From Exiguobacterium mexicanum (lineage in GTDB: Bacteria; Bacillota; Bacilli; Exiguobacteriales; Exiguobacteriaceae): DNA of 64,000 bases. Each line of letters starts with the position of its first letter. Position 1 is the first letter of the stretch. Below, piece by piece: positions 1-64,000 of the stretch. The position numbers were made by a program, and so were the translations under genes. The DNA lies in assembly GCF_005960665.1 (NCBI RefSeq), contig NZ_CP040676.1, positions 1,560,501-1,624,500 on the forward strand. The letters are read 5' to 3'. Below the pieces are notes generated by a model that saw nothing but the letters and a program-made list of their open reading frames with translations, had not been told where the DNA came from and did not search any database.

Positions 1-323
1 TCATACGTGAAACGGTTTTTTGTGACGACCGTCCAAAACAGGAGGAGCATTAAACCGAGCACCATCCATTGATTCGTCGACATCGGCATCTCGCCCATGA
101 CAAGCTGTCGCTCGAGCAACATCAATACGAACGGGAAGGCTACAAGGAGCGACGTCACAAGGAACGGAAACGCCGTCAACTTGTGATTGCGCATCATCGT
201 GAACTCGCTCAGTCCAATCAAGGCGAGCACACCCATCAAGATGACGAACGGACTGCCCCCGAGGGCGATCAAGCTGACAAAAATGGCACCGGCCCAAAGA
301 CCGGTAATAATTCGAGTCTTCAT
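1..323 (-). CDS. cdsA: Phosphatidate cytidylyltransferase, N-terminal part (cut by window edge)
   Basis: The enzyme makes CDP-diacylglycerol from phosphatidate and CTP for membrane phospholipid synthesis. Only the first 107 residues are visible; the reading frame stays open through base 1. What is seen is a hydrophobic N-terminus beginning MKTRIITGLWAGAIF, with membrane segments at about residues 5-38, 50-68 and 86-100, as expected for the N-terminal part of CdsA. The C-terminal signature and active site are outside the window. The ATG lies one base beyond the uppS stop, so the two are probably translated in tandem. The uppS-cdsA order is the usual one in Bacilli. Identification rests on the N-terminal sequence plus context. 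Confidence 0.85.
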   Translation of the reverse strand, partial: MKTRIITGLWAGAIFVSLIALGGSPFVILMGVLALIGLSEFTMMRNHKLTAFPFLVTSLLVAFPFVLMLLERQLVMGEMPMSTNQWMVLGLMLLLFWTVVTKNRFTY

Positions 324-324
324 G

Positions 325-1062
325 TCACACCCCACCAAACCGGCGCGTCCGCGCGTTATACGCTTCGATCGCCTCGACGAAGTGGTCTCGTTTGAACTCA
401 GGCCATAACACGTCTGTGAAATGGAGTTCAGCGTACGCCCCTTGCCAGAGCAAGAAGTTCGAGAGACGCTGTTCCCCGCTCGTCCGGATAATCAAATCGA
501 CGTCTTGCATATTTGTCATGAGACGCTGTCCGATCATGGCGTCATCGATGTCGTCCGGTTGAATCTTCCCTGCCGCTACATCGCTGGCGATATGGCGCAT
601 CGCTTGTACGAGCTCGTCGCGGCCACCATAGTTTAAGGCAAAGACGAGATCCAGACCTGTGTTCGTCGCCGTGCGCGTACGAGCCTCATCGACTGCATCC
701 CGCGTGCCGCGCGGTAATTTTGACACATCACCTGCGACGAGGACGCGAACGTTTTGTTCGTCCAGTTCTTTTAAGTCCGTCTCTAAAAATTGTTTCGGCA
801 ATTTCATCAAGAAGTTGACTTCTTCTTCCGGACGCGTCCAGTTCTCCGTCGAGAACGCATAGAGCGTCAACGAACGGATCCCGAGTTCTTGGGCGGTGCG
901 AACCGCTTCCCGGACCGATTTCATCCCTTCCCGGTGACCCATGATGCGAGGGAGTCCACGCTTTTTCGCCCAACGGCCGTTGCCGTCCATAATGATGGCG
1001 ACGTGTTCGGGGATGCTCAGTTCCGCCTCGGTCTTCGTTTTAGGATTCACCCATTTAAACAT
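325..1062 (-). CDS. uppS: Undecaprenyl diphosphate synthase (cis-prenyltransferase)
   Basis: Condenses isopentenyl diphosphate units onto farnesyl diphosphate in cis to make the C55 lipid carrier for peptidoglycan and teichoic acids. The 245-residue protein has the family length. The catalytic Asp26 sits in HVAIIMDGNGRWAKKRG, the substrate region reads YAFSTENWTRP, and the C-terminal signature SGEQRLSNFLLWQGAYAE is intact. It lies between frr and cdsA as in other Bacilli. A GC-rich hairpin separates it from frr, so it may be expressed below the level of the upstream translation genes (inference). Confidence 0.97.
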   Translation of the reverse strand: MFKWVNPKTKTEAELSIPEHVAIIMDGNGRWAKKRGLPRIMGHREGMKSVREAVRTAQELGIRSLTLYAFSTENWTRPEEEVNFLMKLPKQFLETDLKELDEQNVRVLVAGDVSKLPRGTRDAVDEARTRTATNTGLDLVFALNYGGRDELVQAMRHIASDVAAGKIQPDDIDDAMIGQRLMTNMQDVDLIIRTSGEQRLSNFLLWQGAYAELHFTDVLWPEFKRDHFVEAIEAYNARTRRFGGV

Positions 1063-1089
1063 ACTCTATCCTCCTGATTGTATGAAAGA

Positions 1090-1114
1090 GGGACCCTCTC
1101 AGTAAAAGGGTCCC
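1090..1114 (-). terminator. Hairpin between frr and uppS, weak terminator or attenuator
   Basis: GGGACCC pairs with GGGTCCC across an 11-base loop. On the minus strand it is followed only by TCTTTCATA, so the T-tract is poor. It could reduce, rather than stop, read-through from frr into uppS. Confidence 0.45.
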
Positions 1115-1145
1115 CACACAGCTTTTTGGTATACCACTTCCGTGA

Positions 1146-1706
1146 TTACACTTCCATGATTTCTTTTTCTTTCGTCGCTGCAGATTCATCAATCTTTTTG
1201 ATATACGAATCCGTTAACGATTGAACGTCATCCGCGTAACCGCGAAGGTCGTCCTCAGTCAAGTCCCCATCTTTTTCAAGCTTCTTCAAGTTTTCGTTGG
1301 CGTCACGACGAACGTTACGGACAGCGACTTTCGCTTCTTCCGCATATTTCTTCGTCACTTTCACGAGCTCTTTGCGACGCTCTTCCGTCAAAGCTGGGAT
1401 GGCGAGACGAATGACGGTCCCGTCCGACGACGGCGAGAGACCAAGGTCGGCTTTTTGGATCGCTTTTTCAACGTCAGACACCATCGACTTGTCCCATGGT
1501 TGAATCAAGAGAAGGCGTGCTTCCGGTGTATTGATGTTCGCGACTTGATTGAGCGGTGTCGGTACGCCGTAGTAATCGACTTGAACCGGGTCCAAGATCG
1601 ACGCGCTCGCGCGTCCCGTCCGAAGTGTCCCGAAGTCACGCTTCAGCGCGGAAACGGCTTTCTCCATTTTCTCTTCAGCAGTTTTCAATACGTCATTTAC
1701 ACTCAT
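1146..1706 (-). CDS. frr: Ribosome recycling factor
   Basis: Splits post-termination ribosomes together with EF-G. The 186 residues match the usual length. The protein starts [18 protein letters not shown] and contains [20 protein letters not shown] and the conserved hinge-region segment ending LLIQPWDKS. Charged helical C-terminal residues form the three-helix bundle known for the family. The ATG overlaps the pyrH stop by four bases (ATGA), implying translational coupling. The order rpsB-tsf-pyrH-frr is conserved. Confidence 0.98.
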
Positions 1707-2428
1707 GAATTGATTCCTCCTACTACCGTCCCGATATGTTCCCCGAGTACGACACGTTTGATGTTTCCTTCTTCAAGCAATGAGAATACAATCAGTGGGA
1801 TATGGTTGTCCATACATAGTGACGTGGCTGTCGAATCCATCACTTGGAGACCGTCCTTTAAGACGTCCAAGTACGTGAGCGTGTCGTATTTGACTGCATC
1901 CGGAACGAGTTTCGGATCGGCCGAATAGACGCCGTCGACGTTGTTTTTTCCCATCAAGATGACGTCAGCTTCGATCTCCGCTGCGCGGAGTGCCGCTGTC
2001 GTGTCTGTCGAGAAGTACGGGTTCCCCGTCCCTGCCGCGAAGATGACGACGCGACCTTTTTCAAGGTGACGCATCGCCCGGCGACGAATGTACGGTTCAG
2101 CCACTTGGCGCATTTCGATTGAGGTTTGGACGCGTGTTTGGACACCGTTCGTTTCAAGGCTATCTTGTAGCGCGAGCGAGTTCAATACCGTGGCGAGCAT
2201 GCCCATGTAATCCGCATTCGCTCGGTCCATGCCGAGCTCGCTACCGGTCTTGCCGCGCCAGATGTTCCCGGCGCCTACGACGACGGCAACTTCGACGCCC
2301 AAGGCGACCAATTCTTTAATTTGCCCAGAGATCGAATTGACGATGGCCGGGTCAATCCCGTACCCTTGATCTCCAGCGAGCGCTTCCCCACTCAATTTTA
2401 ACACAATTCGCTTATATTTCGGTTCCAT
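1703..2428 (-). CDS. pyrH: UMP kinase
   Basis: Phosphorylates UMP to UDP, the bacterial hexameric amino-acid-kinase type. The 241-residue protein has the N-terminal nucleotide-binding segment [16 protein letters not shown], the glycine-rich loop [11 protein letters not shown], and [15 protein letters not shown]. The later ATP-binding region reads [20 protein letters not shown]. An AGGAGG-type ribosome site precedes the ATG. A long-stem terminator lies between it and tsf, so pyrH-frr transcription probably depends partly on read-through or on a promoter I could not place. Confidence 0.97.
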
Positions 2429-2448
2429 ACTTTGCCTCCTCTTGCTTG

Positions 2449-2505
2449 AAAAAAGGGAACACGCTCCCTTAACGAACTAACTCAAGGTTATACAGACGTG
2501 TTCCC
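2449..2505 (-). terminator. Intrinsic terminator downstream of tsf
   Basis: GGGAACACG (2455-2463) pairs with CGTGTTCCC (2497-2505), and a smaller CCTT/AAGG hairpin lies in the loop. On the minus strand the stem is followed by six T residues. It lies about 30 bases after the tsf stop and before pyrH. Confidence 0.75.
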
Positions 2506-2536
2506 AATTTTGATAGCACCATGTGAATGATGCAGA

Positions 2537-3418
2537 TTATTTTTTAAGTTGGTTCATTACTTCTTCAGCAAAGTTTTCTTCGCGTTTTTCCATACCTTCT
2601 CCAACTTCGTAACGTACGAATGAGTTGATACGGCCGCCTTTAGACTCTACGTATTTCCCAACTTTGAAGTCAGCGTCTTTAACGAATGTTTGGTCGACGA
2701 GGCAGATTTCCTCGAAGTACTTGTTCATACGTCCCGCAATCATCTTCTCGACGATGTTGGCAGGCTTGCCTTCGTTGAGGGCTTGCTCAGTCAAGACTTT
2801 CTTCTCACGATCTGCTTCTTCAGCCGATACTTCGTCGCGTGTCGCGTAAAGTGGGCGTGCTGCTGCTACGTGCATGGCTACGTCTTTTGCAACTGTTTCG
2901 TCTGTTGTACCGTCGAGGACAACGACTGAACCGATGCGGCCGCCCATGTGGAGGTACGTGCCGAAGACTGCATCGTCCGCTTTTTCAAGGACAGCGATGC
3001 GACGGAGTGAGATTTTCTCTCCGATTGTCGAAGCTTCTTCTTGAATGTGTGTTTCAAGCGTTTTACCAGCTACGAATTCAGAAGCGAGTGCCGCTTCAAC
3101 TGTCGTTGCGCCTGAAGTAAGAACAGCTTTTGCTACGTCTGAAACGAGTGTTTGGAACTTCTCGTTTTTCGCAACGAAGTCTGTTTCTGAGTTAACTTCG
3201 ACGAGCGTAGCTTTGTTGCCTTCAACCGCTACTGCCGTCAAACCTTCTGCTGCGATACGGTCGCCTTTAGCTGCTGCTTTCGCGATCCCTTTTTCACGAA
3301 GGAAGTCGATTGCTGCTTGCATGTCACCGTTTGTTTCAGTGAGTGCTTTTTTGCAATCGAGCATACCTGCACCTGTTTTTTCACGAAGTTCTTTTACCAT
3401 TGCTGCTGTAACTGCCAT
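2537..3418 (-). CDS. tsf: Translation elongation factor Ts
   Basis: Guanine-nucleotide exchange factor for EF-Tu. It has 293 residues, the usual length in Bacilli. The N-terminal UBA-like domain begins [20 protein letters not shown]. The EF-Tu-contacting motif TDFV is at about residues 79-82, within [13 protein letters not shown]. The gene follows rpsB and is separated from it by a strong hairpin terminator, so a share of transcripts probably ends before tsf. The start has a good AAGGAGGAA ribosome site. Confidence 0.98.
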
Positions 3419-3486
3419 CGGAAATTCCTCCTTGTAAAACTTACAATTTTTTAAGAAAAAGCACTAAGGCTTTATATACGTGTCCT

Positions 3487-3522
3487 AAAAAAAGGTGATA
3501 AAAGGCTTTCCCTTTATCACCT
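3487..3522 (-). terminator. Intrinsic terminator/attenuator between rpsB and tsf
   Basis: AGGTGATAAA (3493-3502) pairs perfectly with TTTATCACCT (3513-3522) over a ten-base loop. The minus-strand RNA then runs into seven U residues. It would set a lower dosage for tsf than for rpsB unless tsf has its own promoter. Confidence 0.8.
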
Positions 3523-3535
3523 GTTGTCTGACTGA

Positions 3536-4276
3536 TTACTCAGCTTCTGTCGCTTCAGCTTCTGGAGCTACCGCTTCTTCAGCTACTTCTTCTTCGCCTT
3601 GTTTCGCTTCGATGATTGCATCTGCCATCTTCGAAGTGAGCAATTTAACGGCACGAATCGCATCGTCGTTCGCTGGGATGACGTAGTCGATTTCGTCTGG
3701 GTCACAGTTTGTGTCGACAATCGCAACGATTGGGATGTTCAATTTGTGAGCTTCTGCAATCGCGATCCGCTCTTTACGTGGGTCAACGATGAAGAGTGCA
3801 TCAGGAACACCTGGCATGTCCTTGATTCCGCCGAGGAACTTCTCAAGACGTGTCATTTCTTTTTTCAAGATGATGACTTCTTTCTTAGGAAGTACTTCGA
3901 ACGTACCGTCAGCTTCCATTTTCTCAAGCTGCTTCAAACGGTTGATACGTTTTTTGATTGTTGAGAAGTTTGTGAGTGTTCCACCCAACCAACGCTCATT
4001 GATGAAGTACATACCTGAACGGAGTGCTTCTTCTTTGATTGTGTCTTGAGCTTGTTTTTTCGTACCTACGAAGAGGACGTTTCCGCCTTCTGCCGCGAGT
4101 TCACGAACGAAGTTGTACGCCTCGTCTACTTTTTTGACCGTCTTTTGAAGGTCGATGATGTAGATGCCGTTACGCTCCGTGAAGATGTATTTCGCCATTT
4201 TTGGGTTCCAACGGCGTGTCTGGTGACCGAAGTGTACACCAGCTTCGAGCAATTGTTTCATTGAAATTACTGCCAT
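3536..4276 (-). CDS. rpsB: 30S ribosomal protein S2
   Basis: Structural protein of the small subunit, needed for S1 docking in many bacteria. The 246-residue protein starts [20 protein letters not shown] and has the family signatures [20 protein letters not shown] and [15 protein letters not shown]. The C-terminus is a short acidic alanine/glutamate-rich tail, common in Bacilli S2. It has its own promoter and a folded leader upstream, and heads the rpsB-tsf-pyrH-frr-uppS-cdsA run. Confidence 0.98.
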
Positions 4277-4390
4277 GATAAATTTCCTCCTTGTGGTTTA
4301 AAAAAGTCCTCCGCCTCGTTCATCGTTGTATTCCGACCTTTCGGCACCGAGGAATACCATCCCGAGACGTGTGTGATGTGTTTAACACCA
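4277..4390 (-). promoter_or_regulatory. Structured 5' leader of rpsB
   Basis: The transcribed leader between the -10 and the rpsB start can fold. GTATTCC pairs with GGAATAC around an inner GC-rich loop, and an outer GTCTCG/CGAGGC pairing encloses that arm, just before the ribosome site AAGGAGG. This is the kind of leader used for ribosomal-protein autoregulation, but I cannot assign it to a known family, and no regulator is implied by sequence alone. Confidence 0.4.
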
Positions 4391-4396
4391 AAAAAT

Positions 4397-4425
4397 ACTA
4401 TAGCATATGTCCGCCAATCCGGCAA
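4397..4425 (-). promoter_or_regulatory. Sigma-A promoter of rpsB
   Basis: Minus-strand TTGCCG (4420-4425), 17-base spacer, TATAGT (4397-4402), with a TGC extended -10. The -35 begins only a few bases beyond the stop codon of the swrB-like gene, so the ribosomal operon is transcribed independently of the fla/che operon. Confidence 0.75.
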
Positions 4426-4428
4426 CTC

Positions 4429-4803
4429 TCACTTTTTACGAAGTTTGGCATATAAGGCGACTTCTCCTTCGCCTTTTCCGAGGAGTCGGGCCGTCTCCCG
4501 GACCGAATGGTGCAATAACACATCCTCCACGTGCGGGGCTGATTGCGTATCGTCGTCCGACGTCTCTCGCTTTGGCTCCGCATGGATCGACTGAGCACCA
4601 GCAACCTCTTCGTTTGAGGACGCTGGTTGTTTCACGACATCGTTCATCGATTCCATGAACGACAACAGGAGGGCCTCGGTCTCACGTTTCTCATGCTCGA
4701 GTTGCGTGACGCGAGCGGTCAACGCCTGGACTTGACGAAATAAGATCAGCAGTCCGTAAGCGACGATACAGGCGATTGCGATATATACGATGGTCATCTC
4801 CAT
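4429..4803 (-). CDS. SwrB/YlxL-like membrane-anchored protein, last gene of the fla/che operon
   Basis: A 124-residue protein with one N-terminal membrane segment (about residues 4-22). A coiled-coil-like stretch (about 24-60) follows, then a polar linker and a C-terminal helix-turn-helix-like segment (about 100-124, beginning SVRETARLLGKGEGEVALYA). This layout and its position directly after sigD match B. subtilis SwrB (YlxL), which promotes flagellar type III export activation. It is shorter than the B. subtilis protein and sequence identity looks low, so the assignment is mainly by position and architecture. Confidence 0.65.
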   Translation of the reverse strand: MEMTIVYIAIACIVAYGLLILFRQVQALTARVTQLEHEKRETEALLLSFMESMNDVVKQPASSNEEVAGAQSIHAEPKRETSDDDTQSAPHVEDVLLHHSVRETARLLGKGEGEVALYAKLRKK

Positions 4804-4810
4804 CCCTCCT

Positions 4811-5581
4811 TCACGATGTCTTTTCTTCTAAATACGAACGTCCAAGTGCAAGCTTTAACGTCTTTAACGCCTTGGAATGGATTTGGGAGATACGTGACGT
4901 CGACAGTTCCAACACTTCGCCAATCTCGGTCAACGTCAACTCGTCGAAGTAGAACAACGAGACGACGAGACGTTCTTTCTCGGACAAGTGCTCGATTTCG
5001 GTCGTCAGCACGTCGAGCAGCTCGCGCTGCAATAGCGTATCCTCCGGTTTCTCAGAGTCAGGGTCGAAATACGTGACGGACATGACCTTGCCTTCTTCTT
5101 GAAGCGTCACCGCTTCATCGATCGACAACATGTTCGCGAAGTACCCTTCCGCCATCGCCTTCTCGATTTCCGACACCGGTAGTTCGCAGGCGCTCGCGAG
5201 TTCTTCTTTCGTCGGGGCCCGGTGCAACTTCTGCTCGAGTTGTTCGGCGATGTGATCAATTTTTTTCACGCGTTCGCGCACCGAACGCGGTAACCAATCA
5301 ATTTTCCGCAGCCCATCGATGATGGCGCCACGTATCCGAAACGCCGCGTACGTGTCAAACTTGTTGTTGTGTTCTGGATCATATTTCATGAGGGCATCGT
5401 ACAATCCCATGTAACCCAAACTTTTCAATTCGTCGCGTTCGACGCTCTTCGGGAGCGTCACGATCATTCGTTGCACGTGATAATGGATGAGGAACTCGTA
5501 GTGCGCCAATAGTTCATTCGCTGTATCCATATCGCGGTCAGTGTTCCAACGATCCCACAACTCGGTAAGCTGAGTCGTCAT
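4811..5581 (-). CDS. sigD: RNA polymerase sigma factor SigD (FliA family)
   Basis: Alternative sigma factor for late flagellar, chemotaxis and autolysin genes. The 256-residue protein has region 2 (KYDPEHNNKFDTYAAFRIRG, then DGLRKIDWLPRSVR). It also has a region-3 segment and a region-4 helix-turn-helix ending LTEIGEVLELSTSRISQIHS. It lies near the distal end of the fla/che operon, as in B. subtilis, where distance from the promoter is known to influence SigD level and motility switching. It follows cheD by 11 bases. Confidence 0.96.
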   Translation of the reverse strand: MTTQLTELWDRWNTDRDMDTANELLAHYEFLIHYHVQRMIVTLPKSVERDELKSLGYMGLYDALMKYDPEHNNKFDTYAAFRIRGAIIDGLRKIDWLPRSVRERVKKIDHIAEQLEQKLHRAPTKEELASACELPVSEIEKAMAEGYFANMLSIDEAVTLQEEGKVMSVTYFDPDSEKPEDTLLQRELLDVLTTEIEHLSEKERLVVSLFYFDELTLTEIGEVLELSTSRISQIHSKALKTLKLALGRSYLEEKTS

Positions 5582-5592
5582 GTCGATCCCCC

Positions 5593-6078
5593 CTAGATTT
5601 CCTTAGTTCCTACGCTGACCGTTCGAATCGACAGGACGCAAGTCGCCACATCAAATTCGATCGTCCGTCCGTTGTGCCCGCCACAGTCTTCTGCGATGAG
5701 CGGGATACGGTGCGCTTTCAGTGCGTTGCGCACGGCTTCGGCGTTTCGTTCACCGATCCGCATCGCCTCGTTCTCATACTTGAATTGAAACATTTGGGCA
5801 CCGCCGGCCATCTTCGCTTGCAGCCGACCCGCTCCGGCCCGTTTCAACGACGCGACGAGCGCATCGATGGCCGTATCCGCATATTTTCCTACTTCAACCG
5901 TTTGGTGTTTCCGGGCAATCGCCGAATCCGGCAACATGACATGGGCCATCGCCGCGACTTGGAGCCGGACGTCATACAAGATGACGCCGACGCACGAACC
6001 GAGTCCTGCCGTTCGCAATTTGTTCGGCGCGGTCGTCTGCTTCCATTCCGCGATGCCGATTTTGATGACTTCAGCCAT
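5593..6078 (-). CDS. cheD: Chemoreceptor glutamine deamidase CheD
   Basis: Deamidates receptor glutamines and partners CheC in the Gram-positive adaptation system. The 161-residue protein carries the catalytic Cys29 in GLGSCVGV and His46 in MAHVMLPDS, followed by the family stretch GGAQMF. I chose the ATG at 6078, inside the end of cheC; a TTG six bases upstream is also possible. The overlap with cheC suggests coupled production of the CheC-CheD pair. Confidence 0.95.
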   Translation of the reverse strand: MAEVIKIGIAEWKQTTAPNKLRTAGLGSCVGVILYDVRLQVAAMAHVMLPDSAIARKHQTVEVGKYADTAIDALVASLKRAGAGRLQAKMAGGAQMFQFKYENEAMRIGERNAEAVRNALKAHRIPLIAEDCGGHNGRTIEFDVATCVLSIRTVSVGTKEI

Positions 6079-6670
6079 GGCCAATCAACCGCTGTTGTAT
6101 CCGTTCGAGCGAGCCATGCGTCGGTAGGAACAACACATGCCCAGCACTTACTTTCTCATCGATGCGGAACGTCGTATCGATGTAGAGTGCCGCATCTTCC
6201 TCAGGTTGGACCGACGTGACGACGAATTCGACGATTGAACCCGCCATGTCGACCGCTGTCGCCGGGACTTGGATGGAGATTGGTGTATCGAGCCAATCCC
6301 CGAGCGCCCGGGCGTAAGCCCCGCTCATGATGTTTCCGATTTCTTCCCATGCCGACTGGCCGAGCTCGTCCGCCGTTTGGAACGAGAACGTGCTTCCGAT
6401 GAGGGAAGCGACCATTGTTTCGGCATCATCGACCGGAAACAAGATGAGAATCATGCCGCTAATGTCACCGCCGAGCTCCAACAAGACGGACGCCACGTGA
6501 CGTTCCGGCCCGCCGACGCGTTCCGGCAAATACGTGATCGGTTCCATCTCCGCCGAGGAGACGGTGATCGTGACCGGCTTGCCCAAGAGCGTCGACAATG
6601 CCGTCGCGGCATGACCAGAACCGATATTGCCGAGTTCTTTCAATAAATCTTGCTCGAACTCACTCAGCAT
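6071..6670 (-). CDS. cheC: CheY-P phosphatase CheC
   Basis: Dephosphorylates CheY-P and binds CheD. The protein has 199 residues from the ATG that overlaps the cheW stop; the frame is open further upstream into cheW, but that extension lacks support. Two E-x2-N phosphatase motifs are visible, Glu12/Asn15 in KELGNIGSGHA and Glu110/Asn113 in WEEIGNIMSGAY, so both active sites appear intact. This two-site form is CheC rather than CheX. Confidence 0.95.
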   Translation of the reverse strand: MLSEFEQDLLKELGNIGSGHAATALSTLLGKPVTITVSSAEMEPITYLPERVGGPERHVASVLLELGGDISGMILILFPVDDAETMVASLIGSTFSFQTADELGQSAWEEIGNIMSGAYARALGDWLDTPISIQVPATAVDMAGSIVEFVVTSVQPEEDAALYIDTTFRIDEKVSAGHVLFLPTHGSLERIQQRLIGHG

Positions 6671-7091
6671 GCTGTTCCTCGAATAATGCGTTGGCATCGA
6701 GGAGCGAGAACAATTTGTCCTCGCCCTTGGCGATCGCCGTCAAGTGAGCCGACAACATGTCTCGGCTCGACTCCGGAATCGGCTCGATGCGAACGTCTTC
6801 ACTTTCCACGACCTCGTTGGCCCGGTCGACGATAAAGCCGGCATCGCCTTGATTGAGCGAAGCGATCAAAATCCGTGTTTCTTCGGTCGGTTCGACTGCC
6901 TCGTAACCGAGACGGAGCCGAAGGTCGATGACCGGTGTGACGACCCCGCGCAGATTGATGACACCTTTGACGTGAGCCGGCGCGTTCGGGACGCGTGTGA
7001 CCGGTTGTACCCGTTCAATCGAGCGAACTGACTGGACATCGATTCCGTATGTGTTCGATCCCAATGAAAAGACTACCCATTTTTGTTCCAT
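6660..7091 (-). CDS. cheW: Chemotaxis coupling protein CheW
   Basis: Links chemoreceptors to the CheA kinase. The 143-residue single SH3-like CheW domain begins QKWVVFSLGSNTYGIDVQSV, and the receptor-contact segment reads VKGVINLRGVVTPVIDLR. It sits between cheA and cheC. Its last codons overlap the cheC start by 11 bases. Confidence 0.96.
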   Translation of the reverse strand: MEQKWVVFSLGSNTYGIDVQSVRSIERVQPVTRVPNAPAHVKGVINLRGVVTPVIDLRLRLGYEAVEPTEETRILIASLNQGDAGFIVDRANEVVESEDVRIEPIPESSRDMLSAHLTAIAKGEDKLFSLLDANALFEEQHAE

Positions 7092-7103
7092 CCTTCTTCC
7101 TCC

Positions 7104-9077
7104 TTAGAACAGATCGTTGCTGTCGACAATCAAGGCGACACGCCCGTCTCCGAGTATCGTCGCACCAGAGATGGCCGAGATGCCCTCGAGATAAGTTCCG
7201 AGCGGCTTCATGACGATCTCTTGTTGGCCAATCAAATCATTGACGACCACACCGACGAGCTTGTTTCCTTTGCGGACGACGACGACCGGGAATTGCGTCT
7301 TCGTTTCCGTTTCGATCGCGAACATTTCTTTCAAGTAAACGAGCGGGACGAGCTGACCTCTGAAGTCGAAGACGCGTTCGCGATGGGCCGTCAATATGTC
7401 GGCCTCGTCGAGGAGCGTCGTCTCGAGAATCGATGACAGCGGAACGGCGTACGTCTCATCGCCGACTTGTACGAGCATCGCCGAGATGATCGAGAGCGTG
7501 AGTGGCAAGCTGACTTGGAATTTCGTCCCTTGTCCGACGACCGTCTCGAGCGTGACGACCCCGCCGAGCGATTCGATCTTGTTTTTGACGACGTCTAGTC
7601 CGACGCCGCGACCTGAAAGATCGGTGACGACGTCTGCCGTCGAGAATCCAGGTGCGAAGATGAGCATGGCTACTTCGTTGTCCGTCATCGCCGTCGCTTC
7701 TTCAGGCGTGATGACGCCTCGTTCGAGTGCTTTTGAGCGGACTTTATCGACATTGATTCCTGCCCCGTCATCCTCGATTTCAATGAAGACACGGTTGCCG
7801 CCATGGTAAGCGCGAAGCGCGAGTCGACCTTGTTCCGGCTTCCCGGCTTCGAGGCGGACTTCCGGCAACTCGATGCCGTGGTCGATGGCGTTACGAATCA
7901 AATGGACGAGCGGGTCACCGATCTCATCGATGACTGTCCGATCGAGCTCGGTCTCAGCACCGGTGATCTCAAGTTGGACTTTTTTATGGATATCTTTCGC
8001 GACCGAACGCACCATGCGCGGGAAGCGATTGAACACTTGCTCGATCGGCATCATGCGGAGGGTCAAGACGAGCGATTGAAGTTCGTTCGTACCGCGTTTG
8101 ATTTTCTCGACCGTTTCGTTCAGTTCAGGTTGACCGACTTCGTCGGCGAGCCGCTCAAGACGACCGCGATCGATGATGAATTCTTCGAACAAGTTCATCA
8201 GACGATCGATCCGCTCTAAGTTGACACGAATCGTCTTCGCTTGTGCGACGGCCTGTTCTTTCGGTTCGTCCGCCTCCACCGCTTTCGGTTTCACTTCGGC
8301 CACGGCGACGCTCTCGGCACTGACGGCGACTTCCGGCGCACCGGCCGCCGCACTCGTGTAAGGTGTCACTTGGACGTGCTCGACTTCCGACACTTGGGAC
8401 ACGGCATGCTCAATCACGTCCGCTGACTCCTGAGACACGAACAAGACGTCAAATGAGAGATCGAACTGTTCTTGCTCGATCGCCTCGGTCTCAGGAACCG
8501 TCCGGACGACTTCGCCGAGTTCTTGGAGACGATCGAACACCATGTAGGCGCGCGCCGCTTTCAACACGACGGCATCCGATAGCTTCACATGAAGTTGGAA
8601 CGCTTCGAAGCCGGTCTCTTTCGCTTGCTTGATGACCGAATCGGTATATAGGTCGGCCGTGAAGACCGTCTCATCGACCACCTCGACTGCTTTCGGAGTG
8701 CTACCGATAAATGACTGGAACGCGGACACTGTCGCCGTCACATCGATGTTTGCGCCTCTGCCTCCCGTCTCGATATCAGCGATCATCTCTTCGATTTGTT
8801 CCATGGCCGAGAACATCGTATCGAGCAACAACTGGTTGCTCTCTTTCTTTCCGGCTCGAACCAAATCGAGCGCGCTCTCCATCTCATGCGTCAAGTTGGC
8901 GACACTCTCGTATCCCATCGTCGCCGACATCCCTTTGAGCGTGTGTGCCGAGCGGAAAATCTCTTGAATCGCTTCCTGACTGCCCGTCTGTTCTAGTTTC
9001 AACAGCTGGGTGTTAACCGATTGGATATGTTCTTGAGATTCGTCTAAAAACAATCCTAAGTATTCGTTCACGTCCAT
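7104..9077 (-). CDS. cheA: Chemotaxis histidine kinase CheA
   Basis: Autophosphorylating kinase that feeds phosphate to CheY. The 657 residues contain, in order, an HPt domain with phospho-accepting His45 (FRSAHTLKGM) and a P2 CheY-binding region (about 140-245). An alanine/proline linker, a P3 dimerisation helix pair (about 283-345) and the P4 ATPase follow; P4 has an N box around 392-401 (HLIRNAIDHG), a DDGAG box near 437 and GRGVGLDVV. A P5 CheW-like domain ends the protein. All key kinase motifs are present. The cheB gene that usually lies just upstream in Bacillus is missing here. Confidence 0.97.
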   Translation of the reverse strand: MDVNEYLGLFLDESQEHIQSVNTQLLKLEQTGSQEAIQEIFRSAHTLKGMSATMGYESVANLTHEMESALDLVRAGKKESNQLLLDTMFSAMEQIEEMIADIETGGRGANIDVTATVSAFQSFIGSTPKAVEVVDETVFTADLYTDSVIKQAKETGFEAFQLHVKLSDAVVLKAARAYMVFDRLQELGEVVRTVPETEAIEQEQFDLSFDVLFVSQESADVIEHAVSQVSEVEHVQVTPYTSAAAGAPEVAVSAESVAVAEVKPKAVEADEPKEQAVAQAKTIRVNLERIDRLMNLFEEFIIDRGRLERLADEVGQPELNETVEKIKRGTNELQSLVLTLRMMPIEQVFNRFPRMVRSVAKDIHKKVQLEITGAETELDRTVIDEIGDPLVHLIRNAIDHGIELPEVRLEAGKPEQGRLALRAYHGGNRVFIEIEDDGAGINVDKVRSKALERGVITPEEATAMTDNEVAMLIFAPGFSTADVVTDLSGRGVGLDVVKNKIESLGGVVTLETVVGQGTKFQVSLPLTLSIISAMLVQVGDETYAVPLSSILETTLLDEADILTAHRERVFDFRGQLVPLVYLKEMFAIETETKTQFPVVVVRKGNKLVGVVVNDLIGQQEIVMKPLGTYLEGISAISGATILGDGRVALIVDSNDLF

Positions 9078-9096
9078 CTATAATGCCTCCCTGTCG

Positions 9097-9936
9097 TTAG
9101 ACTCGGTTCCACTGACGTTTCAAGTTCCCCATCAAGCGTTCCATAAAATGACGCGGCTTCGGCGGTGTCCCGGTCAATGTCGTTAAAATCCGTTCAAGCC
9201 GCCAACTGATGTCACTCTTCCGGTCCAGATGGTAAAACGGGACTTGGGCGATGACCGCTCGTCTGACCGTGGCGTCATCTGGTAAATACCCGAGGAATCG
9301 AATCGATTTCTTTAAAAACTGCTCACATGCAACTTCCATTCGTTCAAAACATTGCAGCGCTTCTTCACCCGATTGGGCCCGATTGACGATCACACCGAGC
9401 GGTAAGTCCGGACTTTGACGATGAACGAGCTTCGTATAGGCATATCCATCCATGAGCGAGGTCGGTTCAGGCGTCAAGATAAGGAACATCTCATCGCATC
9501 CCTCGATGAACTGGAGCGACGTGTCTGTCGCACCGGCCCCCATGTCGAATAACACATAATCGTATTCGGTCAGCACTTCGAGTTCACGCATAAAAAATTG
9601 CATATCTGCATGTGAGAATTGGACTAGTTCGTCGAGCCCACTTCCCCCATGTAATATATCGACACCTTGCACGTCTTTCTGAACCGAGGCGGCGAGCGGA
9701 ATTCGCGCTTTTACCGAATCCATCATCGTTCGTGACCGCGACGCGTTCAATAAGATGTGCACGTTCGCCATCCCGATGTCGAGGTCGACGATCAAGACAC
9801 GTTTCCCGAGCTCGACGAGACCGATGGCCGTATTGACGCAGACGTTCGTTTTACCGACCCCGCCTTTTCCGCTCGCAAAAGCGATTGTCGTCGGTGCGGT
9901 CTCCGTTTTCGCCCTCAGACGTCTTGCTTGGTCCAT
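9097..9936 (-). CDS. flhG: Flagellar number regulator FlhG (YlxH/MinD-like ATPase)
   Basis: A MinD/ParA-type ATPase that stimulates FlhF and controls flagellar number and placement. The 279-residue protein has the deviant Walker A loop SGKGGVGKT (about residues 22-30), the switch region VLIVDLDIGMANVHILL and DYVLFDMGAGATD. The basic N-terminal tail MDQARRLRAK is typical of the FlhF-activating segment. I start at the internal ATG at 9936, preceded by a GAAGGGTGG ribosome site; a GTG at 9945 also exists. It overlaps the flhF 3' end. Confidence 0.93.
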   Translation of the reverse strand: MDQARRLRAKTETAPTTIAFASGKGGVGKTNVCVNTAIGLVELGKRVLIVDLDIGMANVHILLNASRSRTMMDSVKARIPLAASVQKDVQGVDILHGGSGLDELVQFSHADMQFFMRELEVLTEYDYVLFDMGAGATDTSLQFIEGCDEMFLILTPEPTSLMDGYAYTKLVHRQSPDLPLGVIVNRAQSGEEALQCFERMEVACEQFLKKSIRFLGYLPDDATVRRAVIAQVPFYHLDRKSDISWRLERILTTLTGTPPKPRHFMERLMGNLKRQWNRV

Positions 9937-10994
9937 TGGGTCCACCCTTCTTTCTCAAGTAAACGATTCGTCAATCGGTCCGGCTCTCCGGCGACAAGGT
10001 CGTCCGGCACTTCTTGTCCGTCCGTCAGCCAAGCGACCGGCAGTCCGCTCTCGCGGACCATCCGATACATCGCGTGAATGTCACTCGTCTCATCGGCTTT
10101 CGTGAAGATGAGCGACTGGAGCGGCAACGGTTCGAATTGGCGATAGATCATGTCCATATCCCGCATCTTCGACGTCAAGCTGAGGACGAGCGACAAGCTC
10201 GTTTCCGAGAAATCGTGATGTCGCTCGAACTGTTCGACGTACGCCTCGTCGCGGAAGTTGCGACCGGCCGTATCAATCAAGATGATGTCTTTCCGTGCGA
10301 ACAGTTGTTTCGCTCGTTTGAAGTCATTGAAGTCGTAGGCGACCTCGACCGGGATGTCTAAAATCTCGGCGTACGTTTTCAATTGTTCGATTGCCGCGAT
10401 CCGGTACGTGTCCGTCGTGATGAGACCGACCGAGAGCCCATGCTCGAGTTTGTAGTGAGCGGCAAGTTTGGCGAGTGTCGTCGTCTTGCCAACCCCGGTC
10501 GGACCAACGAGCATCATATACCGTTTCGGTTTAGGGACAGCCAAGAAGGAACTCCGGATTTGATCACGCACGTAGCGTTCGACGACTTCCACCGATTTTG
10601 TCGTGTAATACAGCTCGTTGATCGCTTCGTCCCACGTCTCACCCCGGAACGACTCGGAGGCGAGCAGTGATTCGACATGCGCCAGCGCTGCGGGCAACCG
10701 TCTCGACGTCGACACGGTCGCCGCCTGACTTGATTCGTTCGTTTGTTGCGGTGGACGCGTCGGAGCCTTCACGGGCTTCGATGGTGCGACGGGTTTCGTC
10801 GCGGCACGCGGTTTGACAGCGAGCGGTGCTTTCTCGAGCGCGGCGATGACCTCGACGTGTTGCGATGCGAACAGGCCGAGCCAGCCTTTCTTCACTTGAC
10901 GGGAGTTCAAAATCACGGCGTCGTCACCAAACTCCTGTTTGACTTTCGCCATCGCTTCCGCCATCGTCTTGCCGGTATATTTTTTGATTTGCAT
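9915..10994 (-). CDS. flhF: Flagellar SRP-type GTPase FlhF
   Basis: Third member of the SRP GTPase family beside Ffh and FtsY; positions early flagellar structures. The 359 residues comprise a B domain with basic/proline-rich linker (about 1-100), an N domain, and a G domain. The P-loop GPTGVGKT is at 164-171, and ITTDTYRIAAIEQLKTYA and LIDTAGRNFRDEAY are recognisable. The stop is adjacent to the flhA region and the C-terminus overlaps flhG. Confidence 0.96.
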   Translation of the reverse strand: MQIKKYTGKTMAEAMAKVKQEFGDDAVILNSRQVKKGWLGLFASQHVEVIAALEKAPLAVKPRAATKPVAPSKPVKAPTRPPQQTNESSQAATVSTSRRLPAALAHVESLLASESFRGETWDEAINELYYTTKSVEVVERYVRDQIRSSFLAVPKPKRYMMLVGPTGVGKTTTLAKLAAHYKLEHGLSVGLITTDTYRIAAIEQLKTYAEILDIPVEVAYDFNDFKRAKQLFARKDIILIDTAGRNFRDEAYVEQFERHHDFSETSLSLVLSLTSKMRDMDMIYRQFEPLPLQSLIFTKADETSDIHAMYRMVRESGLPVAWLTDGQEVPDDLVAGEPDRLTNRLLEKEGWTQWTKQDV

Positions 10995-13016
10995 TTAAAT
11001 CACCCCAATACTTTTCACTTCAATCGAGCTGAGCAGCTCGTTGTAGGCGAGAACCGGCACGTCCGGATAATATCGTTCGAGCAGTTGTCTCACGAACAAA
11101 CGGATCGTCGGCGAGCATAAAATGACGGCCGAAGCCCCGTAGCGTTCGAACATCGACAGTTGCTCACCCGAGCGTTCGATAATCTCGCGCGCCTGTTCCG
11201 GGTCGAGCGCCAAATAGTTGCCGAACTCGGTTTTTTGAACGGCGTCTTGAATGAGCTGTTCGGTCTGGCCACCGAGTGTGACGACGTAGAGCGGTCCGTC
11301 CGGCGGGCTGACTTGGTCCGTCAATTGACGGGACAGGCCTTGGCGGCAATATTCGCCGAGGATATCGGCATCTTTCGTCACTTTGCCATAGTCGGCCATC
11401 GTCTCGAACAAGAGCGGTAAATTGCGAATCGAGACGTGTTCTTTCAACAGATGACGGAGCACTTTTTGAATGTCGCCAATCGATAGGACGGATGGTGTCA
11501 CGTCTTCGACGAGCACCGGGTGCGTCTCTTTCAAGTGTTCGACGAGTTGTTTCGTCTCTTCACGGCCGAGAAAGTCTGCCGAATGCTTCTTGAGCGTCTC
11601 CGTCAAATGCGTCGCGACGACCGATGGCGGATCGACGACGGTGTACCCGCTCATTTCAGCACGGGTCCGCGTCTCTTCGTCAATCCAGAGAGCCGGGAGG
11701 CCGAACGCCGGTTCCGTCGTTTCGATGCCGTATACTTCCGGGTCTTCAATGCCAGGGCTCATCGCCAAGTAATGATCGAGCAACAGCTCCCCTTCAGCGA
11801 CGACGTTGCCTTTCACTTTGATGCGGTACGCGTTCGGAGACAGTTGCAAATGATCTCGGATTCGGACCGTCGGCAAGATGAAGCCGAGTTCGAGCGCGAG
11901 CTGACGACGAATCATGACGACCCGGTCAAGCAGGTCGCCGCCCTGCGACTCATCGGCGAGCGGGATGAGTCCGTAACCGAACTCGAACTCGATGGCATCG
12001 ATTTGTAGCAGTGACACGACGGTCTCCGTCGGTGCCATTGGTTCTTCTTCCGGTAGCGGTGTATCGATGACACGTTTCATGTTGCGGCGCATCGCATACG
12101 CCCCATAGAAAGCGACACCGGCGATGATGACCGTCACCGGGAGCAGACTCGGTGAGATAAACCCGAGCATGATCACAATCGAGCCGGCGATATAGAGGAG
12201 CGTCGGATTTTGACCGAGCTGGTCGACGACGTCTTCTCCTAAATTCCCATCCGACACGGCACGCGTGACGATGATGCCGGTCGCCGTCGAGATGAGGAGC
12301 GCCGGGATTTGACCGACAAGCCCGTCCCCGATCGTCATGAGTGAGAACGTCTGGAACGCTTCACCGACCGGGAGGCCCATTTGGACGGTCCCGATGATGA
12401 TTCCAAAAATCAAGTTGATGACGACGATAATGATCCCGGCGATGGCGTCCCCTTTGACGAACTTCGAGGCCCCGTCCATCGATCCGTAAAAGTCGGCTTC
12501 ACTTTGAATTTTTTTCCGACGGATTTGAGCGTCCTTGTCGTCAATCAATCCTGAGTTCAAGTCGGCATCAATCGCCATCTGTTTACCAGGCATGGCGTCG
12601 AGCGTGAAGCGGGCCGATACTTCCGACACGCGTTCCGCCCCTTTCGTGATGACGACGAATTGGATGATGACGAGGATGAGGAAGACGACGAACCCGACGA
12701 GCACGTTTCCTCCGACGACGAAGTTCCCGAACGTCGCAATAACTTCTCCCCCGTACCCGGTCGAAAGAATCGACCGCGTCGTCGACACGTTCAATCCGAG
12801 CCGGAACAGCGTCACGATCAACAAGAGCGAAGGAAAGACTGAGAAGTCGAGCGCTTCGCGGGCGTTCATCGCGACGAGCAAAATCAGCAAGGCAATCAGT
12901 ATATTAACAATGATTAAAAAATCTAATATGAACCCCGGTAACGGGATGACGAGCATGACGACGATCATAAGAACGCCGATCAATACCGCGAAATCTTTCG
13001 CTTTTACAGCCAACAC
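10995..13016 (-). CDS. flhA: Flagellar export gate protein FlhA
   Basis: Core membrane component of the flagellar type III secretion apparatus, a nonameric gate with a cytoplasmic substrate-docking ring. The 673-residue protein has eight or so N-terminal membrane segments (about 1-310). The conserved loop region reads RFTLDAMPGKQMAIDADL, and the rest is a large cytoplasmic domain. The start is a GTG at 13016 with a GGAGGAG site; the adjacent TTG at 13013 is an alternative. It precedes flhF directly. Confidence 0.97.
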   Translation of the reverse strand: MLAVKAKDFAVLIGVLMIVVMLVIPLPGFILDFLIIVNILIALLILLVAMNAREALDFSVFPSLLLIVTLFRLGLNVSTTRSILSTGYGGEVIATFGNFVVGGNVLVGFVVFLILVIIQFVVITKGAERVSEVSARFTLDAMPGKQMAIDADLNSGLIDDKDAQIRRKKIQSEADFYGSMDGASKFVKGDAIAGIIIVVINLIFGIIIGTVQMGLPVGEAFQTFSLMTIGDGLVGQIPALLISTATGIIVTRAVSDGNLGEDVVDQLGQNPTLLYIAGSIVIMLGFISPSLLPVTVIIAGVAFYGAYAMRRNMKRVIDTPLPEEEPMAPTETVVSLLQIDAIEFEFGYGLIPLADESQGGDLLDRVVMIRRQLALELGFILPTVRIRDHLQLSPNAYRIKVKGNVVAEGELLLDHYLAMSPGIEDPEVYGIETTEPAFGLPALWIDEETRTRAEMSGYTVVDPPSVVATHLTETLKKHSADFLGREETKQLVEHLKETHPVLVEDVTPSVLSIGDIQKVLRHLLKEHVSIRNLPLLFETMADYGKVTKDADILGEYCRQGLSRQLTDQVSPPDGPLYVVTLGGQTEQLIQDAVQKTEFGNYLALDPEQAREIIERSGEQLSMFERYGASAVILCSPTIRLFVRQLLERYYPDVPVLAYNELLSSIEVKSIGVI

Positions 13017-13026
13017 ATACTCCTCC

Positions 13027-14118
13027 TCAAGACGGTTGTTTCAATTGATAGACGAACGCAAGCACTTCAGCGATCGCCTGATAAAACGACTCGTCAACGA
13101 CTTCCCCGATATCCATTTGGGCGTAAAGTGCGCGGGCCAACGGTTTATTTTCCACAATCGGGATGTCATGTTCTTTGGCCACGTCGCGGATGTTGAAGGC
13201 GACTTGGTCGACGCCTTTGGCGACGACGAGCGGCGCAAAGTCTTTCGTGTCGTCATAGCGAATGACGACGGCATAATGGGTCGGGTTCGTGATGACGACG
13301 TCCGCGTTCGGAATCTCTTGCATCATGCGGCGCATCGCCATCTCCCGTTGTTGTTGTTTGATTTTTGACTTGATGAGCGGGTCACCTTCACTGTTTTTAT
13401 ACTCGTCCTTCACATCTTGTTTCGACATGCGAATCGATTTTTCAAAATCGAATCGTTGATAGAAAAAGTCGAGCAACGCGAGTGCGAGCAAGGCGACGCT
13501 CACCCATAGTCCAAGTTCGATCGTGATGCTCGCGAGCGCGATAACCGATTCACGGACATGTTCGACAGCCATCCGGGACAGCTCTTTTTGATTCTGCCAG
13601 AGCACGGCAACAGCAGTCGTCAGGATAATCAATAATTTGAATAAGGACTTTAAAAATTCGACGACCGCTTTCATACTGATAATCCGCTTGACCCCTTTGA
13701 TCGGGTCGATGCGTTCGAGTTTCGGTTGGATCGCCTCTGCCGAGAACAACGTCCCGATTTGAAGATAGTTGATCAAAATCCCGAACACGACCGCGACGAC
13801 GAAGAACGGTCCCACAATCAAACCGACACGAAGCAACAAGTCGGTAAGCATCCCGGACAATCCATTCGATAAGTCGAACAACAAGTAACTCGTACCGAGC
13901 AAATCTTTCGTCAACCCGAACAGTTGCTTGCCGAGATACGGACCTAAAAACGATAACATGAGAAACATCGCGAACAAGGCGAACGCGCCGGTCAAATCGG
14001 CCGACTTGGCGACTTGTCCTTTCTTGCGCGAGTCCTCCCGCTTACGCGGGGTCGCTTTTTCGGTTTTTTCTCCTGCAAAAAATTGAAGATCGACCGATAA
14101 GGTATATAGAGGCTTCAT
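13027..14118 (-). CDS. flhB: Flagellar export switch protein FlhB
   Basis: Export-gate protein that changes substrate class from hook to filament after autocleavage. The 363 residues include four membrane segments and a cytoplasmic domain with the self-cleavage motif NPTH at 278-281 in VVITNPTHYAVVIRYDD. The N-terminus reads LQFFAGEKTEKATPRKREDS, typical of the family. Its ATG overlaps the fliR stop by four bases. A separate protein resembling only the part after NPTH is encoded at 39054-39323. Confidence 0.97.
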   Translation of the reverse strand: MKPLYTLSVDLQFFAGEKTEKATPRKREDSRKKGQVAKSADLTGAFALFAMFLMLSFLGPYLGKQLFGLTKDLLGTSYLLFDLSNGLSGMLTDLLLRVGLIVGPFFVVAVVFGILINYLQIGTLFSAEAIQPKLERIDPIKGVKRIISMKAVVEFLKSLFKLLIILTTAVAVLWQNQKELSRMAVEHVRESVIALASITIELGLWVSVALLALALLDFFYQRFDFEKSIRMSKQDVKDEYKNSEGDPLIKSKIKQQQREMAMRRMMQEIPNADVVITNPTHYAVVIRYDDTKDFAPLVVAKGVDQVAFNIRDVAKEHDIPIVENKPLARALYAQMDIGEVVDESFYQAIAEVLAFVYQLKQPS

Positions 14119-14885
14119 GAGGCGTCTCCTAGCAATGTCATAAAATCACGCAACACTTCTTGTAAAATCGGGATGAACTGGCTGATGCCGTTCAAGGTCA
14201 ACCCCATCATGACGACCATGACCGAGAAACCTGCAATCAGTTTGAATGAGAATCCGATTGCAAAAATATTGAACTGCGGGGCCGATTTCGCCAAGAACCC
14301 AAGCGCCATGTCGACAAGCAAGAGCGATGCCATGAGCGGAAAGGCGAGCTGTAAAGCGACCATCATCGTCATCGTGACGACCTTCACGGCCATCATGAGC
14401 GACGCTTCACTAAAGTTGATGATCGGCTGGCCCGGTGGATATATTTGAAAGCTATAATAGATGCCATCGATCAGCAGTAAATGTAAATTGCTCGACAGCA
14501 TGATAAACAATGTGAAGATGTAATAAAAACGTCCGATCAATGGCGACTGGCCTCCGAACATCGGGTCATACGCCGATGCCATCGCGAGTCCGAGCTGCAA
14601 ATCGATGACCCCTCCCGCAATCTGGGGCGCAAAGAACAAAATATTGATCAATATGCCGAGCACCAAGCCGATCAGCACTTCGTATAACACTTGCAAGATA
14701 TAGGCTTGCCCGAGCTCGAGCGGCTCCGTCACCGTGAACATCGCATAGTAGGCTAAAAAAGCACTGAAGGCGACGCGATGCATGACAGGTAGCTGTCGGG
14801 ATGAAAACAACGGGACGCTCACGAAGAAACCGGACAGACGTGCGAACGTCAAACCGTATAGACTGATAAAATCGACCGCGTTCAT
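14115..14885 (-). CDS. fliR: Flagellar export gate protein FliR
   Basis: Integral membrane part of the FliPQR export pore. I place the start at the ATG at 14885 (MNAVDFISLYGLTFARLSGF), giving 256 residues, the family length. The open frame extends much further upstream, but that part lies antisense-free inside fliQ and has no FliR character. Five to six membrane segments are visible. The ATG overlaps the fliQ stop (ATGA). Confidence 0.95.
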   Translation of the reverse strand: MNAVDFISLYGLTFARLSGFFVSVPLFSSRQLPVMHRVAFSAFLAYYAMFTVTEPLELGQAYILQVLYEVLIGLVLGILINILFFAPQIAGGVIDLQLGLAMASAYDPMFGGQSPLIGRFYYIFTLFIMLSSNLHLLLIDGIYYSFQIYPPGQPIINFSEASLMMAVKVVTMTMMVALQLAFPLMASLLLVDMALGFLAKSAPQFNIFAIGFSFKLIAGFSVMVVMMGLTLNGISQFIPILQEVLRDFMTLLGDAS

Positions 14886-15154
14886 TTCGAGGCGACCTCG
14901 ACCATCAGTTCGAAAATCAATCGGGTGAACCCTTCGATCTGTTGCAGCATCCAAGGCCCAAAGATGACGAGCCCGATAAACACCGAGACGATTTTTGGGA
15001 CGAACGATAACGTCTGCTCTTGAATCTGTGTCGTCGCCTGTAAAATCGAAATGACGAGACCGACGACGAGTGAAATCAACAAGAGTGGCATCGAGATTTT
15101 TAATAACGTCCACACACTCTCCGTCGCCAAATAGATGACCATTTCCTGCGTCAT
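14882..15154 (-). CDS. fliQ: Flagellar export gate protein FliQ
   Basis: Small pore subunit of the flagellar export gate. It has 90 residues with two membrane hairpins, beginning MTQEMVIYLATESVWTLL and containing ISILQATTQIQEQTLSFVPK, the family signature. It lies between fliP and fliR with a four-base overlap to fliR. Confidence 0.97.
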   Translation of the reverse strand: MTQEMVIYLATESVWTLLKISMPLLLISLVVGLVISILQATTQIQEQTLSFVPKIVSVFIGLVIFGPWMLQQIEGFTRLIFELMVEVASK

Positions 15155-15165
15155 ATTCGTTCCTC

Positions 15166-15831
15166 CTACATACTTCTAAGCAAGGACTCCACAATCAAGT
15201 GCCATCCATCCACCAACACAAACAATAACAGTTTGAACGGCAAGGCGATCATGACCGGTGGAAGCATCATCATCCCCATCGACATGAGGACACTCGCCAC
15301 AACCATATCGATAATTAAGAACGGCAAGAAGATCATGAATCCGATTTGAAACGCCGTTTTCAGTTCACTAATCGCATAGGCCGGGACCATCGCGAGGAGT
15401 GGGACGTCTTCGACCGACTCAGGTTGCTCATAGTTCCCATATTTAATGAATAATTGCAAATCTTCTTGGCGCGTGTATTGGGCCATGAACCGCTTCATCG
15501 TATTCCCCGCCTCTTCGAACGCCTCGTCTTGACTGATTCGGTCGTCCATGTATGGCGACAGTGCCTTGTCATTCAACTCCGATAGCACCGGTGACATGAC
15601 GAACAACGTGATGAACAGGGCGAGCCCGATAATCAGTTGGTTCGGCGGTGTTTGCTGCGTACCGAGCGCCGGACGGATAAAGGAAAGTACGACGACGACG
15701 CGCGTGAAACAAGTCATCAAGATTAAGAAAGATGGCGCGAGCGTGAGCAGTGTCAACACGACTAACAATTTGATCGAAGTCGATGTGCTGTCTGGTGTCT
15801 CTAGGTTGATCAGTTGTTCAATCGTCGTCAT
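15166..15831 (-). CDS. fliP: Flagellar export gate protein FliP
   Basis: Pentameric pore component of the flagellar export gate. The 221 residues show the signatures TCFTRVVVVLSFIRPALGTQ and TPPNQLIIGLALF, a polar periplasmic loop (about 90-140), and the C-terminal block ELKTAFQIGFMIFLPFLIID. A cleavable signal peptide is less evident than in some homologues. The start overlaps the fliO stop by four bases. Confidence 0.97.
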   Translation of the reverse strand: MTTIEQLINLETPDSTSTSIKLLVVLTLLTLAPSFLILMTCFTRVVVVLSFIRPALGTQQTPPNQLIIGLALFITLFVMSPVLSELNDKALSPYMDDRISQDEAFEEAGNTMKRFMAQYTRQEDLQLFIKYGNYEQPESVEDVPLLAMVPAYAISELKTAFQIGFMIFLPFLIIDMVVASVLMSMGMMMLPPVMIALPFKLLLFVLVDGWHLIVESLLRSM

Positions 15832-16322
15832 CGTTTCTTCCTCACTTCTTCAATCTGGGCCAATTGCTGTTTAAACGTGTCGAGAAAAGCCGATGTGTTC
15901 GAGTTGTTCAAGGCTGGCGCGTCGTGGACCGCTTCATCCATCGCTTCGGCATCGACCCGATCAAGCAGTTGAATCGAGTCACCGACTCCGAGCACGTAAA
16001 CTTGTTCGCCGAGCTTGACGAGTTGTACCGATCGGTCTTTGCCGAGCGGTACCCCGCCGAGATGTGTCAAATGCTGTGCCGTTTTGACGCCTTGCGTGCG
16101 TGCGTTCAACCAACGCACGAGGACGAGAAAACCGCCGATGACAACGACCATGCTCAAGATGAGCTTGATCGCTGTCCCGACCGATGAGACGGCCGATTTC
16201 ACCGGCTGGTCTTCAGCGTCTGGCTGTTGTTGCTCGAACTGTTGATCGACGGTGGCGGCCTCGACCGTGGCCGGGACGCTTAGCCCGACCACGAGAAGGA
16301 TAATCAACCACCACTTGTTCAT
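15828..16322 (-). CDS. fliO: Flagellar biosynthesis protein FliO (FliZ of Bacillus)
   Basis: Accessory membrane protein that helps assemble the FliPQR gate. The 164 residues begin with a signal peptide (MNKWWLIILLVVGLSVPATVEA). A periplasmic polar segment follows, then a membrane helix at about 57-77 (KLILSMVVVIGGFLVLVRWL) and a cytoplasmic FliO domain containing GGVPLGKDRSVQLVKLGEQV. The frame is open upstream into cheY, but the ATG overlapping the cheY stop fits the signal peptide. Confidence 0.92.
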   Translation of the reverse strand: MNKWWLIILLVVGLSVPATVEAATVDQQFEQQQPDAEDQPVKSAVSSVGTAIKLILSMVVVIGGFLVLVRWLNARTQGVKTAQHLTHLGGVPLGKDRSVQLVKLGEQVYVLGVGDSIQLLDRVDAEAMDEAVHDAPALNNSNTSAFLDTFKQQLAQIEEVRKKR

Positions 16323-16684
16323 TGTGCGACCGTTTTCGAAACCGCTTCGACGACCCGTTCCGCATTGAACGGCTTGACGATGAAGTCTTTCGCCCCAGCT
16401 TGAATTGCGTCGATAACCATCGCTTGTTGTCCCATCGCAGAACACATGATTACTTTCGCGTTTGAATCAAAGCCACGAATTTCTTTCAAAGCGGCCAAAC
16501 CGTCCATCTCTGGCATCGTGATGTCGAGCGTGACGAGGTCCGGCATGAGTTCACGATATTTTGCGACCGCATCCACACCGTTCTCCGCTTCCCCTACGAC
16601 TTCAAATCCATTCTTTGTCAAGATATCCTTAATCATCATGCGCATGAACGCCGCATCATCTACCACCAAAATTTTTGCACTCAT
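16319..16684 (-). CDS. cheY: Chemotaxis response regulator CheY
   Basis: Single-domain response regulator that binds the flagellar switch when phosphorylated. The 121 residues have the acidic pair Asp9/Asp10, phospho-acceptor Asp54 (VTLDITMPEMDG), Ser82 in the position usually Thr or Ser, and Lys104 (DFIVKPF). It lies between fliY and fliO as in B. subtilis, overlapping fliO by four bases. Confidence 0.97.
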   Translation of the reverse strand: MSAKILVVDDAAFMRMMIKDILTKNGFEVVGEAENGVDAVAKYRELMPDLVTLDITMPEMDGLAALKEIRGFDSNAKVIMCSAMGQQAMVIDAIQAGAKDFIVKPFNAERVVEAVSKTVAQ

Positions 16685-16696
16685 TGTTCTTCCTCC

Positions 16697-17803
16697 TTAA
16701 ACGATGCCAATCCGCTCGTGCGGTTGGATAATTTCTGTTACACGGACCCCGAAGTTCTCTTCGATGACGACGACTTCGCCGCGGGCAATCCGTTGTTGGT
16801 TCACATAAATATCGACCGGCTCACCGGCAAGTTTATCGAGTTCGATGATCGAGCCTTGCGACAACTCAAGCACTTCGCGGACCGAACGTTTCGTCCGCCC
16901 GAGCTCGACCGTCACGCTGAGCGGCACGTCATACAACAGACCGAGGTTCGCTGGAATCGAATCGTTCGTCGCAGGCGCATGCAGTGGCATGAATTCCGCT
17001 TGACTGACAGCGACTTCCGGTGCCGACTTCACTTCCTGACGTACAGGTTGTTGAGGAGCCGGTGCGGCCGGTGCTTTTGGTGCTTCTTGCTTCGGGGCGG
17101 CCGCAGCAGGTACGACCGGTTGCGGGGATGTGGCCGTCATCAATTCATTGACGAGCTGTTTCCCGAATTGAATCGGTGCGATTTGAACGATTTTTGAGTC
17201 GATCAACGTACCGACTTTCAAATTGAACTCGATCAACACCATCGTCTCCCAAAGTTCGAGACGATCGATGATCGTTTGGGTCTTCGTCGCATCGAACACT
17301 TCGACGAGCGGCGGTGAAATGTCAATTTTTTTTGAGAATACCGTCGACAAAGATGTCGCCGCTGCCCCCATCATTTGGTTCATCGCTTCTTGGACGGCCG
17401 AGAGTCGAATTTCGTCCAACCCTTCCGGATCGACATCGATCCCGTTCCCGCCAAGCATCAAATCCGAGATGATGGCCGCATCCTCACGTGTCAACACGAG
17501 GACGTTTTCGCCTTTCAAACCTTCTGTGTAACCGACGCGAAGCGCCACGTGCGGTGTTGGATAACGCTCACGGAGCGCATCGATTGTAACTTCACTGACG
17601 ATTGGGGTCGTGATTTCTACTTTTTGTTGCAGTAACGTCGATAGTGCCGTCGCCGAGTTACCGAACGAGATATTCCCGATCTCTCCTAAGGCGTCGCTCT
17701 CCATCGAGTCAAGATGCTCTTCGGGCTTCGCCTCTGGTTTTGACGAGTCGCTCGTCCCTCGTAATAACGCGTCTATCTCATCTTGTGACAACATCTCACT
17801 CAT
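16697..17803 (-). CDS. fliY: Flagellar motor switch phosphatase FliY
   Basis: Rotor C-ring protein with CheY-P phosphatase activity, replacing FliN in Bacilli. The 368 residues include an N-terminal CheY-binding peptide (MSEMLSQDEIDALL). A CheC-like middle domain has two E-x2-N sites (ESDALGEIGNISFGNSATAL near 35-54 and a later AVQEAMNQMMGAA). A proline/alanine-rich linker and a C-terminal FliN domain (DVPLSVTVELGRTKRSVREV) follow. The second motif has a glutamate but should be checked for activity. The ATG overlaps fliM. Confidence 0.95.
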   Translation of the reverse strand: MSEMLSQDEIDALLRGTSDSSKPEAKPEEHLDSMESDALGEIGNISFGNSATALSTLLQQKVEITTPIVSEVTIDALRERYPTPHVALRVGYTEGLKGENVLVLTREDAAIISDLMLGGNGIDVDPEGLDEIRLSAVQEAMNQMMGAAATSLSTVFSKKIDISPPLVEVFDATKTQTIIDRLELWETMVLIEFNLKVGTLIDSKIVQIAPIQFGKQLVNELMTATSPQPVVPAAAAPKQEAPKAPAAPAPQQPVRQEVKSAPEVAVSQAEFMPLHAPATNDSIPANLGLLYDVPLSVTVELGRTKRSVREVLELSQGSIIELDKLAGEPVDIYVNQQRIARGEVVVIEENFGVRVTEIIQPHERIGIV

Positions 17804-18789
17804 TGCTCTTCCTCCTTCACCCGGTGGAGCACTTGGACGGCCATCCGCTTCCCGCTCACACCGACTTGCCCTTTGAACACTTTATTTTCCCCTACCATGA
17901 TGGATAATGGGTCTTTCACCAATTGGTCGAGCGTCAAACAATCCCCGACCTCTAAATGTAACAAGTCACCGAACGTGATCGTCGTCTCTCCGAGCAGAGA
18001 AACGACCTCAACCGTCGAGTTCATCAATTGGGCTTTGAGCGGTTCCTTGCTGTTGCCGCTCGCATTGCGGCGGTTGGCCTCCTGCATCCAGTAATGGCTC
18101 GACAGTTTGGATAACACCGGCTCGATCGTCACGAACGGCAAGCAGACGTTGATCGTGCCGCTCACCTCGCCGATGGTGACACCGATCGAGATAAGGACGA
18201 CCGTCTCGTTTGGCGAGACGAGTTGAAGAAACTGCGGATTGACCTCGACCGCGGTCATCTCTGACTTGATCACGGCAATCGACTCCCACGCCTCCCCGTA
18301 TCCGGCAAACGCTCGTTTATATAACTGGGTCAAGATGCGCATCTCGATTTCTGTGAAGCTCTCGACTTTTTCGATTTCGACCCCTGGACCACCAAGCAGA
18401 CGGTCGAGCATCGCATATGAGATGTTCGGGTTGACCTCGATGATGAAGCGGCCGTTGAGCGGCGGAGCCTCAATCAAGTTGATCATCGTCATACTTGGGA
18501 TGGAATGAATGAATTCATCGTACGGGAGCTGCTCGACCGAATTGACCGTGAACTGCACGTATGTCCGGAGCTGAGCCGAAAAGAACGTCGTCAACATGCG
18601 CGTGAAATGTTCATGGATTCGGGTCAGACTTCGGATTTGGTCTTTCGAGAAGCGGACCGCCCGTTTAAAGTCATATTGCCGAACCTTCCGCTCTTCTTCT
18701 TGATTTAAAAAGGAGTCGGCTTCGACGTCGCCACTGCTTAACGCCGATAGCAAGGCATCAATTTCTTGTTGAGATAAGACTTCTCCCAT
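17800..18789 (-). CDS. fliM: Flagellar motor switch protein FliM
   Basis: C-ring subunit binding CheY-P. The 329 residues begin with the CheY-binding motif MGEVLSQQEIDALLSAL. A middle CheC-like domain lacks phosphatase motifs, and a C-terminal FliN-like domain contains LLGETTITFGDLLHLEVGD. It is four bases into fliY and ten bases after fliL. Confidence 0.97.
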   Translation of the reverse strand: MGEVLSQQEIDALLSALSSGDVEADSFLNQEEERKVRQYDFKRAVRFSKDQIRSLTRIHEHFTRMLTTFFSAQLRTYVQFTVNSVEQLPYDEFIHSIPSMTMINLIEAPPLNGRFIIEVNPNISYAMLDRLLGGPGVEIEKVESFTEIEMRILTQLYKRAFAGYGEAWESIAVIKSEMTAVEVNPQFLQLVSPNETVVLISIGVTIGEVSGTINVCLPFVTIEPVLSKLSSHYWMQEANRRNASGNSKEPLKAQLMNSTVEVVSLLGETTITFGDLLHLEVGDCLTLDQLVKDPLSIMVGENKVFKGQVGVSGKRMAVQVLHRVKEEEQ

Positions 18790-18798
18790 GATGCCACC

Positions 18799-19248
18799 TC
18801 ACTGTATGATTTTCTTCGTCATATAGACTCGTTGGACCTCACCTGACTCCAACAGTCCGTTTAATTGTTTACGGAGCGACTGCTCAAATTTCTGCATGTC
18901 TTCCTTCGTCGTCAACTGGGCTTTCGTCATGCCGGCCAAATCACCAAGGATGACGTTATGCACTTGAAACTTGCGAAGTTCGAGATCTTCTTTCGTTTCA
19001 GCGGCATCGGTCACGATCGTGAACTGGACGTTGATGAAACGCTCATCTTGAATGTTCGTTGTCATGTCATCCGTCGTGAAGCTACGTTCGGCCAACTCTT
19101 CGGCGGTGACCGGTTTCGTTTTCGCCGTCACGTTGTCTCCGAACAAATATTTATAAGTCATGAATCCGGCCCCGCCCATGACGAGCAGGACGACTAGCAA
19201 GATGAGCACCATCTTCATGGCGCCACCTTTTTGTTTTTCTTCACTCAT
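18799..19248 (-). CDS. fliL: Flagellar basal body-associated protein FliL
   Basis: Membrane protein associated with the stator. The 149 residues start MSEEKQKGGAMKMVLILL, with one membrane helix (about 12-33) and a periplasmic stomatin-like domain containing FINVQFTIVTDAAETKEDLE. The start overlaps the flbD end by eight bases; an upstream extension of ten residues lacks a ribosome site. Confidence 0.93.
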   Translation of the reverse strand: MSEEKQKGGAMKMVLILLVVLLVMGGAGFMTYKYLFGDNVTAKTKPVTAEELAERSFTTDDMTTNIQDERFINVQFTIVTDAAETKEDLELRKFQVHNVILGDLAGMTKAQLTTKEDMQKFEQSLRKQLNGLLESGEVQRVYMTKKIIQ

Positions 19249-19459
19249 CTTCTTCACCTCGTATGCCTGTCGTTCCAATCAGACCGATCGAGGCATAAAA
19301 TGCCGTCGTCCGGTCGATGATTTGTTGTTTCGTCTCGCTGACGATATACGTTTTTCCGTTATACAAGTGAATGATCGTATCCGGTTCGGCCTTGACCGTC
19401 TCGATGAACAAGGCGTTCAATACGAGTTCTTCACCCCGGAGTGTCGTGACGCGAATCAT
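19241..19459 (-). CDS. FlbD/SwrD family protein
   Basis: A 72-residue FlbD-family protein beginning MIRVTTLRGEELVLNALFIE, with the typical VETVKAEPDT-like segment and a NGKTYIVSET turn. The B. subtilis homologue SwrD (YlzI) raises stator-related motor power for swarming; role here is by homology. It starts one base after the hook gene and overlaps fliL, so all three are coupled. Confidence 0.88.
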   Translation of the reverse strand: MIRVTTLRGEELVLNALFIETVKAEPDTIIHLYNGKTYIVSETKQQIIDRTTAFYASIGLIGTTGIRGEEDE

Positions 19460-20250
19460 CAGCGTTTCAAGTTGACGAGTTCTTGGAGGATCTCGTCCGA
19501 TGTTGTGATGATACGAGTGTTCGCTTGGAAACCACGTTGAGCGACAATCATTTCTGTGAACTCTTCCGACAAGTCGACGTTCGACATCTCGAGCGCGCCC
19601 GAGACGAGTTCTCCACGTCCATCTTGTCCAGGGATGCCGATGTTCGGTTCACCTGAGTTTTGCGATTGAATGAAGTTGTTTGCTCCGACTTTCGAGAGTC
19701 CGGCATTGTTGGCGAACGTGACGACTTGGATTTGACCGACGACCGTCGATTCCCCGGCATTGTTCACGTAGCTGACTTGTCCGTCTTTACCAATCGAGAG
19801 TGACTTCGCACCGGCTGGGATGTTGAGGCGGTCACCCGTCGTACTGAGGACGTAGGCTCCATCTCCATTGACGAGGTCGCCCGTGTTATCTGTATAGAAG
19901 TTACCGGCCCGTGTGTATTGCGTTTGACCGTTCACATCCAAGGCGAAGAATCCTTCTCCTGAGATCCCGACGTCAAGTGCTCGCCCTGAGTTTTGCATGG
20001 CTCCTTGGTTATAGACGTTGTCGACGGTCGCCATCGTGCCCCCGAGACCGACTTCTTTCGGGTTGACCCCGCCGCTGACTCCGTTCGCCGCGGTCGCACT
20101 ACCGACTTGCTGACTGACGAGGTCCTTGAACGTGACCCGACCTTTTTTATAGCCGAACGTGTTGACGTTGGCGATGTTGTTCCCGACGACGTCAAGCTTG
20201 GATTGGAAGTTCTTTAAACCACTGATTCCTGAGTACATTGCTCTTAACAT
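19459..20250 (-). CDS. flgE: Flagellar hook protein FlgE (short Bacillus type)
   Basis: Forms the universal-joint hook outside the cell. The 263 residues carry the N-terminal flagellar rod/hook signature SGISGLKNFQSKLDVVGNNI and the C-terminal EFTEMIVAQRGFQANTRIIT. The short middle domain matches the 264-residue B. subtilis hook protein, once called FlgG. Its position after flgD supports hook rather than distal rod protein. Confidence 0.92.
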   Translation of the reverse strand: MLRAMYSGISGLKNFQSKLDVVGNNIANVNTFGYKKGRVTFKDLVSQQVGSATAANGVSGGVNPKEVGLGGTMATVDNVYNQGAMQNSGRALDVGISGEGFFALDVNGQTQYTRAGNFYTDNTGDLVNGDGAYVLSTTGDRLNIPAGAKSLSIGKDGQVSYVNNAGESTVVGQIQVVTFANNAGLSKVGANNFIQSQNSGEPNIGIPGQDGRGELVSGALEMSNVDLSEEFTEMIVAQRGFQANTRIITTSDEILQELVNLKR

Positions 20251-20261
20251 GATGAATCCTC

Positions 20262-20693
20262 CTATGCTTGTTTGATGGAAGTGATGTTGTACACGTTGAC
20301 GGACGTTCCGTCTTCAAGGTCGGCCACATAGCCGGCTTCGGTCTTCGAAATCGAGAGAACACGTCCCGAGCCTTTAATCGTCTCGGTTTCCGTTTCGTTT
20401 GTATAAGCGACCGTTTGCCCGATCATATTGCTGAACTCCGAAATCGAAGCCATTTGCCGATCGACAAGGGCCGAATCGAGTTGTTTCGAAATCGTCTGCA
20501 TCTGTTCGAGAGAAGAGAACTGGGCCATCTGGGAGATGAACTCACGGTCTTCCATCGGTGACATCGGGTCTTGGTTGGCGAGTTGCGCGAGCAACAGCTT
20601 CAAAAACATGCTCTGATCATATTGGTTCGTTGCTTTCGGCATCGATTGATCCGGTAACGTATAGTCACTCGTCTTCGGCTGGATGGTCGTCAT
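20262..20693 (-). CDS. flgD: Flagellar hook cap/assembly protein FlgD
   Basis: Scaffold that caps the growing hook. The 143-residue short form has the N-terminal signature [20 protein letters not shown] followed by [18 protein letters not shown] small C-terminal domain of about 60 residues includes [11 protein letters not shown]. It overlaps the fliK end by about 29 bases. Confidence 0.95.
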
Positions 20694-21720
20694 CTTCTGG
20701 TTCTCCTTTCGGTTGTTCCTGCTGTTCCGGTTCCGGTTGGTCGAACTCGTTGAATCCGGACCCTTTCGTCTCGAGCGCCTGTTGGGTCAAGTTGATCTCG
20801 ACACGGACGTTTTGCGTCAGCGGTTGAAGCGTCTGTTGCAACTGTTGGACCTGTGACTGAAGCAACTGCTTCGCTTCTTGGTTGCTCGCAAACAGTTTGA
20901 CGACGAGTTCCCCATTTTGACGTTCGAGTTTGACGACGAGCTCGCCTAACTGTTCAGGATAGAGGCGGACCGTGAACACTTTGGATCCGTCGGCTCCGCT
21001 CTTGAACGGTGCACGTTGCAAAGCGGCTTCGATTCGGGCCTGCAAATTCTCCGGCAGTGAACCTTTCGAGGCATACATAACCATTTCCGAATCAATTTGC
21101 GGTTTCGACCAGGTCATCCCTTTGGGCATCCATTCGGTCTCTTTTACCGAGGGTTGCAATTGCGCAACTTGTGTTTCGGTTTTAGTAAGTCCGGGTATAG
21201 ACTTAGGGGTCTGTCCGAGCGTCCCTTTAAACTGCGCAACGACTTGTTGGATGATGCGCACGTTCTCTTCCACTTGATCGGTCGGCACGGGTGTAACGAG
21301 TGCTTCCGTTTCCTTTTTCGTCAGCGTGAACGAGATTGTCGGCGCCGCCATTTGTCCAGCGAGGAGTGCGGGCGTCACGGCCGATGTCGTCTCAAGAGTT
21401 GCCGCTGACTGATCCGGGGCGACTTGATTTAAAATCCCAATATAAGCATCCATAAACTTTCGGTAAGCATCTGCCGGCAGTGATTTCAACCATTGCAGGC
21501 TGTCGGGCTGTTGGAGCCATTGCTCCAATCGGTTCGATACATTCTCGAGCGGAAGCGATTCCTCGTCTTCCGTGGCGACCGCCACCTCTGGAGATGGCGT
21601 CGAGGTCCCGAGCATCGCCGAGAGTAACTCCAAAAACTGTCCGGTCGGGGTCGCAGCCGCTTCCCCGCCTTTTTGGGTCGTCCCTTGTAGCGATTGGGCG
21701 AGTAAGGCGATATTCATCAT
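20665..21720 (-). CDS. fliK: Flagellar hook-length control protein FliK
   Basis: Secreted ruler that sets hook length and triggers FlhB switching. The protein has about 351 residues. A low-complexity N-terminal and middle part rich in Thr, Pro and Gln precedes a conserved C-terminal domain at about 265-330 ([20 protein letters not shown]). The tail is acidic and Gln/Glu-rich. The ATG at 21720 (or the next codon) follows AAAGGAGG with good spacing; the frame opens seven codons earlier at an ATG overlapping the upstream stop, but that has a poorer site. Confidence 0.9.
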
Positions 21721-21737
21721 CACGTCCTCCTTTCCTG

Positions 21738-22298
21738 TCATTGGAGCAACTGGGTCACGACGGCGGCCTGTTGGGCATCCATCCGTCCTAAAATGTCGGC
21801 TTGTTGCTTCGGTGACAATTCTTTCAATAAGTTGGCCACTTGCGGGCTTTCGAGTTCATTCATGATGGCAGCAGCTTGTTTCGCGGACATCTCTTCATAG
21901 ACGCGAGAGACGTCCGAGGTTTCTTCTTCCGCCGCACTTGCCGTCGCCAATTCCGCGACGAGCCGGTCACGCTCTTTGATCAACTTCGATACTTCCTCTT
22001 GGCGCGCCTTCACTTCGTTCGTCAACTCGACATTGTCCGCTCGAAGCTTCTCAATCTCGGCGTTCGCCACTTTCAAACGATTCGCGGTATCCGCGTCGAT
22101 TCCGGTCACATTCACGTCTGTCTTCACTTTTTCTTCCGGCTCTTGTTTCGCACCAATCTCTAGAAACGGGACCGATAACAACGGACGGTCCATCGCATAG
22201 TTCATGACGACGATCCCTCCAACGAGTAGAAAGATGGCCGGGACGAGAACGAGCGCGACCAGTAGCTGTCTTCCCCGCTTCGAGTTGTCTTTTTCCAT
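21738..22298 (-). CDS. MotE/YlxF-like membrane protein with MgtE N-terminal-like domain
   Basis: A 186-residue protein with an N-terminal membrane helix (about 12-33) and a long coiled coil (about 65-125). A C-terminal domain of the type AAAIMNELESPQVANLLKEL and DILGRMDAQQAAVVTQLLQ resembles the MgtE N-terminal domain found in MotE. The homologue YlxF lies at this place in B. subtilis. A chaperone role in rotor-stator or export assembly is inferred from the family. Confidence 0.8.
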   Translation of the reverse strand: MEKDNSKRGRQLLVALVLVPAIFLLVGGIVVMNYAMDRPLLSVPFLEIGAKQEPEEKVKTDVNVTGIDADTANRLKVANAEIEKLRADNVELTNEVKARQEEVSKLIKERDRLVAELATASAAEEETSDVSRVYEEMSAKQAAAIMNELESPQVANLLKELSPKQQADILGRMDAQQAAVVTQLLQ

Positions 22299-22302
22299 CG
22301 GT

Positions 22303-22737
22303 TTACTTCCCTTTCCCGTGATGAATCACTGCCAGCTCATCGATGAAATGTTGCTCGATGAGCTTCGTCGCAGCCACTTCATGTTGACTGACTTTTTCAT
22401 GCAGCGTTACATATTTCTTTTCCTCAACGACTTTTCCGAGCAAGCGCTCTTGTGACAGATGGTACCGATTGCGCGCCTGCTGGACGACGAGCTGTTGCGT
22501 CTCGATTTGACGTTTCAGCCGTTCGCGTGTCTGCTCACGATATTGCGACATGAGCAGGTCGATGACGCCATCCTGTTCATCTTGACTCTTCATGAGCGAC
22601 TCGTACGTCAACACGAGCCGATAGAGCGCCTCCATCTCCGTCTCGAACCGTGCTTTCTGTTGTCTCATCTCCGTCGCGGATTCTTCTTTCTCATGTTCCG
22701 CGATCGGCATGATGCGTTCTAACAATAGTCTGTTCAT
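22303..22737 (-). CDS. fliJ: Flagellar export chaperone FliJ
   Basis: Soluble coiled-coil protein that sits in the FliI ATPase ring and promotes export. The 144 residues are almost entirely helical and charged, with no globular domain, as expected. It starts inside the last codons of fliI (four-base overlap). Assignment relies on length, coiled-coil character and place between fliI and motE. Confidence 0.88.
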   Translation of the reverse strand: MNRLLLERIMPIAEHEKEESATEMRQQKARFETEMEALYRLVLTYESLMKSQDEQDGVIDLLMSQYREQTRERLKRQIETQQLVVQQARNRYHLSQERLLGKVVEEKKYVTLHEKVSQHEVAATKLIEQHFIDELAVIHHGKGK

Positions 22738-24053
22738 GGTTCACCTCGCACGATCTTGGCCAAACGTTCGAGCGATTGCTCGAGCGGGGCCTCTTCTTCG
22801 ATGGATTGCTTTAAAAAAGTCAATAACGCTGGGTATTGCTCAATCGCCGTATCGATTGCCGGGTTCGTCCCTTTTTTATAGGCCCCGATATTGATCAAGT
22901 CCTCGGCGTCCAAGTACGTCGCCAACCAGCCGCGGAACGTTTGGGCGGCCTCACGGTGTATCGGCCCCGCAATTTGGTTCATGACACGGCTAATCGACTT
23001 TAAGACGTGGATCGCGGGGAACTGGCCACGGTTCGCGAGCGAACGGTCCATGACGAAGTGGCCGTCCAGTATGCCTCGCACCGCATCTGCGATCGGTTCA
23101 TTCATATCATCCCCGTCGACAAGGACGGTGTAAAAAGCGGTGATCGAGCCCGTCACAGCGGTACCGCTTCGTTCCAACAGTTGCGGCAACATCGCGAACA
23201 CGGATGGGGTATACCCTTTTGACGTCGGAGGTTCACCGGTCGCAAGACCGATTTCCCGTTGCGCCATGGCAAAGCGGGTCACCGAGTCCATCATGAGGAC
23301 GACTTCCTTGCCTTGGTCCCGGAAGTATTCAGCGATGGCCGTCGCCGTATAAGCCCCTTTCAATCGGACGAGAGGCGGTTGGTCGCTCGTCGCCACGATG
23401 ACGACCGAGCGGGCCATCCCTTCTGGTCCGAGCTCTTTCTCGATGAACTCTTTCACTTCACGGCCACGTTCACCGATTAAAGCGATGACGTTTATGTCGG
23501 CCGATGAGCGTTTGGCGATCATCCCGAGCAGAGTCGACTTCCCGACTCCTGAACCCGCGAACAACCCGACCCGTTGCCCTTTACCGACCGTTAACAGACC
23601 GTCGATGACGCGGACGCCGGTCGACAAGACATCTAAAATCCGCGGTCGTTCGAGCGGGTTCGGTGGCTTCCGAAGGACATCGTAGCGTTTTCCCGGTGTG
23701 ACTGCTTCACCGGACAAGGGACGGCCGAGACCATCGAGCACTTGTCCGATCAGTTCGTCACCGACCGGGACTTGGAGCATCCGACCCGTCCCTTTGACCA
23801 TACAGCCCGGAGCGATTTGGGTCGTCTCCCCGTAAGGCATGAGGAGCACGCGGGCCTCATTGAATCCCACGACTTCCGCCTCGACATGTTGGCCGGACGG
23901 GAGTTCGATCAAACATCGTTCTCCGATAAAAGCGCTCGGCCCCGTCGATTCAATCATCAGTCCGACGACTCGACAGACCCGGCCGACTTTCCGGACGTAT
24001 TCGTCCTCGGCGGATGCCGTGATCGACTGAAGGACGTGGTCAATAAGCGCCAT
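22734..24053 (-). CDS. fliI: Flagellum-specific ATP synthase/export ATPase FliI
   Basis: Hexameric F1-like ATPase energising export. It has 439 residues from the ATG at 24053; the frame continues upstream into fliH without merit. The Walker A loop is AGSGVGKST at about 166-174, Walker B is VLMMDSVTRFA, and the T3S-type signature PSVFAMLPQLLERSG is intact. It overlaps fliH by 14 bases. Confidence 0.97.
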   Translation of the reverse strand: MALIDHVLQSITASAEDEYVRKVGRVCRVVGLMIESTGPSAFIGERCLIELPSGQHVEAEVVGFNEARVLLMPYGETTQIAPGCMVKGTGRMLQVPVGDELIGQVLDGLGRPLSGEAVTPGKRYDVLRKPPNPLERPRILDVLSTGVRVIDGLLTVGKGQRVGLFAGSGVGKSTLLGMIAKRSSADINVIALIGERGREVKEFIEKELGPEGMARSVVIVATSDQPPLVRLKGAYTATAIAEYFRDQGKEVVLMMDSVTRFAMAQREIGLATGEPPTSKGYTPSVFAMLPQLLERSGTAVTGSITAFYTVLVDGDDMNEPIADAVRGILDGHFVMDRSLANRGQFPAIHVLKSISRVMNQIAGPIHREAAQTFRGWLATYLDAEDLINIGAYKKGTNPAIDTAIEQYPALLTFLKQSIEEEAPLEQSLERLAKIVRGEP

Positions 24054-24762
24054 CGGCCAAAACCTCCTCGATTTTGGATTGGATGCGTTCAAAGCTGTAA
24101 GTCAAATCGAGTTCGTCACCGTGGTGCGGTGTCTCGATCCGGACGCTCGTCTCACTCAAACCGGCATCCGCCCGATATTTCAAAGGCGGACCGTCTGGTG
24201 TCGCCCACTCCGAATCGAAACGTTGAATCGAAGCGAGACGGGTCGGATGGACGTACACCGTCAACGACTCGGCATCGAGCTGACGGAGCAACTGTTCTCG
24301 AATCCGGTCGGCGAACAGCGCCTCATCTTTCCGGACAAGCTCTGTTGTGACGCGGGCGCTGACCTCGAGGGCGAGGGCGACGAGTTGTCGCTCCGCGTCC
24401 CGCCACTTCGTATCGAACAGTTGTTCAAGTTCGACGGCGATGGTGTTCAGCCGCGTCGTCAACTCGTCGTACTCCGCCTTGCCTTCCCGTCTACCGTGGT
24501 CAAATCCTGCGTCAAACCCTTCTTGTCGGGCTGACGTCAACACTTCCTCTCTCAGCACCGCGAGTTCCTGTTCCATCGAGGCACGGCGACTCTGAAGCGC
24601 TTCTTCGTCTAACCGGAGTTGTTCACGCTTTTGTTCCAACTGCTCATTTTCTTGGTCGTCATGCTCCACCGATACCGGCTCAAGAAACGGTTTCGAGTCG
24701 ATCCGTTGCGGTTCGAGCGGTGTCGCGTAATAGCGTTTAATCACGTTAGACAACGATGTCAT
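24040..24762 (-). CDS. fliH: Flagellar assembly protein FliH
   Basis: Regulator and peripheral stalk-like partner of FliI. The 240 residues have a long charged coiled coil (about 38-85) and a GxxxG-like stretch (GFDAGFDHGRREGKAEY), followed by a C-terminal helical FliH domain (about 110-235). It overlaps fliG by 17 bases. Confidence 0.93.
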   Translation of the reverse strand: MTSLSNVIKRYYATPLEPQRIDSKPFLEPVSVEHDDQENEQLEQKREQLRLDEEALQSRRASMEQELAVLREEVLTSARQEGFDAGFDHGRREGKAEYDELTTRLNTIAVELEQLFDTKWRDAERQLVALALEVSARVTTELVRKDEALFADRIREQLLRQLDAESLTVYVHPTRLASIQRFDSEWATPDGPPLKYRADAGLSETSVRIETPHHGDELDLTYSFERIQSKIEEVLADGAY

Positions 24763-25762
24763 CTCCTCCGCCGCGGCTGATCACGATCTCTCCGACGTCT
24801 TCTAAGCGACGGATGATGCCGACGATACGGCTTTGCGCTTCTTCGACGTCACGCAACCGGACAGGCCCCATGAATTCCATGTCTTCTTTGAACGTTTCGA
24901 CCATTCGCTGTGACATGTTTTTGAAGATGATCTGTTTGACTTCTTCGGACGACACTTTGAGGGCAAGCAATAGGTCGTCGTTTGCCACTTCGCGGATGAT
25001 TCGTTGAATCGCACGCGAATCGAGCGTGACGATATCTTCGAAGACGAACATCCGTTTTTTGATTTCCTCGGCCAGTTCCGGGTCTTCAATTTCAAGCGCA
25101 TCGAGGATGGTGCGCTCGGTCGTACGATCGACCCCGTTGAGCACTTCGACGACCGCTTCGATGCCACCAGACTGGGCGTAGTCTTGCATATCGGTCTGGG
25201 ACAAGTTTTTCTCGAGAATCTGTTCAATCTCGTGAATGACGTCTGGATTGAGTCGATCCATCGTCGCGATCCGCTTGGCGACTTCCGATTGAATTTCAGG
25301 CGGGAGTTCCGATAGGATTTGTCCCGACTTGACCGGTTCGAGATGCGCCAAGATCAAGGCGATCGTCTGCGGATGCTCGTTCTGGATGAAGTTGAGCAAC
25401 TGCTTCGGGTCGGCCTTACGGGCAAACTCGAACGGTCGAACTTGGAGCGTCGATGTGAGCCTATGGATGAGGGCCATCGCTTTCTCTTCTCCGACCGCTT
25501 TCTCGAGCACCGTTTTCGCAAACCCGATCCCGCCTTGCGTGATATAACTTTGTGCCATGGCGAGCTCGTGGAACTCGCCCATGATCGCTTCTTTTTGTTC
25601 GGACGATACTTTCTTCAAGGCCGAGATTTGTAACGTCAACTGTTCCATCTCTTCTTCCGACAGATGTTTGTAGACGTTCGCAGCCACCTCAGGTCCAAGC
25701 GAGATCATGAGCATGGCCGCTTTTTCCCGGTTCGCTTGTTTTGCGTAATTCACAGTACTCAC
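24746..25762 (-). CDS. fliG: Flagellar motor switch protein FliG
   Basis: Torque-generating rotor protein that joins FliF to the C-ring. The 338 residues contain the N-terminal FliF-binding domain, the middle EHPQTIALILAHLEP motif, and the C-terminal torque domain with IQRIIREVANDDLLLALKVS and the charged segment LRDVEEAQSRIVGIIRRLED. It overlaps fliF by four bases. Confidence 0.97.
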   Translation of the reverse strand: MSTVNYAKQANREKAAMLMISLGPEVAANVYKHLSEEEMEQLTLQISALKKVSSEQKEAIMGEFHELAMAQSYITQGGIGFAKTVLEKAVGEEKAMALIHRLTSTLQVRPFEFARKADPKQLLNFIQNEHPQTIALILAHLEPVKSGQILSELPPEIQSEVAKRIATMDRLNPDVIHEIEQILEKNLSQTDMQDYAQSGGIEAVVEVLNGVDRTTERTILDALEIEDPELAEEIKKRMFVFEDIVTLDSRAIQRIIREVANDDLLLALKVSSEEVKQIIFKNMSQRMVETFKEDMEFMGPVRLRDVEEAQSRIVGIIRRLEDVGEIVISRGGGDDIVV

Positions 25763-27327
25763 TCCTCAGACATCCAAGTACGGAGAAGTTTGGCGAACTC
25801 TTCAGGATTGCTCTCTGCCAATTTCTCCAACTGTTTCTTCTTGACGGCCCCTTCGCCTCGTTCTTCAAGGTCGAGGTCCGGTACTTCGTCTTCATATGGA
25901 ACTTCCCATTCGTTCGACTCGGCAATCGGTTCACGTTTGCGTTTACGCAGCGCGAAGAACAAGAGCGCGAGCAAGACGACGGCCCCTGCTGCTGCCGCAT
26001 ACATCCACCACTGGGTAGGTTGTTCGACCGCAGCCGCTTCTTCCGTCTCAGCGAATGGACGCGATACGACGACGACTTTCTGTTCAAGTTCCGCCTCTGT
26101 GAGCGCCTCGCCGGTCTTGGCGAGTGACGTCCGGATAATCGAGTACATCATCGTCTCGAGGTCACCTTCGAGTTGTGGGTCAATCGTCGTCGCCCCGTTC
26201 GGCGGTTCGACGATCAATTGAACACCGAGATCACGAATCGAGTACGGTGCGTTTTGAATCTGTTTCGTGATGCGGTTGACTTCATAATTGATGATTTCAT
26301 GATTCTTTTCGCTCTCTTCTTCCCCGGTGCCGGTGGCGGCCGGGAAATTGACCGTGTCATTCTCGGCCGTGCCCGCCGCGGTCGCCGCGCCGGTACCGCC
26401 GGTGTACGCTTCGGCGATTCGTTCGGCCGATGTGACGATCCCTTCCATGCTGTCCTCGTTGACAGGTGTCACGAGGTTCTGCTCTTCTGCCGCTTGCGTC
26501 GTGTCGATATCGGCCGTAACCGAGACGAGGACGCTCCGCTCTCCTAAGAGGACGGAAAGCATCTGTTGAATCTGTTGACGGACATCTTTCTCAACTTGAC
26601 GCTTCAAGACGAGCGGATCGGTGGATGATCCTCCTGCCGTCGTCGTTTGGTCCAAATCGTAATACGTAAAATATTGGTCCATGACCGAGATGTTTTCTGG
26701 TTTCAAGTTCGGCACGCTCTTACTAATCAAATGGTAGAGCCCTTTGACCGTCGCCGGTTCAAGATTCGTACCTGCTCCTAAATTTAAGACAATCGACGCC
26801 GTCGGCTCGCCCTGGTCTTCCGCCAAGAAGACCGATTTCTCAGGAATCGAGATGATGACTTTCGCTTGGTTGATCCCTTCGATCTGTGTGATCAACCGTT
26901 CGAGCTCGGTCTGCATCGCACTCCGTTCGATGACGGCCATCTCGCGGTCGGTCGTTCCGAAACCGGCATTTTCACTGAAGAAACTGTAGTCGATTGCGCC
27001 TGACTTCGGGATGCCCGCTGCTGCGAGGCTGACTTTCAATTGATCGACCTGTTCGCTCGGTACGTATACACTCACGCCGTTCGATGTCGCTTTAATTTCG
27101 GCTTTCACACCGTCAGCCGTCAGCTTCTCCGTCACCTCGCCCGCTTCTTGGGCGGACAGGTTCGTATAAAGCGGAGCCATGTTCGGGCGCGACAGCCAGA
27201 CGGTCAAGACCACCGCGACGAGAAGTACGCCGGCGATGACGAGGCCCCAGAAGATTTTACGGTTCGTCTTTATCATTTGAAGGGAACCGGTCAGTGAACC
27301 GAATCGTTCTTTTAACTTTTCATTCAT
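25759..27327 (-). CDS. fliF: Flagellar MS-ring protein FliF
   Basis: Builds the MS ring around the export gate. The 522 residues include an N-terminal membrane helix (about 25-45), the ring-building motifs (SVYVPSEQVDQLKVSLAAAG, GIPKSG), a variable low-complexity linker near 290-340, a second membrane helix near 437-457, and an acidic FliG-binding C-terminus. Confidence 0.96.
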   Translation of the reverse strand: MNEKLKERFGSLTGSLQMIKTNRKIFWGLVIAGVLLVAVVLTVWLSRPNMAPLYTNLSAQEAGEVTEKLTADGVKAEIKATSNGVSVYVPSEQVDQLKVSLAAAGIPKSGAIDYSFFSENAGFGTTDREMAVIERSAMQTELERLITQIEGINQAKVIISIPEKSVFLAEDQGEPTASIVLNLGAGTNLEPATVKGLYHLISKSVPNLKPENISVMDQYFTYYDLDQTTTAGGSSTDPLVLKRQVEKDVRQQIQQMLSVLLGERSVLVSVTADIDTTQAAEEQNLVTPVNEDSMEGIVTSAERIAEAYTGGTGAATAAGTAENDTVNFPAATGTGEEESEKNHEIINYEVNRITKQIQNAPYSIRDLGVQLIVEPPNGATTIDPQLEGDLETMMYSIIRTSLAKTGEALTEAELEQKVVVVSRPFAETEEAAAVEQPTQWWMYAAAAGAVVLLALLFFALRKRKREPIAESNEWEVPYEDEVPDLDLEERGEGAVKKKQLEKLAESNPEEFAKLLRTWMSEE

Positions 27328-27348
27328 CGCAACTCGTCATCCTCTACA

Positions 27349-27633
27349 TTAAACTTGCATTCGCATCATTTCTTGATAGGCCTCGACCGCTTTGTTTCGC
27401 ACCTCAATGGCGAGTTGCATCGCAATCGACGACTCTTCACTTTGAATCATGACTTGATGTAAATCTGCTTTGCCGACAGCAAGGTCGGCCCGGGCTGAAC
27501 TCGTCGCTTGTTGGACATCGTTCAACGAGCGCATCGCCTCGTTCAAATACGTACCGAACTGAGACGGTGTCTCTTTTACCGTCGGCGTGACGGTCGGTTG
27601 TGTACCGATCAACTGTATCGGGTTAATTTGCAT
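27349..27633 (-). CDS. fliE: Flagellar MS-ring/rod adapter FliE
   Basis: Joins the MS ring and the proximal rod. It has 94 residues. The C-terminal half carries the family signature (GKADLHQVMIQSEESSIAMQ, then VRNKAVEAYQEMMRMQV). It follows flgC by 13 bases. Confidence 0.95.
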   Translation of the reverse strand: MQINPIQLIGTQPTVTPTVKETPSQFGTYLNEAMRSLNDVQQATSSARADLAVGKADLHQVMIQSEESSIAMQLAIEVRNKAVEAYQEMMRMQV

Positions 27634-27646
27634 CGTTTGTCACTCC

Positions 27647-28075
27647 TTATCCTTTACCGATTTCCATCGCTTTGACGAGCATCGCTTTCGTGGCGTTCAT
27701 TGCAGCGATGTTTGCCTCGTATGACCGGGTCGCCCCCATCAAATCGACCATTTCTTTCAACAGGTCGACGTTCGGCATTTGAACGTAGCCGCGGTCATCC
27801 GAATCTGGATGGCTCGGGTCATAGACGAGCTTATACGGGCTTTCATCTTCCATGATTTGTGATACTTCGACGCCGCCGCTGACGGCGGACAACTGTTGTC
27901 GAAACGGTGCTTCCTGCAAGACGGTCATTTTCCGCGTGTACGGTTGCCACTCTCCGTCGACGAGTTTGCCTCTTGTCGTCTGGGCGTTCGCGATGTTTGC
28001 GGATACCGTGTCCATCCGAAGCCGCTGTGACGTCAATGCCGTCGCCGAGATATGAAAACTATCAAACATCCCCAT
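27647..28075 (-). CDS. flgC: Flagellar proximal rod protein FlgC
   Basis: Rod subunit of 142 residues. The N-terminal signature SATALTSQRLRMDTVSANIA and the C-terminal MVDLMGATRSYEANIAAMNA are typical of rod proteins. It lies two bases after flgB. Confidence 0.96.
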   Translation of the reverse strand: MGMFDSFHISATALTSQRLRMDTVSANIANAQTTRGKLVDGEWQPYTRKMTVLQEAPFRQQLSAVSGGVEVSQIMEDESPYKLVYDPSHPDSDDRGYVQMPNVDLLKEMVDLMGATRSYEANIAAMNATKAMLVKAMEIGKG

Positions 28076-28077
28076 CG

Positions 28078-28455
28078 TTAACGTCCTCCTCTAATGACGG
28101 TCTTGAGTCCGCCGAGCCGGCGGTTCAATTGTTCCATCATCGCTTCGTATTGAAGTTGGTTCCGGGCCAACTCGCTCATTTCATAGTCGAGGTCGACGTT
28201 GTTCCCGTCACTTCGCATCGCTCCTCCGGCCCGGTCCGTGATTGTCGTTGCCGCTCGCTCGCTCGGACGTCCACCCGCCAATTTGAGACGCATCTCGTTG
28301 TTCAACGTCTGTTCGAACACGGCTTGTTTCGCCCGGAAGTTCGGGGTATCGATATTTGACAGGTTATGGCTGATGACCTTCTGATTTACGACCGAATGAT
28401 TGATCGCTTGCTTCATTAATTGATAGTCGGTGCCGATCCAATTCATGCGTTTCAC
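28078..28455 (-). CDS. flgB: Flagellar proximal rod protein FlgB, first gene of the fla/che operon
   Basis: Rod subunit and head of the operon. It has 125 residues if translation begins at the GTG at 28455; the ATG at 28446 (MNWIGTDYQLMKQA) is an alternative. The GGTGAAAG sequence upstream suits the GTG better. Signatures visible are VISHNLSNIDTPNFRAKQAV and LARNQLQYEAMMEQLNRRLG. The gene is separated from codY by an AT-rich region with the codY terminator. Confidence 0.94.
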   Translation of the reverse strand: MKRMNWIGTDYQLMKQAINHSVVNQKVISHNLSNIDTPNFRAKQAVFEQTLNNEMRLKLAGGRPSERAATTITDRAGGAMRSDGNNVDLDYEMSELARNQLQYEAMMEQLNRRLGGLKTVIRGGR

Positions 28456-28720
28456 TCACTTTCACCAAAAGAATGCATGTATATACCTTATTTGGAAAAT
28501 CTACTATTACATTGAAACAAATCTGTAACAGTGTTGAAAGATATTTTTTTAAAAACAGGTAAATTCTATCTTCTTTTTTTGTCGAATATATGACTAATTC
28601 TGAAAATAATTACTTTTGCACTAAAAAAAGTCGCCCCCGACGTATCGGAAGCGACTTTATAAGCCGAAAGTCCTGATTCAATAGACTTTCCTATAATTCA
28701 TATACTGAATTGTCTTTATT
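28456..28720 (-). promoter_or_regulatory. AT-rich region between codY and flgB; presumed fla/che promoter region with a CodY-like box
   Basis: This 265-base stretch is far more AT-rich than its surroundings. It contains the codY terminator (28623-28658). At 28594-28608 a 10/15 match to the CodY consensus (AATTTTCWGAAAATT) is seen around CTGAAAAT. I could not find a convincing sigma-A or sigma-D promoter by eye. In B. subtilis CodY represses the fla/che promoter directly, so the weak box is worth testing. Confidence 0.4.
28623..28658 (-). terminator. Intrinsic terminator of the xerC-hslVU-codY operon
   Basis: AAAGTCGC pairs with GCGACTTT, with an inner CCGA/TCGG pairing. On the minus strand the stem is followed by seven T residues. 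It lies about 60 bases after the codY stop and insulates the flagellar operon. Confidence 0.85.
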
Positions 28721-29500
28721 TCAATTCGATTTCAATTTTTGCAATTCGAACAAGAAGTTGTCATTTAGTATCTTAATATACGTTCCTTTCATACCAAGCG
28801 AACGTGATTCGATGACGCCTGCGCTTTCCAATTTGCGGAGCGCATTGACGATGACCGAACGTGTGATTCCCACTCTATCGGCAATTTTGGAAGCAACTAA
28901 CAGCCCTTCGTTTCCACCGAGCTCCTCGAAGATATGTTCGATCGCTTCGAGCTCTGAATAAGAGAGCGAGTTGATCGCCATTTGAACGACCGCCTTCTTA
29001 CGGGCCGACGCCTCGGCTTCAGCCGCTTTCTCACGCAGAATCTCCATTCCGACGACCGTCGCGCTATATTCTGCCAAGACGAGGTCGTCTTCCGTGAACT
29101 CATTGTTGAGACGACCGAGTACGAGTGTCCCGAGACGTTCGCCGCCTCCGATGATTGGGACGATCGTCGTCATCGAGTCGAGGAACAGTTCACGGTTCTC
29201 GACCGGGAAGGCTGTATATTCACTGTCAATGCCGATGTTTTCTGTCGTCTCCTTCACGTTGAACAAGTTCGAGGCATAAGGCTCCGGGAATTGGCGGTCG
29301 ACTAAAAACGCCTTCATCCGTTCGTTCTCGATCTGTTGTTTGATCGCGAAACCGAGCAAGCGGCCGCGACGGCTCACGATGAACGTATTCGCTTCGAGTA
29401 CTTCGCGCATTTTGTCCGCCATTTCTTTAAAATCAACGTGCGCGCTTGCCTCTTGTTGAAGCATCGTGTTCAATTGGCGTGTTTTGTCTAGTAAGTTCAT
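28721..29500 (-). CDS. codY: GTP/branched-chain amino acid sensing global repressor CodY
   Basis: Represses stationary-phase and nutrient-scavenging genes when GTP and Ile/Leu/Val are plentiful. The 259 residues have an N-terminal GAF domain starting [19 protein letters not shown] linker and a C-terminal winged helix (about 202-259) follow; its recognition helix region reads [20 protein letters not shown], the classic CodY signature. It is the last gene of the xerC-hslV-hslU-codY operon. A perfect short palindrome overlaps the region just before its ribosome site. Confidence 0.98.
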
Positions 29501-29517
29501 AATTCTTATTTTCCTCC

Positions 29518-29533
29518 CTGTATGTGCATACAG
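29518..29533. repeat. Perfect 7-bp inverted repeat before codY
   Basis: CTGTATG-TG-CATACAG lies in the 37-base hslU-codY gap, immediately before the codY ribosome site GGGAGGAAAA on the minus strand. In RNA it could form a small hairpin abutting the Shine-Dalgarno sequence. Function unknown. Confidence 0.5.
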
Positions 29534-29537
29534 AATC

Positions 29538-30908
29538 TTATAGTATAAATTGGCTCAAGTCTCGATCTTCCGCGATCGATCCGACTTTTTCTTTCACATA
29601 AGCCGGTGTGATTTGAACGTGTGTCTGTGGCATATCGGCCGCCTCGAACGACAAGTCCTCGAGCACGCGCTCCATGATCGTGTACAAGCGGCGGGCACCG
29701 ATGTCGTCCGTCTCTCGGTTGACGTGCGTGGCGATACGAGCAATCTCTTCGATGGCCGAATGCGTGAACTCGACACTGATCTCCTCAGACTCGAGAAGAG
29801 CGGTGTACTGCTTAATGAGTGCCTGGGACGGCTCGGTCAAGATCTTGACGAAGTCTTCTTCGGTCAAGCTGCCCAATTCGACGCGAATCGGGAACCGACC
29901 TTGAAGTTCAGGAATCAAATCGGACGGTTTGGCCATATGGAATGCGCCGGCGGCGATAAACAGCACGTGGTCCGTCTTGACCGGGCCATACTTCGTCACG
30001 ACGGTCGACCCTTCGACGATTGGGAGAATGTCACGTTGGACCCCTTCCCGCGAGACACCGGCGTGATCTTGCGACTTCGTCGCAATCTTGTCGATCTCAT
30101 CGACGAAGATGATCCCCATCTGTTCACTGCGGCGGACGGCCTCGTCATGAACCTCGTTCATGTCGAGCAAGTTCTCCGCTTCTTCAGCGATGATGAGCGG
30201 TCGTGCTTCACGGACTGGCAGTTTGCGCTTTTTCCGTTTTTTCGGCACGATTTGACCGAGCATGTCTTGGAGATTCGATAACCCTTCCATGCCTTGTCCT
30301 TGGAACAAGTCGACGGTCTGTTTTTCTTCGAGGTTGACCTCAATCAACCGTTCTTCGAGCTCACCGAGTTCAAGCAGGCGGCGCAGTTGCGCGCGATCGG
30401 ACGACTGTGTGCTCGTCGGTTCCTCGGTCTTTTGACCTTGACCCCCGAACAGCGCCTCAAACGGATTGGATGCGGTCGGCTCGACCTTGGCTTTCCCTTG
30501 CAGGGCGTCGAGGATGCGTTCGGTCGCTGCGACCTCGGCTTGTTCTTTCACGCCCTCTTTCTTCTCTTCCTTCACGAGACGGACCGAATCTTCGACGAGG
30601 TCGCGAACCATCGACTCGACGTCACGGCCGACATAACCGACTTCCGTGAACTTCGTCGCTTCGACTTTGACGAACGGTGCCCCGACGAGTTTGGCCAACC
30701 GTCGCGCAATCTCCGTTTTCCCGACACCGGTCGGTCCGATCATCAAGATATTCTTCGGTGTCACTTCATCGCGCAAGTCGGCGCTCAGTTTTTGACGCCG
30801 ATAGCGATTGCGGAGCGCGATCGCGACCGCGCGCTTCGCATCTTTCTGTCCGATGACGAAGCGGTCTAACTCCGCTACGATTTGGCGGGGTGTCAGTTCA
30901 CGTTTCAT
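29538..30908 (-). CDS. hslU: ATP-dependent protease ATPase subunit HslU (ClpY)
   Basis: AAA+ unfoldase that feeds substrates to HslV. The 456 residues begin with [20 protein letters not shown]. Walker A is GPTGVGKT (about 58-65), a variable intermediate I domain spans about 110-240, Walker B region reads [13 protein letters not shown], and the C-terminal HslV-docking tail ends [11 protein letters not shown]. It overlaps hslV by four bases. Confidence 0.98.
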
Positions 30909-31453
30909 TCAGAATCGCCTCCGATCGTTTCTACGATGACTTGGTCGTTCGTGTAGACGCACAGCTCCCCGGCAATCTCGAGAGCGGCACGGGCTATGTC
31001 TTCTGCTGTTTTCTCCGGCGAATGCCGCACGAGGGCACGTCCGGCGGCGAGGGCGTAGTTTCCGCCCGAACCGATGGCCAAGATGCCGTCGTCCGGTTCA
31101 ATCACTTCCCCGTTCCCAGACACGAGCAATAAGTGATCGCTGTCCATGACGATCAACAACGCCTCAAGTTGGCGGAGCATCTTATCCCCACGCCACTCCT
31201 TGGCCAACTCGACGGCCGCACGCGGCAAGTTTCCGTTATACATCTCAAGTTTCGATTCAAACTTTTCGAAAAGGGTGAACGCGTCGGCGACGCTGCCGGC
31301 GAATCCGGCGACGACTTTGCCGCCATAAAGACGTCGGACTTTTTTGGCCTTGTTTTTCATGATGACGGCGTTCCCGAACGTGACTTGTCCGTCTCCGCTC
31401 ATCGCGCCGTGTCCGTTATGGTGGACCGCGAAAATCGTGGTTGCATGAAACAT
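30905..31453 (-). CDS. hslV: ATP-dependent protease peptidase subunit HslV (ClpQ)
   Basis: Proteasome-like dodecameric peptidase partner of HslU. The 182 residues from the ATG at 31453, preceded by AGGAGG with seven-base spacing, begin [14 protein letters not shown]. The body is typical, with [12 protein letters not shown] and [16 protein letters not shown]. The frame is open far upstream into xerC, but that part is not HslV. Unlike B. subtilis ClpQ, there is no serine next to the initiator; the first hydroxyl residues are Thr5 and Thr6, which align with the N-terminal threonine of classical HslV. Confidence 0.96.
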
Positions 31454-31464
31454 CTGATGACCTC

Positions 31465-32346
31465 CTACTTTCTCGGATGTGTAGCTTGATAGACCGCTCG
31501 CAGACGCTCGGTCGAGACGTGGGTATAACGTCCGGTCGTGGAGAGCGACTCGTGTCCGAGCAGTTCCTGGACGGCGCGAAGGTCCGCCCCGCGCTCGAGC
31601 AGGTCCGTCGCAAAACTGTGACGGAGTGAGTGTGGCGTCAACGGCTTGTGAAGGCCTCCCAGCTTCCGGAGTCGCTTCATAACGTAGCGAATTTGGTCCG
31701 TTGTCACCCGATTCCCTTTTTGACTGAGAAATAATGCCGTTTCCTGAGTCGTCGCGCACGTTTGCCGCATGTCTAAGTAACGGTCGAGCGCCGTGATGGC
31801 GAACTGTCCGATTGGGATGTAACGTTCTTTCTTCCCTTTCCCAACGACATGGACAAACGCGAGGCCCGCATCGTAAGACGACACGTCCATGCCGCACAAC
31901 TCGGCGACACGCATGCCTGTCCCGTACAACATCTCGACAATCGCGACATCACGTGCCCGTAGGAATGGGTCGTCTTGCCCTTCGGCTGCCTTCAAAAGCT
32001 GTTCGACCTCGCTCGGCACAGCGAACGTCGGTAGCGTCTTTCGCCGTTTCGGTGACGTCAAACCATGAAACAACGGTTCACCGTCCGTTTCACGTGCCAC
32101 AAATTTCCCGAATTGTTTGAGACACGATACTTTTTGGGCGACCGTCGTCGTGGCGGTGTCTGCCTCATAAAGAGCATATAAATAACGCCGCGCCGACTGC
32201 ACATCATAAGGATCTTGATGTGTCGATTGGCAATAAACGGCGTACTGGTCGAGCGTCTGCTCGTAAGAGCGTTTTGTATGAGGAGACAGTCGGCGTTCGA
32301 CTTGGCAATAGCGCAAAAACGATTGTTGATCGTCAACGAATCTCAT
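31465..32346 (-). CDS. xerC: Tyrosine recombinase XerC (CodV)
   Basis: Site-specific recombinase for chromosome dimer resolution. The 293 residues have the SAM-like core-binding N-terminal domain (about 1-90) and the catalytic domain with Arg146 ([11 protein letters not shown]), Lys170, the HSLRH box (His239, Arg242), His265 and nucleophile Tyr274 (GRYTHVS). All catalytic residues are present. It heads the hslVU-codY operon with its own promoter, as in Bacillus. Confidence 0.96.
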
Positions 32347-32401
32347 CCTCTCGCCTCCTCGTTTTCAGCTTAAAAACGCATGTTCCCGTCAAATCGAAAT
32401 T

Positions 32402-32430
32402 AGCATAGCATACACAGTCAGAGGTGACAA
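32402..32430 (-). promoter_or_regulatory. Sigma-A promoter of xerC-hslV-hslU-codY
   Basis: Minus-strand TTGTCA (32425-32430), 17-base spacer, TATGCT (32402-32407), with TGC extended -10. It is the only good promoter in the 180-base gap. Confidence 0.75.
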
Positions 32431-32443
32431 TAGATACCTCTTC

Positions 32444-32458
32444 AATAATCTGAAAATT
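32444..32458. promoter_or_regulatory. CodY box upstream of xerC-hslVU-codY promoter
   Basis: AATAATCTGAAAATT matches 13 of 15 positions of the CodY consensus AATTTTCWGAAAATT. It begins 14 bases upstream of the -35. A second, weaker match (11/15) overlaps its right end at 32455-32469. Autoregulation of the codY operon is the simplest reading. Confidence 0.7.
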
Positions 32459-32502
32459 TTCAAAGTGTTGTACAAATTACACAATTGAAATTTAGATTCA
32501 TC

Positions 32503-32528
32503 AAAAAGGAGCCAAAAATGGCTCCTTT
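32503..32528 (-). terminator. Intrinsic terminator of topA-trmFO
   Basis: AGGAGCC pairs with GGCTCCT over a six-base A-rich loop and is followed on the minus strand by TTTTT. It begins four bases after the trmFO stop. Confidence 0.85.
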
Positions 32529-32531
32529 CCC

Positions 32532-33839
32532 TTAAATCTCTTTATACTGTTGAATCGTTTCGAGGGCACGGTTCGCGTAACGCTCGTAACGTTCTTGTTT
32601 CTTCATCTTCTTCGGAGCATCTTCAAGCGACGGCACGAGACCGAAGTTCGCGTTCATCGGTTGGAAGTGTTTCCCGTCCGTTGTCGTGATGTAGTGCGCC
32701 ATCGAACCGAGCATCGTCTCACGTGGGAGGACGACGAGCTCTTCCCCAGCGATCAGCTTCGCCGCGTTGATCCCGGCGAGGAGACCGGAGGCCGCCGACT
32801 CGACATACCCTTCGACACCGGTCATCTGGCCGGCAAAGAACAACGTGTCGCGTGTGCGGGCCTGATACGTCGGTTTCAAGAGGCTCGGTGAGTTGATGAA
32901 CGTGTTCCGGTGCATGACACCGTAACGCACGATCTCGGCGTTCTCAAGACCTGGAATCAATTGAATGATTCGTTTCTGTTCGCCCCACTTCAGGTGCGTC
33001 TGGAAACCGACCAAGTTGAAGAGCGTCCCGGCCGAGTTATCTTGCCGCAATTGCACGACCGCATGCGGACGTTTGCCCGTCTTCGGATCTTCGAGGCCGA
33101 CCGGCTTCATCGGTCCGAACAAGAGCGTCTTCTTGCCGCGTTGGGCGAGTACTTCAAACGGCATGCAGCCTTCGAAGTAAATCTCTTTCTCGAACTCTTT
33201 GAGCGGGACGACTTCGGCTTTGACGAGTTCGTCATAGAACAAGTCGAACTCCTCTTCCGTCATCGGACAGTTGAGGTAGGCCGCTTCGCCCTTATCGTAA
33301 CGTGACTTCAAGTAAACCTTGTCCCGGTCGATCGTCTCGCCGTCCAGGATTGGAGCGGCTGCGTCGTAGAAGTACAAATAGTCTTCACCAGTGAACGCTT
33401 TGAGCGAAGCCGAAAGATCAGGCGATGTGAGCGGCCCGGTCGCCATGATGACGATCCCGTCCGGAATCGCCGTGATCTCTTCGTTGTGCACGGTCACGTT
33501 CGGATGGTTTTTCAACGTGTCGGTCACGAATCCTGCGAAGTCGTGACGGTCGACGGCGAGAGCGCCGCCGGCCGGTACGCTCGCCGTATCCGCCGCTTTC
33601 AAGATGAGCGAGTCGAGCGTACGCATCTCTTCCTTCAAGACACCGACCGCATTTTGGAGCCCGTTCGCCCGGAGCGAGTTCGAGCAGACCAATTCCGCGA
33701 ATTGGTCCGTATGGTGTGCCGGCGTCTTTCGCACCGGTCTCATTTCATACAAATCGACTTGAATCCCGCGCTTCGCGAGTTGCCAAGCCGCCTCGGAGCC
33801 GGCGAGGCCCGCTCCGATCACAGTTACACGTTGCTGCAA
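32532..33839 (-). CDS. trmFO: tRNA (uracil-5)-methyltransferase TrmFO, folate-dependent
   Basis: Uses methylenetetrahydrofolate and FAD to make m5U54 in tRNA. I choose a TTG start at 33839, seven bases after AGGAGG, giving 435 residues, the length of B. subtilis TrmFO; upstream extension enters topA. The FAD-binding loop [11 protein letters not shown] is at about 9-19. [20 protein letters not shown] and the C-terminal [20 protein letters not shown] are the family signatures. It is the second gene after topA. Confidence 0.95.
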
Positions 33840-33841
33840 AG

Positions 33842-35938
33842 TTAATCCTCCTCTAACTGATGTACCTCGGCATGGGTACAGTTCGTACATTGATATTTCA
33901 CGCCGTCTTTGATTTTTTTCTCGACCATCATCTTACCACATTCCGGACACGGTTTCGCGACCGGTTTGTCCCATGAAACGAACTCACAGTCTGGATAGTT
34001 CGAGCAGCCGTAGAACAGACGACCTTTTTTACTGCGTCGTTCGACGACTTGTCCGTCTTTGCAGCTCGGACATGGGACGCCGATCTCGACTTGTACCGGT
34101 TTCGTGTTCGTACAGTTCGGGAAGTTCGAGCACGCCATAAATTTACCGTAGCGGCCCATTTTGATGACCATCGGCGCACCGCATACTTCACAGTCGATGC
34201 CAGCCGGTTCATCTTTCACTTCGATCTTCTCGATCTCGGCCTCGGCCCGTTTCAAGCGTTTTTCGAAACTGCGATAGATTGGGGCAACGACGTCTGTCCA
34301 TTGGACTTCCTCGTTCTCGATCGAGTCGAGGAGCGTCTCCATGTCGGCCGTGAACTGTACGGTGATGAAATCGTTGAAATACTCGTCAATCATCTCGATG
34401 ACAAGTTCACCGAGCTCCGTCGGGACGAACTTCTTCTCTTCGAGGACGACGTAACCACGTTTTTGAATCGTGTCGAGCGTCGGTGCATATGTCGACGGAC
34501 GACCAATCCCGAGCTCTTCCATCGCCCGGACGAGCCGTGCCTCACTATAGCGCGGCGGCGGTTGGGTGAAGTGCTGTTTCGGCTCGATCGTGTCGAACTT
34601 GACGAGGTCGTCGACTTCGAGCGGTGGGAGCAACCCTTCTTTTTCTGGATTCGTATCTTCGATATCATCATCTTTCGATTCGATATACACTTTCATGAAA
34701 CCTGGGAATTTGACGGTCGACCCGTTGGCACGGAAAATCATGCCGTTCGATTCGACGTCGATTTTTACCGTGTCGAGGATAGCCGGCGCCATTTGGCTCG
34801 CCACGAGACGTTCCCAAATCAACTTGTACAGTCGGAGCTGATCGCGTGACAGGTATGCTTTGACCGAGGCCGGGTCACGTAACGCCGACGTCGGACGAAT
34901 CGCTTCGTGGGCATCCTGGGCGTTTGCCGCCTTCTTCTCTTTTTGTTTCTGCAATGCGACATACTCTTCACCGAACGTGGACTCGATATACGATTTCGCT
35001 TCTTCTTTCGCCAAATCTGAGATCCGTGTCGAATCGGTACGCATATACGTGATCAAACCGACGGTACCTTCTTTCTTACCGAGGTCGATCCCTTCGTAAA
35101 GCTGTTGCGCGAGCATCATCGTTTTCTTGGCACGGAAGTTGAGCTTACGGGCCGCATCCTGTTGGAGCGAACTTGTCGTAAACGGGAGCGAGGCGTTCCG
35201 CTTCCGCTCTTTCTTCGTGACATCGATGACTTTGAACGAGTCGTCGATCGCGTTGAGCACAGCGTCGGCGTCTGCCTCGCTCTTGAGCTCCAGTTTCTTC
35301 CCGTCTTTCCCATAAAACGATGTCTCGAACAATTCGCCTTCATGGTTGAGCATGAGTTTGATCGTCCAATACTCTTCTGGGTCGAAGGCGTTGATCTCCC
35401 GCTCCCGGTCGATGATCATTTTGACGGCCACTGATTGGACACGTCCGGCCGATAAGCCTTTTTTGACTTTCTTCCATAATAATGGGCTCATCCCGTATCC
35501 GACGAGACGATCCAAAATTCGCCGCGCTTGTTGGGCGTCGACGAGATCGTGATTGATTTTACGTGGGTGCTTGAATGACTCCTTGATCGCATCTTTCGTG
35601 ATCTCGTTAAAGACGACCCGACATTCTGTCGTTTCGTCGACACCAAGGGCACGCGCTAGATGCCAGGCGATCGCTTCCCCTTCGCGATCCGGGTCAGCCG
35701 CGAGAAAGATTTTCGTCGCTTTTTTGGCTGCCGTCTTCAATTCTTTCAAAACTGGGCCTTTTCCACGAATCGTAATGTACTTCGGTTCAAAGTCATGTTC
35801 CACGTCGACACCGAGTTGACTTTTCGGTAAATCGATGACGTGACCCATTGACGCTTTGACCGTGTAATTCGATCCTAAATAACGTTTAATAGTCTTTGCT
35901 TTCGCCGGTGATTCGACGATCACCAAATATTTTGCCAT
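33842..35938 (-). CDS. topA: DNA topoisomerase I
   Basis: Type IA enzyme that relaxes negative supercoils. The 698 residues include the N-terminal Toprim domain with catalytic acidic motif DPDREGE (about 82-88) and the nucleophile Tyr298 in [11 protein letters not shown]. Three C-terminal four-cysteine zinc motifs begin [14 protein letters not shown] and CPECGKM. Length and domain order match Bacilli TopA. Confidence 0.98.
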
Positions 35939-35978
35939 ACATCTGCTCCCCTTTTAGAGGTCGTTTTAAATCCCTACC

Positions 35979-36008
35979 ATAATATTCATGTTGTCGCTCG
36001 TTTGTCAA
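35979..36008 (-). promoter_or_regulatory. Sigma-A promoter of topA
   Basis: TTGACA (36003-36008), 18-base spacer, TATTAT (35979-35984) on the minus strand. The -35 overlaps the dprA stop codon region. Confidence 0.7.
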
Positions 36009-36796
36009 CGTCCAATCCTTGAACGCATTAGAATTTGGTCGGAAGTCGTCAATGGAATCGCCCCGTCCTCAATCAATCGATTCGGACCTGCCGCGAGCGA
36101 ATCAAGCGGGCTTCCAGGTACCGCAAACACCGTCTTTCCTTGCTCAAGCGCATGTCCGACCGTATTCATCGTCCCGCTCTTCTGACGGGCCTGAATGACG
36201 ACGAGCTGATCGCCGAGTCCGCTGACGAGACGATTACGTTCTAAAAATTGAAATTTTTTGACAGGTGTTTCCGGTGGATATTCGGTGAGGAGTAACCCGT
36301 GTCTCGAAATTCGTTCGAACAGCGGCGCATGCGCTTGAGGATACATGTGTGAAAAGCCCGCTCCGAGGACAGCAATCGTCGGACGGTTATGCTGGAGTGC
36401 CAACTCATGGACGAGACCATCGATGCCGAGCGCACCGCCCGATACCGAGACAGTTTCTTCTATTAAAGGGTAGAAATGCTCGACGAGACGATGGCTGATG
36501 CGATTCAATTCACGGCTTCCGACCAAAGCAGTCGTTTGTTGTTGTAGTACCTCTAAATCGCCTCGGTAAAACAAACAATACGGAGGGTTCGGAATGTCGA
36601 GCAACGCGCGCGGGAACGCGTCGTCTTCCCACGTCAAAAAACGGTCGTACGTGACCGTTGAACGAAGCGCCCGTTTTGCTTTGTTCCAGACGTTCGGATG
36701 GAAGGGACGAGTGCTCGAACCCGGATGCGATAAGTAATGATGGACGAACTCGACAGGCAGCCGTTCAGCCGCGAATCGAGCGATTGTTTGATTCAT
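36005..36796 (-). CDS. dprA: DNA-processing protein DprA (Smf)
   Basis: Loads RecA onto incoming single-stranded DNA during transformation. The 263 residues from the ATG at 36796 (GAGGTGAT ribosome site) contain the Rossmann-like domain, with ALVGSRELNRISHR, SGGALGIDGLVHELAL and AVLGAGFSHMYPQAH. The helicase-like segment TPVKKFQFLERNRLVSGLGD and the C-terminal AVPGSPLDSLAAGPNRLIED follow. A GTG three codons earlier is less likely. It lacks an added C-terminal winged-helix domain, as in Bacillus. Confidence 0.95.
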   Translation of the reverse strand: MNQTIARFAAERLPVEFVHHYLSHPGSSTRPFHPNVWNKAKRALRSTVTYDRFLTWEDDAFPRALLDIPNPPYCLFYRGDLEVLQQQTTALVGSRELNRISHRLVEHFYPLIEETVSVSGGALGIDGLVHELALQHNRPTIAVLGAGFSHMYPQAHAPLFERISRHGLLLTEYPPETPVKKFQFLERNRLVSGLGDQLVVIQARQKSGTMNTVGHALEQGKTVFAVPGSPLDSLAAGPNRLIEDGAIPLTTSDQILMRSRIGR

Positions 36797-36809
36797 CACA
36801 ATCACCTCT

Positions 36810-36840
36810 AAAAAAATGAGGGATGGCGCGCATCCCTCAT
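36810..36840 (-). terminator. Intrinsic terminator of sucCD
   Basis: ATGAGGGATG pairs perfectly with CATCCCTCAT over a five-base loop, followed on the minus strand by seven T residues. It lies between sucD and dprA. Confidence 0.9.
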
Positions 36841-36851
36841 TTCCGAATGGT

Positions 36852-37769
36852 TTACGTGGTCGGTTGACCCGTCACGCAAGCTTCATACAATCCTTCTTGC
36901 TTCAACACCCGGATGAGCGTCTCTCCGATGACGGCAGGCGTCTCGGCGACTTCGATTCCGTTGGCATTCAACGTCTTGATTTTCTCGGCGGCCGTTCCTT
37001 TTCCGCCTGAGATGATGGCGCCCGCATGGCCCATCCGTTTCCCTTCAGGAGCGGTTTGACCGCCGATGAAGCCGATGACTGGCTTCGTCATGTTCGCCTT
37101 CACCCACTCGGCGGCTTCTTCTTCGGCCGTTCCACCGATTTCACCGATCATGATGACCGCTTTCGTGTCCTCATCTTCGTTGAACGCTTGGAGCGTATCG
37201 ATGAAGTTCGTCCCATTGACCGGGTCTCCACCGATTCCGACCGCTGTCGATTGTCCAATCCCGGCCGTCGTCAACTGATGGACCGCCTCGTACGTGAGCG
37301 TCCCTGAACGCGAGACGATACCGACGTGGCCTTTCGTATGGATATAGCCTGGCATGATGCCAAGTTTTGCTTCCCCTGGCGTAATGATTCCCGGGCAGTT
37401 CGGTCCGATGAGACGGGCCGGTTTGTCCTCGAGGTAACGTTTCACTTGAATCATGTCGATGACCGGGATGCCTTCTGTGATACAGATGATCAGTTCAATC
37501 CCGCTATCGGCCGCTTCCATGATTGAATCGGCTGCGAAGGCCGGTGGTACGTAGATGATCGATGCGTTCGCGCCCGTTGCTTCGACGGCCTCTGACACCG
37601 TGTTGAAGACTGGTACGCCGTCAAGTACGGTCGTGCCACCTTTTCCAGGTGTCACGCCTCCGACCAATTTTGTGTTATAAGCCAGCATCTGTTCGCCGTG
37701 GAACAGACCTTGTTTCCCCGTGATCCCTTGAATGATCACTTTTGTATCTTGATTCGCCCAAATACTCAT
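36852..37769 (-). CDS. sucD: Succinyl-CoA synthetase alpha subunit
   Basis: TCA-cycle enzyme that makes ATP or GTP from succinyl-CoA. The 305 residues hold the CoA-binding Rossmann fold ([14 protein letters not shown]), the [11 protein letters not shown] segment and the phosphorylated His248 in [12 protein letters not shown]. The C-terminus has a few extra residues compared with B. subtilis. It follows sucC by 12 bases. Confidence 0.98.
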
Positions 37770-37781
37770 GTCGTTTCCCCC

Positions 37782-38942
37782 TTATCGAACGAGTGCCGCG
37801 ATTTTTTCTGCACCGTCAGCCATCGAGCTCGCCGAAGTGATCGCAAGTCCAGATTCATCGAGAATGCGTCGTCCCGCATCCACGTTCGTGCCTTCTAAAC
37901 GGACGACGAGTGGTAAATCGAGACCGATTTCTTTCGTCGCCGCGACGATACCTTCAGCGATGATGTCACATTTCATGATGCCACCGAAGATGTTGACGAA
38001 AATGCCTTTGACTTGGTCGTCTGACAAAATCAATTTGAACGCTTCCGTTACTTTTTCTTTCGTCGCACCGCCACCTACATCGAGGAAGTTAGCGGGTTCG
38101 GCGCCGTAGTGCTTGATGATATCCATCGTCGCCATAGCGAGACCGGCTCCGTTGACGAGGCAACCGATATTTCCATCGAGCGCGATATAGCTGAGGTCGT
38201 GTTTCGACGCCTCGACTTCACGCGGGTCTTCTTCCGTCGTGTCACGAAGATCGACGATGTCTGTATGACGATAGAGCGCGTTGCTGTCGAAGTTGAGCTT
38301 CGCATCGAGGGCGATGACGTTTCCGTCTTTCGTCGTGACGAGCGGGTTGATCTCTGCGATCGTGCAATCCGTCTCGACATACACTTTGTACAGTTTCATG
38401 ACCATGTCACTGAACTTGTTGACGAGCTTGGTCGGCACTTCCATCTTGAAGGCAAGACGGCGCGCTTGGAACGGACGGAGTCCGACGACCGGGTCGACGA
38501 CTTCTTTATGAATTTTTTCTGGCGTATGTTCAGCGACTTCTTCGATGTCCATACCGCCTTCTGATGAACCCATGATGACAATTCGGCCGATCGAACGGTC
38601 AAGCACAAGTCCTAAGTAGAATTCTTGATCAATCGCAGATCCTTCTTCGATGTAAAGGCGTTGCACGACTTTTCCTTCAGGTCCAGTCTGGTGCGTGACG
38701 AGCGTCTTGCCGAGAATCTCTGACGCATACTGTTTGACTTCCTCATCCGTCTTCGCAAGTTTGACACCGCCGGCTTTCCCGCGGCCCCCTGCGTGGATCT
38801 GGGCTTTGACAACTTTTAGTTCACCGTCTAGCTTGGCAGCGGCTGTAACTGCTTCTTCAACACTAAACGCCGGATAGCCCGTAGGTACGGCCACTCCGAA
38901 CGCACGAAGCAATTCTTTCGCCTGATACTCATGGATATTCAT
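37782..38942 (-). CDS. sucC: Succinyl-CoA synthetase beta subunit
   Basis: Nucleotide-binding subunit, 386 residues. An ATP-grasp N-terminal domain begins [17 protein letters not shown], with [14 protein letters not shown] and [10 protein letters not shown]-terminal CoA-ligase domain ([20 protein letters not shown], then [12 protein letters not shown]) follows. First gene of sucCD; its promoter carries a catabolite-responsive element. Confidence 0.98.
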
Positions 38943-38981
38943 TTCGTTTCCCCCTTAGTCCCCTTTAATATCGGCACGTCT

Positions 38982-39011
38982 ATTGTAACGAAAAACTGAA
39001 AGCGCTGTCTA
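38982..39011 (-). promoter_or_regulatory. Sigma-A promoter of sucCD
   Basis: Minus-strand TAGACA (39006-39011), 18-base spacer, TACAAT (38982-38987). The spacer and -35 are covered by a cre-like sequence. Confidence 0.65.
38996..39010. promoter_or_regulatory. Catabolite-responsive element (cre) for CcpA in the sucCD promoter
   Basis: CTGAAAGCGCTGTCT matches the cre consensus WTGNAANCGNWNNCW at all defined positions except the first. Its position over the -35 and spacer would make bound CcpA a repressor, consistent with glucose repression of sucCD known in B. subtilis. Confidence 0.72.
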
Positions 39012-39053
39012 TCGTTCTTGCTTTAAGTTTTCATCTTTTTTTCATATCTACCC

Positions 39054-39323
39054 CTAGACATCTTCGATTTTTCCTTGTTCCATCTGATAAAGAAACACGA
39101 AAAGCTCGGCGATGACCTGATAAAGGTCGTCCGGGATATGCTCCTCAATCTGTAAAGCGGACAATAGTGACAATAGCGCCGGGTCCTCATGGATCGGGAC
39201 CCCGTTCTCCTGCGCGAGCGCGAGCATGCGCTCGGCGACGAGTCCGCCCCCTTTGGCGACGACACGCGGGGCATCCATCGATTGCTCGTAGGACAAGGCG
39301 ATCGCTTGCTTACGGTCCGTCAT
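39054..39323 (-). CDS. FlhB C-terminal-domain-like protein (YlqH family)
   Basis: An 89-residue soluble protein aligning with the part of FlhB that follows the NPTH cleavage site: it shares DAPRVVAKGGGLVAERM, NGVPIHEDPAL and a C-terminal VIAELFVFLYQMEQ with FlhB. There is no membrane domain and no NPTH. The homologue YlqH occupies this place in B. subtilis. FhlB-type proteins can stand in for the FlhB C-terminal fragment in some bacteria; here the role is unproven. It overlaps the upstream gene by four bases. Confidence 0.8.
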   Translation of the reverse strand: MTDRKQAIALSYEQSMDAPRVVAKGGGLVAERMLALAQENGVPIHEDPALLSLLSALQIEEHIPDDLYQVIAELFVFLYQMEQGKIEDV

Positions 39324-40168
39324 ATGCGTTGGTCCACCTTTCCGAGCGGGGCGAACGTGTCTGGCACGGATTCCCGCTTTTCTTCGAACGAGAAGCGGGA
39401 CAGTTCATAGCCGCTCGCTTCAAGCGCCTTGCTGAGCGACGGCTCATAAGCGTTGACGAACGGGCTCAAATCGTGCCGTTCATTGAACACTTTGATCGTG
39501 ACGTGTCGCTTTTGGACGAGCAGATCGATACCCGTCTCTCCAAACTTCGGTGTCTCCAAAAATAGGACGATGCGTGCGTGGTCGGCGTCAATCATCTCGC
39601 CCTTCGGCGCCTCGAGGCGGAATCGGACTTGTTCAAACGGTCCTAATTGCGGTATGTGAAATGCTTGAGCGACGTATGGCGGCGTCTGAAGGGCATTGAA
39701 CGTCTCCTGAGCCCGGACGAACTGCTCGAACTTCGGGTCCCCTTTCGCTTTGAACAACTCGCCGATGAGTTGCTTCACATCCGACCCGGCTCCGCTCTCG
39801 AGCAGTTGACGCCCTTGCGCCTGAAGCGATTCAGGCGTGTCGAGCGGCTGACGGGCGAGCCGACCGAGTTCCGAACTTAAAAGGGCGAGCGGGGACCGTG
39901 CGGCTTGCGCAAGGGCTTCTGCTTGTTGCGGCACGACTTTCAAGACGAGCTTTGGTTCGAGCTCGGTGACGACCATCTTGTACGTAACATTCTCTTTGAC
40001 GTCAGCGTTCACCCCGACCCGGAACAAGCCTTGCGGCAGTTGCATGACCGCCTCGCCGCCCGGCAGCAGCTGGAGCACCCGACCGACGACCGTATTGCCG
40101 ATGAGCAATTGCCGCGAATTCTGTTCCGTGACCTTGAACGGCATGACGCCTTGATGATCGATCCGCAT
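39320..40168 (-). CDS. YlqG-like protein with FliK-type C-terminus
   Basis: A 282-residue protein of unproven function at the ylqG position. The N-terminal half (about 10-75) is beta-rich with a LLIGNTVVGRVLQLLPGGEA motif, and the middle is Ala/Leu-rich. The C-terminal 90 residues (GETGIDLLVQKRHVTIKVFN, then SLSKALEASGYELSRFSF) have the pattern of the FliK hook-length control domain. Coupled to the FlhB-like gene by a four-base overlap, it forms an apparent FliK/FlhB-like pair outside the fla operon. Confidence 0.7.
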   Translation of the reverse strand: MRIDHQGVMPFKVTEQNSRQLLIGNTVVGRVLQLLPGGEAVMQLPQGLFRVGVNADVKENVTYKMVVTELEPKLVLKVVPQQAEALAQAARSPLALLSSELGRLARQPLDTPESLQAQGRQLLESGAGSDVKQLIGELFKAKGDPKFEQFVRAQETFNALQTPPYVAQAFHIPQLGPFEQVRFRLEAPKGEMIDADHARIVLFLETPKFGETGIDLLVQKRHVTIKVFNERHDLSPFVNAYEPSLSKALEASGYELSRFSFEEKRESVPDTFAPLGKVDQRI

Positions 40169-40179
40169 GATGACCCCTC

Positions 40180-40932
40180 CTACATATGTTTAATCGGCGC
40201 GAACGATTTTCGGTGGATTGGCGTGATCCCATGTTCCGCTAGTCCGGCCAAGTGCGCTTTCGTCCCGTAACCGGCGTTCTGTTCGAAACCGTAGCCGGGA
40301 TAGAGGACGGCGTAGTCTTCCATCATGTTGTCACGGACGACTTTGGCGACGACGCTCGCCGCCGCGATCGATACGCTCCGGGCGTCGCCTTTGATGAGCG
40401 ATTGTTGCGGGATGTCGAGCTCGAGCGTCATCGCGTCAATCAAGAGCGCATCGACTTCACCGAGTTGCCGGACCGCCTCCATCATCGCGAGTTTCGTCGC
40501 CTCGTAAATGTTGACGCGGTCAATCACGTCGGCGTCGACGATGCCGACGCCGACCATGGCCTCGTCCATGAGGGCCCGATACGCGACTTCACGTGCTGAT
40601 GGCGACATCAGTTTCGAGTCGTTCAAGCCCGGATGATAAAATCCTTCCGGCAAGATGACGGCCGCGGCGACGACCGGACCGGCGAGCGGTCCTCGACCGA
40701 CCTCATCGACGCCACCGATGCGGACATAACCGTTTGCCTTCAACTCGTCCTCGAACACGCTCCGGGCCGCATAATCGTCCTGGCGCTCACGTTCGACCTT
40801 GAACTGGCGCTCACGCTGCCTGAGCAACGTCTGGACGCCTGCGCGCGGGTCATCCTTCAGTTCGGCCCGGACTGCTTCCCACTCTTCATATCGGACCGTC
40901 TGTAGCCGTTGTTTAATCGCTTGAATCGTCAT
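40180..40932 (-). CDS. rnhB: Ribonuclease HII
   Basis: Removes ribonucleotides from DNA. It has 250 residues from the ATG at 40932; the 15-residue upstream extension crosses the rbgA terminator. The Asp76-Glu77 metal pair is in GGVDEVGRGPLAGPVV, and DAMTLELDIPQQSLIKGD plus ASVVAKVVRDNMM supply the remaining acidic and conserved motifs. The N-terminal 65-residue extension is as in Bacillus RNase HII. Confidence 0.96.
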   Translation of the reverse strand: MTIQAIKQRLQTVRYEEWEAVRAELKDDPRAGVQTLLRQRERQFKVERERQDDYAARSVFEDELKANGYVRIGGVDEVGRGPLAGPVVAAAVILPEGFYHPGLNDSKLMSPSAREVAYRALMDEAMVGVGIVDADVIDRVNIYEATKLAMMEAVRQLGEVDALLIDAMTLELDIPQQSLIKGDARSVSIAAASVVAKVVRDNMMEDYAVLYPGYGFEQNAGYGTKAHLAGLAEHGITPIHRKSFAPIKHM

Positions 40933-40948
40933 GCTGTTCCTCCTATTC

Positions 40949-40974
40949 AAAAAAGCCCTGTTTGCACAGGACTT
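40949..40974 (-). terminator. Intrinsic terminator/attenuator between rbgA and rnhB
   Basis: AAGCCCTGT pairs with ACAGGACTT (one G-U pair) over a four-base loop, followed on the minus strand by six T residues. The stem reaches the last base of the rbgA stop codon, so translation to the end of rbgA could hinder its folding. Confidence 0.7.
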
Positions 40975-41834
40975 CACGCCATGTCATGGTCGGCCGGTGT
41001 CTCAAGAGAGACCCGTCCGATTTTCTCATGACGTAGTTCGTTCAATAGTAATTCGCTCGCCTTCTCGAAATCGACGTAGCCGCCGCTGACGAGTCCACGT
41101 TTCTTCCCGATCAATTCGAGCAGTTCGACGGCGTCTTCCGGCAGTTGATCGATTTTGAATCGCTCTTTCACCTGTTCCGGATAGCGGGCCGATAGCTCAC
41201 GGGCCGCATAGAGCGCGATATCATCAAGGTTCAAAATATCGTCCTTGATGGCACCGGTCGCCGCCAAGCGATAACCGACCATCTGGTCCTCGAACTTCGG
41301 CCATAGAATCCCCGGCGTATCGAGCAATTCCATCTCGCCGCCTTTCATCTTGATCCATTGCTGACGCTTCGTGACACCCGGACGGTCGCCAGTGACAGCG
41401 ATATTGCGTCCAGCGAGGCGGTTGATGAGCGTCGATTTCCCGACGTTCGGGATGCCGATGATGAGGGCGCGGATCGGACCGGGATTCCGGCCTTTCTCAC
41501 GCATGCGGTCATGCTTCTCTTGCATGAGCTTCTCGGCACCCGACATGAGCTGCTTCAAGCCTTTGCTATGTTTCGCGTCGACGGCGACGACCTCGACGTC
41601 GTCACGCTTCAAGGCGCGGAGCCAGGCGTCGGTGACGACGGGATCGGCCATATCGGCTTTATTCAAGACGATGAGACGCGGTTTGCCTTCTGTGATCTCA
41701 TCGACCATCGGGTTACGGCTCGATTGTGGGACGCGTGCATCGACGAGTTCGATGACGACATCGATGAGCTTTAACTTTTCTGTTACTTGTCTTCGTGCCT
41801 TGGCCATGTGGCCAGGGAACCATTGAATTGCCAA
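40974..41834 (-). CDS. rbgA: Ribosome biogenesis GTPase RbgA (YlqF)
   Basis: Circularly permuted GTPase required for late 50S assembly. In the 286 residues the G4 motif LNKADMADP precedes the G1 loop GIPNVGKST and G3 DTPGILWP, the permuted order. The N-terminus has [16 protein letters not shown], and the C-terminal RNA-binding domain spans about 200-280. It lies between lepB and rnhB. Confidence 0.97.
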
Positions 41835-41846
41835 AAAAACACCACC

Positions 41847-42389
41847 TTATTCTTGTACGGTCCCGAAATCGCCGAGCGGCCAGAACACGAAGTTCGTTTT
41901 GCCGACGACGTCCTCTTTCGGGACAAAGCCGATTTCACGGCTGTCTTTCGAGTTTTGTCGATTGTCACCCATCACAAAGTACGAACCTTCCGGGACGACC
42001 GTTTCGCCCGTCACTTGTTCGAGCGTGAAGTTTTCGGTAAGAGGAAAGCCGTTCATCTGGGCCTGGAAATCCTCTAAATACGGTTCATCGACCGCTTCGC
42101 CGTTCAAGTAAAGCGTATCGTCCCGATATTCGAGCGTGTCGCCAGGAATGGCGATGACGCGTTTAATATAGTCTTTTGATTCCGTCGCGTGGAAGACGAT
42201 AATATCGCCCCGATCGAGCTCACCGACGTAGTTCGAAATTTTGCTAACGATCATGCGATCGGCATTTTGGAGCGTCGGCATCATTGACTCTCCCTCGACG
42301 ATGACAGGTACAAAGATGAACGTCCGGATCACGAACGCGATGACGAGCGCCACGACGATCGCCTTAAGCCAACTGAACACTTCTTTCAA
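41847..42389 (-). CDS. lepB: Type I signal peptidase
   Basis: Cleaves signal peptides of secreted proteins at the outer membrane face. The 180 residues have one N-terminal membrane anchor (about 8-27), catalytic Ser35 in VEGESMMPTL and Lys76 in DYIKRVIAIPGD, followed by VMGDNRQNSKDSR. It is the short Gram-positive SipS/T-like form. Several paralogues are usual in Bacilli; this one lies beside rplS. Confidence 0.95.
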   Translation of the reverse strand: MKEVFSWLKAIVVALVIAFVIRTFIFVPVIVEGESMMPTLQNADRMIVSKISNYVGELDRGDIIVFHATESKDYIKRVIAIPGDTLEYRDDTLYLNGEAVDEPYLEDFQAQMNGFPLTENFTLEQVTGETVVPEGSYFVMGDNRQNSKDSREIGFVPKEDVVGKTNFVFWPLGDFGTVQE

Positions 42390-42419
42390 CTTGCCTCACT
42401 CCTCTGTCCGTTTGAACTT

Positions 42420-42447
42420 ATTGTACTAGAAAAAAAGAAGCTTGTCG
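42420..42447 (-). promoter_or_regulatory. Candidate lepB promoter embedded in the rplS terminator
   Basis: Minus-strand TACAAT (42420-42425) has GCGACA at 17-base spacing. That -35 lies within the stem of the rplS terminator. The -10 is good and the -35 only 4/6, so confidence is modest. Confidence 0.4.
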
Positions 42448-42461
42448 CAAGCGACAAGCTT
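42430..42461 (-). terminator. Intrinsic terminator of the rpsP-rimM-trmD-rplS operon
   Basis: AAGCTTGTCGC pairs perfectly with GCGACAAGCTT and is followed on the minus strand by CTTTTTTT. Confidence 0.9.
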
Positions 42462-42471
42462 AATCCCCATC

Positions 42472-42825
42472 TTAACGACGGATTTCTTTAATACGTGCTG
42501 CTTTACCGCGAAGGTTGCGGAGGTAGTAGAGTTTCGCACGACGGACTTTACCGTAACGAACGACTTCGATTTGCGCGACACGCGGTGAGTGAAGCGGGAA
42601 TGCACGCTCAACACCTACGCCGTAAGAAATCTTACGGACTGTGAATGTTTCGCTGATGCCGCCACCTTTACGCTTAATGACAACGCCTTCGAAGATCTGG
42701 ATACGCTCACGCGTTCCCTCTACGACTTTAACGTGGACACGTACTGTGTCACCAGGACGGAAAGCAGGTACGTCCGATTTGAATTGTTCTTCTGTGATTT
42801 CACGGAACAGTTTTTGTGTGTTCAT
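42472..42825 (-). CDS. rplS: 50S ribosomal protein L19
   Basis: Lies at the subunit interface. The 117 residues begin [15 protein letters not shown] and contain [20 protein letters not shown] and the signature [20 protein letters not shown]. The upstream 18-residue extension is part of a leader, as the ATG at 42825 follows AAAGGAG. Last gene of the operon. Confidence 0.97.
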
Positions 42826-42939
42826 GAATTGTTCTCCTTTTTCTTCAATGTTCATATCTTCATCTGCCCAAGCATCCAACAGCGGAACATCGGTAATCGG
42901 TGGGGGTTAACCCACATGCTCAAACATAGCATAATTTGG
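42826..42939 (-). promoter_or_regulatory. Candidate L19 (rplS) leader
   Basis: A 114-base untranslated gap between trmD and rplS holds a small hairpin (GTGGG/CCCAC at 42900-42915) and a GC-containing stretch before the ribosome site. Rfam describes an L19 leader before rplS in low-GC Gram-positives; the position fits, but I cannot confirm the consensus by eye. Confidence 0.35.
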
Positions 42940-43656
42940 TCAATCGCGCAACGATTCAATGAATTTTTTATCCGCCTTCGACAGGTCGATTTGCTCGAGC
43001 AGTTCCGGCCGCCGTCGATACGTGCGTTCAAGTGACCGTTCACGACGCCACGTCTCGATGTTGGCATGATTGCCCGACAAGAGGACGTCCGGTACCTTGA
43101 GACCCCGGAAGTCGGCTGGACGCGTATAGTGCGGATATTCGAGGAGTCCCGTCGAAAACGAGTCGTCCTCGTGGCTCGCCTGGTCGCCGAGCACTTCCGG
43201 GATGAGGCGCACCGTGGCATCGATCATGACCATCGCCGCGAGCTCACCGCCGGTCATGACGAAATCGCCGATTGACACTTCGTCCGTCGCAAGCTCGTCA
43301 TGGATCCGTTGGTCGAACCCTTCATAATGACCGCACAAAAAGATAAGGTGTTCCTCGGACGCCCACTCTTCTGCCATTCGTTGATCAAAACGGCGTCCGG
43401 TCGGTGTCGTGACGATGACACGGGGTCGCGTCTTCGCGATCGCGTCAATGGCGTCAAAAATCGGTTGCGGGGTGAGTAGCATGCCCGCCCCGCCCCCGTA
43501 CGGATAATCGTCGACTTTGTGGTGCTTGTTCGTCGAGAAGTCACGGAAGTTCGTGAACGCCATCTCGACGTGACCGAGCGTGCGCGCCCGTCCGACGATC
43601 GAATGATCGAGCGGGGCGAACATCTCAGGGAATAAGGTTAAGACATCAATCTTCAT
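42940..43656 (-). CDS. trmD: tRNA (guanine-N1)-methyltransferase TrmD
   Basis: Makes m1G37 next to the anticodon, using SAM bound in a trefoil knot. The 238 residues show [13 protein letters not shown], the knot segment [20 protein letters not shown] and [18 protein letters not shown]. Overlaps rimM by 11 bases. Confidence 0.98.
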
Positions 43657-44161
43657 CGTCGATCATTCCCGGAATCGGGGTGATGACGACACGTTTCGCC
43701 TCGACATCGATGTCGCTCACGACCGATTCGATGTACGGGATGAGCGCATCCGACTTGCCAGGACGTTTGATGACCCAGACGTCGTTCGCGCCGGTCTCGA
43801 AGATGTCATCGACGACTCCGATGACCTCACCATCGACGACAGCTTCACAGCCGATAATCTCATGGTAATAAAACTCATGTTCCGGCAACTCGTGGACGTG
43901 CTCGACGTGGACATACAGCTTCATCCCTTTATATTTCTCGACGAGATTGATGTTCTCGAGCCCTTTGAACGTGACGAGATGGAACTGCTTGTGTGGACGA
44001 TACGTCGTCACTTCGAACGGCACTTTCTTGCCGTCGATGTCTAAATAGAGCGTCTCGCCCTTCTTGAAGCGCTCCGCCGGAAAATCGGTCGCGGCGAGCA
44101 ACTTCAATTCTCCTTTTAAGCCATGGGTGTTGGCGATCTTACCTACGTATAACCATTCCAT
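43646..44161 (-). CDS. rimM: 16S rRNA processing protein RimM
   Basis: 30S maturation factor that binds S19. The 171 residues have an N-terminal RimM domain ([20 protein letters not shown]) and a C-terminal PRC barrel (about 95-165) with [20 protein letters not shown] and [11 protein letters not shown]. The start follows rpsP directly; the ylqC (KhpA) and ylqD genes found between rpsP and rimM in B. subtilis are not present. Confidence 0.96.
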
Positions 44162-44177
44162 TGTTATGCCTCCTCAC

Positions 44178-44208
44178 AAAAATGGGCCGACCTCATAAAA
44201 GGTCGGCC
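44178..44208 (-). terminator. Intrinsic terminator/attenuator between rpsP and rimM
   Basis: GGCCGACCT pairs with AGGTCGGCC over a short loop; the minus-strand RNA continues CAUUUUUG. It would reduce rimM-trmD-rplS relative to rpsP unless read through. Confidence 0.7.
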
Positions 44209-44214
44209 ACATCC

Positions 44215-44490
44215 TTACTTCGCGTTTTTCGCGTTGTGGAATTTCTCCATGATCCCTGCTTTAGAGAACAAGTTACGTACTGTGTCAGATGGCTTCGCGC
44301 CGTCTGACAACCATTTGAGAGCGAGTTCTTCGTTGATGCGAACTTCTGCTTCTGGTTTTGCAACCGGGTTGTAGTGACCGAGTTGCTCGATGAAGCGGCC
44401 ATCACGTGGTGAACGTGAATCAGCTACAACGATCCGGTAGAAAGGTGATTTGTTTGCGCCCATGCGCTTGAGACGAATTTTAACTGCCAT
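44215..44490 (-). CDS. rpsP: 30S ribosomal protein S16
   Basis: Small-subunit assembly protein. The 91 residues start [20 protein letters not shown] and include [20 protein letters not shown] and the [20 protein letters not shown] segment. A strong promoter lies directly upstream in the ffh-rpsP gap. Confidence 0.98.
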
Positions 44491-44534
44491 GGTAATATAC
44501 CTCCATCATGTGTTTAAGAATTGACAACTTTAAT

Positions 44535-44563
44535 AGTATACTGCTTTTTTGTCCGACTGACAA
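44535..44563 (-). promoter_or_regulatory. Sigma-A promoter of rpsP
   Basis: Minus-strand TTGTCA (44558-44563), 17-base spacer, TATACT (44535-44540), in the 81-base gap after ffh. Confidence 0.8.
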
Positions 44564-44571
44564 AAGTTTTC

Positions 44572-45912
44572 TTAGAAGAATGGAAGGCCGAGACCTTTTT
44601 TCTTCCCTTTCATTTGTCCTGACATCTGCTTCATGAGCTTCTTCATGTCATCGAACTGTTTGATGAGACGGTTCACTTCCTGGATGGAGCGACCGCTCCC
44701 TTTTGCGATCCGCTTGCGACGACTCGCGTTGAGCACTTCAGGATTGGAGCGCTCATGCTTCGTCATCGAGCGAATGATCGCCTCGACATGATCAAGTTGC
44801 TTCTCGTCGATTTGGACGTTCTTCAACCCTTTCATCTTACCTGCACCAGGTAACATCGAGAGCAATTCATCAATCGGGCCCATGTTTTTCACTTGACCCA
44901 ATTGCTCGATAAAATCATCGAACGTGAACGATGCGTCGCGAATTTTGCTTTCAAGCTCTTTCGCGGCATCTTGGTCCATCTGTGACTCGGCTTTTTCAAT
45001 GAGCGTGAGCACGTCACCCATTCCAAGAATCCGTGACGCCATGCGTTCCGGGTGGAAAGGTTCGAGGGCATCCAACTTTTCACCGAGACCGACGAACTTA
45101 ATCGGCGCTCCCGTGACTGCCTTGATTGAAAGGGCTGCCCCACCACGTGTGTCACCGTCGAGCTTCGTGAGCACGACGCCGGTGATTCCGAGTTTCTCAT
45201 TGAAGCTATCGGCCACGTTGACCGCATCTTGACCCGTCATCGCATCGACGACGAGGAAGATTTCATTTGGTTTGGCAATCGTCTTCACGTTTTCGAGCTC
45301 GCCCATGAGCGTCTCGTCAATATGAAGTCGACCGGCCGTATCGATCAACACGAAATCGTGATGATTGGTTTTGGCGTACTCGAGCGCTTTTGTGACGATT
45401 TCTTCCGGCTTCACTTGGTCGCCAAGTGAGAACACCGGTAAATCGAGCTGCTTGCCGAGTGTCTCGAGCTGTTTGATGGCCGCAGGCCGATAAATATCTG
45501 CCGCGACGAGAAGTGGACTCCGGTTATGCTTTTTGCGAATCAAATTCGCGAGCTTACCGGTCGTCGTCGTTTTCCCCGCACCTTGTAACCCGACCATCAT
45601 GACGACTGTCGGTGGTTTTGGGTTAAATGTGATTGGGACGACGTCGCTTCCCATCAAGTTCGTTAGCTCTTCATGAACGATTTTGACAACTTGTTGGCCA
45701 GGTGTCAACGATTTCATGACGTCTTGGCCGATGGCCCGCTCTTTCACGTCGTTGACGAACTGTTTGACCACTTTGAAGTTGACATCGGCTTCAAGGAGAG
45801 CGAGACGAACTTCTCTCATCATCTCTTTGACATCTGCTTCGGAAATTTTACCTTTCCCCCGCATTTTCGCCAGTGTCGATTGCAACCGTTCGGATAATCC
45901 TTCAAATGCCAT
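44572..45912 (-). CDS. ffh: Signal recognition particle protein Ffh
   Basis: GTPase that binds signal sequences and 4.5S/6S-like SRP RNA. The 446 residues have an N domain, a G domain with P-loop GLQGAGKTTTTGKL near 108 and LIDTAGRLHIDETLMGEL. A methionine-rich M domain ends MKKLMKQMSGQMKGKKKGLG. It follows ylxM and pairs functionally with ftsY encoded just upstream. Confidence 0.98.
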   Translation of the reverse strand: MAFEGLSERLQSTLAKMRGKGKISEADVKEMMREVRLALLEADVNFKVVKQFVNDVKERAIGQDVMKSLTPGQQVVKIVHEELTNLMGSDVVPITFNPKPPTVVMMVGLQGAGKTTTTGKLANLIRKKHNRSPLLVAADIYRPAAIKQLETLGKQLDLPVFSLGDQVKPEEIVTKALEYAKTNHHDFVLIDTAGRLHIDETLMGELENVKTIAKPNEIFLVVDAMTGQDAVNVADSFNEKLGITGVVLTKLDGDTRGGAALSIKAVTGAPIKFVGLGEKLDALEPFHPERMASRILGMGDVLTLIEKAESQMDQDAAKELESKIRDASFTFDDFIEQLGQVKNMGPIDELLSMLPGAGKMKGLKNVQIDEKQLDHVEAIIRSMTKHERSNPEVLNASRRKRIAKGSGRSIQEVNRLIKQFDDMKKLMKQMSGQMKGKKKGLGLPFF

Positions 45913-45923
45913 GCTTCAGCCCC

Positions 45924-46247
45924 CTACTCTAAATTCTCAAGCGCCGAAATCGTTTCCGTCAAATCGGGCGAGTGCTCGACTTGACGTTTGAGCGTTTGAA
46001 GCAGTTGTTGCCGCTGTTCGAATTTCTCGAACAAGGCCAACTTCTCCTCATACTGCTCAAGCATCGCTTCGGTACGCTTTATGTTATCGTAGACCGCTTG
46101 ACGGCTGACTTCAAACTCTTCCGCAATCTCTCCGAGCGAGTAGTCATCTAGGTAATAAAGAGACATGTAGTTGCGCTGTTTCGGTGTGAGAAGCGCTTGA
46201 TAAAAATCGAACAGATAGTTCATTCGATTCGTCTTTTCGAGCGACAT
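45924..46247 (-). CDS. ylxM: YlxM family helix-turn-helix protein
   Basis: A 107-residue DNA-binding-type protein, beginning [20 protein letters not shown], with a sigma-region-4-like helix-turn-helix ([20 protein letters not shown]) and a coiled C-terminus. In streptococci YlxM modulates SRP; here it is co-transcribed with ffh, which supports a link. I use the ATG at 46247 after GGAGGTGGAGGT; a GTG five codons upstream overlaps that ribosome site. Confidence 0.93.
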
Positions 46248-46292
46248 GACCTCCACCTCCACATGTTAAGTGAAATCCCTTTACAACTACCA

Positions 46293-46321
46293 ATAGTACA
46301 GCCGTCCCCACCTCTTGTCAA
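46293..46321 (-). promoter_or_regulatory. Sigma-A promoter of ylxM-ffh
   Basis: Consensus TTGACA (46316-46321) with a 17-base spacer and TACTAT (46293-46298) on the minus strand. No terminator separates it from ftsY. Confidence 0.85.
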
Positions 46322-46343
46322 GTTTTTTTCTTAACAGTGAAAG

Positions 46344-47345
46344 TTAGGCGAGGTCATCGTTTGTCTGTTGTTTTTCTTCGAAGATGTCCCCGAATAATCC
46401 GTACACGAACTGTTCCGGGTCGAACGCCTGTAAATCATCAACTTTCTCACCGAGACCGACATATTTGACCGGGATATCGAGCTCGTTTCGAATCGCAAGC
46501 ACGATCCCCCCTTTAGCCGTCCCGTCGAGCTTCGTGAGGACGATCCCGCTCACGTTCGTCGCTTCTTTGAACGCTTTCGCTTGAACCATCGCGTTTTGTC
46601 CCGTTGTGGCATCTAACGCGAGCAATACCTCGTGCGGCCCGTTCGGTACTTCACGTTCGATGACGCGCTTCACTTTCTCGAGCTCTTTCATCAAGTTGAC
46701 CTTGTTTTGCAAACGACCGGCCGTGTCACAGATCAAGACGTCGACGCCGCGTGATTTCGCTGCCTGCACAGCGTCGAACACGACCGCAGCCGGGTCCGAC
46801 CCTTCGGCTTGACGGATGACCGGGACTCCGACCCGTTCACCCCAGACTTGGAGCTGATCGATGGCACCGGCCCGGAACGTGTCGCCTGCCGCGAGCATGA
46901 CCGAACGCCCTTCCGACTTCAATTGATGGGCGAGTTTGCCGATCGTCGTCGTTTTGCCGACACCATTGACGCCGACGAACAAGATGACCGTCAATCCGTC
47001 CTGCATGTTCAACTCACGATCCGCCTCGTCTTCTTGGAGACGGTTCGCCACGACTTCGACGAGGGCGTCACGGACAGCGACCGGGTCTTTCAAATTGCGA
47101 CGTTTCACCTCCTCTTTCAAATCTTCGACGAGGTCCATCGTCGTCGTCACGCCGACATCCGCCTGGATGAGCAAATCCTCGAGTTCATCGAAGAAATCCT
47201 CATCGACTTCGCGGAACCGATAGACGAGGTCGTTGACGGCACTGGCAAATCCGTCTCGTGTCTTCGTCAATCCGTCGGTAAACTTTTGCGACACCTCTTG
47301 TGTCGAGGTCGTCAATTTATCTTTTAACTTCTTAAAAAAACTCAA
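46344..47345 (-). CDS. ftsY: Signal recognition particle receptor FtsY
   Basis: Membrane-associated GTPase that receives SRP complexes. The 333 residues have a short, lysine-rich N-terminus without a long acidic A domain, then NG domains with P-loop GVNGVGKT at about 125-132, ICDTAGRLQNKVNLMKELEK and VLTKLDGTAKGG. It overlaps the smc stop by four bases. Confidence 0.97.
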   Translation of the reverse strand: MSFFKKLKDKLTTSTQEVSQKFTDGLTKTRDGFASAVNDLVYRFREVDEDFFDELEDLLIQADVGVTTTMDLVEDLKEEVKRRNLKDPVAVRDALVEVVANRLQEDEADRELNMQDGLTVILFVGVNGVGKTTTIGKLAHQLKSEGRSVMLAAGDTFRAGAIDQLQVWGERVGVPVIRQAEGSDPAAVVFDAVQAAKSRGVDVLICDTAGRLQNKVNLMKELEKVKRVIEREVPNGPHEVLLALDATTGQNAMVQAKAFKEATNVSGIVLTKLDGTAKGGIVLAIRNELDIPVKYVGLGEKVDDLQAFDPEQFVYGLFGDIFEEKQQTNDDLA

Positions 47346-50300
47346 CTTAATTCCTCCATCTCTTGTTCCGTCTCGACGACGCGCTTCGCTTCGGATAGTT
47401 CGACCGAAAGCACCTCGGAGACACCGTTTTGTTGCATCGTCACGCCGTAGAGCGTGTCCGCCGCCTCCATCGTCCCTTTACGGTGGGTGATGATGACGAA
47501 TTGTGTATCGATTGAGAGCGTCCGGATATATTCCCCGAACCGATGGACGTTCGCCTCGTCGAGAGCCGCCTCGACTTCATCGAGCACACAGAACGGGACG
47601 GGTCTGGTTTTCAGGATGGCGAACAGAAGCGCGATCGCCGTCAAGGCCCGCTCTCCGCCGGATAACAGACTGAGCGTCTGCAACTTCTTCCCGGGCGGTT
47701 TGGCGACGATCTCGATGCCCGTGTTGAGCAGGTCGGACTCGTCGACGAGTTTCAAATCGGCCTCCCCCCCGCCGAACAGCTCGTTGAACGTCTGTTTAAA
47801 GTGACCACGAACGAGCGTGTACGTCTCTTTGAACAAGCGCGTCACTTCACGGTCCATCTCGGTGATGATGTCGTATAAATCCTCTTTGGCGCTGACGAGG
47901 TCGTCCCGTTGCTCGGACAAGAACATGAAGCGTTCATTGACGAGGTCGAACTCCTCGATCGCGTTCAAGTTGACCGGCCCGATTTCTTCGATTTGACGAA
48001 CGAGCAGTTTGAACTCTTCTTTCGCCTCATCGAGCGGAATCGTGAGGGTCGGAAGCAAATCGAGGACGAGCCCTCGTTCCTCGAGTGCGTCGAGTTTCCA
48101 CTTCCGCTTCAACTCGAGCTCGTTCGCCTCGGTCTCGAGCTTGCGGACATCCGCCTCGACCCGACGACGCACGTCCGACGCCTGTTGTTCACGCTGTCTG
48201 AGGATGCGATACGACTCTTCTTCGGCGTGAAGCTGTTTCGTATGCAACGCCATCCGCTCTTTCAATCCGTCCATCTGTTTGACCGCCTCGACGTGCTCGA
48301 GCTCGAGCTCGGCAGACGAGACGACCCGGCCGCTTGCCACATGTTCGAGCTCACGCTCGATCTGCCCGAGGCGGGACGTCTGTTTAGCGACCTCGGCCTC
48401 GAGCCGCTCGACTTCTGCGCGGACGCGGTCGAGGTCGAGCATATTGCGTTGACGATCGAGTTCATTTTGACGAATGGCTGCCTGAAGTTGCCCCGTCGTC
48501 TCGGCGCCTTTGGCTTGCTCGCCGCGGAGCGCCTCGAGTTCGGTCCGAATCGAGGCTTGCAATGCATCCGTCGCCTCAAGTTCTTCGGCGAGCCTTGTCA
48601 ACTCATTCGTGGCGGATGTGATTGTTTGGGCGTAACGCGCCATCTCATGGTCGAACAGTTCGAGTTGCGCTTTGGCGTCTTGCGACACCCGTTCCAAGTT
48701 TCTAAACGCCTGTTCCGTCGAACGGAGCGTCTCTTCGGCCTCGCGCTTCTTGAGCCTGAGCGTCTGGAGCGACGCACGCAGTCGGGACATCTCATCGGTG
48801 TACGTCGACACCCGCAACTGTTGCTCGTGAAGCATGGCCAACCCTTGCGTCAATCCTTGCTTCAAATCATCGAGTTCACGGGACTGGGTGAACAAGGCGA
48901 CACCTTGCTTCCGGCTACCCCCGGTCATCGAACCGCCAACGTTGACGATATCCCCTTCGAGCGTGACGATGCGATAGCGATACCCCGTCGTCTTGGCGAT
49001 CCGGTTGGCCACCTCGAGGGAATTGGCCACGATCACGGCGCCGAGGAGCGACCGTTTCAATTTCTCGTAGGCCGGGTCCGTCTCGACGAGGTCGGCGGCG
49101 ATGCCGACGAATCCGTCGACTGATTCGAGACGGTGTGCGACTTCACTCGGGACGTAACGTTCCTTCACGCTCGTCATCGGTACGAACGTGGCTCGTCCGG
49201 CACTTGCTTTCCGTAATCGTTCAATTTCTCGGCGTCCGACCTCTTCCGTCTCGACGACGATATGTTGTTGCGTCTGACCGAGCGCCGTCTCGATGGCGGC
49301 CTCATAGGACGGGAGAACGCGAATCAATTCTGCGACGGCACCGAGCACGCCCGGTCCCCGTTCTTTCAAGACAAATTTGACCGCATGGAAATAGCCTTCG
49401 TACGACTGTTTCATCCGTTCGAGCAACTCGATCCGGTCCTCGGTCTTCTGACGCCGGCGGTCAAGGTCGTGGTACGATTGCTCGGCCCGCGACAATTTGT
49501 CTCGAAGCGTCGCTTCCCGTTCGGTCAAATCAGCTTCTTCCGCCATGAGCGTCTCCCACGTGTCCCGAGCCTCGTCGAGACGAGCTTGTTCGGCCTCGAG
49601 TGATGCCGTCTGTTCGGTCCGCACGTCAAGGCGATCCTTGTTTTCACGAAGCAGACGAGCTTTCGCTTCTTCCGCTTGTTCGATATCGCGCCGTTCCCGC
49701 TTCTGTTGGTTGCTCAGTGTGGCCCGTGTCGTCGCCAACTCGAACGCCTCGCCTTGAAGCTGTTCGATTTCTGCGTTAAAGTCACGCGTCGCCGCCGTCA
49801 ATTGTGCGTCAAGTTCGGCCCGTGCCGCTTCCACGGTATGTAACGCCTCAGCTTTTGACGCCATATCCGCGTTTGCCACGTTCAACTTCTGCGTCAACTG
49901 TTCGGTCTCTTCGGCCAATTCGACCCGTTGGCGCTCGAGGCGTTCTTTCGTCTCCGCCCCGTGCTCTTCACGGGCTTTCGCGAGCTTGATCTCACCTGTC
50001 AACCGTTCCAGCTCGGTCGCTCGAGACCGTTCTTCTTGATGGAGCGTGTCGAGCGATTCTCGATCTTTGGCGAGCGTCGCCTCAAGCGTCGTCCGCTCTT
50101 CTGAAATCGCGGTCAACGCGCCATCTTGCTCGGCGAGATTCGTCTCGGCCGTCCGCAGTTGCTCAGACACACGAGCGATGCCCGTACCAAGTTCTGTGAT
50201 CTCGGCGCCGAGAATACCCGTCTCGAGCTCATCGTGGCGCGCTTTGGCGACTTGATACTCGCGTGCGAGCGCGGCCTGCTCTCGGAGCGGCTCGACCCGA

Positions 50301-50899
50301 TCGGCGAGTTCATACAAGATGTCATCGACCCGAGACAAGTTCAACTCGGTGTCTTGGAGCTTCCGTTCGGCTTGTTTTTTACGCTGCCGGTACTTCAACA
50401 CCCCGGCCGCTTCTTCGATGACAGCCCGACGATCTTCCGGTTTTCCGGAGATGACTTGCTCGACCCGTCCTTGCCCGATGATGGCGAACGCATCGCGTGA
50501 TAGGCCCGTATCCATGAACAGGTCGATCACATCTTTAAGCCGGCACGGCTTCTTGTTCATGAAGTAGTCGCTGTCGCCGCTCCGCGTGACACGGCGCGTC
50601 ACACTGACTTCTTCATACGGCAACCGCAAATGGGCGTCCGTGTTGTCTAGGACGAGCGTCACTTCGGCGACGTTGCGATGGTTCTCACCTTCACTGCCGG
50701 CAAAGATGACGTCTTCCATTTTCGCTCCGCGGAGCGATTTGGCCGACTGCTCACCGAGTACCCAGCGAACAGCGTCCGATATATTTGATTTCCCGCTTCC
50801 GTTCGGCCCAACCACGGCTGTGACGCCGGGACGAAAATCCAGTTCAATCCGCTTGGCAAACGATTTAAAGCCAGCGAGTTCGATTCGTTTTAAGTGCAT
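47342..50899 (-). CDS. smc: Chromosome segregation ATPase SMC
   Basis: Condensin core that organises and segregates the chromosome. The 1185 residues from the ATG at 50899 (MHLKRIELAGFKSFAKRI) match B. subtilis SMC length. Walker A is GPNGSGKS (31-38), two long coiled coils flank a hinge near 500-660 containing ERGPGVLGAVAELIR and GGSMTGGSRKQG, and the ABC signature LLSGGERALTAIALLFA is followed by Walker B VLDEVEAALDEANV. A second in-frame ATG three codons upstream is possible. It is normally co-transcribed with rnc; here an insertion separates them and it has its own promoter. Confidence 0.97.
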   Translation of the reverse strand: MHLKRIELAGFKSFAKRIELDFRPGVTAVVGPNGSGKSNISDAVRWVLGEQSAKSLRGAKMEDVIFAGSEGENHRNVAEVTLVLDNTDAHLRLPYEEVSVTRRVTRSGDSDYFMNKKPCRLKDVIDLFMDTGLSRDAFAIIGQGRVEQVISGKPEDRRAVIEEAAGVLKYRQRKKQAERKLQDTELNLSRVDDILYELADRVEPLREQAALAREYQVAKARHDELETGILGAEITELGTGIARVSEQLRTAETNLAEQDGALTAISEERTTLEATLAKDRESLDTLHQEERSRATELERLTGEIKLAKAREEHGAETKERLERQRVELAEETEQLTQKLNVANADMASKAEALHTVEAARAELDAQLTAATRDFNAEIEQLQGEAFELATTRATLSNQQKRERRDIEQAEEAKARLLRENKDRLDVRTEQTASLEAEQARLDEARDTWETLMAEEADLTEREATLRDKLSRAEQSYHDLDRRRQKTEDRIELLERMKQSYEGYFHAVKFVLKERGPGVLGAVAELIRVLPSYEAAIETALGQTQQHIVVETEEVGRREIERLRKASAGRATFVPMTSVKERYVPSEVAHRLESVDGFVGIAADLVETDPAYEKLKRSLLGAVIVANSLEVANRIAKTTGYRYRIVTLEGDIVNVGGSMTGGSRKQGVALFTQSRELDDLKQGLTQGLAMLHEQQLRVSTYTDEMSRLRASLQTLRLKKREAEETLRSTEQAFRNLERVSQDAKAQLELFDHEMARYAQTITSATNELTRLAEELEATDALQASIRTELEALRGEQAKGAETTGQLQAAIRQNELDRQRNMLDLDRVRAEVERLEAEVAKQTSRLGQIERELEHVASGRVVSSAELELEHVEAVKQMDGLKERMALHTKQLHAEEESYRILRQREQQASDVRRRVEADVRKLETEANELELKRKWKLDALEERGLVLDLLPTLTIPLDEAKEEFKLLVRQIEEIGPVNLNAIEEFDLVNERFMFLSEQRDDLVSAKEDLYDIITEMDREVTRLFKETYTLVRGHFKQTFNELFGGGEADLKLVDESDLLNTGIEIVAKPPGKKLQTLSLLSGGERALTAIALLFAILKTRPVPFCVLDEVEAALDEANVHRFGEYIRTLSIDTQFVIITHRKGTMEAADTLYGVTMQQNGVSEVLSVELSEAKRVVETEQEMEELS

Positions 50900-50936
50900 C
50901 GTGACCATCCTATCCTCAGTAAGCATTCATTTGTTT

Positions 50937-50963
50937 ATTTTACCACAGTTGCCAGTTCGTCAA
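50937..50963 (-). promoter_or_regulatory. Candidate smc promoter
   Basis: Minus-strand TTGACG (50958-50963), 15-base spacer, TAAAAT (50937-50942) with a TGG extended -10. The short spacer is a weakness. Confidence 0.45.
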
Positions 50964-50976
50964 AATGCTAGAATCA

Positions 50977-50985
50977 TGCTATTCT
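50977..50985 (+). promoter_or_regulatory. Candidate extended -10 promoter of the UPF0435 gene
   Basis: TGC-TATTCT lies 30 bases before the ATG, with only a poor -35. It overlaps the back of the divergent smc promoter region. Confidence 0.4.
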
Positions 50986-51014
50986 AAAAAGAACTGTAGA
51001 AAGGGGTACGACCA

Positions 51015-51209
51015 ATGACTAACGAACAAATGATTGAGGAAATTCTCGACAAAATGAACATCATCAACCGCGGCGCTATCAAAGCGGAAGAATATAACCG
51101 TGCCGACGCCTCGGCCGTCAAAGAGATTTACGACTACGTGATGAACCGCTCATCGCTGTCGATCTCTGAAGTGGATGGGATTGTCGAAGAACTCGGACAA
51201 TTGACGTGA
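51015..51209 (+). CDS. UPF0435 (DUF1128, YfkK-like) small protein
   Basis: A 64-residue acidic helical protein preceded by AGAAAGGGG. It contains MIEEILDKMNIINRGAIKAE and ends VDGIVEELGQL, matching the UPF0435/DUF1128 family (B. subtilis YfkK), function unknown. It is one of few plus-strand genes and lies between smc and rnc, a place not used by yfkK in Bacillus. Its terminator hairpin appears to be split by the IS element that follows. Confidence 0.85.
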   Translation: MTNEQMIEEILDKMNIINRGAIKAEEYNRADASAVKEIYDYVMNRSSLSISEVDGIVEELGQLT

Positions 51210-51220
51210 TGAGATGACAG

Positions 51221-51234
51221 AAAAGGAGTGGACC
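51221..51234 (+). repeat. Left arm of a terminator hairpin split by the IS element
   Basis: AAAAGGAGTGGACC starts 12 bases after the UPF0435 stop. It is the exact reverse complement of GGTCCACTCCTTTT at 52703-52716, which runs into seven T residues. Together, without the IS, these make a 14-bp bidirectional terminator for the UPF0435 gene and rnc. Confidence 0.7.
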
Positions 51235-51246
51235 CATTAAACTGTA

Positions 51247-51292
51247 CCCTGAGTAGTAGACACTAAAAAAAAGTCTACTGCTCAGGGTTTTT
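51247..51292 (+). terminator. Terminator hairpin inside the left end of the IS3-family element
   Basis: CCCTGAGTAGTAGAC pairs with GTCTACTGCTCAGGG (15 bp, one G-T) across 11 bases and is followed by TTTTT on the plus strand. It would stop transcription entering from the UPF0435 side before orfA. Confidence 0.88.
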
Positions 51293-51330
51293 GTGTACAC
51301 TGGACTAAATCATATTGGGAGTGAATTCGA

Positions 51331-51771
51331 GTGTCGAAGAAGATATTTACGTCAAAAGAAATAGATGCGCTAGCCGCAAATCCTTACGTTAAATCTGTGA
51401 GCCCGAAAGGGATCACGTATACCGATGAGTTTAAGGAACTTTTTATAGCACAGACGTTGGAAGGAAAGTTCCCTGTGGAAATCTTCCGGGGATGTGGATT
51501 CGATGTGGAGGTACTCGGTGAACGGCGTATGAGTTCTTGTAAAAATCGTTGGACACGAGCTTACCGAAAAGATGGGGTAATGGGGCTGCGCGATACACGA
51601 TCAAGTAATTCAGGACGTTGGAGAGATAAAGAGCTGTCGACAGAAGAACGGTACGCGAAGCTCGAGGCCGAAAACAAACTGTTGAAAGCAGAGGTCGAAC
51701 TATTAAAGGAGATCCGCCTGGCGGAAGGGAGAGGAAAGCTGGACTTAACGCATCGCAAAAGTATGAGCTGA
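51331..51771 (+). CDS. IS3-family transposase OrfA (helix-turn-helix subunit)
   Basis: The 146-residue OrfA begins MSKKIFTSKEIDALAANPYV, with a DNA-binding domain (about 30-95; TYTDEFKELFIAQTLEGKFP) and a leucine-zipper-like C-terminus (YAKLEAENKLLKAEVELLKE). In IS150-type elements OrfA binds the ends and is fused to OrfB by a -1 frameshift. Here orfB is in the -1 phase and open from upstream of its first ATG, consistent with that. The frame is intact. Confidence 0.88.
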   Translation: MSKKIFTSKEIDALAANPYVKSVSPKGITYTDEFKELFIAQTLEGKFPVEIFRGCGFDVEVLGERRMSSCKNRWTRAYRKDGVMGLRDTRSSNSGRWRDKELSTEERYAKLEAENKLLKAEVELLKEIRLAEGRGKLDLTHRKSMS

Positions 51772-51797
51772 TTCAAGGTGTCATCATCAAGCACAAA

Positions 51798-52658
51798 ATG
51801 AAGGGGATGGTCAGCCATCTCTGCCAGGTGGCCGGGGTGTCACGTCAGGGATACCACGCCTATTTCTCGGAACGGAGGAGACAGACCAGACAGGAGCGCG
51901 AATCGAAAGACGTGGCTCTTCGTGACCTCGTTCTGAAGGCGTTCCACTTCAAGAAGCGCAAGAAGGGTGCTAGGCAGATCAAGATGGTGCTGTCTGGTCA
52001 TTTCGGTGTGACGATGAACCTGAAGTGTATCCGACGTATCATGCGGAAATACAACATCGTGTGTCCAATCCGCAAGGCGAAGCCATACAAACGGCTCATT
52101 AAGGCGACGGCCGAGCACCGGGTGGTGCCGAATCGCCTCAAACGCGAATTCAAACAGGGCACTCCCTACAAGGTGCTTCTCACCGATATCACCTACATAT
52201 TTTACGGGAACGGTAAGCGAGCCTATCTTTCGACCATCGTGGACGGTTCGACCAATGAGGTACTGGCGCATCAACTCTCTGAGAACATCAATCTCGACAT
52301 TGTATTGGATACGTTGAAGCGTTTACGGAAGAACCGGAGGATTCGCTTGGACAAGGACGCATTCATCCATTCAGATCAAGGAGGGCACTACACGAGCCCG
52401 ACCTATCAGAAAGAGGTGAAGCGTATGAAGCTAGGTCAATCCATGTCCCGACGGGGCAACTGTTGGGATAACGCTGTCCAGGAATCATTCTTTGGACATT
52501 TCAAGGATATCGTCGAGTTAAAGGCCTGTACCACGTTCGATTCACTACAGCGTGAAATCCGAAAAACCATTAACTATTACAACCATCATCGTTATCAATG
52601 GAACATGAAAAAGATGACTCCCGTACAGTACAGGAATCATCTCCTTGAATCAGCATAA
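51798..52658 (+). CDS. IS3-family transposase OrfB (DDE integrase domain)
   Basis: The 286-residue catalytic part has an HTH_21-like N-terminus and an rve-type core with Asp130 (LLTDITYIF), Asp193 (HSDQGGHYTS) and Glu229 (NAVQESFFGHFK); the last two are separated by exactly 35 residues, the DD(35)E rule. The frame is open before this ATG and reads LNASQKYELIQGVIIKHK, so the natural product is probably an OrfAB frameshift fusion. It looks intact and possibly active. Confidence 0.92.
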   Translation: MKGMVSHLCQVAGVSRQGYHAYFSERRRQTRQERESKDVALRDLVLKAFHFKKRKKGARQIKMVLSGHFGVTMNLKCIRRIMRKYNIVCPIRKAKPYKRLIKATAEHRVVPNRLKREFKQGTPYKVLLTDITYIFYGNGKRAYLSTIVDGSTNEVLAHQLSENINLDIVLDTLKRLRKNRRIRLDKDAFIHSDQGGHYTSPTYQKEVKRMKLGQSMSRRGNCWDNAVQESFFGHFKDIVELKACTTFDSLQREIRKTINYYNHHRYQWNMKKMTPVQYRNHLLESA

Positions 52659-52717
52659 GTTTTTTTATTAATGTCCTTTACAAGGGGTACAGATTACATT
52701 GAGGTCCACTCCTTTTT

Positions 52718-53497
52718 TTATAGGCCGGCGTACTGCCGGTTGAATTCAATCAACGCTTCCTTCGCCGCGAGTTGCTCGGCTTCTTTCTTCGATCGGCCGA
52801 TGCCTTCGCCGACGATATCGTCTGACAGACGGGCATGGGCGACGAACTCCCGGCTATGGGCCGGACCACGCTCTTCGATAATCGTGTACGAGACAGGCCC
52901 GAGACCTTCTCGCTGGACGCTTTCTTGGAGCTGACTCTTATAATCGGTCTGTTCTTCAAACACACCGGCCAAGACTTTCGGAAAAACCGCTTCGGCGAGG
53001 AACTGTTCGACTGGTTCAATCCCTTGGTCCAGATAGAGCGCGCCGATGTATGACTCGAACACGTCCGCGAGTAGCGCCGGACGCTTGCGTCCGCCGGTCA
53101 ACTCTTCGCCTTTCCCAAGCAAGATAAAATCAGAGAAAGCATAGGCTTCCGCAAAGTTAACGAGTGATGGCTCACAGACGATGGCCGCCCGCAACTTCGT
53201 TAATTCCCCCTCGGAGCGCTCCGGATACGTCTCATACAAAAACCGAGACACCGTCAACTCGAGCACCGCGTCGCCTAAAAACTCTAAGCGCTCATTGTCT
53301 TTTTTCAGACCGCGTTGTTCGTTGACGTATGAGGAGTGGGTGAACGCTTGCATCAATAGGTCTTGGTTCGTGAATCGAACCGACAGCCGTTCTTCAAGTA
53401 CTTTAAACTGCTCGAGAATCCGTGACCGCTCGAGCTCATTTCGCCGACGCCGTTGCGCCGACCCTTGACGGTCAAACCGTCGCTTGTCCTTTGTCAT
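52718..53497 (-). CDS. rnc: Ribonuclease III
   Basis: Cleaves double-stranded RNA in rRNA and mRNA processing. It has 259 residues from the ATG at 53497 with GGAGGG ribosome site. The RNase III signature [14 protein letters not shown] and downstream acidic residues ([18 protein letters not shown]) are intact, followed by a dsRNA-binding domain (about 185-255) ending [19 protein letters not shown]. The basic N-terminal extension (about 1-30) is as in Bacilli. Its stop is two bases inside the old terminator T-run beside the IS. Confidence 0.97.
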
Positions 53498-53518
53498 AAT
53501 TCCCTCCGTGTATAAGCA

Positions 53519-53553
53519 CAAGCCCACCGCTCATGACGAGCGGTGGGAGGCTT
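53519..53553 (-). other. Strong hairpin between acpP and rnc without a T-tract
   Basis: CCCACCGCTC pairs with GAGCGGTGGG over a five-base loop, with partial AAG/CTT outer pairing. The minus strand continues CTTGTGCTT, so this is a poor terminator. It could be a processing or stability element in the acpP-rnc mRNA. Confidence 0.55.
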
Positions 53554-53555
53554 GA

Positions 53556-53795
53556 TTACAATTTAGTTTCGATGTAAGCGACGACGTCGCCAACAGTCGC
53601 GAGCTTCTCAGCATCTTCGTCTTCGATTGTGATATCGAACTTGTCTTCAAGGTCCATGACCATTTCCATTACTTCGAGCGAATCCGCACCGAGGTCATCC
53701 TTGAATGATTTGTCGGCTGTGATCTCAGATACATCTTTCCCGAGTTTCTCTGCCACTGCTGCTTGTACGTCTACTAAGATTTGTTCTGTTGTCAT
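53556..53795 (-). CDS. acpP: Acyl carrier protein
   Basis: Carries growing acyl chains on a phosphopantetheine arm. The 79 acidic residues include the attachment Ser39 in LGADSLEVMEMVMDLED. It lies between fabG and rnc, as in Bacillus, and has its own probable promoter, in keeping with the high demand for ACP. Confidence 0.98.
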   Translation of the reverse strand: MTTEQILVDVQAAVAEKLGKDVSEITADKSFKDDLGADSLEVMEMVMDLEDKFDITIEDEDAEKLATVGDVVAYIETKL

Positions 53796-53816
53796 GATAA
53801 AATCCCTCCAAATTAA

Positions 53817-53845
53817 AGTATATAAAATGTGTTTCGATTGGTAAA
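53817..53845 (-). promoter_or_regulatory. Candidate sigma-A promoter of acpP
   Basis: Minus-strand TTTACC (53840-53845), 17-base spacer, TATACT (53817-53822) in the 59-base fabG-acpP gap. The -10 is strong, the -35 matches 4/6. Confidence 0.55.
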
Positions 53846-53854
53846 GTTCTGATT

Positions 53855-54595
53855 TTAAGCCATCGTCATGCCGCCGTCAACGGCGATCGTCTGACCCGTC
53901 ACGTAAGCCGCTTGGTGAGAGGCGAGGAATGAGACGAGGTTCGCCACATCTTCGACCTGACCGAAGCGATTGAACGGGATTTGACCGAGCGTCGCCTCGC
54001 GTTGCGCATCTGTCAACGCGTCAGTCATGTCCGTCTGGATGAAACCAGGACAGACGGCGTTCACCGTCACGTGACGTCCGGCGAGTTCACGCGCGACCGA
54101 CTTCGTCAGCCCGATGAGCCCCGCTTTCGCCGCCGCGTAGTTCGCCTGACCGGCATTCCCCGTGATCCCGACGACCGAAGCGATATTGATGATGCGGCCC
54201 GCCTTCGATTTCAAGAGCGTCCGCGTCGCGGCTTGCGACGTCAAGAACGCACCTTTCAAGTTTGTCGACAGGACATCGTCAAAGTCAGCTTCCTTCATGC
54301 GCATAAGCAGACCATCCCGCGTGATGCCTGCATTGTTGACGAGACAATCGATGCGGCCGTACGTGTCGACCGCCGTCTTGATGAGTGCTTTCACATCATC
54401 ACTGCTCGAGACGTCGGCTTTGACGGCGATGGCCTCGCCACCGTTCGCTTCGATCTCGCTGACGACGGCGTTCGCTTTCTCAACACTACCCGAGTAATTC
54501 ACGACGACCCGAAAGCCGTCCTCCCCTAAACGCTTCGCGATGGCGGCCCCGATTCCTCGAGATGCGCCTGTCACGATTGCTACTTGGTCATGCAC
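53855..54595 (-). CDS. fabG: 3-oxoacyl-ACP reductase FabG
   Basis: NADPH-dependent ketoreduction step of type II fatty-acid synthesis. The 246 residues form a classical short-chain dehydrogenase with cofactor loop TGASRGIG (9-16), NNAG (87-90), and the catalytic triad Ser140, Tyr153, Lys157 (ANYAAAKAG). It overlaps fabD by eight bases. Confidence 0.97.
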
Positions 54596-55508
54596 GTACT
54601 TCTCCTCCTAACGCGGCCACCTCTTCGAGCGTCGTCGCCTGTTTGATTGTCACTTTCGAATCGATCCGTTTGATAAGACCTGACAGCGGTGACGTCGGAC
54701 CGAACTCGATGAACGTGTCGACACCAGCGTCGATCGCTTTGCGAACACACGCTTCGAATCGGACCGAGGCGTACAATTGCTCAGTGAGAAGTGCTTTCAA
54801 TTTTTCCGGGTCGGTATGGACATCCGCATCGACGTTGGAAATAATCCCAATCGCCGCCGGTTTGAACGGCGAAGAAGCGAGCACATCTTTGAACCGCGTC
54901 GCGGCCGGCATCATGTAGGAGCTGTGGAACGCCCCTGAGACGTTCAGCGGCAAGACGCGTTTCGCGCCTGCTTCTTTCAAGTCTGTTTCGGCCTGTTTGA
55001 CCGCATCGACATGACCCGAGATGACGAACTGACCCGGACAGTTGTAGTTGGCGATTTGTACAAGGTTCCCGCTAGCACTGATTTTCTCCGTCACATGGAA
55101 CGCTTCGTCGACATCGGTCATACCGATGACGGCTGCCATCGTCCCATCCTTCACTTCTGACATGAGCTTGCCGCGTTCGTGGACGAGCACGCTCGCTTCT
55201 TCCAAGTCGATGACGCCGGCGACCACGAGTGCCGTATATTCTCCGACGCTGTGACCGATCACCAAGTCTGGAGTGGCCCCCGTTTTGGCGTGAGCTTGTG
55301 CGAGTGATGCCGCATGCGCCACGATGGCCGGTTGGGCCACTTCTGTCCGTTGAAGCTCTTCTTTTGATCCTGCCGCCATGGCGTCGAGTAAATCAAATCC
55401 GAGGCGACGGTTGATCGCTTGCAGTTGTTCAGGATTGTCGAGGAACGTTTGGCCCATGCCGACGGCTTGTGACCCTTGTCCCGGAAATACCCATGCTGTT
55501 TTCCCCAT
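54588..55508 (-). CDS. fabD: Malonyl-CoA:ACP transacylase FabD
   Basis: Loads malonate on ACP. The 306 residues begin [19 protein letters not shown]. The active Ser87 is in [11 protein letters not shown] and His195 in SGAFHSSYM. It lies between plsX and fabG in the FapR-regulated cluster. Confidence 0.97.
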
Positions 55509-55526
55509 GTACTCACCTTCTTTGAA

Positions 55527-56516
55527 TTAGTTTGTGGCTTTTGCTTGCTTGATTTTCGCGACGACGTCGTGATCGACCATGATTTTCGCCTGTTTGAGCG
55601 CGCTCATGATGGCGAGCGCGTCGCTCGAACCGTGTGCTTTAATGACCGGGGCGTTGATTCCGAACAAGCCGGCCCCACCGTGTTCCCGATAATCTAATGT
55701 TTGTTTCAATCGCTTCAACTTCGGTTTTAAGACGAGAGCGGCGAGCTTCGAGACGAGATCGCTCGTGAACTGCTCTTTCATCATCTTCATGAGCATCGAC
55801 GACGAACCTTCGACACCTTTGAGCAAGATGTTTCCGGCGAACCCTTCCGTGACGATGACATCGACATCACCGGACATCGCCTCGCGCGCTTCCACGTTGC
55901 CGACAAAGTGGACCGGGGCTTGTTCAAGGAGGGGGTACGCCTCTTTCGTGAGGGCGTTTCCTTTCCCAGCCTCGGTCCCGATGTTCAGTAGCGCGACCCG
56001 CGGACGTTTGACGCCGCGAACGTGCTCGGCATAGAGCGAGCCCATGATCGCATAGTCGACCAAGTGCTCGGCCTTCGCGTCCGGGTTGGCCCCGACGTCT
56101 AAAATGACGACACCGCTACCCGTATATGTAGGGAACGTAGGTGACAACGCGGGGCGCTCGATTCCTGGGATCCGTCCGATGACGAACAGTGACGCCGCCA
56201 TGAGAGCACCGGTATTCCCAGCCGAGACGAGTGCGTCGGCCTCTCCGTCTTTGACGAGTTTGGCCGCCACGACGAGTGAGCTGTCCTTTTTGCGACGGAC
56301 GGCTCGGACCGGTTCGTCGTCCCCGGTGATGACTTCGCTCGCTGGAACGATTTTGATTCGCGGGTCGGTCAACCCGTACGAAGCGAGTTTGACCTCATCT
56401 CCGACTAAAAAAAGTTCCATCGATTCGTTCGGGAATGCGTCGGCAAACTGCTTGACGCCTTCCACGATCGCTTTCGGGGCGTGATCCCCGCCCATTGCAT
56501 CAATTGCTAATTTCAT
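55527..56516 (-). CDS. plsX: Phosphate acyltransferase PlsX
   Basis: Converts acyl-ACP to acyl-phosphate for PlsY and phosphatidic acid synthesis. The 329 residues begin [20 protein letters not shown] and include [35 protein letters not shown] and [20 protein letters not shown], all family signatures. It overlaps fapR by four bases. Confidence 0.98.
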
Positions 56517-57082
56517 GCCTGTTCCTCCTCACCGCGACGATAAATCGTGAAGTCTCCGCTAAAGACACACTCTTCGCCGACATAACTATCCACTGTGACG
56601 TCCGTTCTTCCGTCCCGACGCAGTTTGATCACACGAGCCTTGGCAACGACTCGCTCTCCAAGATGGACTTGGCGACTGAAGCGGATTTCCGCTTTAGTGG
56701 TCAACGCCAATTCATCATTGATGAGCGCCACCGCTAACGAGTTGGCCTGGGCGAACAATACATGTCCCCGGGCGATCTCGTTGCGGCTAAAGACGTGTTC
56801 TCTCTCAATGTCGAGAACCGAGATGGCCGATTCATCGAGCTTCAAGTCAATCATATCACCGATGACCTCGCTCATGGCGAGCGACTTCACTTCATCGAGG
56901 TGTTCTGAAGCAACATGCTTAATCCGTTCTCTCACTTCCGGAATTTTCAACTCCATCCGATCGAGACGAATCGTTTGAATACTGACGGCGAACTGCTTCG
57001 ACAGCTCTTCGTCTTTGATGAACGGGTTACGATCAATCGTTTCTTGCAATAAGCGTTGCCGCTCTTTCTTAGGTACCCGCAT
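56513..57082 (-). CDS. fapR: Fatty acid and phospholipid biosynthesis repressor FapR
   Basis: Represses the fap regulon until malonyl-CoA binds. The 189 residues have an N-terminal DeoR-like helix-turn-helix ([20 protein letters not shown], about 25-50), a linker helix and a hot-dog effector domain (about 75-185) with [20 protein letters not shown]. First gene of the cluster; its own promoter carries a FapR operator, so it should be autoregulated. Confidence 0.97.
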
Positions 57083-57113
57083 TCAGTTCCCTCCTAAACT
57101 CTATGCTAAAGAA

Positions 57114-57132
57114 CTTAATACCTGGTACTAAT
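57114..57132. promoter_or_regulatory. FapR operator over the fapR-plsX-fabD-fabG transcription start
   Basis: Minus-strand ATTAGTACCAGGTATTAAG resembles the B. subtilis FapR site ATTAGTACCTGATACTAAT, differing at four or five of 19 positions with the TAGTACC half intact. It begins three bases downstream of the -10, so bound FapR would block initiation. Confidence 0.85.
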
Positions 57133-57135
57133 AGC

Positions 57136-57164
57136 AGTATATATTCTTTAGATTGTATTTTCAA
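57136..57164 (-). promoter_or_regulatory. Sigma-A promoter of the fapR operon
   Basis: Minus-strand TTGAAA (57159-57164), 17-base spacer, TATACT (57136-57141). The -35 lies just outside the recG stop; no terminator separates recG, so some read-through may occur. Confidence 0.85.
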
Positions 57165-57174
57165 GTGTTGTTTC

Positions 57175-59205
57175 TCATTCCAAGCGGCTCCCGACGAGTA
57201 AGTCGAGTCGCTTCAAGTATTGACGGAGCGGCGCATACGTCGCTTCATTCCAAAACGCCTCGCTGCCGAGCAGACGAACCGCGTCTTGCATCGCTACCTC
57301 CATCACTTTTAAATCAAGTACGGGATCGGCGACGCGGAAGCTCGGAAGACCGCTTTGGGCCGTCCCAAAGAAATCACCGGCCCCGCGCAATTCCAAGTCT
57401 TTCTCGGCCAAGACGAATCCATCGTTCGTCTCCGTCATCGTCTTCAAACGAAGTTTGCCGACATCGGACTTCGGGTCCCCTACCAATATACAATAAGATT
57501 GGTCGGCGCCTCGACCGACGCGTCCGCGCAACTGGTGTAGTTGCGCCAAGCCGAACCGCTCCGCATCATGGATGATGATCAGCGAGGCGTTCGGGACGTT
57601 CACGCCGACCTCGACAACCGTCGTCGAGACGAGGATTTGGAGGGCATTGCTGGCGAACGCCTTCATCACGTCATCTTTCTCGGTGCTCGACAGTTTTCCA
57701 TGCATGAGACCGACCGCATAGTTTGGGAAACGTTCCCGCAACACTTCGTAGAGCGCAGTCGCACTCTCGACCTCGAGCGTGTCCGATTCCTCGATGAGCG
57801 GGGCAATCACGTAAGCTTGGCGTCCAAGCGTCAGTTCACGGTCGACCATCGCGTGGACCCGGTCGATTTGGTCGGTCTTGGCCCAATACGTCTCGATCGG
57901 TTTCCGGCCGGCCGGCATCTCATCGATCGTCGAAACGTCCATCTCGCCGAAAGCACTGATGGCGAGCGTCCGTGGAATCGGTGTCGCCGTCATATAGAGC
58001 ACGTCGGCGAGCTCCGCCTTGTCACGGAGCATCTTGCGCTGTTCGACTCCGAACCGGTGTTGCTCGTCGGTGATGGCTAAATGTAGGCGCGAGAACTCGA
58101 CCGGCCCTTGGATCAAGGCGTGCGTCCCGACGATGATATCGACGTCCCCCGCTTTGATGGCCTGAAGCAACTCAGTACGGGCCTTGCCTTTGACCGAACT
58201 CGTCAATAAACCGACTCGAATCCCATACGGCTCAAACAGCGCTTGAAGCGAGGCGAGATGCTGTTCAGCCAAAATTTCGGTCGGGACCATGAGCGCCCCT
58301 TGATAGCCGGCGCTCACCGTCGCATACAAGGCGATCGCGGCAACGACTGTCTTTCCGCTCCCGACATCCCCTTGTAGCAACCGATTCATTCGTTCTGGCA
58401 CTTCTAAATCCCCGACGATTTCCCGGATGACACGCGTCTGCGCCCCGGTCAACGGAAATGCAAGTTGTTTGACGAATTCGTTCAATTGAGGCTTATCGAG
58501 CGTGAGGGCACGGCCTTTACCCGACCGTTCCATCTTCCGGAACGCCTGAAGCTTCAATTGATAGAGCAGACATTCTTCATAGACGTAACTGCGGCGTGCC
58601 TGTTTGTACGTCTCGACCGAATCAGGGAAATGCATCCCTTTTAACATCGCCTCCCGATCCTCGAGACGATAGCGTTGCCGAATCAATTCCGGCAGGCGGT
58701 CCTCGAACGAGGTCGTCTGTTCAAACGCAAGCTTGACGATCCGGCTGAAGTTCTTCTGGGTCAACCCGGCCCGAAGCGAATAAATCGGTTGCAGCCCGTC
58801 CGACAGTTCACCGAACTCGAGGTCGGTCGCGCTGATTGTCATCCGGTTCATGTCCCATTTCCCTTTGACCGTCACGGTGGCGCCGAGCGTGAGCTTGTCT
58901 TTATAGAACGCCCGGTTGAACATCGTCACGTGGACGACGTAGCGTTCCTCGAGCAATAGCCGAAATTGGAGCCGGTTCTTGCCTTTACTGTAATAACGGA
59001 CGAGCGGTTCCGCTTGGACGGTACCGCTCCATTTGACGAGGTCGCCGTGGATGGCCGTCGTTACCGTGCCGCTATTATAATTTTCATAACGAAACGGAAC
59101 GTGCTCCAGCACGTCCTCGATTCGTTCGAGACCCATCGTCTCTAATTTTTTGGCCATCTCTGGCCCGACCCCTTTGAGCGTCGTCAGCGCCTCACTTCTC
59201 GACAT
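57175..59205 (-). CDS. recG: ATP-dependent DNA helicase RecG
   Basis: Remodels stalled forks and branched DNA. The 676 residues from the ATG at 59205 comprise a wedge/OB domain (about 50-150), a helicase core with Walker A GDVGSGKT (279-286), the DEQH box in LAITDEQHRFGVEQR, TATPIPRTLA, and a C-terminal helicase domain with QLRGRVGRGADQSYC. The start overlaps sdaAA by 14 bases; an upstream 21-residue extension lies within sdaAA and is not expected. Confidence 0.97.
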   Translation of the reverse strand: MSRSEALTTLKGVGPEMAKKLETMGLERIEDVLEHVPFRYENYNSGTVTTAIHGDLVKWSGTVQAEPLVRYYSKGKNRLQFRLLLEERYVVHVTMFNRAFYKDKLTLGATVTVKGKWDMNRMTISATDLEFGELSDGLQPIYSLRAGLTQKNFSRIVKLAFEQTTSFEDRLPELIRQRYRLEDREAMLKGMHFPDSVETYKQARRSYVYEECLLYQLKLQAFRKMERSGKGRALTLDKPQLNEFVKQLAFPLTGAQTRVIREIVGDLEVPERMNRLLQGDVGSGKTVVAAIALYATVSAGYQGALMVPTEILAEQHLASLQALFEPYGIRVGLLTSSVKGKARTELLQAIKAGDVDIIVGTHALIQGPVEFSRLHLAITDEQHRFGVEQRKMLRDKAELADVLYMTATPIPRTLAISAFGEMDVSTIDEMPAGRKPIETYWAKTDQIDRVHAMVDRELTLGRQAYVIAPLIEESDTLEVESATALYEVLRERFPNYAVGLMHGKLSSTEKDDVMKAFASNALQILVSTTVVEVGVNVPNASLIIIHDAERFGLAQLHQLRGRVGRGADQSYCILVGDPKSDVGKLRLKTMTETNDGFVLAEKDLELRGAGDFFGTAQSGLPSFRVADPVLDLKVMEVAMQDAVRLLGSEAFWNEATYAPLRQYLKRLDLLVGSRLE

Positions 59206-60079
59206 TTTCTTTCTCTCCAAAGATGTTTCGTTCGAGACGGCGGGCCGTCGGCGTATTGGCAAGTCCACCGCGGGCTGTCTCTTTCAAAGCGGTCGGCATC
59301 ATCTGGCCGATCTCATGCATCGCCGAGATGACCTCGTCACAAGGGATGCGAGACGTGATACCAGCGAGGGCCATATCGGCCGCGACAATCGCGTTCGCTC
59401 CACCCATGGCGTTCCGTTTGACACACGGCACTTCGACGAGACCCGCCACCGGGTCACAGACGAGACCGAGCATGTTTTTCAAGGCGATCGCAAACGCCGT
59501 CGCCGATTGTTCCGGCGTCCCACCGGCTGCTTCGACGATGGCCGCCGCGGCCATTCCGGTCGCCGAACCGACTTCCGCCTGACAACCACCGGCCGCCCCT
59601 GAAATCGAGGCGTTGTTGGCTACGACGAACCCGAACGCACCAGACGTGAACAAGTAGCGGACCATCGCGTCACGGTCCATTTTCAGACGCTCTTTGACCG
59701 CAAACAACGTACCCGGTACGACACCGGCGCTGCCGGCCGTCGGGGTCGCACAGATGCGTCCCATCGCCGCGTTGACTTCATTCGTCCCGATCGCTTTGGC
59801 GACCGCGTCTAAAATCAAATCCCCAGCGAGCGACTTGCCAGAGCGGATATAGTCGGTCATGAGCACGGCGTCATTCCCCGTCAACCCCGTCACAGACGTC
59901 ACGCCTTCGAGTGCCCGCGCAACCGCTTCTTCCATCACCTCGAGGTTGCGTTCCATCATGCCGACGACGTCTTCACGCGTCGAGCGTCTGACGTGCACTT
60001 CTTGCTCGATCATCACTTCTGAGATCGGAATCCCTCGTTCCGTTGCCGTTCTGACTAATTCTTCTACTGATTTAAACAT
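59192..60079 (-). CDS. sdaAA: L-serine dehydratase, alpha subunit
   Basis: Iron-sulfur enzyme subunit that converts serine to pyruvate and ammonia. The 295 residues include the conserved cysteine-bearing stretches GRICATPTAGSAGVVPGTL, GCQAEVGSATGMAAAAI and LVCDPVAGLVEVPCVKRNA, likely cluster ligands. It follows sdaAB by 12 bases and is coupled to recG. Confidence 0.96.
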   Translation of the reverse strand: MFKSVEELVRTATERGIPISEVMIEQEVHVRRSTREDVVGMMERNLEVMEEAVARALEGVTSVTGLTGNDAVLMTDYIRSGKSLAGDLILDAVAKAIGTNEVNAAMGRICATPTAGSAGVVPGTLFAVKERLKMDRDAMVRYLFTSGAFGFVVANNASISGAAGGCQAEVGSATGMAAAAIVEAAGGTPEQSATAFAIALKNMLGLVCDPVAGLVEVPCVKRNAMGGANAIVAADMALAGITSRIPCDEVISAMHEIGQMMPTALKETARGGLANTPTARRLERNIFGEKENVEK

Positions 60080-60091
60080 ATTGGTGTCTCC

Positions 60092-60754
60092 TTATTCCCC
60101 AAAGATGGCTACCCGCTCGATTTGAGGTAACCGCTCGATTTCCGCTAACACGTCTTTTGACAAATGATCATCAATCTCGATCGCCATGAGCGCTTGCTTG
60201 CCTTTCTCATGACGGCTCACTTCCATGTGCCCAATATTCAACTCATGCCGGGCCAAAATACCCGTCACGGCCGCGATCGCCCCGAAGCGATCGTGGTGCA
60301 AGACGACGAGTGCCGGCCCGCCGCCCGACAATTTGAGCGGGAATCCGTTCAACTCGGTGATCTCAATCGTCCCGCCGCCGATTGAAATCCCGACGATTTC
60401 AAACGTACCGTCCTCGTCTTCTAGCCGGACGCGGGCCGTGTTCGGATGGTCCGTCAGCGCATCGCTCGTCTCAAAGACGACCTCGATGCCGCGCTCTTTC
60501 GCGATATCGAGCGCTTGCGGGATGCGCAAATCAAACGTATCGAAGCCCATGATCCCACCGACGATGGCCACATCGGTACCGTGCCCCCGATACGTATCGG
60601 CGAACGACCCATAAAACGTGATGTGTGCGAGTAGTGGCGTTCGCCCGAACAACTTCCCAGCCATGAGGCCGATGCGCGCGGCTCCGGCCGTATGCGAACT
60701 CGATGGACCGACCATGACCGGTCCGATGATATCAAACACACTGCGATATTTCAT
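60092..60754 (-). CDS. sdaAB: L-serine dehydratase, beta subunit
   Basis: Partner of the alpha subunit. The 220 residues from the ATG at 60754 after AAGGGGGAAA have the substrate-loop SSSHTAGAARIGLMAGKLF and a C-terminal ACT domain (about 145-215) with VTGILARHELNIGHMEVSRH. The in-frame extension upstream starts inside the ribosome site. First gene of sdaAB-sdaAA-recG. Confidence 0.95.
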   Translation of the reverse strand: MKYRSVFDIIGPVMVGPSSSHTAGAARIGLMAGKLFGRTPLLAHITFYGSFADTYRGHGTDVAIVGGIMGFDTFDLRIPQALDIAKERGIEVVFETSDALTDHPNTARVRLEDEDGTFEIVGISIGGGTIEITELNGFPLKLSGGGPALVVLHHDRFGAIAAVTGILARHELNIGHMEVSRHEKGKQALMAIEIDDHLSKDVLAEIERLPQIERVAIFGE

Positions 60755-60770
60755 CGCATTTCCCCCTTTC

Positions 60771-60805
60771 AAAAAAACCCTACCTTCATTATACAGAAGG
60801 TAGGG
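60771..60805 (-). terminator. Intrinsic terminator of yloU-fakA
   Basis: CCCTACCTTC pairs perfectly with GAAGGTAGGG over an eight-base loop, followed on the minus strand by seven T residues. The loop contains TATAAT on the minus strand. Confidence 0.92.
60788..60793 (-). promoter_or_regulatory. Possible sdaAB -10 element inside the fakA terminator loop
   Basis: Minus-strand TATAAT sits exactly in the terminator loop, about 34 bases before the sdaAB start. No recognisable -35 at 16-18 bases was found, so it may be fortuitous, but no other promoter fits the 63-base gap. Confidence 0.35.
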
Positions 60806-60817
60806 CTGAGTTACAGC

Positions 60818-62500
60818 TTATTCCACACTAAAAATGTAGGAGTAGAGCGGTTGTTTCCCGTCATGAACCTCGATTTCAATCTCGTCGTTCTTCGACTCGA
60901 TGTACGCCGAGAGTGCCTCCACGTCTTCTGCTGACGAACCTTCGCCCGTCAAGATCGTGATGATCTCATCGTCGGCATCCACGAGGGCGTCGACTAATTT
61001 CTTCGCCGCTTCGAGGCTCGAGGCCGATGAGGCGACGATTTTCTTCTCGGCGATCGCCATGTGGTCGTCTTTACGAATCTCGACGCCGTCGATACTCGTA
61101 TCACGAACCGCATACGTCACTTGACCAGACTTGACGGTACTAGCCGCCGTCTTCATGACGCTTTCGTTCGTCTCGACATCGGCTTCCGGGTTGAACGCGA
61201 TCGCTGCCGCAAGTCCTTGTGGCACCGTCTTCGTCGGAATGACCGAGACGCCGCAAGGTGCGACCGAAGCCGCTTGTTCGGCAGCCATGATGATGTTCGA
61301 GTTGTTCGGGAAGATGAAGACATGATCCGCGTTGGCCGCTTCAATCGCCTTGACGATATCTTCCGTCGACGGGTTCATCGTCTGACCGCCTTCGATGACG
61401 TGAGCCGCACCGAGTGAACGGAACAAGTCGCTGACACCTTCACCCATCGCGACCGTGACAATCGCATATGGCGCTTTCGCCTTCGGAGCCGTCGGTTGGA
61501 CGCCATGTTGGTTCGCGCCGTGTTCTTCTTCTAAAATGGTCGAGTGCTGTTGACGCATGTTCTCGATTTTGACAGCGACGAGTTCACCGTAACGCTGTCC
61601 TTTCGTGATGACGTCGCCTGGCGTCTCGACGTGAACGTGAACTTTAAGCAACTCTTCATCTGCGACGACGAGGAGTGAGTCCCCGAGTTCAGACAGTTCG
61701 TTGCGGAACGCATCCTCGTTGAACGGGGCATCCTTCAACTTCGCGTCTTGGAAACGAACCATGATTTCCGTGCAATAACCAAACTCGATGTCTTCGGTCG
61801 ACATGAATCCTTGCGCGGCGTGGGCATGATGTTCGGCTTCGATGAGCGCATCCATGACCGGTGCATGTGGCTTCTCGAGCTCTTTTCCTTCAAGGCTCGC
61901 AAGGAACCCTTCATAAATAACGAGCAAGCCTTGGCCGCCCGAATCGACGACGCCAACTTCTTTCAAGACCGGCAATAAGTCCGGCGTCCGCTCGAGTGAA
62001 GCTTTCGCTTCCACGATCACACGTTCCATGAACTCGTTGAAGTCGCTCGTCGACTCTGAAGCACGGAGCGCTTCGTCGGCCGCTTCACGAGCAACCGTCA
62101 AAATCGTTCCTTCAACCGGTTTCATAACCGCCTTGTATGCCGTGTCGACACCACGTTTCAATGCCTCAGCGAAATCGACTGTCGACACTTCGGTCTTTCC
62201 TTCGATCGCTTTACCGAAGCCACGGAACAATTGGCTTAAAATAACACCGGAGTTCCCGCGTGCCCCCATCAAGAGACCACGTGCAAACTTCGATGAGACG
62301 TCAGCGATATTTGCCGTGTTGAGTGCGGCCACTTCCTTCGCACCCGATGTCATCGTCAAATTCATGTTCGTCCCCGTGTCGCCATCCGGCACCGGGAAGA
62401 CGTTAAGCGAATCTACATAATCCGCATTCTGGCTCAAGTTGGCTGCACCGTTCGCGACCATGTTCGCGAACACCAATCCATCTAAACGTTTTAAACCCAC
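60818..62500 (-). CDS. fakA: Fatty acid kinase catalytic subunit FakA (YloV, DAK2-domain protein)
   Basis: Phosphorylates exogenous fatty acids bound to FakB (DegV) proteins. I choose the GTG at 62500, seven bases after AAGGAGG, giving 560 residues; the further upstream ATG overlaps yloU and sits before that ribosome site. The N-terminal DhaL kinase domain has NVFPVPDGDTGTNMNLTMTS with the metal-binding aspartates and GARGNSGVILSQLFRGF. A middle domain and a C-terminal DegV-like segment (YVFIFPNN-type HVFIFPNNSNIIMAAEQA) follow. Confidence 0.93.
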   Translation of the reverse strand: MGLKRLDGLVFANMVANGAANLSQNADYVDSLNVFPVPDGDTGTNMNLTMTSGAKEVAALNTANIADVSSKFARGLLMGARGNSGVILSQLFRGFGKAIEGKTEVSTVDFAEALKRGVDTAYKAVMKPVEGTILTVAREAADEALRASESTSDFNEFMERVIVEAKASLERTPDLLPVLKEVGVVDSGGQGLLVIYEGFLASLEGKELEKPHAPVMDALIEAEHHAHAAQGFMSTEDIEFGYCTEIMVRFQDAKLKDAPFNEDAFRNELSELGDSLLVVADEELLKVHVHVETPGDVITKGQRYGELVAVKIENMRQQHSTILEEEHGANQHGVQPTAPKAKAPYAIVTVAMGEGVSDLFRSLGAAHVIEGGQTMNPSTEDIVKAIEAANADHVFIFPNNSNIIMAAEQAASVAPCGVSVIPTKTVPQGLAAAIAFNPEADVETNESVMKTAASTVKSGQVTYAVRDTSIDGVEIRKDDHMAIAEKKIVASSASSLEAAKKLVDALVDADDEIITILTGEGSSAEDVEALSAYIESKNDEIEIEVHDGKQPLYSYIFSVE

Positions 62501-62522
62501 ACCAAATCCTCCTTCGTTCTCG

Positions 62523-62885
62523 TCAGTCATTCGTCAGACGAACGCCTTGTACGAATATGTTTACCGACGAAACGTTTAATCCTAAAGTTTCACCGAGCGT
62601 GTATTTTACACGGCTTTGCACGTTGTATGCGACTTCCGACACTTTCGTCCCGTAGCTCACAATGATGTGCATGTCGATATGTACGTCTTCTCCATCTTGA
62701 CGTACGACCACGCCTCGGGCGTAGTTTTCACGCTTCAATAGTTCTGCAATCCCGTCTTTCAATTGAGCTTGAGACGCCATTCCCACAACGCCGAAACATT
62801 CCATCGCCGCACCGCCTGCGAGTGTTGCGACCACGTCGTTCGTGATGTCAATATTGCCATATGTTGTCTTCATTTCAATTGCCAT
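62523..62885 (-). CDS. Asp23/Gls24 family protein YloU
   Basis: A 120-residue Asp23-family protein with GNIDITNDVVATLAGGAAME near the start and VHIDMHIIVSYGTKVSEVAY in the middle. Family members are envelope-stress or membrane-associated scaffold proteins; exact role unknown. It precedes fakA, an arrangement conserved in Bacilli that hints at a lipid or envelope link. Confidence 0.92.
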   Translation of the reverse strand: MAIEMKTTYGNIDITNDVVATLAGGAAMECFGVVGMASQAQLKDGIAELLKRENYARGVVVRQDGEDVHIDMHIIVSYGTKVSEVAYNVQSRVKYTLGETLGLNVSSVNIFVQGVRLTND

Positions 62886-63000
62886 ATGGAGTAGCCTCCT
62901 TCATTCGGAATGATTCCTTCACTACATTCTACAATAAGTACCTAGTTATTAAAAGAACCTGCTCCATAAACTCGGTCAATTGTAGCCGTAACCCTCATTC

Positions 63001-63029
63001 ATTATTAAAATCCTTTCCAGTAATGTCAA
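63001..63029 (-). promoter_or_regulatory. Sigma-A promoter of yloU-fakA
   Basis: Minus-strand consensus TTGACA (63024-63029) with AATAAT at 17 or TAATAA at 16 bases. It lies 115 bases before the yloU start, leaving a leader in which I see no clear structure. Confidence 0.6.
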
Positions 63030-63060
63030 GTTTTTTTCTTGTCATCCTATGATTTTCTAG

Positions 63061-63089
63061 TTGCATCGTGAAAAAACCCGTGCTAATAT
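63061..63089 (+). promoter_or_regulatory. Sigma-A promoter of rpmB
   Basis: TTGCAT (63061-63066), 17-base spacer, TAATAT (63084-63089) with TGC extended -10. Divergent from the yloU promoter with the two -35 elements about 30 bases apart. Confidence 0.78.
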
Positions 63090-63138
63090 AAACGAGTGTC
63101 TATTAGGACGAACCCACATAAAAAAGGAGGGGAAACGC

Positions 63139-63327
63139 ATGGCACGTAAATGCTACGTAACAGGTAAATCACCTAAATCAGGTAACAACCGTTCGCACGC
63201 ACTCAACAAGACAAAACGCACTTGGGGTGTAAACGTACAAAAAGTTCGTATTCTCGTTGACGGTAAACCTAAACGAGTTTGGGTTTCAGCTCGCGCTCTT
63301 AAATCAGGTCTCGTTGAACGCGTATAA
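63139..63327 (+). CDS. rpmB: 50S ribosomal protein L28
   Basis: Large-subunit protein of 62 residues, starting [20 protein letters not shown] after AAAGGAGGGG. The longer upstream frame crosses the promoter and is not coding. Zinc-type cysteine pairs are absent apart from Cys5, so it is the mainly zinc-free form. It is transcribed away from yloU and lies directly before an IS1182-like element. Confidence 0.97.
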
Positions 63328-63346
63328 TTTTTATACACGAACGAAA

Positions 63347-63366
63347 AAAATCCCAGCGGCATTCGC
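63347..63366 (+). terminator. Truncated rpmB terminator (left arm, loop and part of right arm)
   Basis: AAAAATCCCAGCGGCATTCGC has the form of a terminator left arm (ATCCCAGCG), loop (GCATT) and the first bases of the right arm (CGC). The expected TGGGAT and T-run do not follow; IS sequence begins instead. The missing part should lie beyond the window on the far side of the IS. Confidence 0.65.
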
Positions 63367-63396
63367 GAGGGCACTGAAAAACTTCAAATGATTTTG

Positions 63397-63440
63397 AACA
63401 GATGAGCGTCGTCCCGTTTGGGATGACGCTCATCTGTTTT
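63397..63440 (+). terminator. Terminator hairpin in the left end of the IS1182-like element
   Basis: AACAGATGAGCGTC pairs perfectly with GACGCTCATCTGTT, with an inner CCC/GGG pairing, followed by TTTTCC on the plus strand. It would stop rpmB transcription before the transposase. Confidence 0.8.
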
Positions 63441-63635
63441 CCTTGTCCTTCAGCCGCCCTGTCCGGCACGCCGCTTTCCTGGGGGCGGGCGTCGAGCCGC
63501 ATCGCGACGTCGTCGCTGCTGGGTCTCGCCTTGCCCGCTGATTCCCCGGGAGTCGGCGTGCCCTCGGGCGGCGCTGTACGCGCCCGGCATTCCGGACTAT
63601 ACTGGCAGTAACCAACCCATTTGGAGGCGATCCCG

Positions 63636-64000
63636 ATGATGCCCGACCTGCCGAACATGCCGCCGAGCCCATACGCTGCCCTTTATGACCTGTTGATCCC
63701 GGCCGATGACGAGCTACGGCTCATCCACGACCTCGTCCCGTTCGATTTCATCACCAAGCTGCTCGAGGACACGTATTGCCATGACAACGGTCGGATGGCC
63801 GTCCATCCTGTCCGGATGTTCAAGTACCTGTTCCTGAAGGCGCACTCGAACCTGTCCGACGTCGACCTCGTCAGACGGGCGAAGACCGACCTCGCCTACA
63901 AATATTTTCTGGATCTGGCACCGGAAGATGACGTCATCAATCCTTCCTCGCTCACGAAGTTCCGTCGTCAGCGCATGGCCGACGACGAGCTGCTCGACAA
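63636..64000 (+). CDS. IS1182-family transposase, N-terminal part (cut by window edge)
   Basis: The frame is open from the ATG at 63636 (or the next codon) to the window end, 121 residues. It reads MMPDLPNMPPSPYAALYDLL, then HPVRMFKYLFLKAHSNLSDV and SSLTKFRRQRM, the DUF772-type N-terminal domain of IS1182/IS5-like DDE transposases. A GGAGGCGAT ribosome site lies seven bases upstream. Catalytic residues are outside the window, so activity cannot be judged. Confidence 0.88.
   Translation, partial: MMPDLPNMPPSPYAALYDLLIPADDELRLIHDLVPFDFITKLLEDTYCHDNGRMAVHPVRMFKYLFLKAHSNLSDVDLVRRAKTDLAYKYFLDLAPEDDVINPSSLTKFRRQRMADDELLD

Follow-up and report, generated by a model that had tools for sequence, protein, structure and literature searches.

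Why does an IS3-family element lie inside the loop of a hairpin that appears to end two converging genes? The question arose from the window, a stretch of 64,000 nucleotides from Exiguobacterium mexicanum, in which a first-pass annotation had proposed that the element targeted the hairpin loop. The locus contains the following features, the names of the two flanking genes being those of that annotation.

51015..51209, plus strand: UPF0435-type gene, a 64-aa ORF converging on the terminator
51221..51234, plus strand: host terminator, left arm of the split stem, the exact reverse complement of 52703-52716
51235..51237, no strand: left copy of the target duplication CAT, in the hairpin loop, from copy comparison
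51238..52696, plus strand: IS3-family element of 1459 bp, its ends from copy comparison and its family from the transposase
51331..51771, plus strand: orfA, an ORF with an HTH_Tnp_2 domain
51798..52658, plus strand: orfB, an ORF with a DDE integrase domain (rve), in a different frame from orfA, with which its open frame overlaps
52697..52699, no strand: right copy of the target duplication CAT, from copy comparison
52703..52719, plus strand: right arm and T-run of the split host terminator, the arm being the exact reverse complement of the left arm
52718..53527, minus strand: rnc, a 269-aa ORF converging from the right

As originally described, the arm AAAAGGAGTGGACC (51221-51234) is the exact reverse complement of the arm GGTCCACTCCTTTT (52703-52716), and seven T residues occupy 52713-52719. 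The left arm does begin 12 bases past the UPF0435 stop, and the proposed overlap with the rnc stop holds for the T-run but not for the 14-nt right arm itself. Removal of the element restores a hairpin as suggested, albeit with a loop of 6 nt (CATTGA) rather than 11 bases, because the element ends lie at 51238-52696 and CAT is duplicated. The empty site, from which the element and one CAT were removed, thus reads AAAAGGAGTGGACC-CATTGA-GGTCCACTCCTTTTTTT. It folds at -23.3 kcal/mol, and none of 200 shuffles folded equally well. With its stable stem, the T-run after it and its place at a gene end, the site has the form of an intrinsic terminator. A pattern scan for promoters and terminators with a loop limit of 3-8 listed neither this host hairpin, which is split, nor the left-end hairpin described below, which was missed because the loop limit excludes it.

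The symmetrical placement of the arms around the element could also mean that they belong to the element's own ends and not to host DNA. This explanation is refuted, and we assign it practically no probability: the arm 14-mer occurs at a single place in the whole genome, namely the studied copy, the flanks are unlike one another at all 11 copies in the genome, and IS-free relatives carry the hairpin. In 18 of 18 other genomes of the genus, a UPF0435-type gene was matched near rnc and the gap can form a hairpin, with folding energies between -17.9 and -28.2 kcal/mol. The exact left 14-mer is kept in 8 of these 18 IS-free relatives; the remaining ones have altered arms with retained pairing, and the loops vary. 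Given these hairpins in every same-genus relative searched, the one at the studied site is not due to chance.

The studied element is one of 11 full copies, identical at 100%, in its own 2.69-Mb genome. Aligning them set the ends as TAAACTGTACCC...GGGTACAGATTA, and a 3-bp target duplication flanks 10 of the 11. The terminal inverted repeats TAAACTGTACCC and TAATCTGTACCC, the short target duplication, and an HTH-bearing OrfA upstream of an OrfB in a different frame are those of the IS3 family. Moreover, OrfB scored 259.9 bits against the curated IS3 transposase model NF033516 (cut-off 160) and contains rve and HTH_21 domains. This genome also has, on a 68.7-kb contig, a remnant of the IS that has diverged and lost internal sequence (G000:C3:64342-65496; L014 and L015).

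The empty sites of the genome's own copies are terminator-like loops in 9 of 11 cases by a relaxed test and in 8 of 11 by a strict one, with stems that are all different; the copy passing only the relaxed test (L006) folds at -10.9 kcal/mol. The comparison of empty sites with relatives covered the studied site, L004 and L010 among the own sites. At L004, all 18 relatives have a hairpin, of -13.8 to -26.1 kcal/mol. Together, the IS-free hairpins at two sites (18 of 18 each) and the 9 of 11 own copies in loops support the original proposal that the loop was the target. As for the others, L013 has a weak hairpin (-5.7 kcal/mol), and L010 (G000:C4:1327810-1329268) lacks the duplication and has mismatched halves. 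Since the left flank of L010 continues in G009 into an apparent gene start, its flanks probably derive from different places, through an IS-linked rearrangement.

We sought OrfB relatives in 19 same-genus genomes including the own one (15 with a match at E of 0.001 or below), in 398 same-class genomes (37 at E of 1e-65 or below) and in a wider genome collection, from which at least 80 loci were kept. Among the matches listed, 175 loci were obtained, 46 without credible ends were dropped, and the remaining 129 gave 116 distinct sites; 83 of these, 10 of them own, carry a 3-bp duplication and form the main set, and 33 do not. Element ends were called by a motif rule in which hairpins played no part. 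The strict test demanded a dG of -12 or lower, a duplication centre no more than 2 nt from the loop, and an A or T tract. A classifier that needed the tracts to lie at the outermost stem positions was discarded, as it counted too few sites because A- and T-tracts pair.

By the strict test, 54 of the 83 duplication-flanked sites are terminator-like loops, and 46 of 73 without the own copies, again among the matches listed. The same test was passed by 1.07% of 25,077 random flanking positions, and swapping right flanks among the 83 sites gave a mean of 6.0 and a maximum of 10. With the relaxed test plus a tract, the count was 62 of 83 against 3.8% at random and 19.9 after swapping. The mean dyad score of the 83 sites was 25.3, compared with 11.7 (sd 0.48) when right halves were swapped, and 52 sites scored no lower than the 99th percentile among 38,691 control positions. 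The relaxed hairpin test was failed by 19 of the 83, some of which are long-loop hairpins or in-stem sites; plain non-terminator sites include those of G222 (2 copies, left-end hairpin present) and L111 (within a gene). The 33 sites without a duplication score lower, with 12 having a dG of -12 or lower within 2 nt, 11 of them also with a tract and therefore strict.

Could the pattern arise from insertion anywhere, with persistence only in harmless gaps downstream of genes? The sites are indeed mostly intergenic, and of 77 hairpin sites 42 lie between converging genes, 21 have both genes along the element, 11 against it, and 3 are otherwise arranged. Selection for harmless gaps, however, fails to predict the loop, and the duplication centre falls within the apical loop at 63 of 77 relaxed hairpin sites (64 from the main group and 13 from the distant group described below). 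Furthermore, elements of other IS families (IS256-type and DDE_Tnp_1-type) in four of the same genomes (G348, G123, G076 and G000) passed the strict test at none of 34 sites and the relaxed one at 5, although the ends of these controls are approximate and most lack a duplication. We thus regard survivorship as very improbable.

When ten IS1182-family copies of G007 are included, 5 of 44 control copies are strict, all of them IS1182-family. Both flanks of this G007 element (NF033551, 489.7 bits for L310) are exact copies of one 20-30 bp sequence that can form a hairpin and in most cases has a T-run; in all 10 copies examined (L310, L318, L325, L344-L350), the entire stem-loop is what was duplicated at the target. 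Stem-loop duplication was drawn as a possible pathway in PMC5678879.

More distant IS3 elements were also examined. A group at about 33-35% OrfB identity, with the terminal repeat TGATATGCTCCCC, was first taken as controls and then counted separately; 12 of its 14 sites are strict loops. Two of the 14, L224 and L225 (G000:C4:204396 and 682292), belong to a second IS3 element of the own genome, with 35% OrfB identity, terminator-like loops and 3-bp duplications. An IS3 element at 39% has one copy in a loop; another, L219, lacks a left-end terminator and lies outside the loop, on the 3' side, at the T-run, of a terminator-like hairpin that is intact. An element at 28% has two copies, both with weak hairpins only (about -9 kcal/mol) and no tract. 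For IS150 of E. coli, 10 of 20 matches listed were taken, from 3,402 matching records; two were truncated, and the 8 that have both ends, representing at most 6 distinct places, include no terminator loop, the folds being judged by eye. The IS150 copies adjoin hokA or hokB in 8 of the 10 places (L353, L355-L358, L360-L362), a link that is already known.

What is recognised at the target, the DNA palindrome or the act of termination? The transposase could be guided by a terminating RNA polymerase or a nascent RNA hairpin, and terminators, not just any hairpin, are indeed hit: an A- or T-tract accompanies 66 of 68 target hairpins (strict, with the tract optional) compared with 308 of 1357 flank hairpins, the latter being counted only with the scanned point in the loop and the former up to 2 nt off it. 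With tracts nearly always present, terminator function and palindrome shape are inseparable here. However, hairpins with both tracts are favoured over those with a T-tract only (48 versus 10 among targets, 49 versus 164 of 1357 in flanks). Nor is there a bias between tract direction and element orientation in the 77 relaxed sites (T only 10, A only 9, both 55, neither 3). This symmetry fits a symmetric DNA palindrome better than a transcription signal that acts in one direction, without proving the palindrome. Guidance by RNA or polymerase is accordingly rather unlikely in our judgement, and DNA, rather than a transcription complex, is presumably what the transposase recognises.

The element also carries a hairpin of its own near the left end:

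51246..51293, plus strand: left-end terminator-like hairpin, in which the inner left terminal repeat pairs with its own inverted copy in a 16-bp stem, followed by a T-run

The first 73 nt of the element fold at -28.8 kcal/mol (z -5.7). Over the first 70 nt, the mean fold is -24.5 for left ends and -10.1 for right ends (48 distinct left ends). In 55 left ends that were selected because they have the hairpin, compensatory changes occur in 8 of 9 consensus stem pairs, and 91.9% of cells are paired, as opposed to 67-72% when the 3' halves were shuffled ten times. On account of these compensatory changes and the excess pairing, the left-end hairpin is, by the measure of its sequence, maintained by selection. 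Among the matches listed, it is present with a T-run in 60 of 72 element clusters, and the distant 33-35% group likewise carries it; the left end of E. coli IS150 has no terminator-like hairpin. The relatives formed 77 protein clusters, of which the tree omits L137, L144, L180 and L207 (non-credible ends) and the cluster count also omits L121.

The left-end hairpin and the choice of target appear associated. Sites lie in hairpins in 90 of 116 cases with a left-end hairpin and in 6 of 18 without (p = 3e-4), and in 76 of 92 and 3 of 12, respectively, when only duplication-flanked sites are considered, although these counts are rough, as kinship is ignored and the hairpin labels admit weak, tractless hairpins (such as L170, L197 and L226). 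Counted by element cluster with the same neglect of kinship, hairpin sites are in the majority in 47 of the 60 clusters that have the left-end hairpin and in 5 of the 12 that lack it (p = 0.016); the other 13 of the 60 speak against a strict link. In a clostridial clade nested in the group (7 rows, support 99), the left-end hairpin is absent, and just 2 of the 11 sites bear the hairpin label. A Patescibacteria-type pair on small metagenome contigs (L196 and L198, support 99) has neither left-end hairpin nor hairpin sites. By eye, both members of this pair lie directly 3' of tRNA-like genes. The tree is a quick one, and its deep order is unsure owing to long branches.

Outside Bacillota, the relatives among the matches listed are single copies on metagenome contigs, which may have been binned wrongly. 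The site of L178 (Planctomycetota) is a labelled hairpin and that of L195 (Mucilaginibacter) a weaker one; L179 (Yonathbacteria) and L204 (Oligoflexia) have no 3-bp duplication, and L204 also lacks the left-end hairpin.

Taken together, we consider it likely that this IS3 lineage recognises DNA shape, enters terminator palindromes at their tip and carries a hairpin that may act as a substitute terminator. Sequence comparison establishes the class of target, the precision of insertion, the variety of stems, the 3-bp duplication and the conserved left-end hairpin, with target choice being read from resident copies. In the proposed mechanism, the transposase would join the element ends to the palindrome tip, producing a 3-bp duplication centred near the dyad. 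The target would be chosen by its shape regardless of the stem sequence, the shape being that of an intrinsic terminator: a cruciform or hairpin whose outer arms are rich in A and T. Circular intermediates are a feature of IS3-family transposition, and one would presumably form here too. The inner left terminal repeat, its inverted copy and the T-run would serve as the substitute terminator, carried, we propose, because the element usually splits one. Transcription from the left would then end ahead of the transposase gene, and the neighbouring gene on that side would have an end again; that the left-end hairpin truly terminates transcription is a prediction from its predicted fold.

We also lean, with less assurance, towards a broader account, in which a widespread lineage in Bacilli and Clostridia, with lone metagenome copies, reads terminator shape whatever the stem sequence, its left repeat having evolved into a replacement terminator, and in which both traits were lost together in nested lineages, namely the clostridial clade and the tRNA-adjacent pair. 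If true, there would be a DDE transposase that reads DNA structure, and it would belong to a family whose biochemistry is well established, so that the way in which a protein locates a cruciform or hairpin in a chromosome would become testable. The account suggests a route by which an IS could persist at high copy number, by entering a replaceable part of a gene and bringing the replacement. Insertion into terminator loops would also be a way of placing DNA downstream of genes while leaving the genes unbroken.

Palindrome targeting as such is already known (IS1397, ISPsy8, IS1272), and there are precedents for each half of the proposal. ISPsy8 inserts at the symmetry axis of a REP hairpin with a 3-bp direct repeat, according to PMC1525189. 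ISPsy8, IS1397 and ISKpn1, which enter REP or PU palindromes, likewise belong to the IS3 family; REP elements, however, form a single family of repeated sequences that share a consensus where insertion occurs, whereas the element studied here enters unrelated terminator stems. Targeting of a REP-type sequence was rejected, as the stems differ at the 11 own sites and the arm 14-mer occurs at the studied copy only.

For IS1272/TnSha1, PMC4923244 and PMC5678879 describe target hairpins with no common primary sequence, of which hairpins A-E are terminators by RNA-seq. These IS1182-family elements have a different transposase family and insert bluntly, deleting part or all of the stem-loop and making no target duplication. 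Replacement of the stem-loop in the manner of IS1272 was rejected for the studied element, which keeps both arms and has a 3-bp duplication. Terminators are natural targets of group IIC introns. These introns insert beside a DNA stem-loop recognised partly by shape, according to PMC10190682; they are RNA retroelements placed beside the stem, whereas the studied element lies in the loop.

IS150 of E. coli shares the IS3 family, a similar terminal repeat and OrfA/OrfB with the studied element, but differs from it in being found in no terminator loop and in having no terminator-like hairpin at its left end. The IS1447 subgroup, an IS3-family group common in Firmicutes, is described in PMC6211511, whose available text does not report terminator targeting; nor do the available parts of PMC9208149, PMC545597 and PMC5771124 report targeting of terminator loops by IS3 or a terminator formed on its left repeat. 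Within the open-licence PMC literature, we found no report of terminator-loop targeting by the IS3 family or of a terminator on a left terminal repeat. As far as that literature shows, what is new against these known systems is an IS3 mechanism, with insertion in the loop, a 3-bp duplication and both arms kept, combined with sequence-independent terminator targets, their breadth, and a terminator built into the element.
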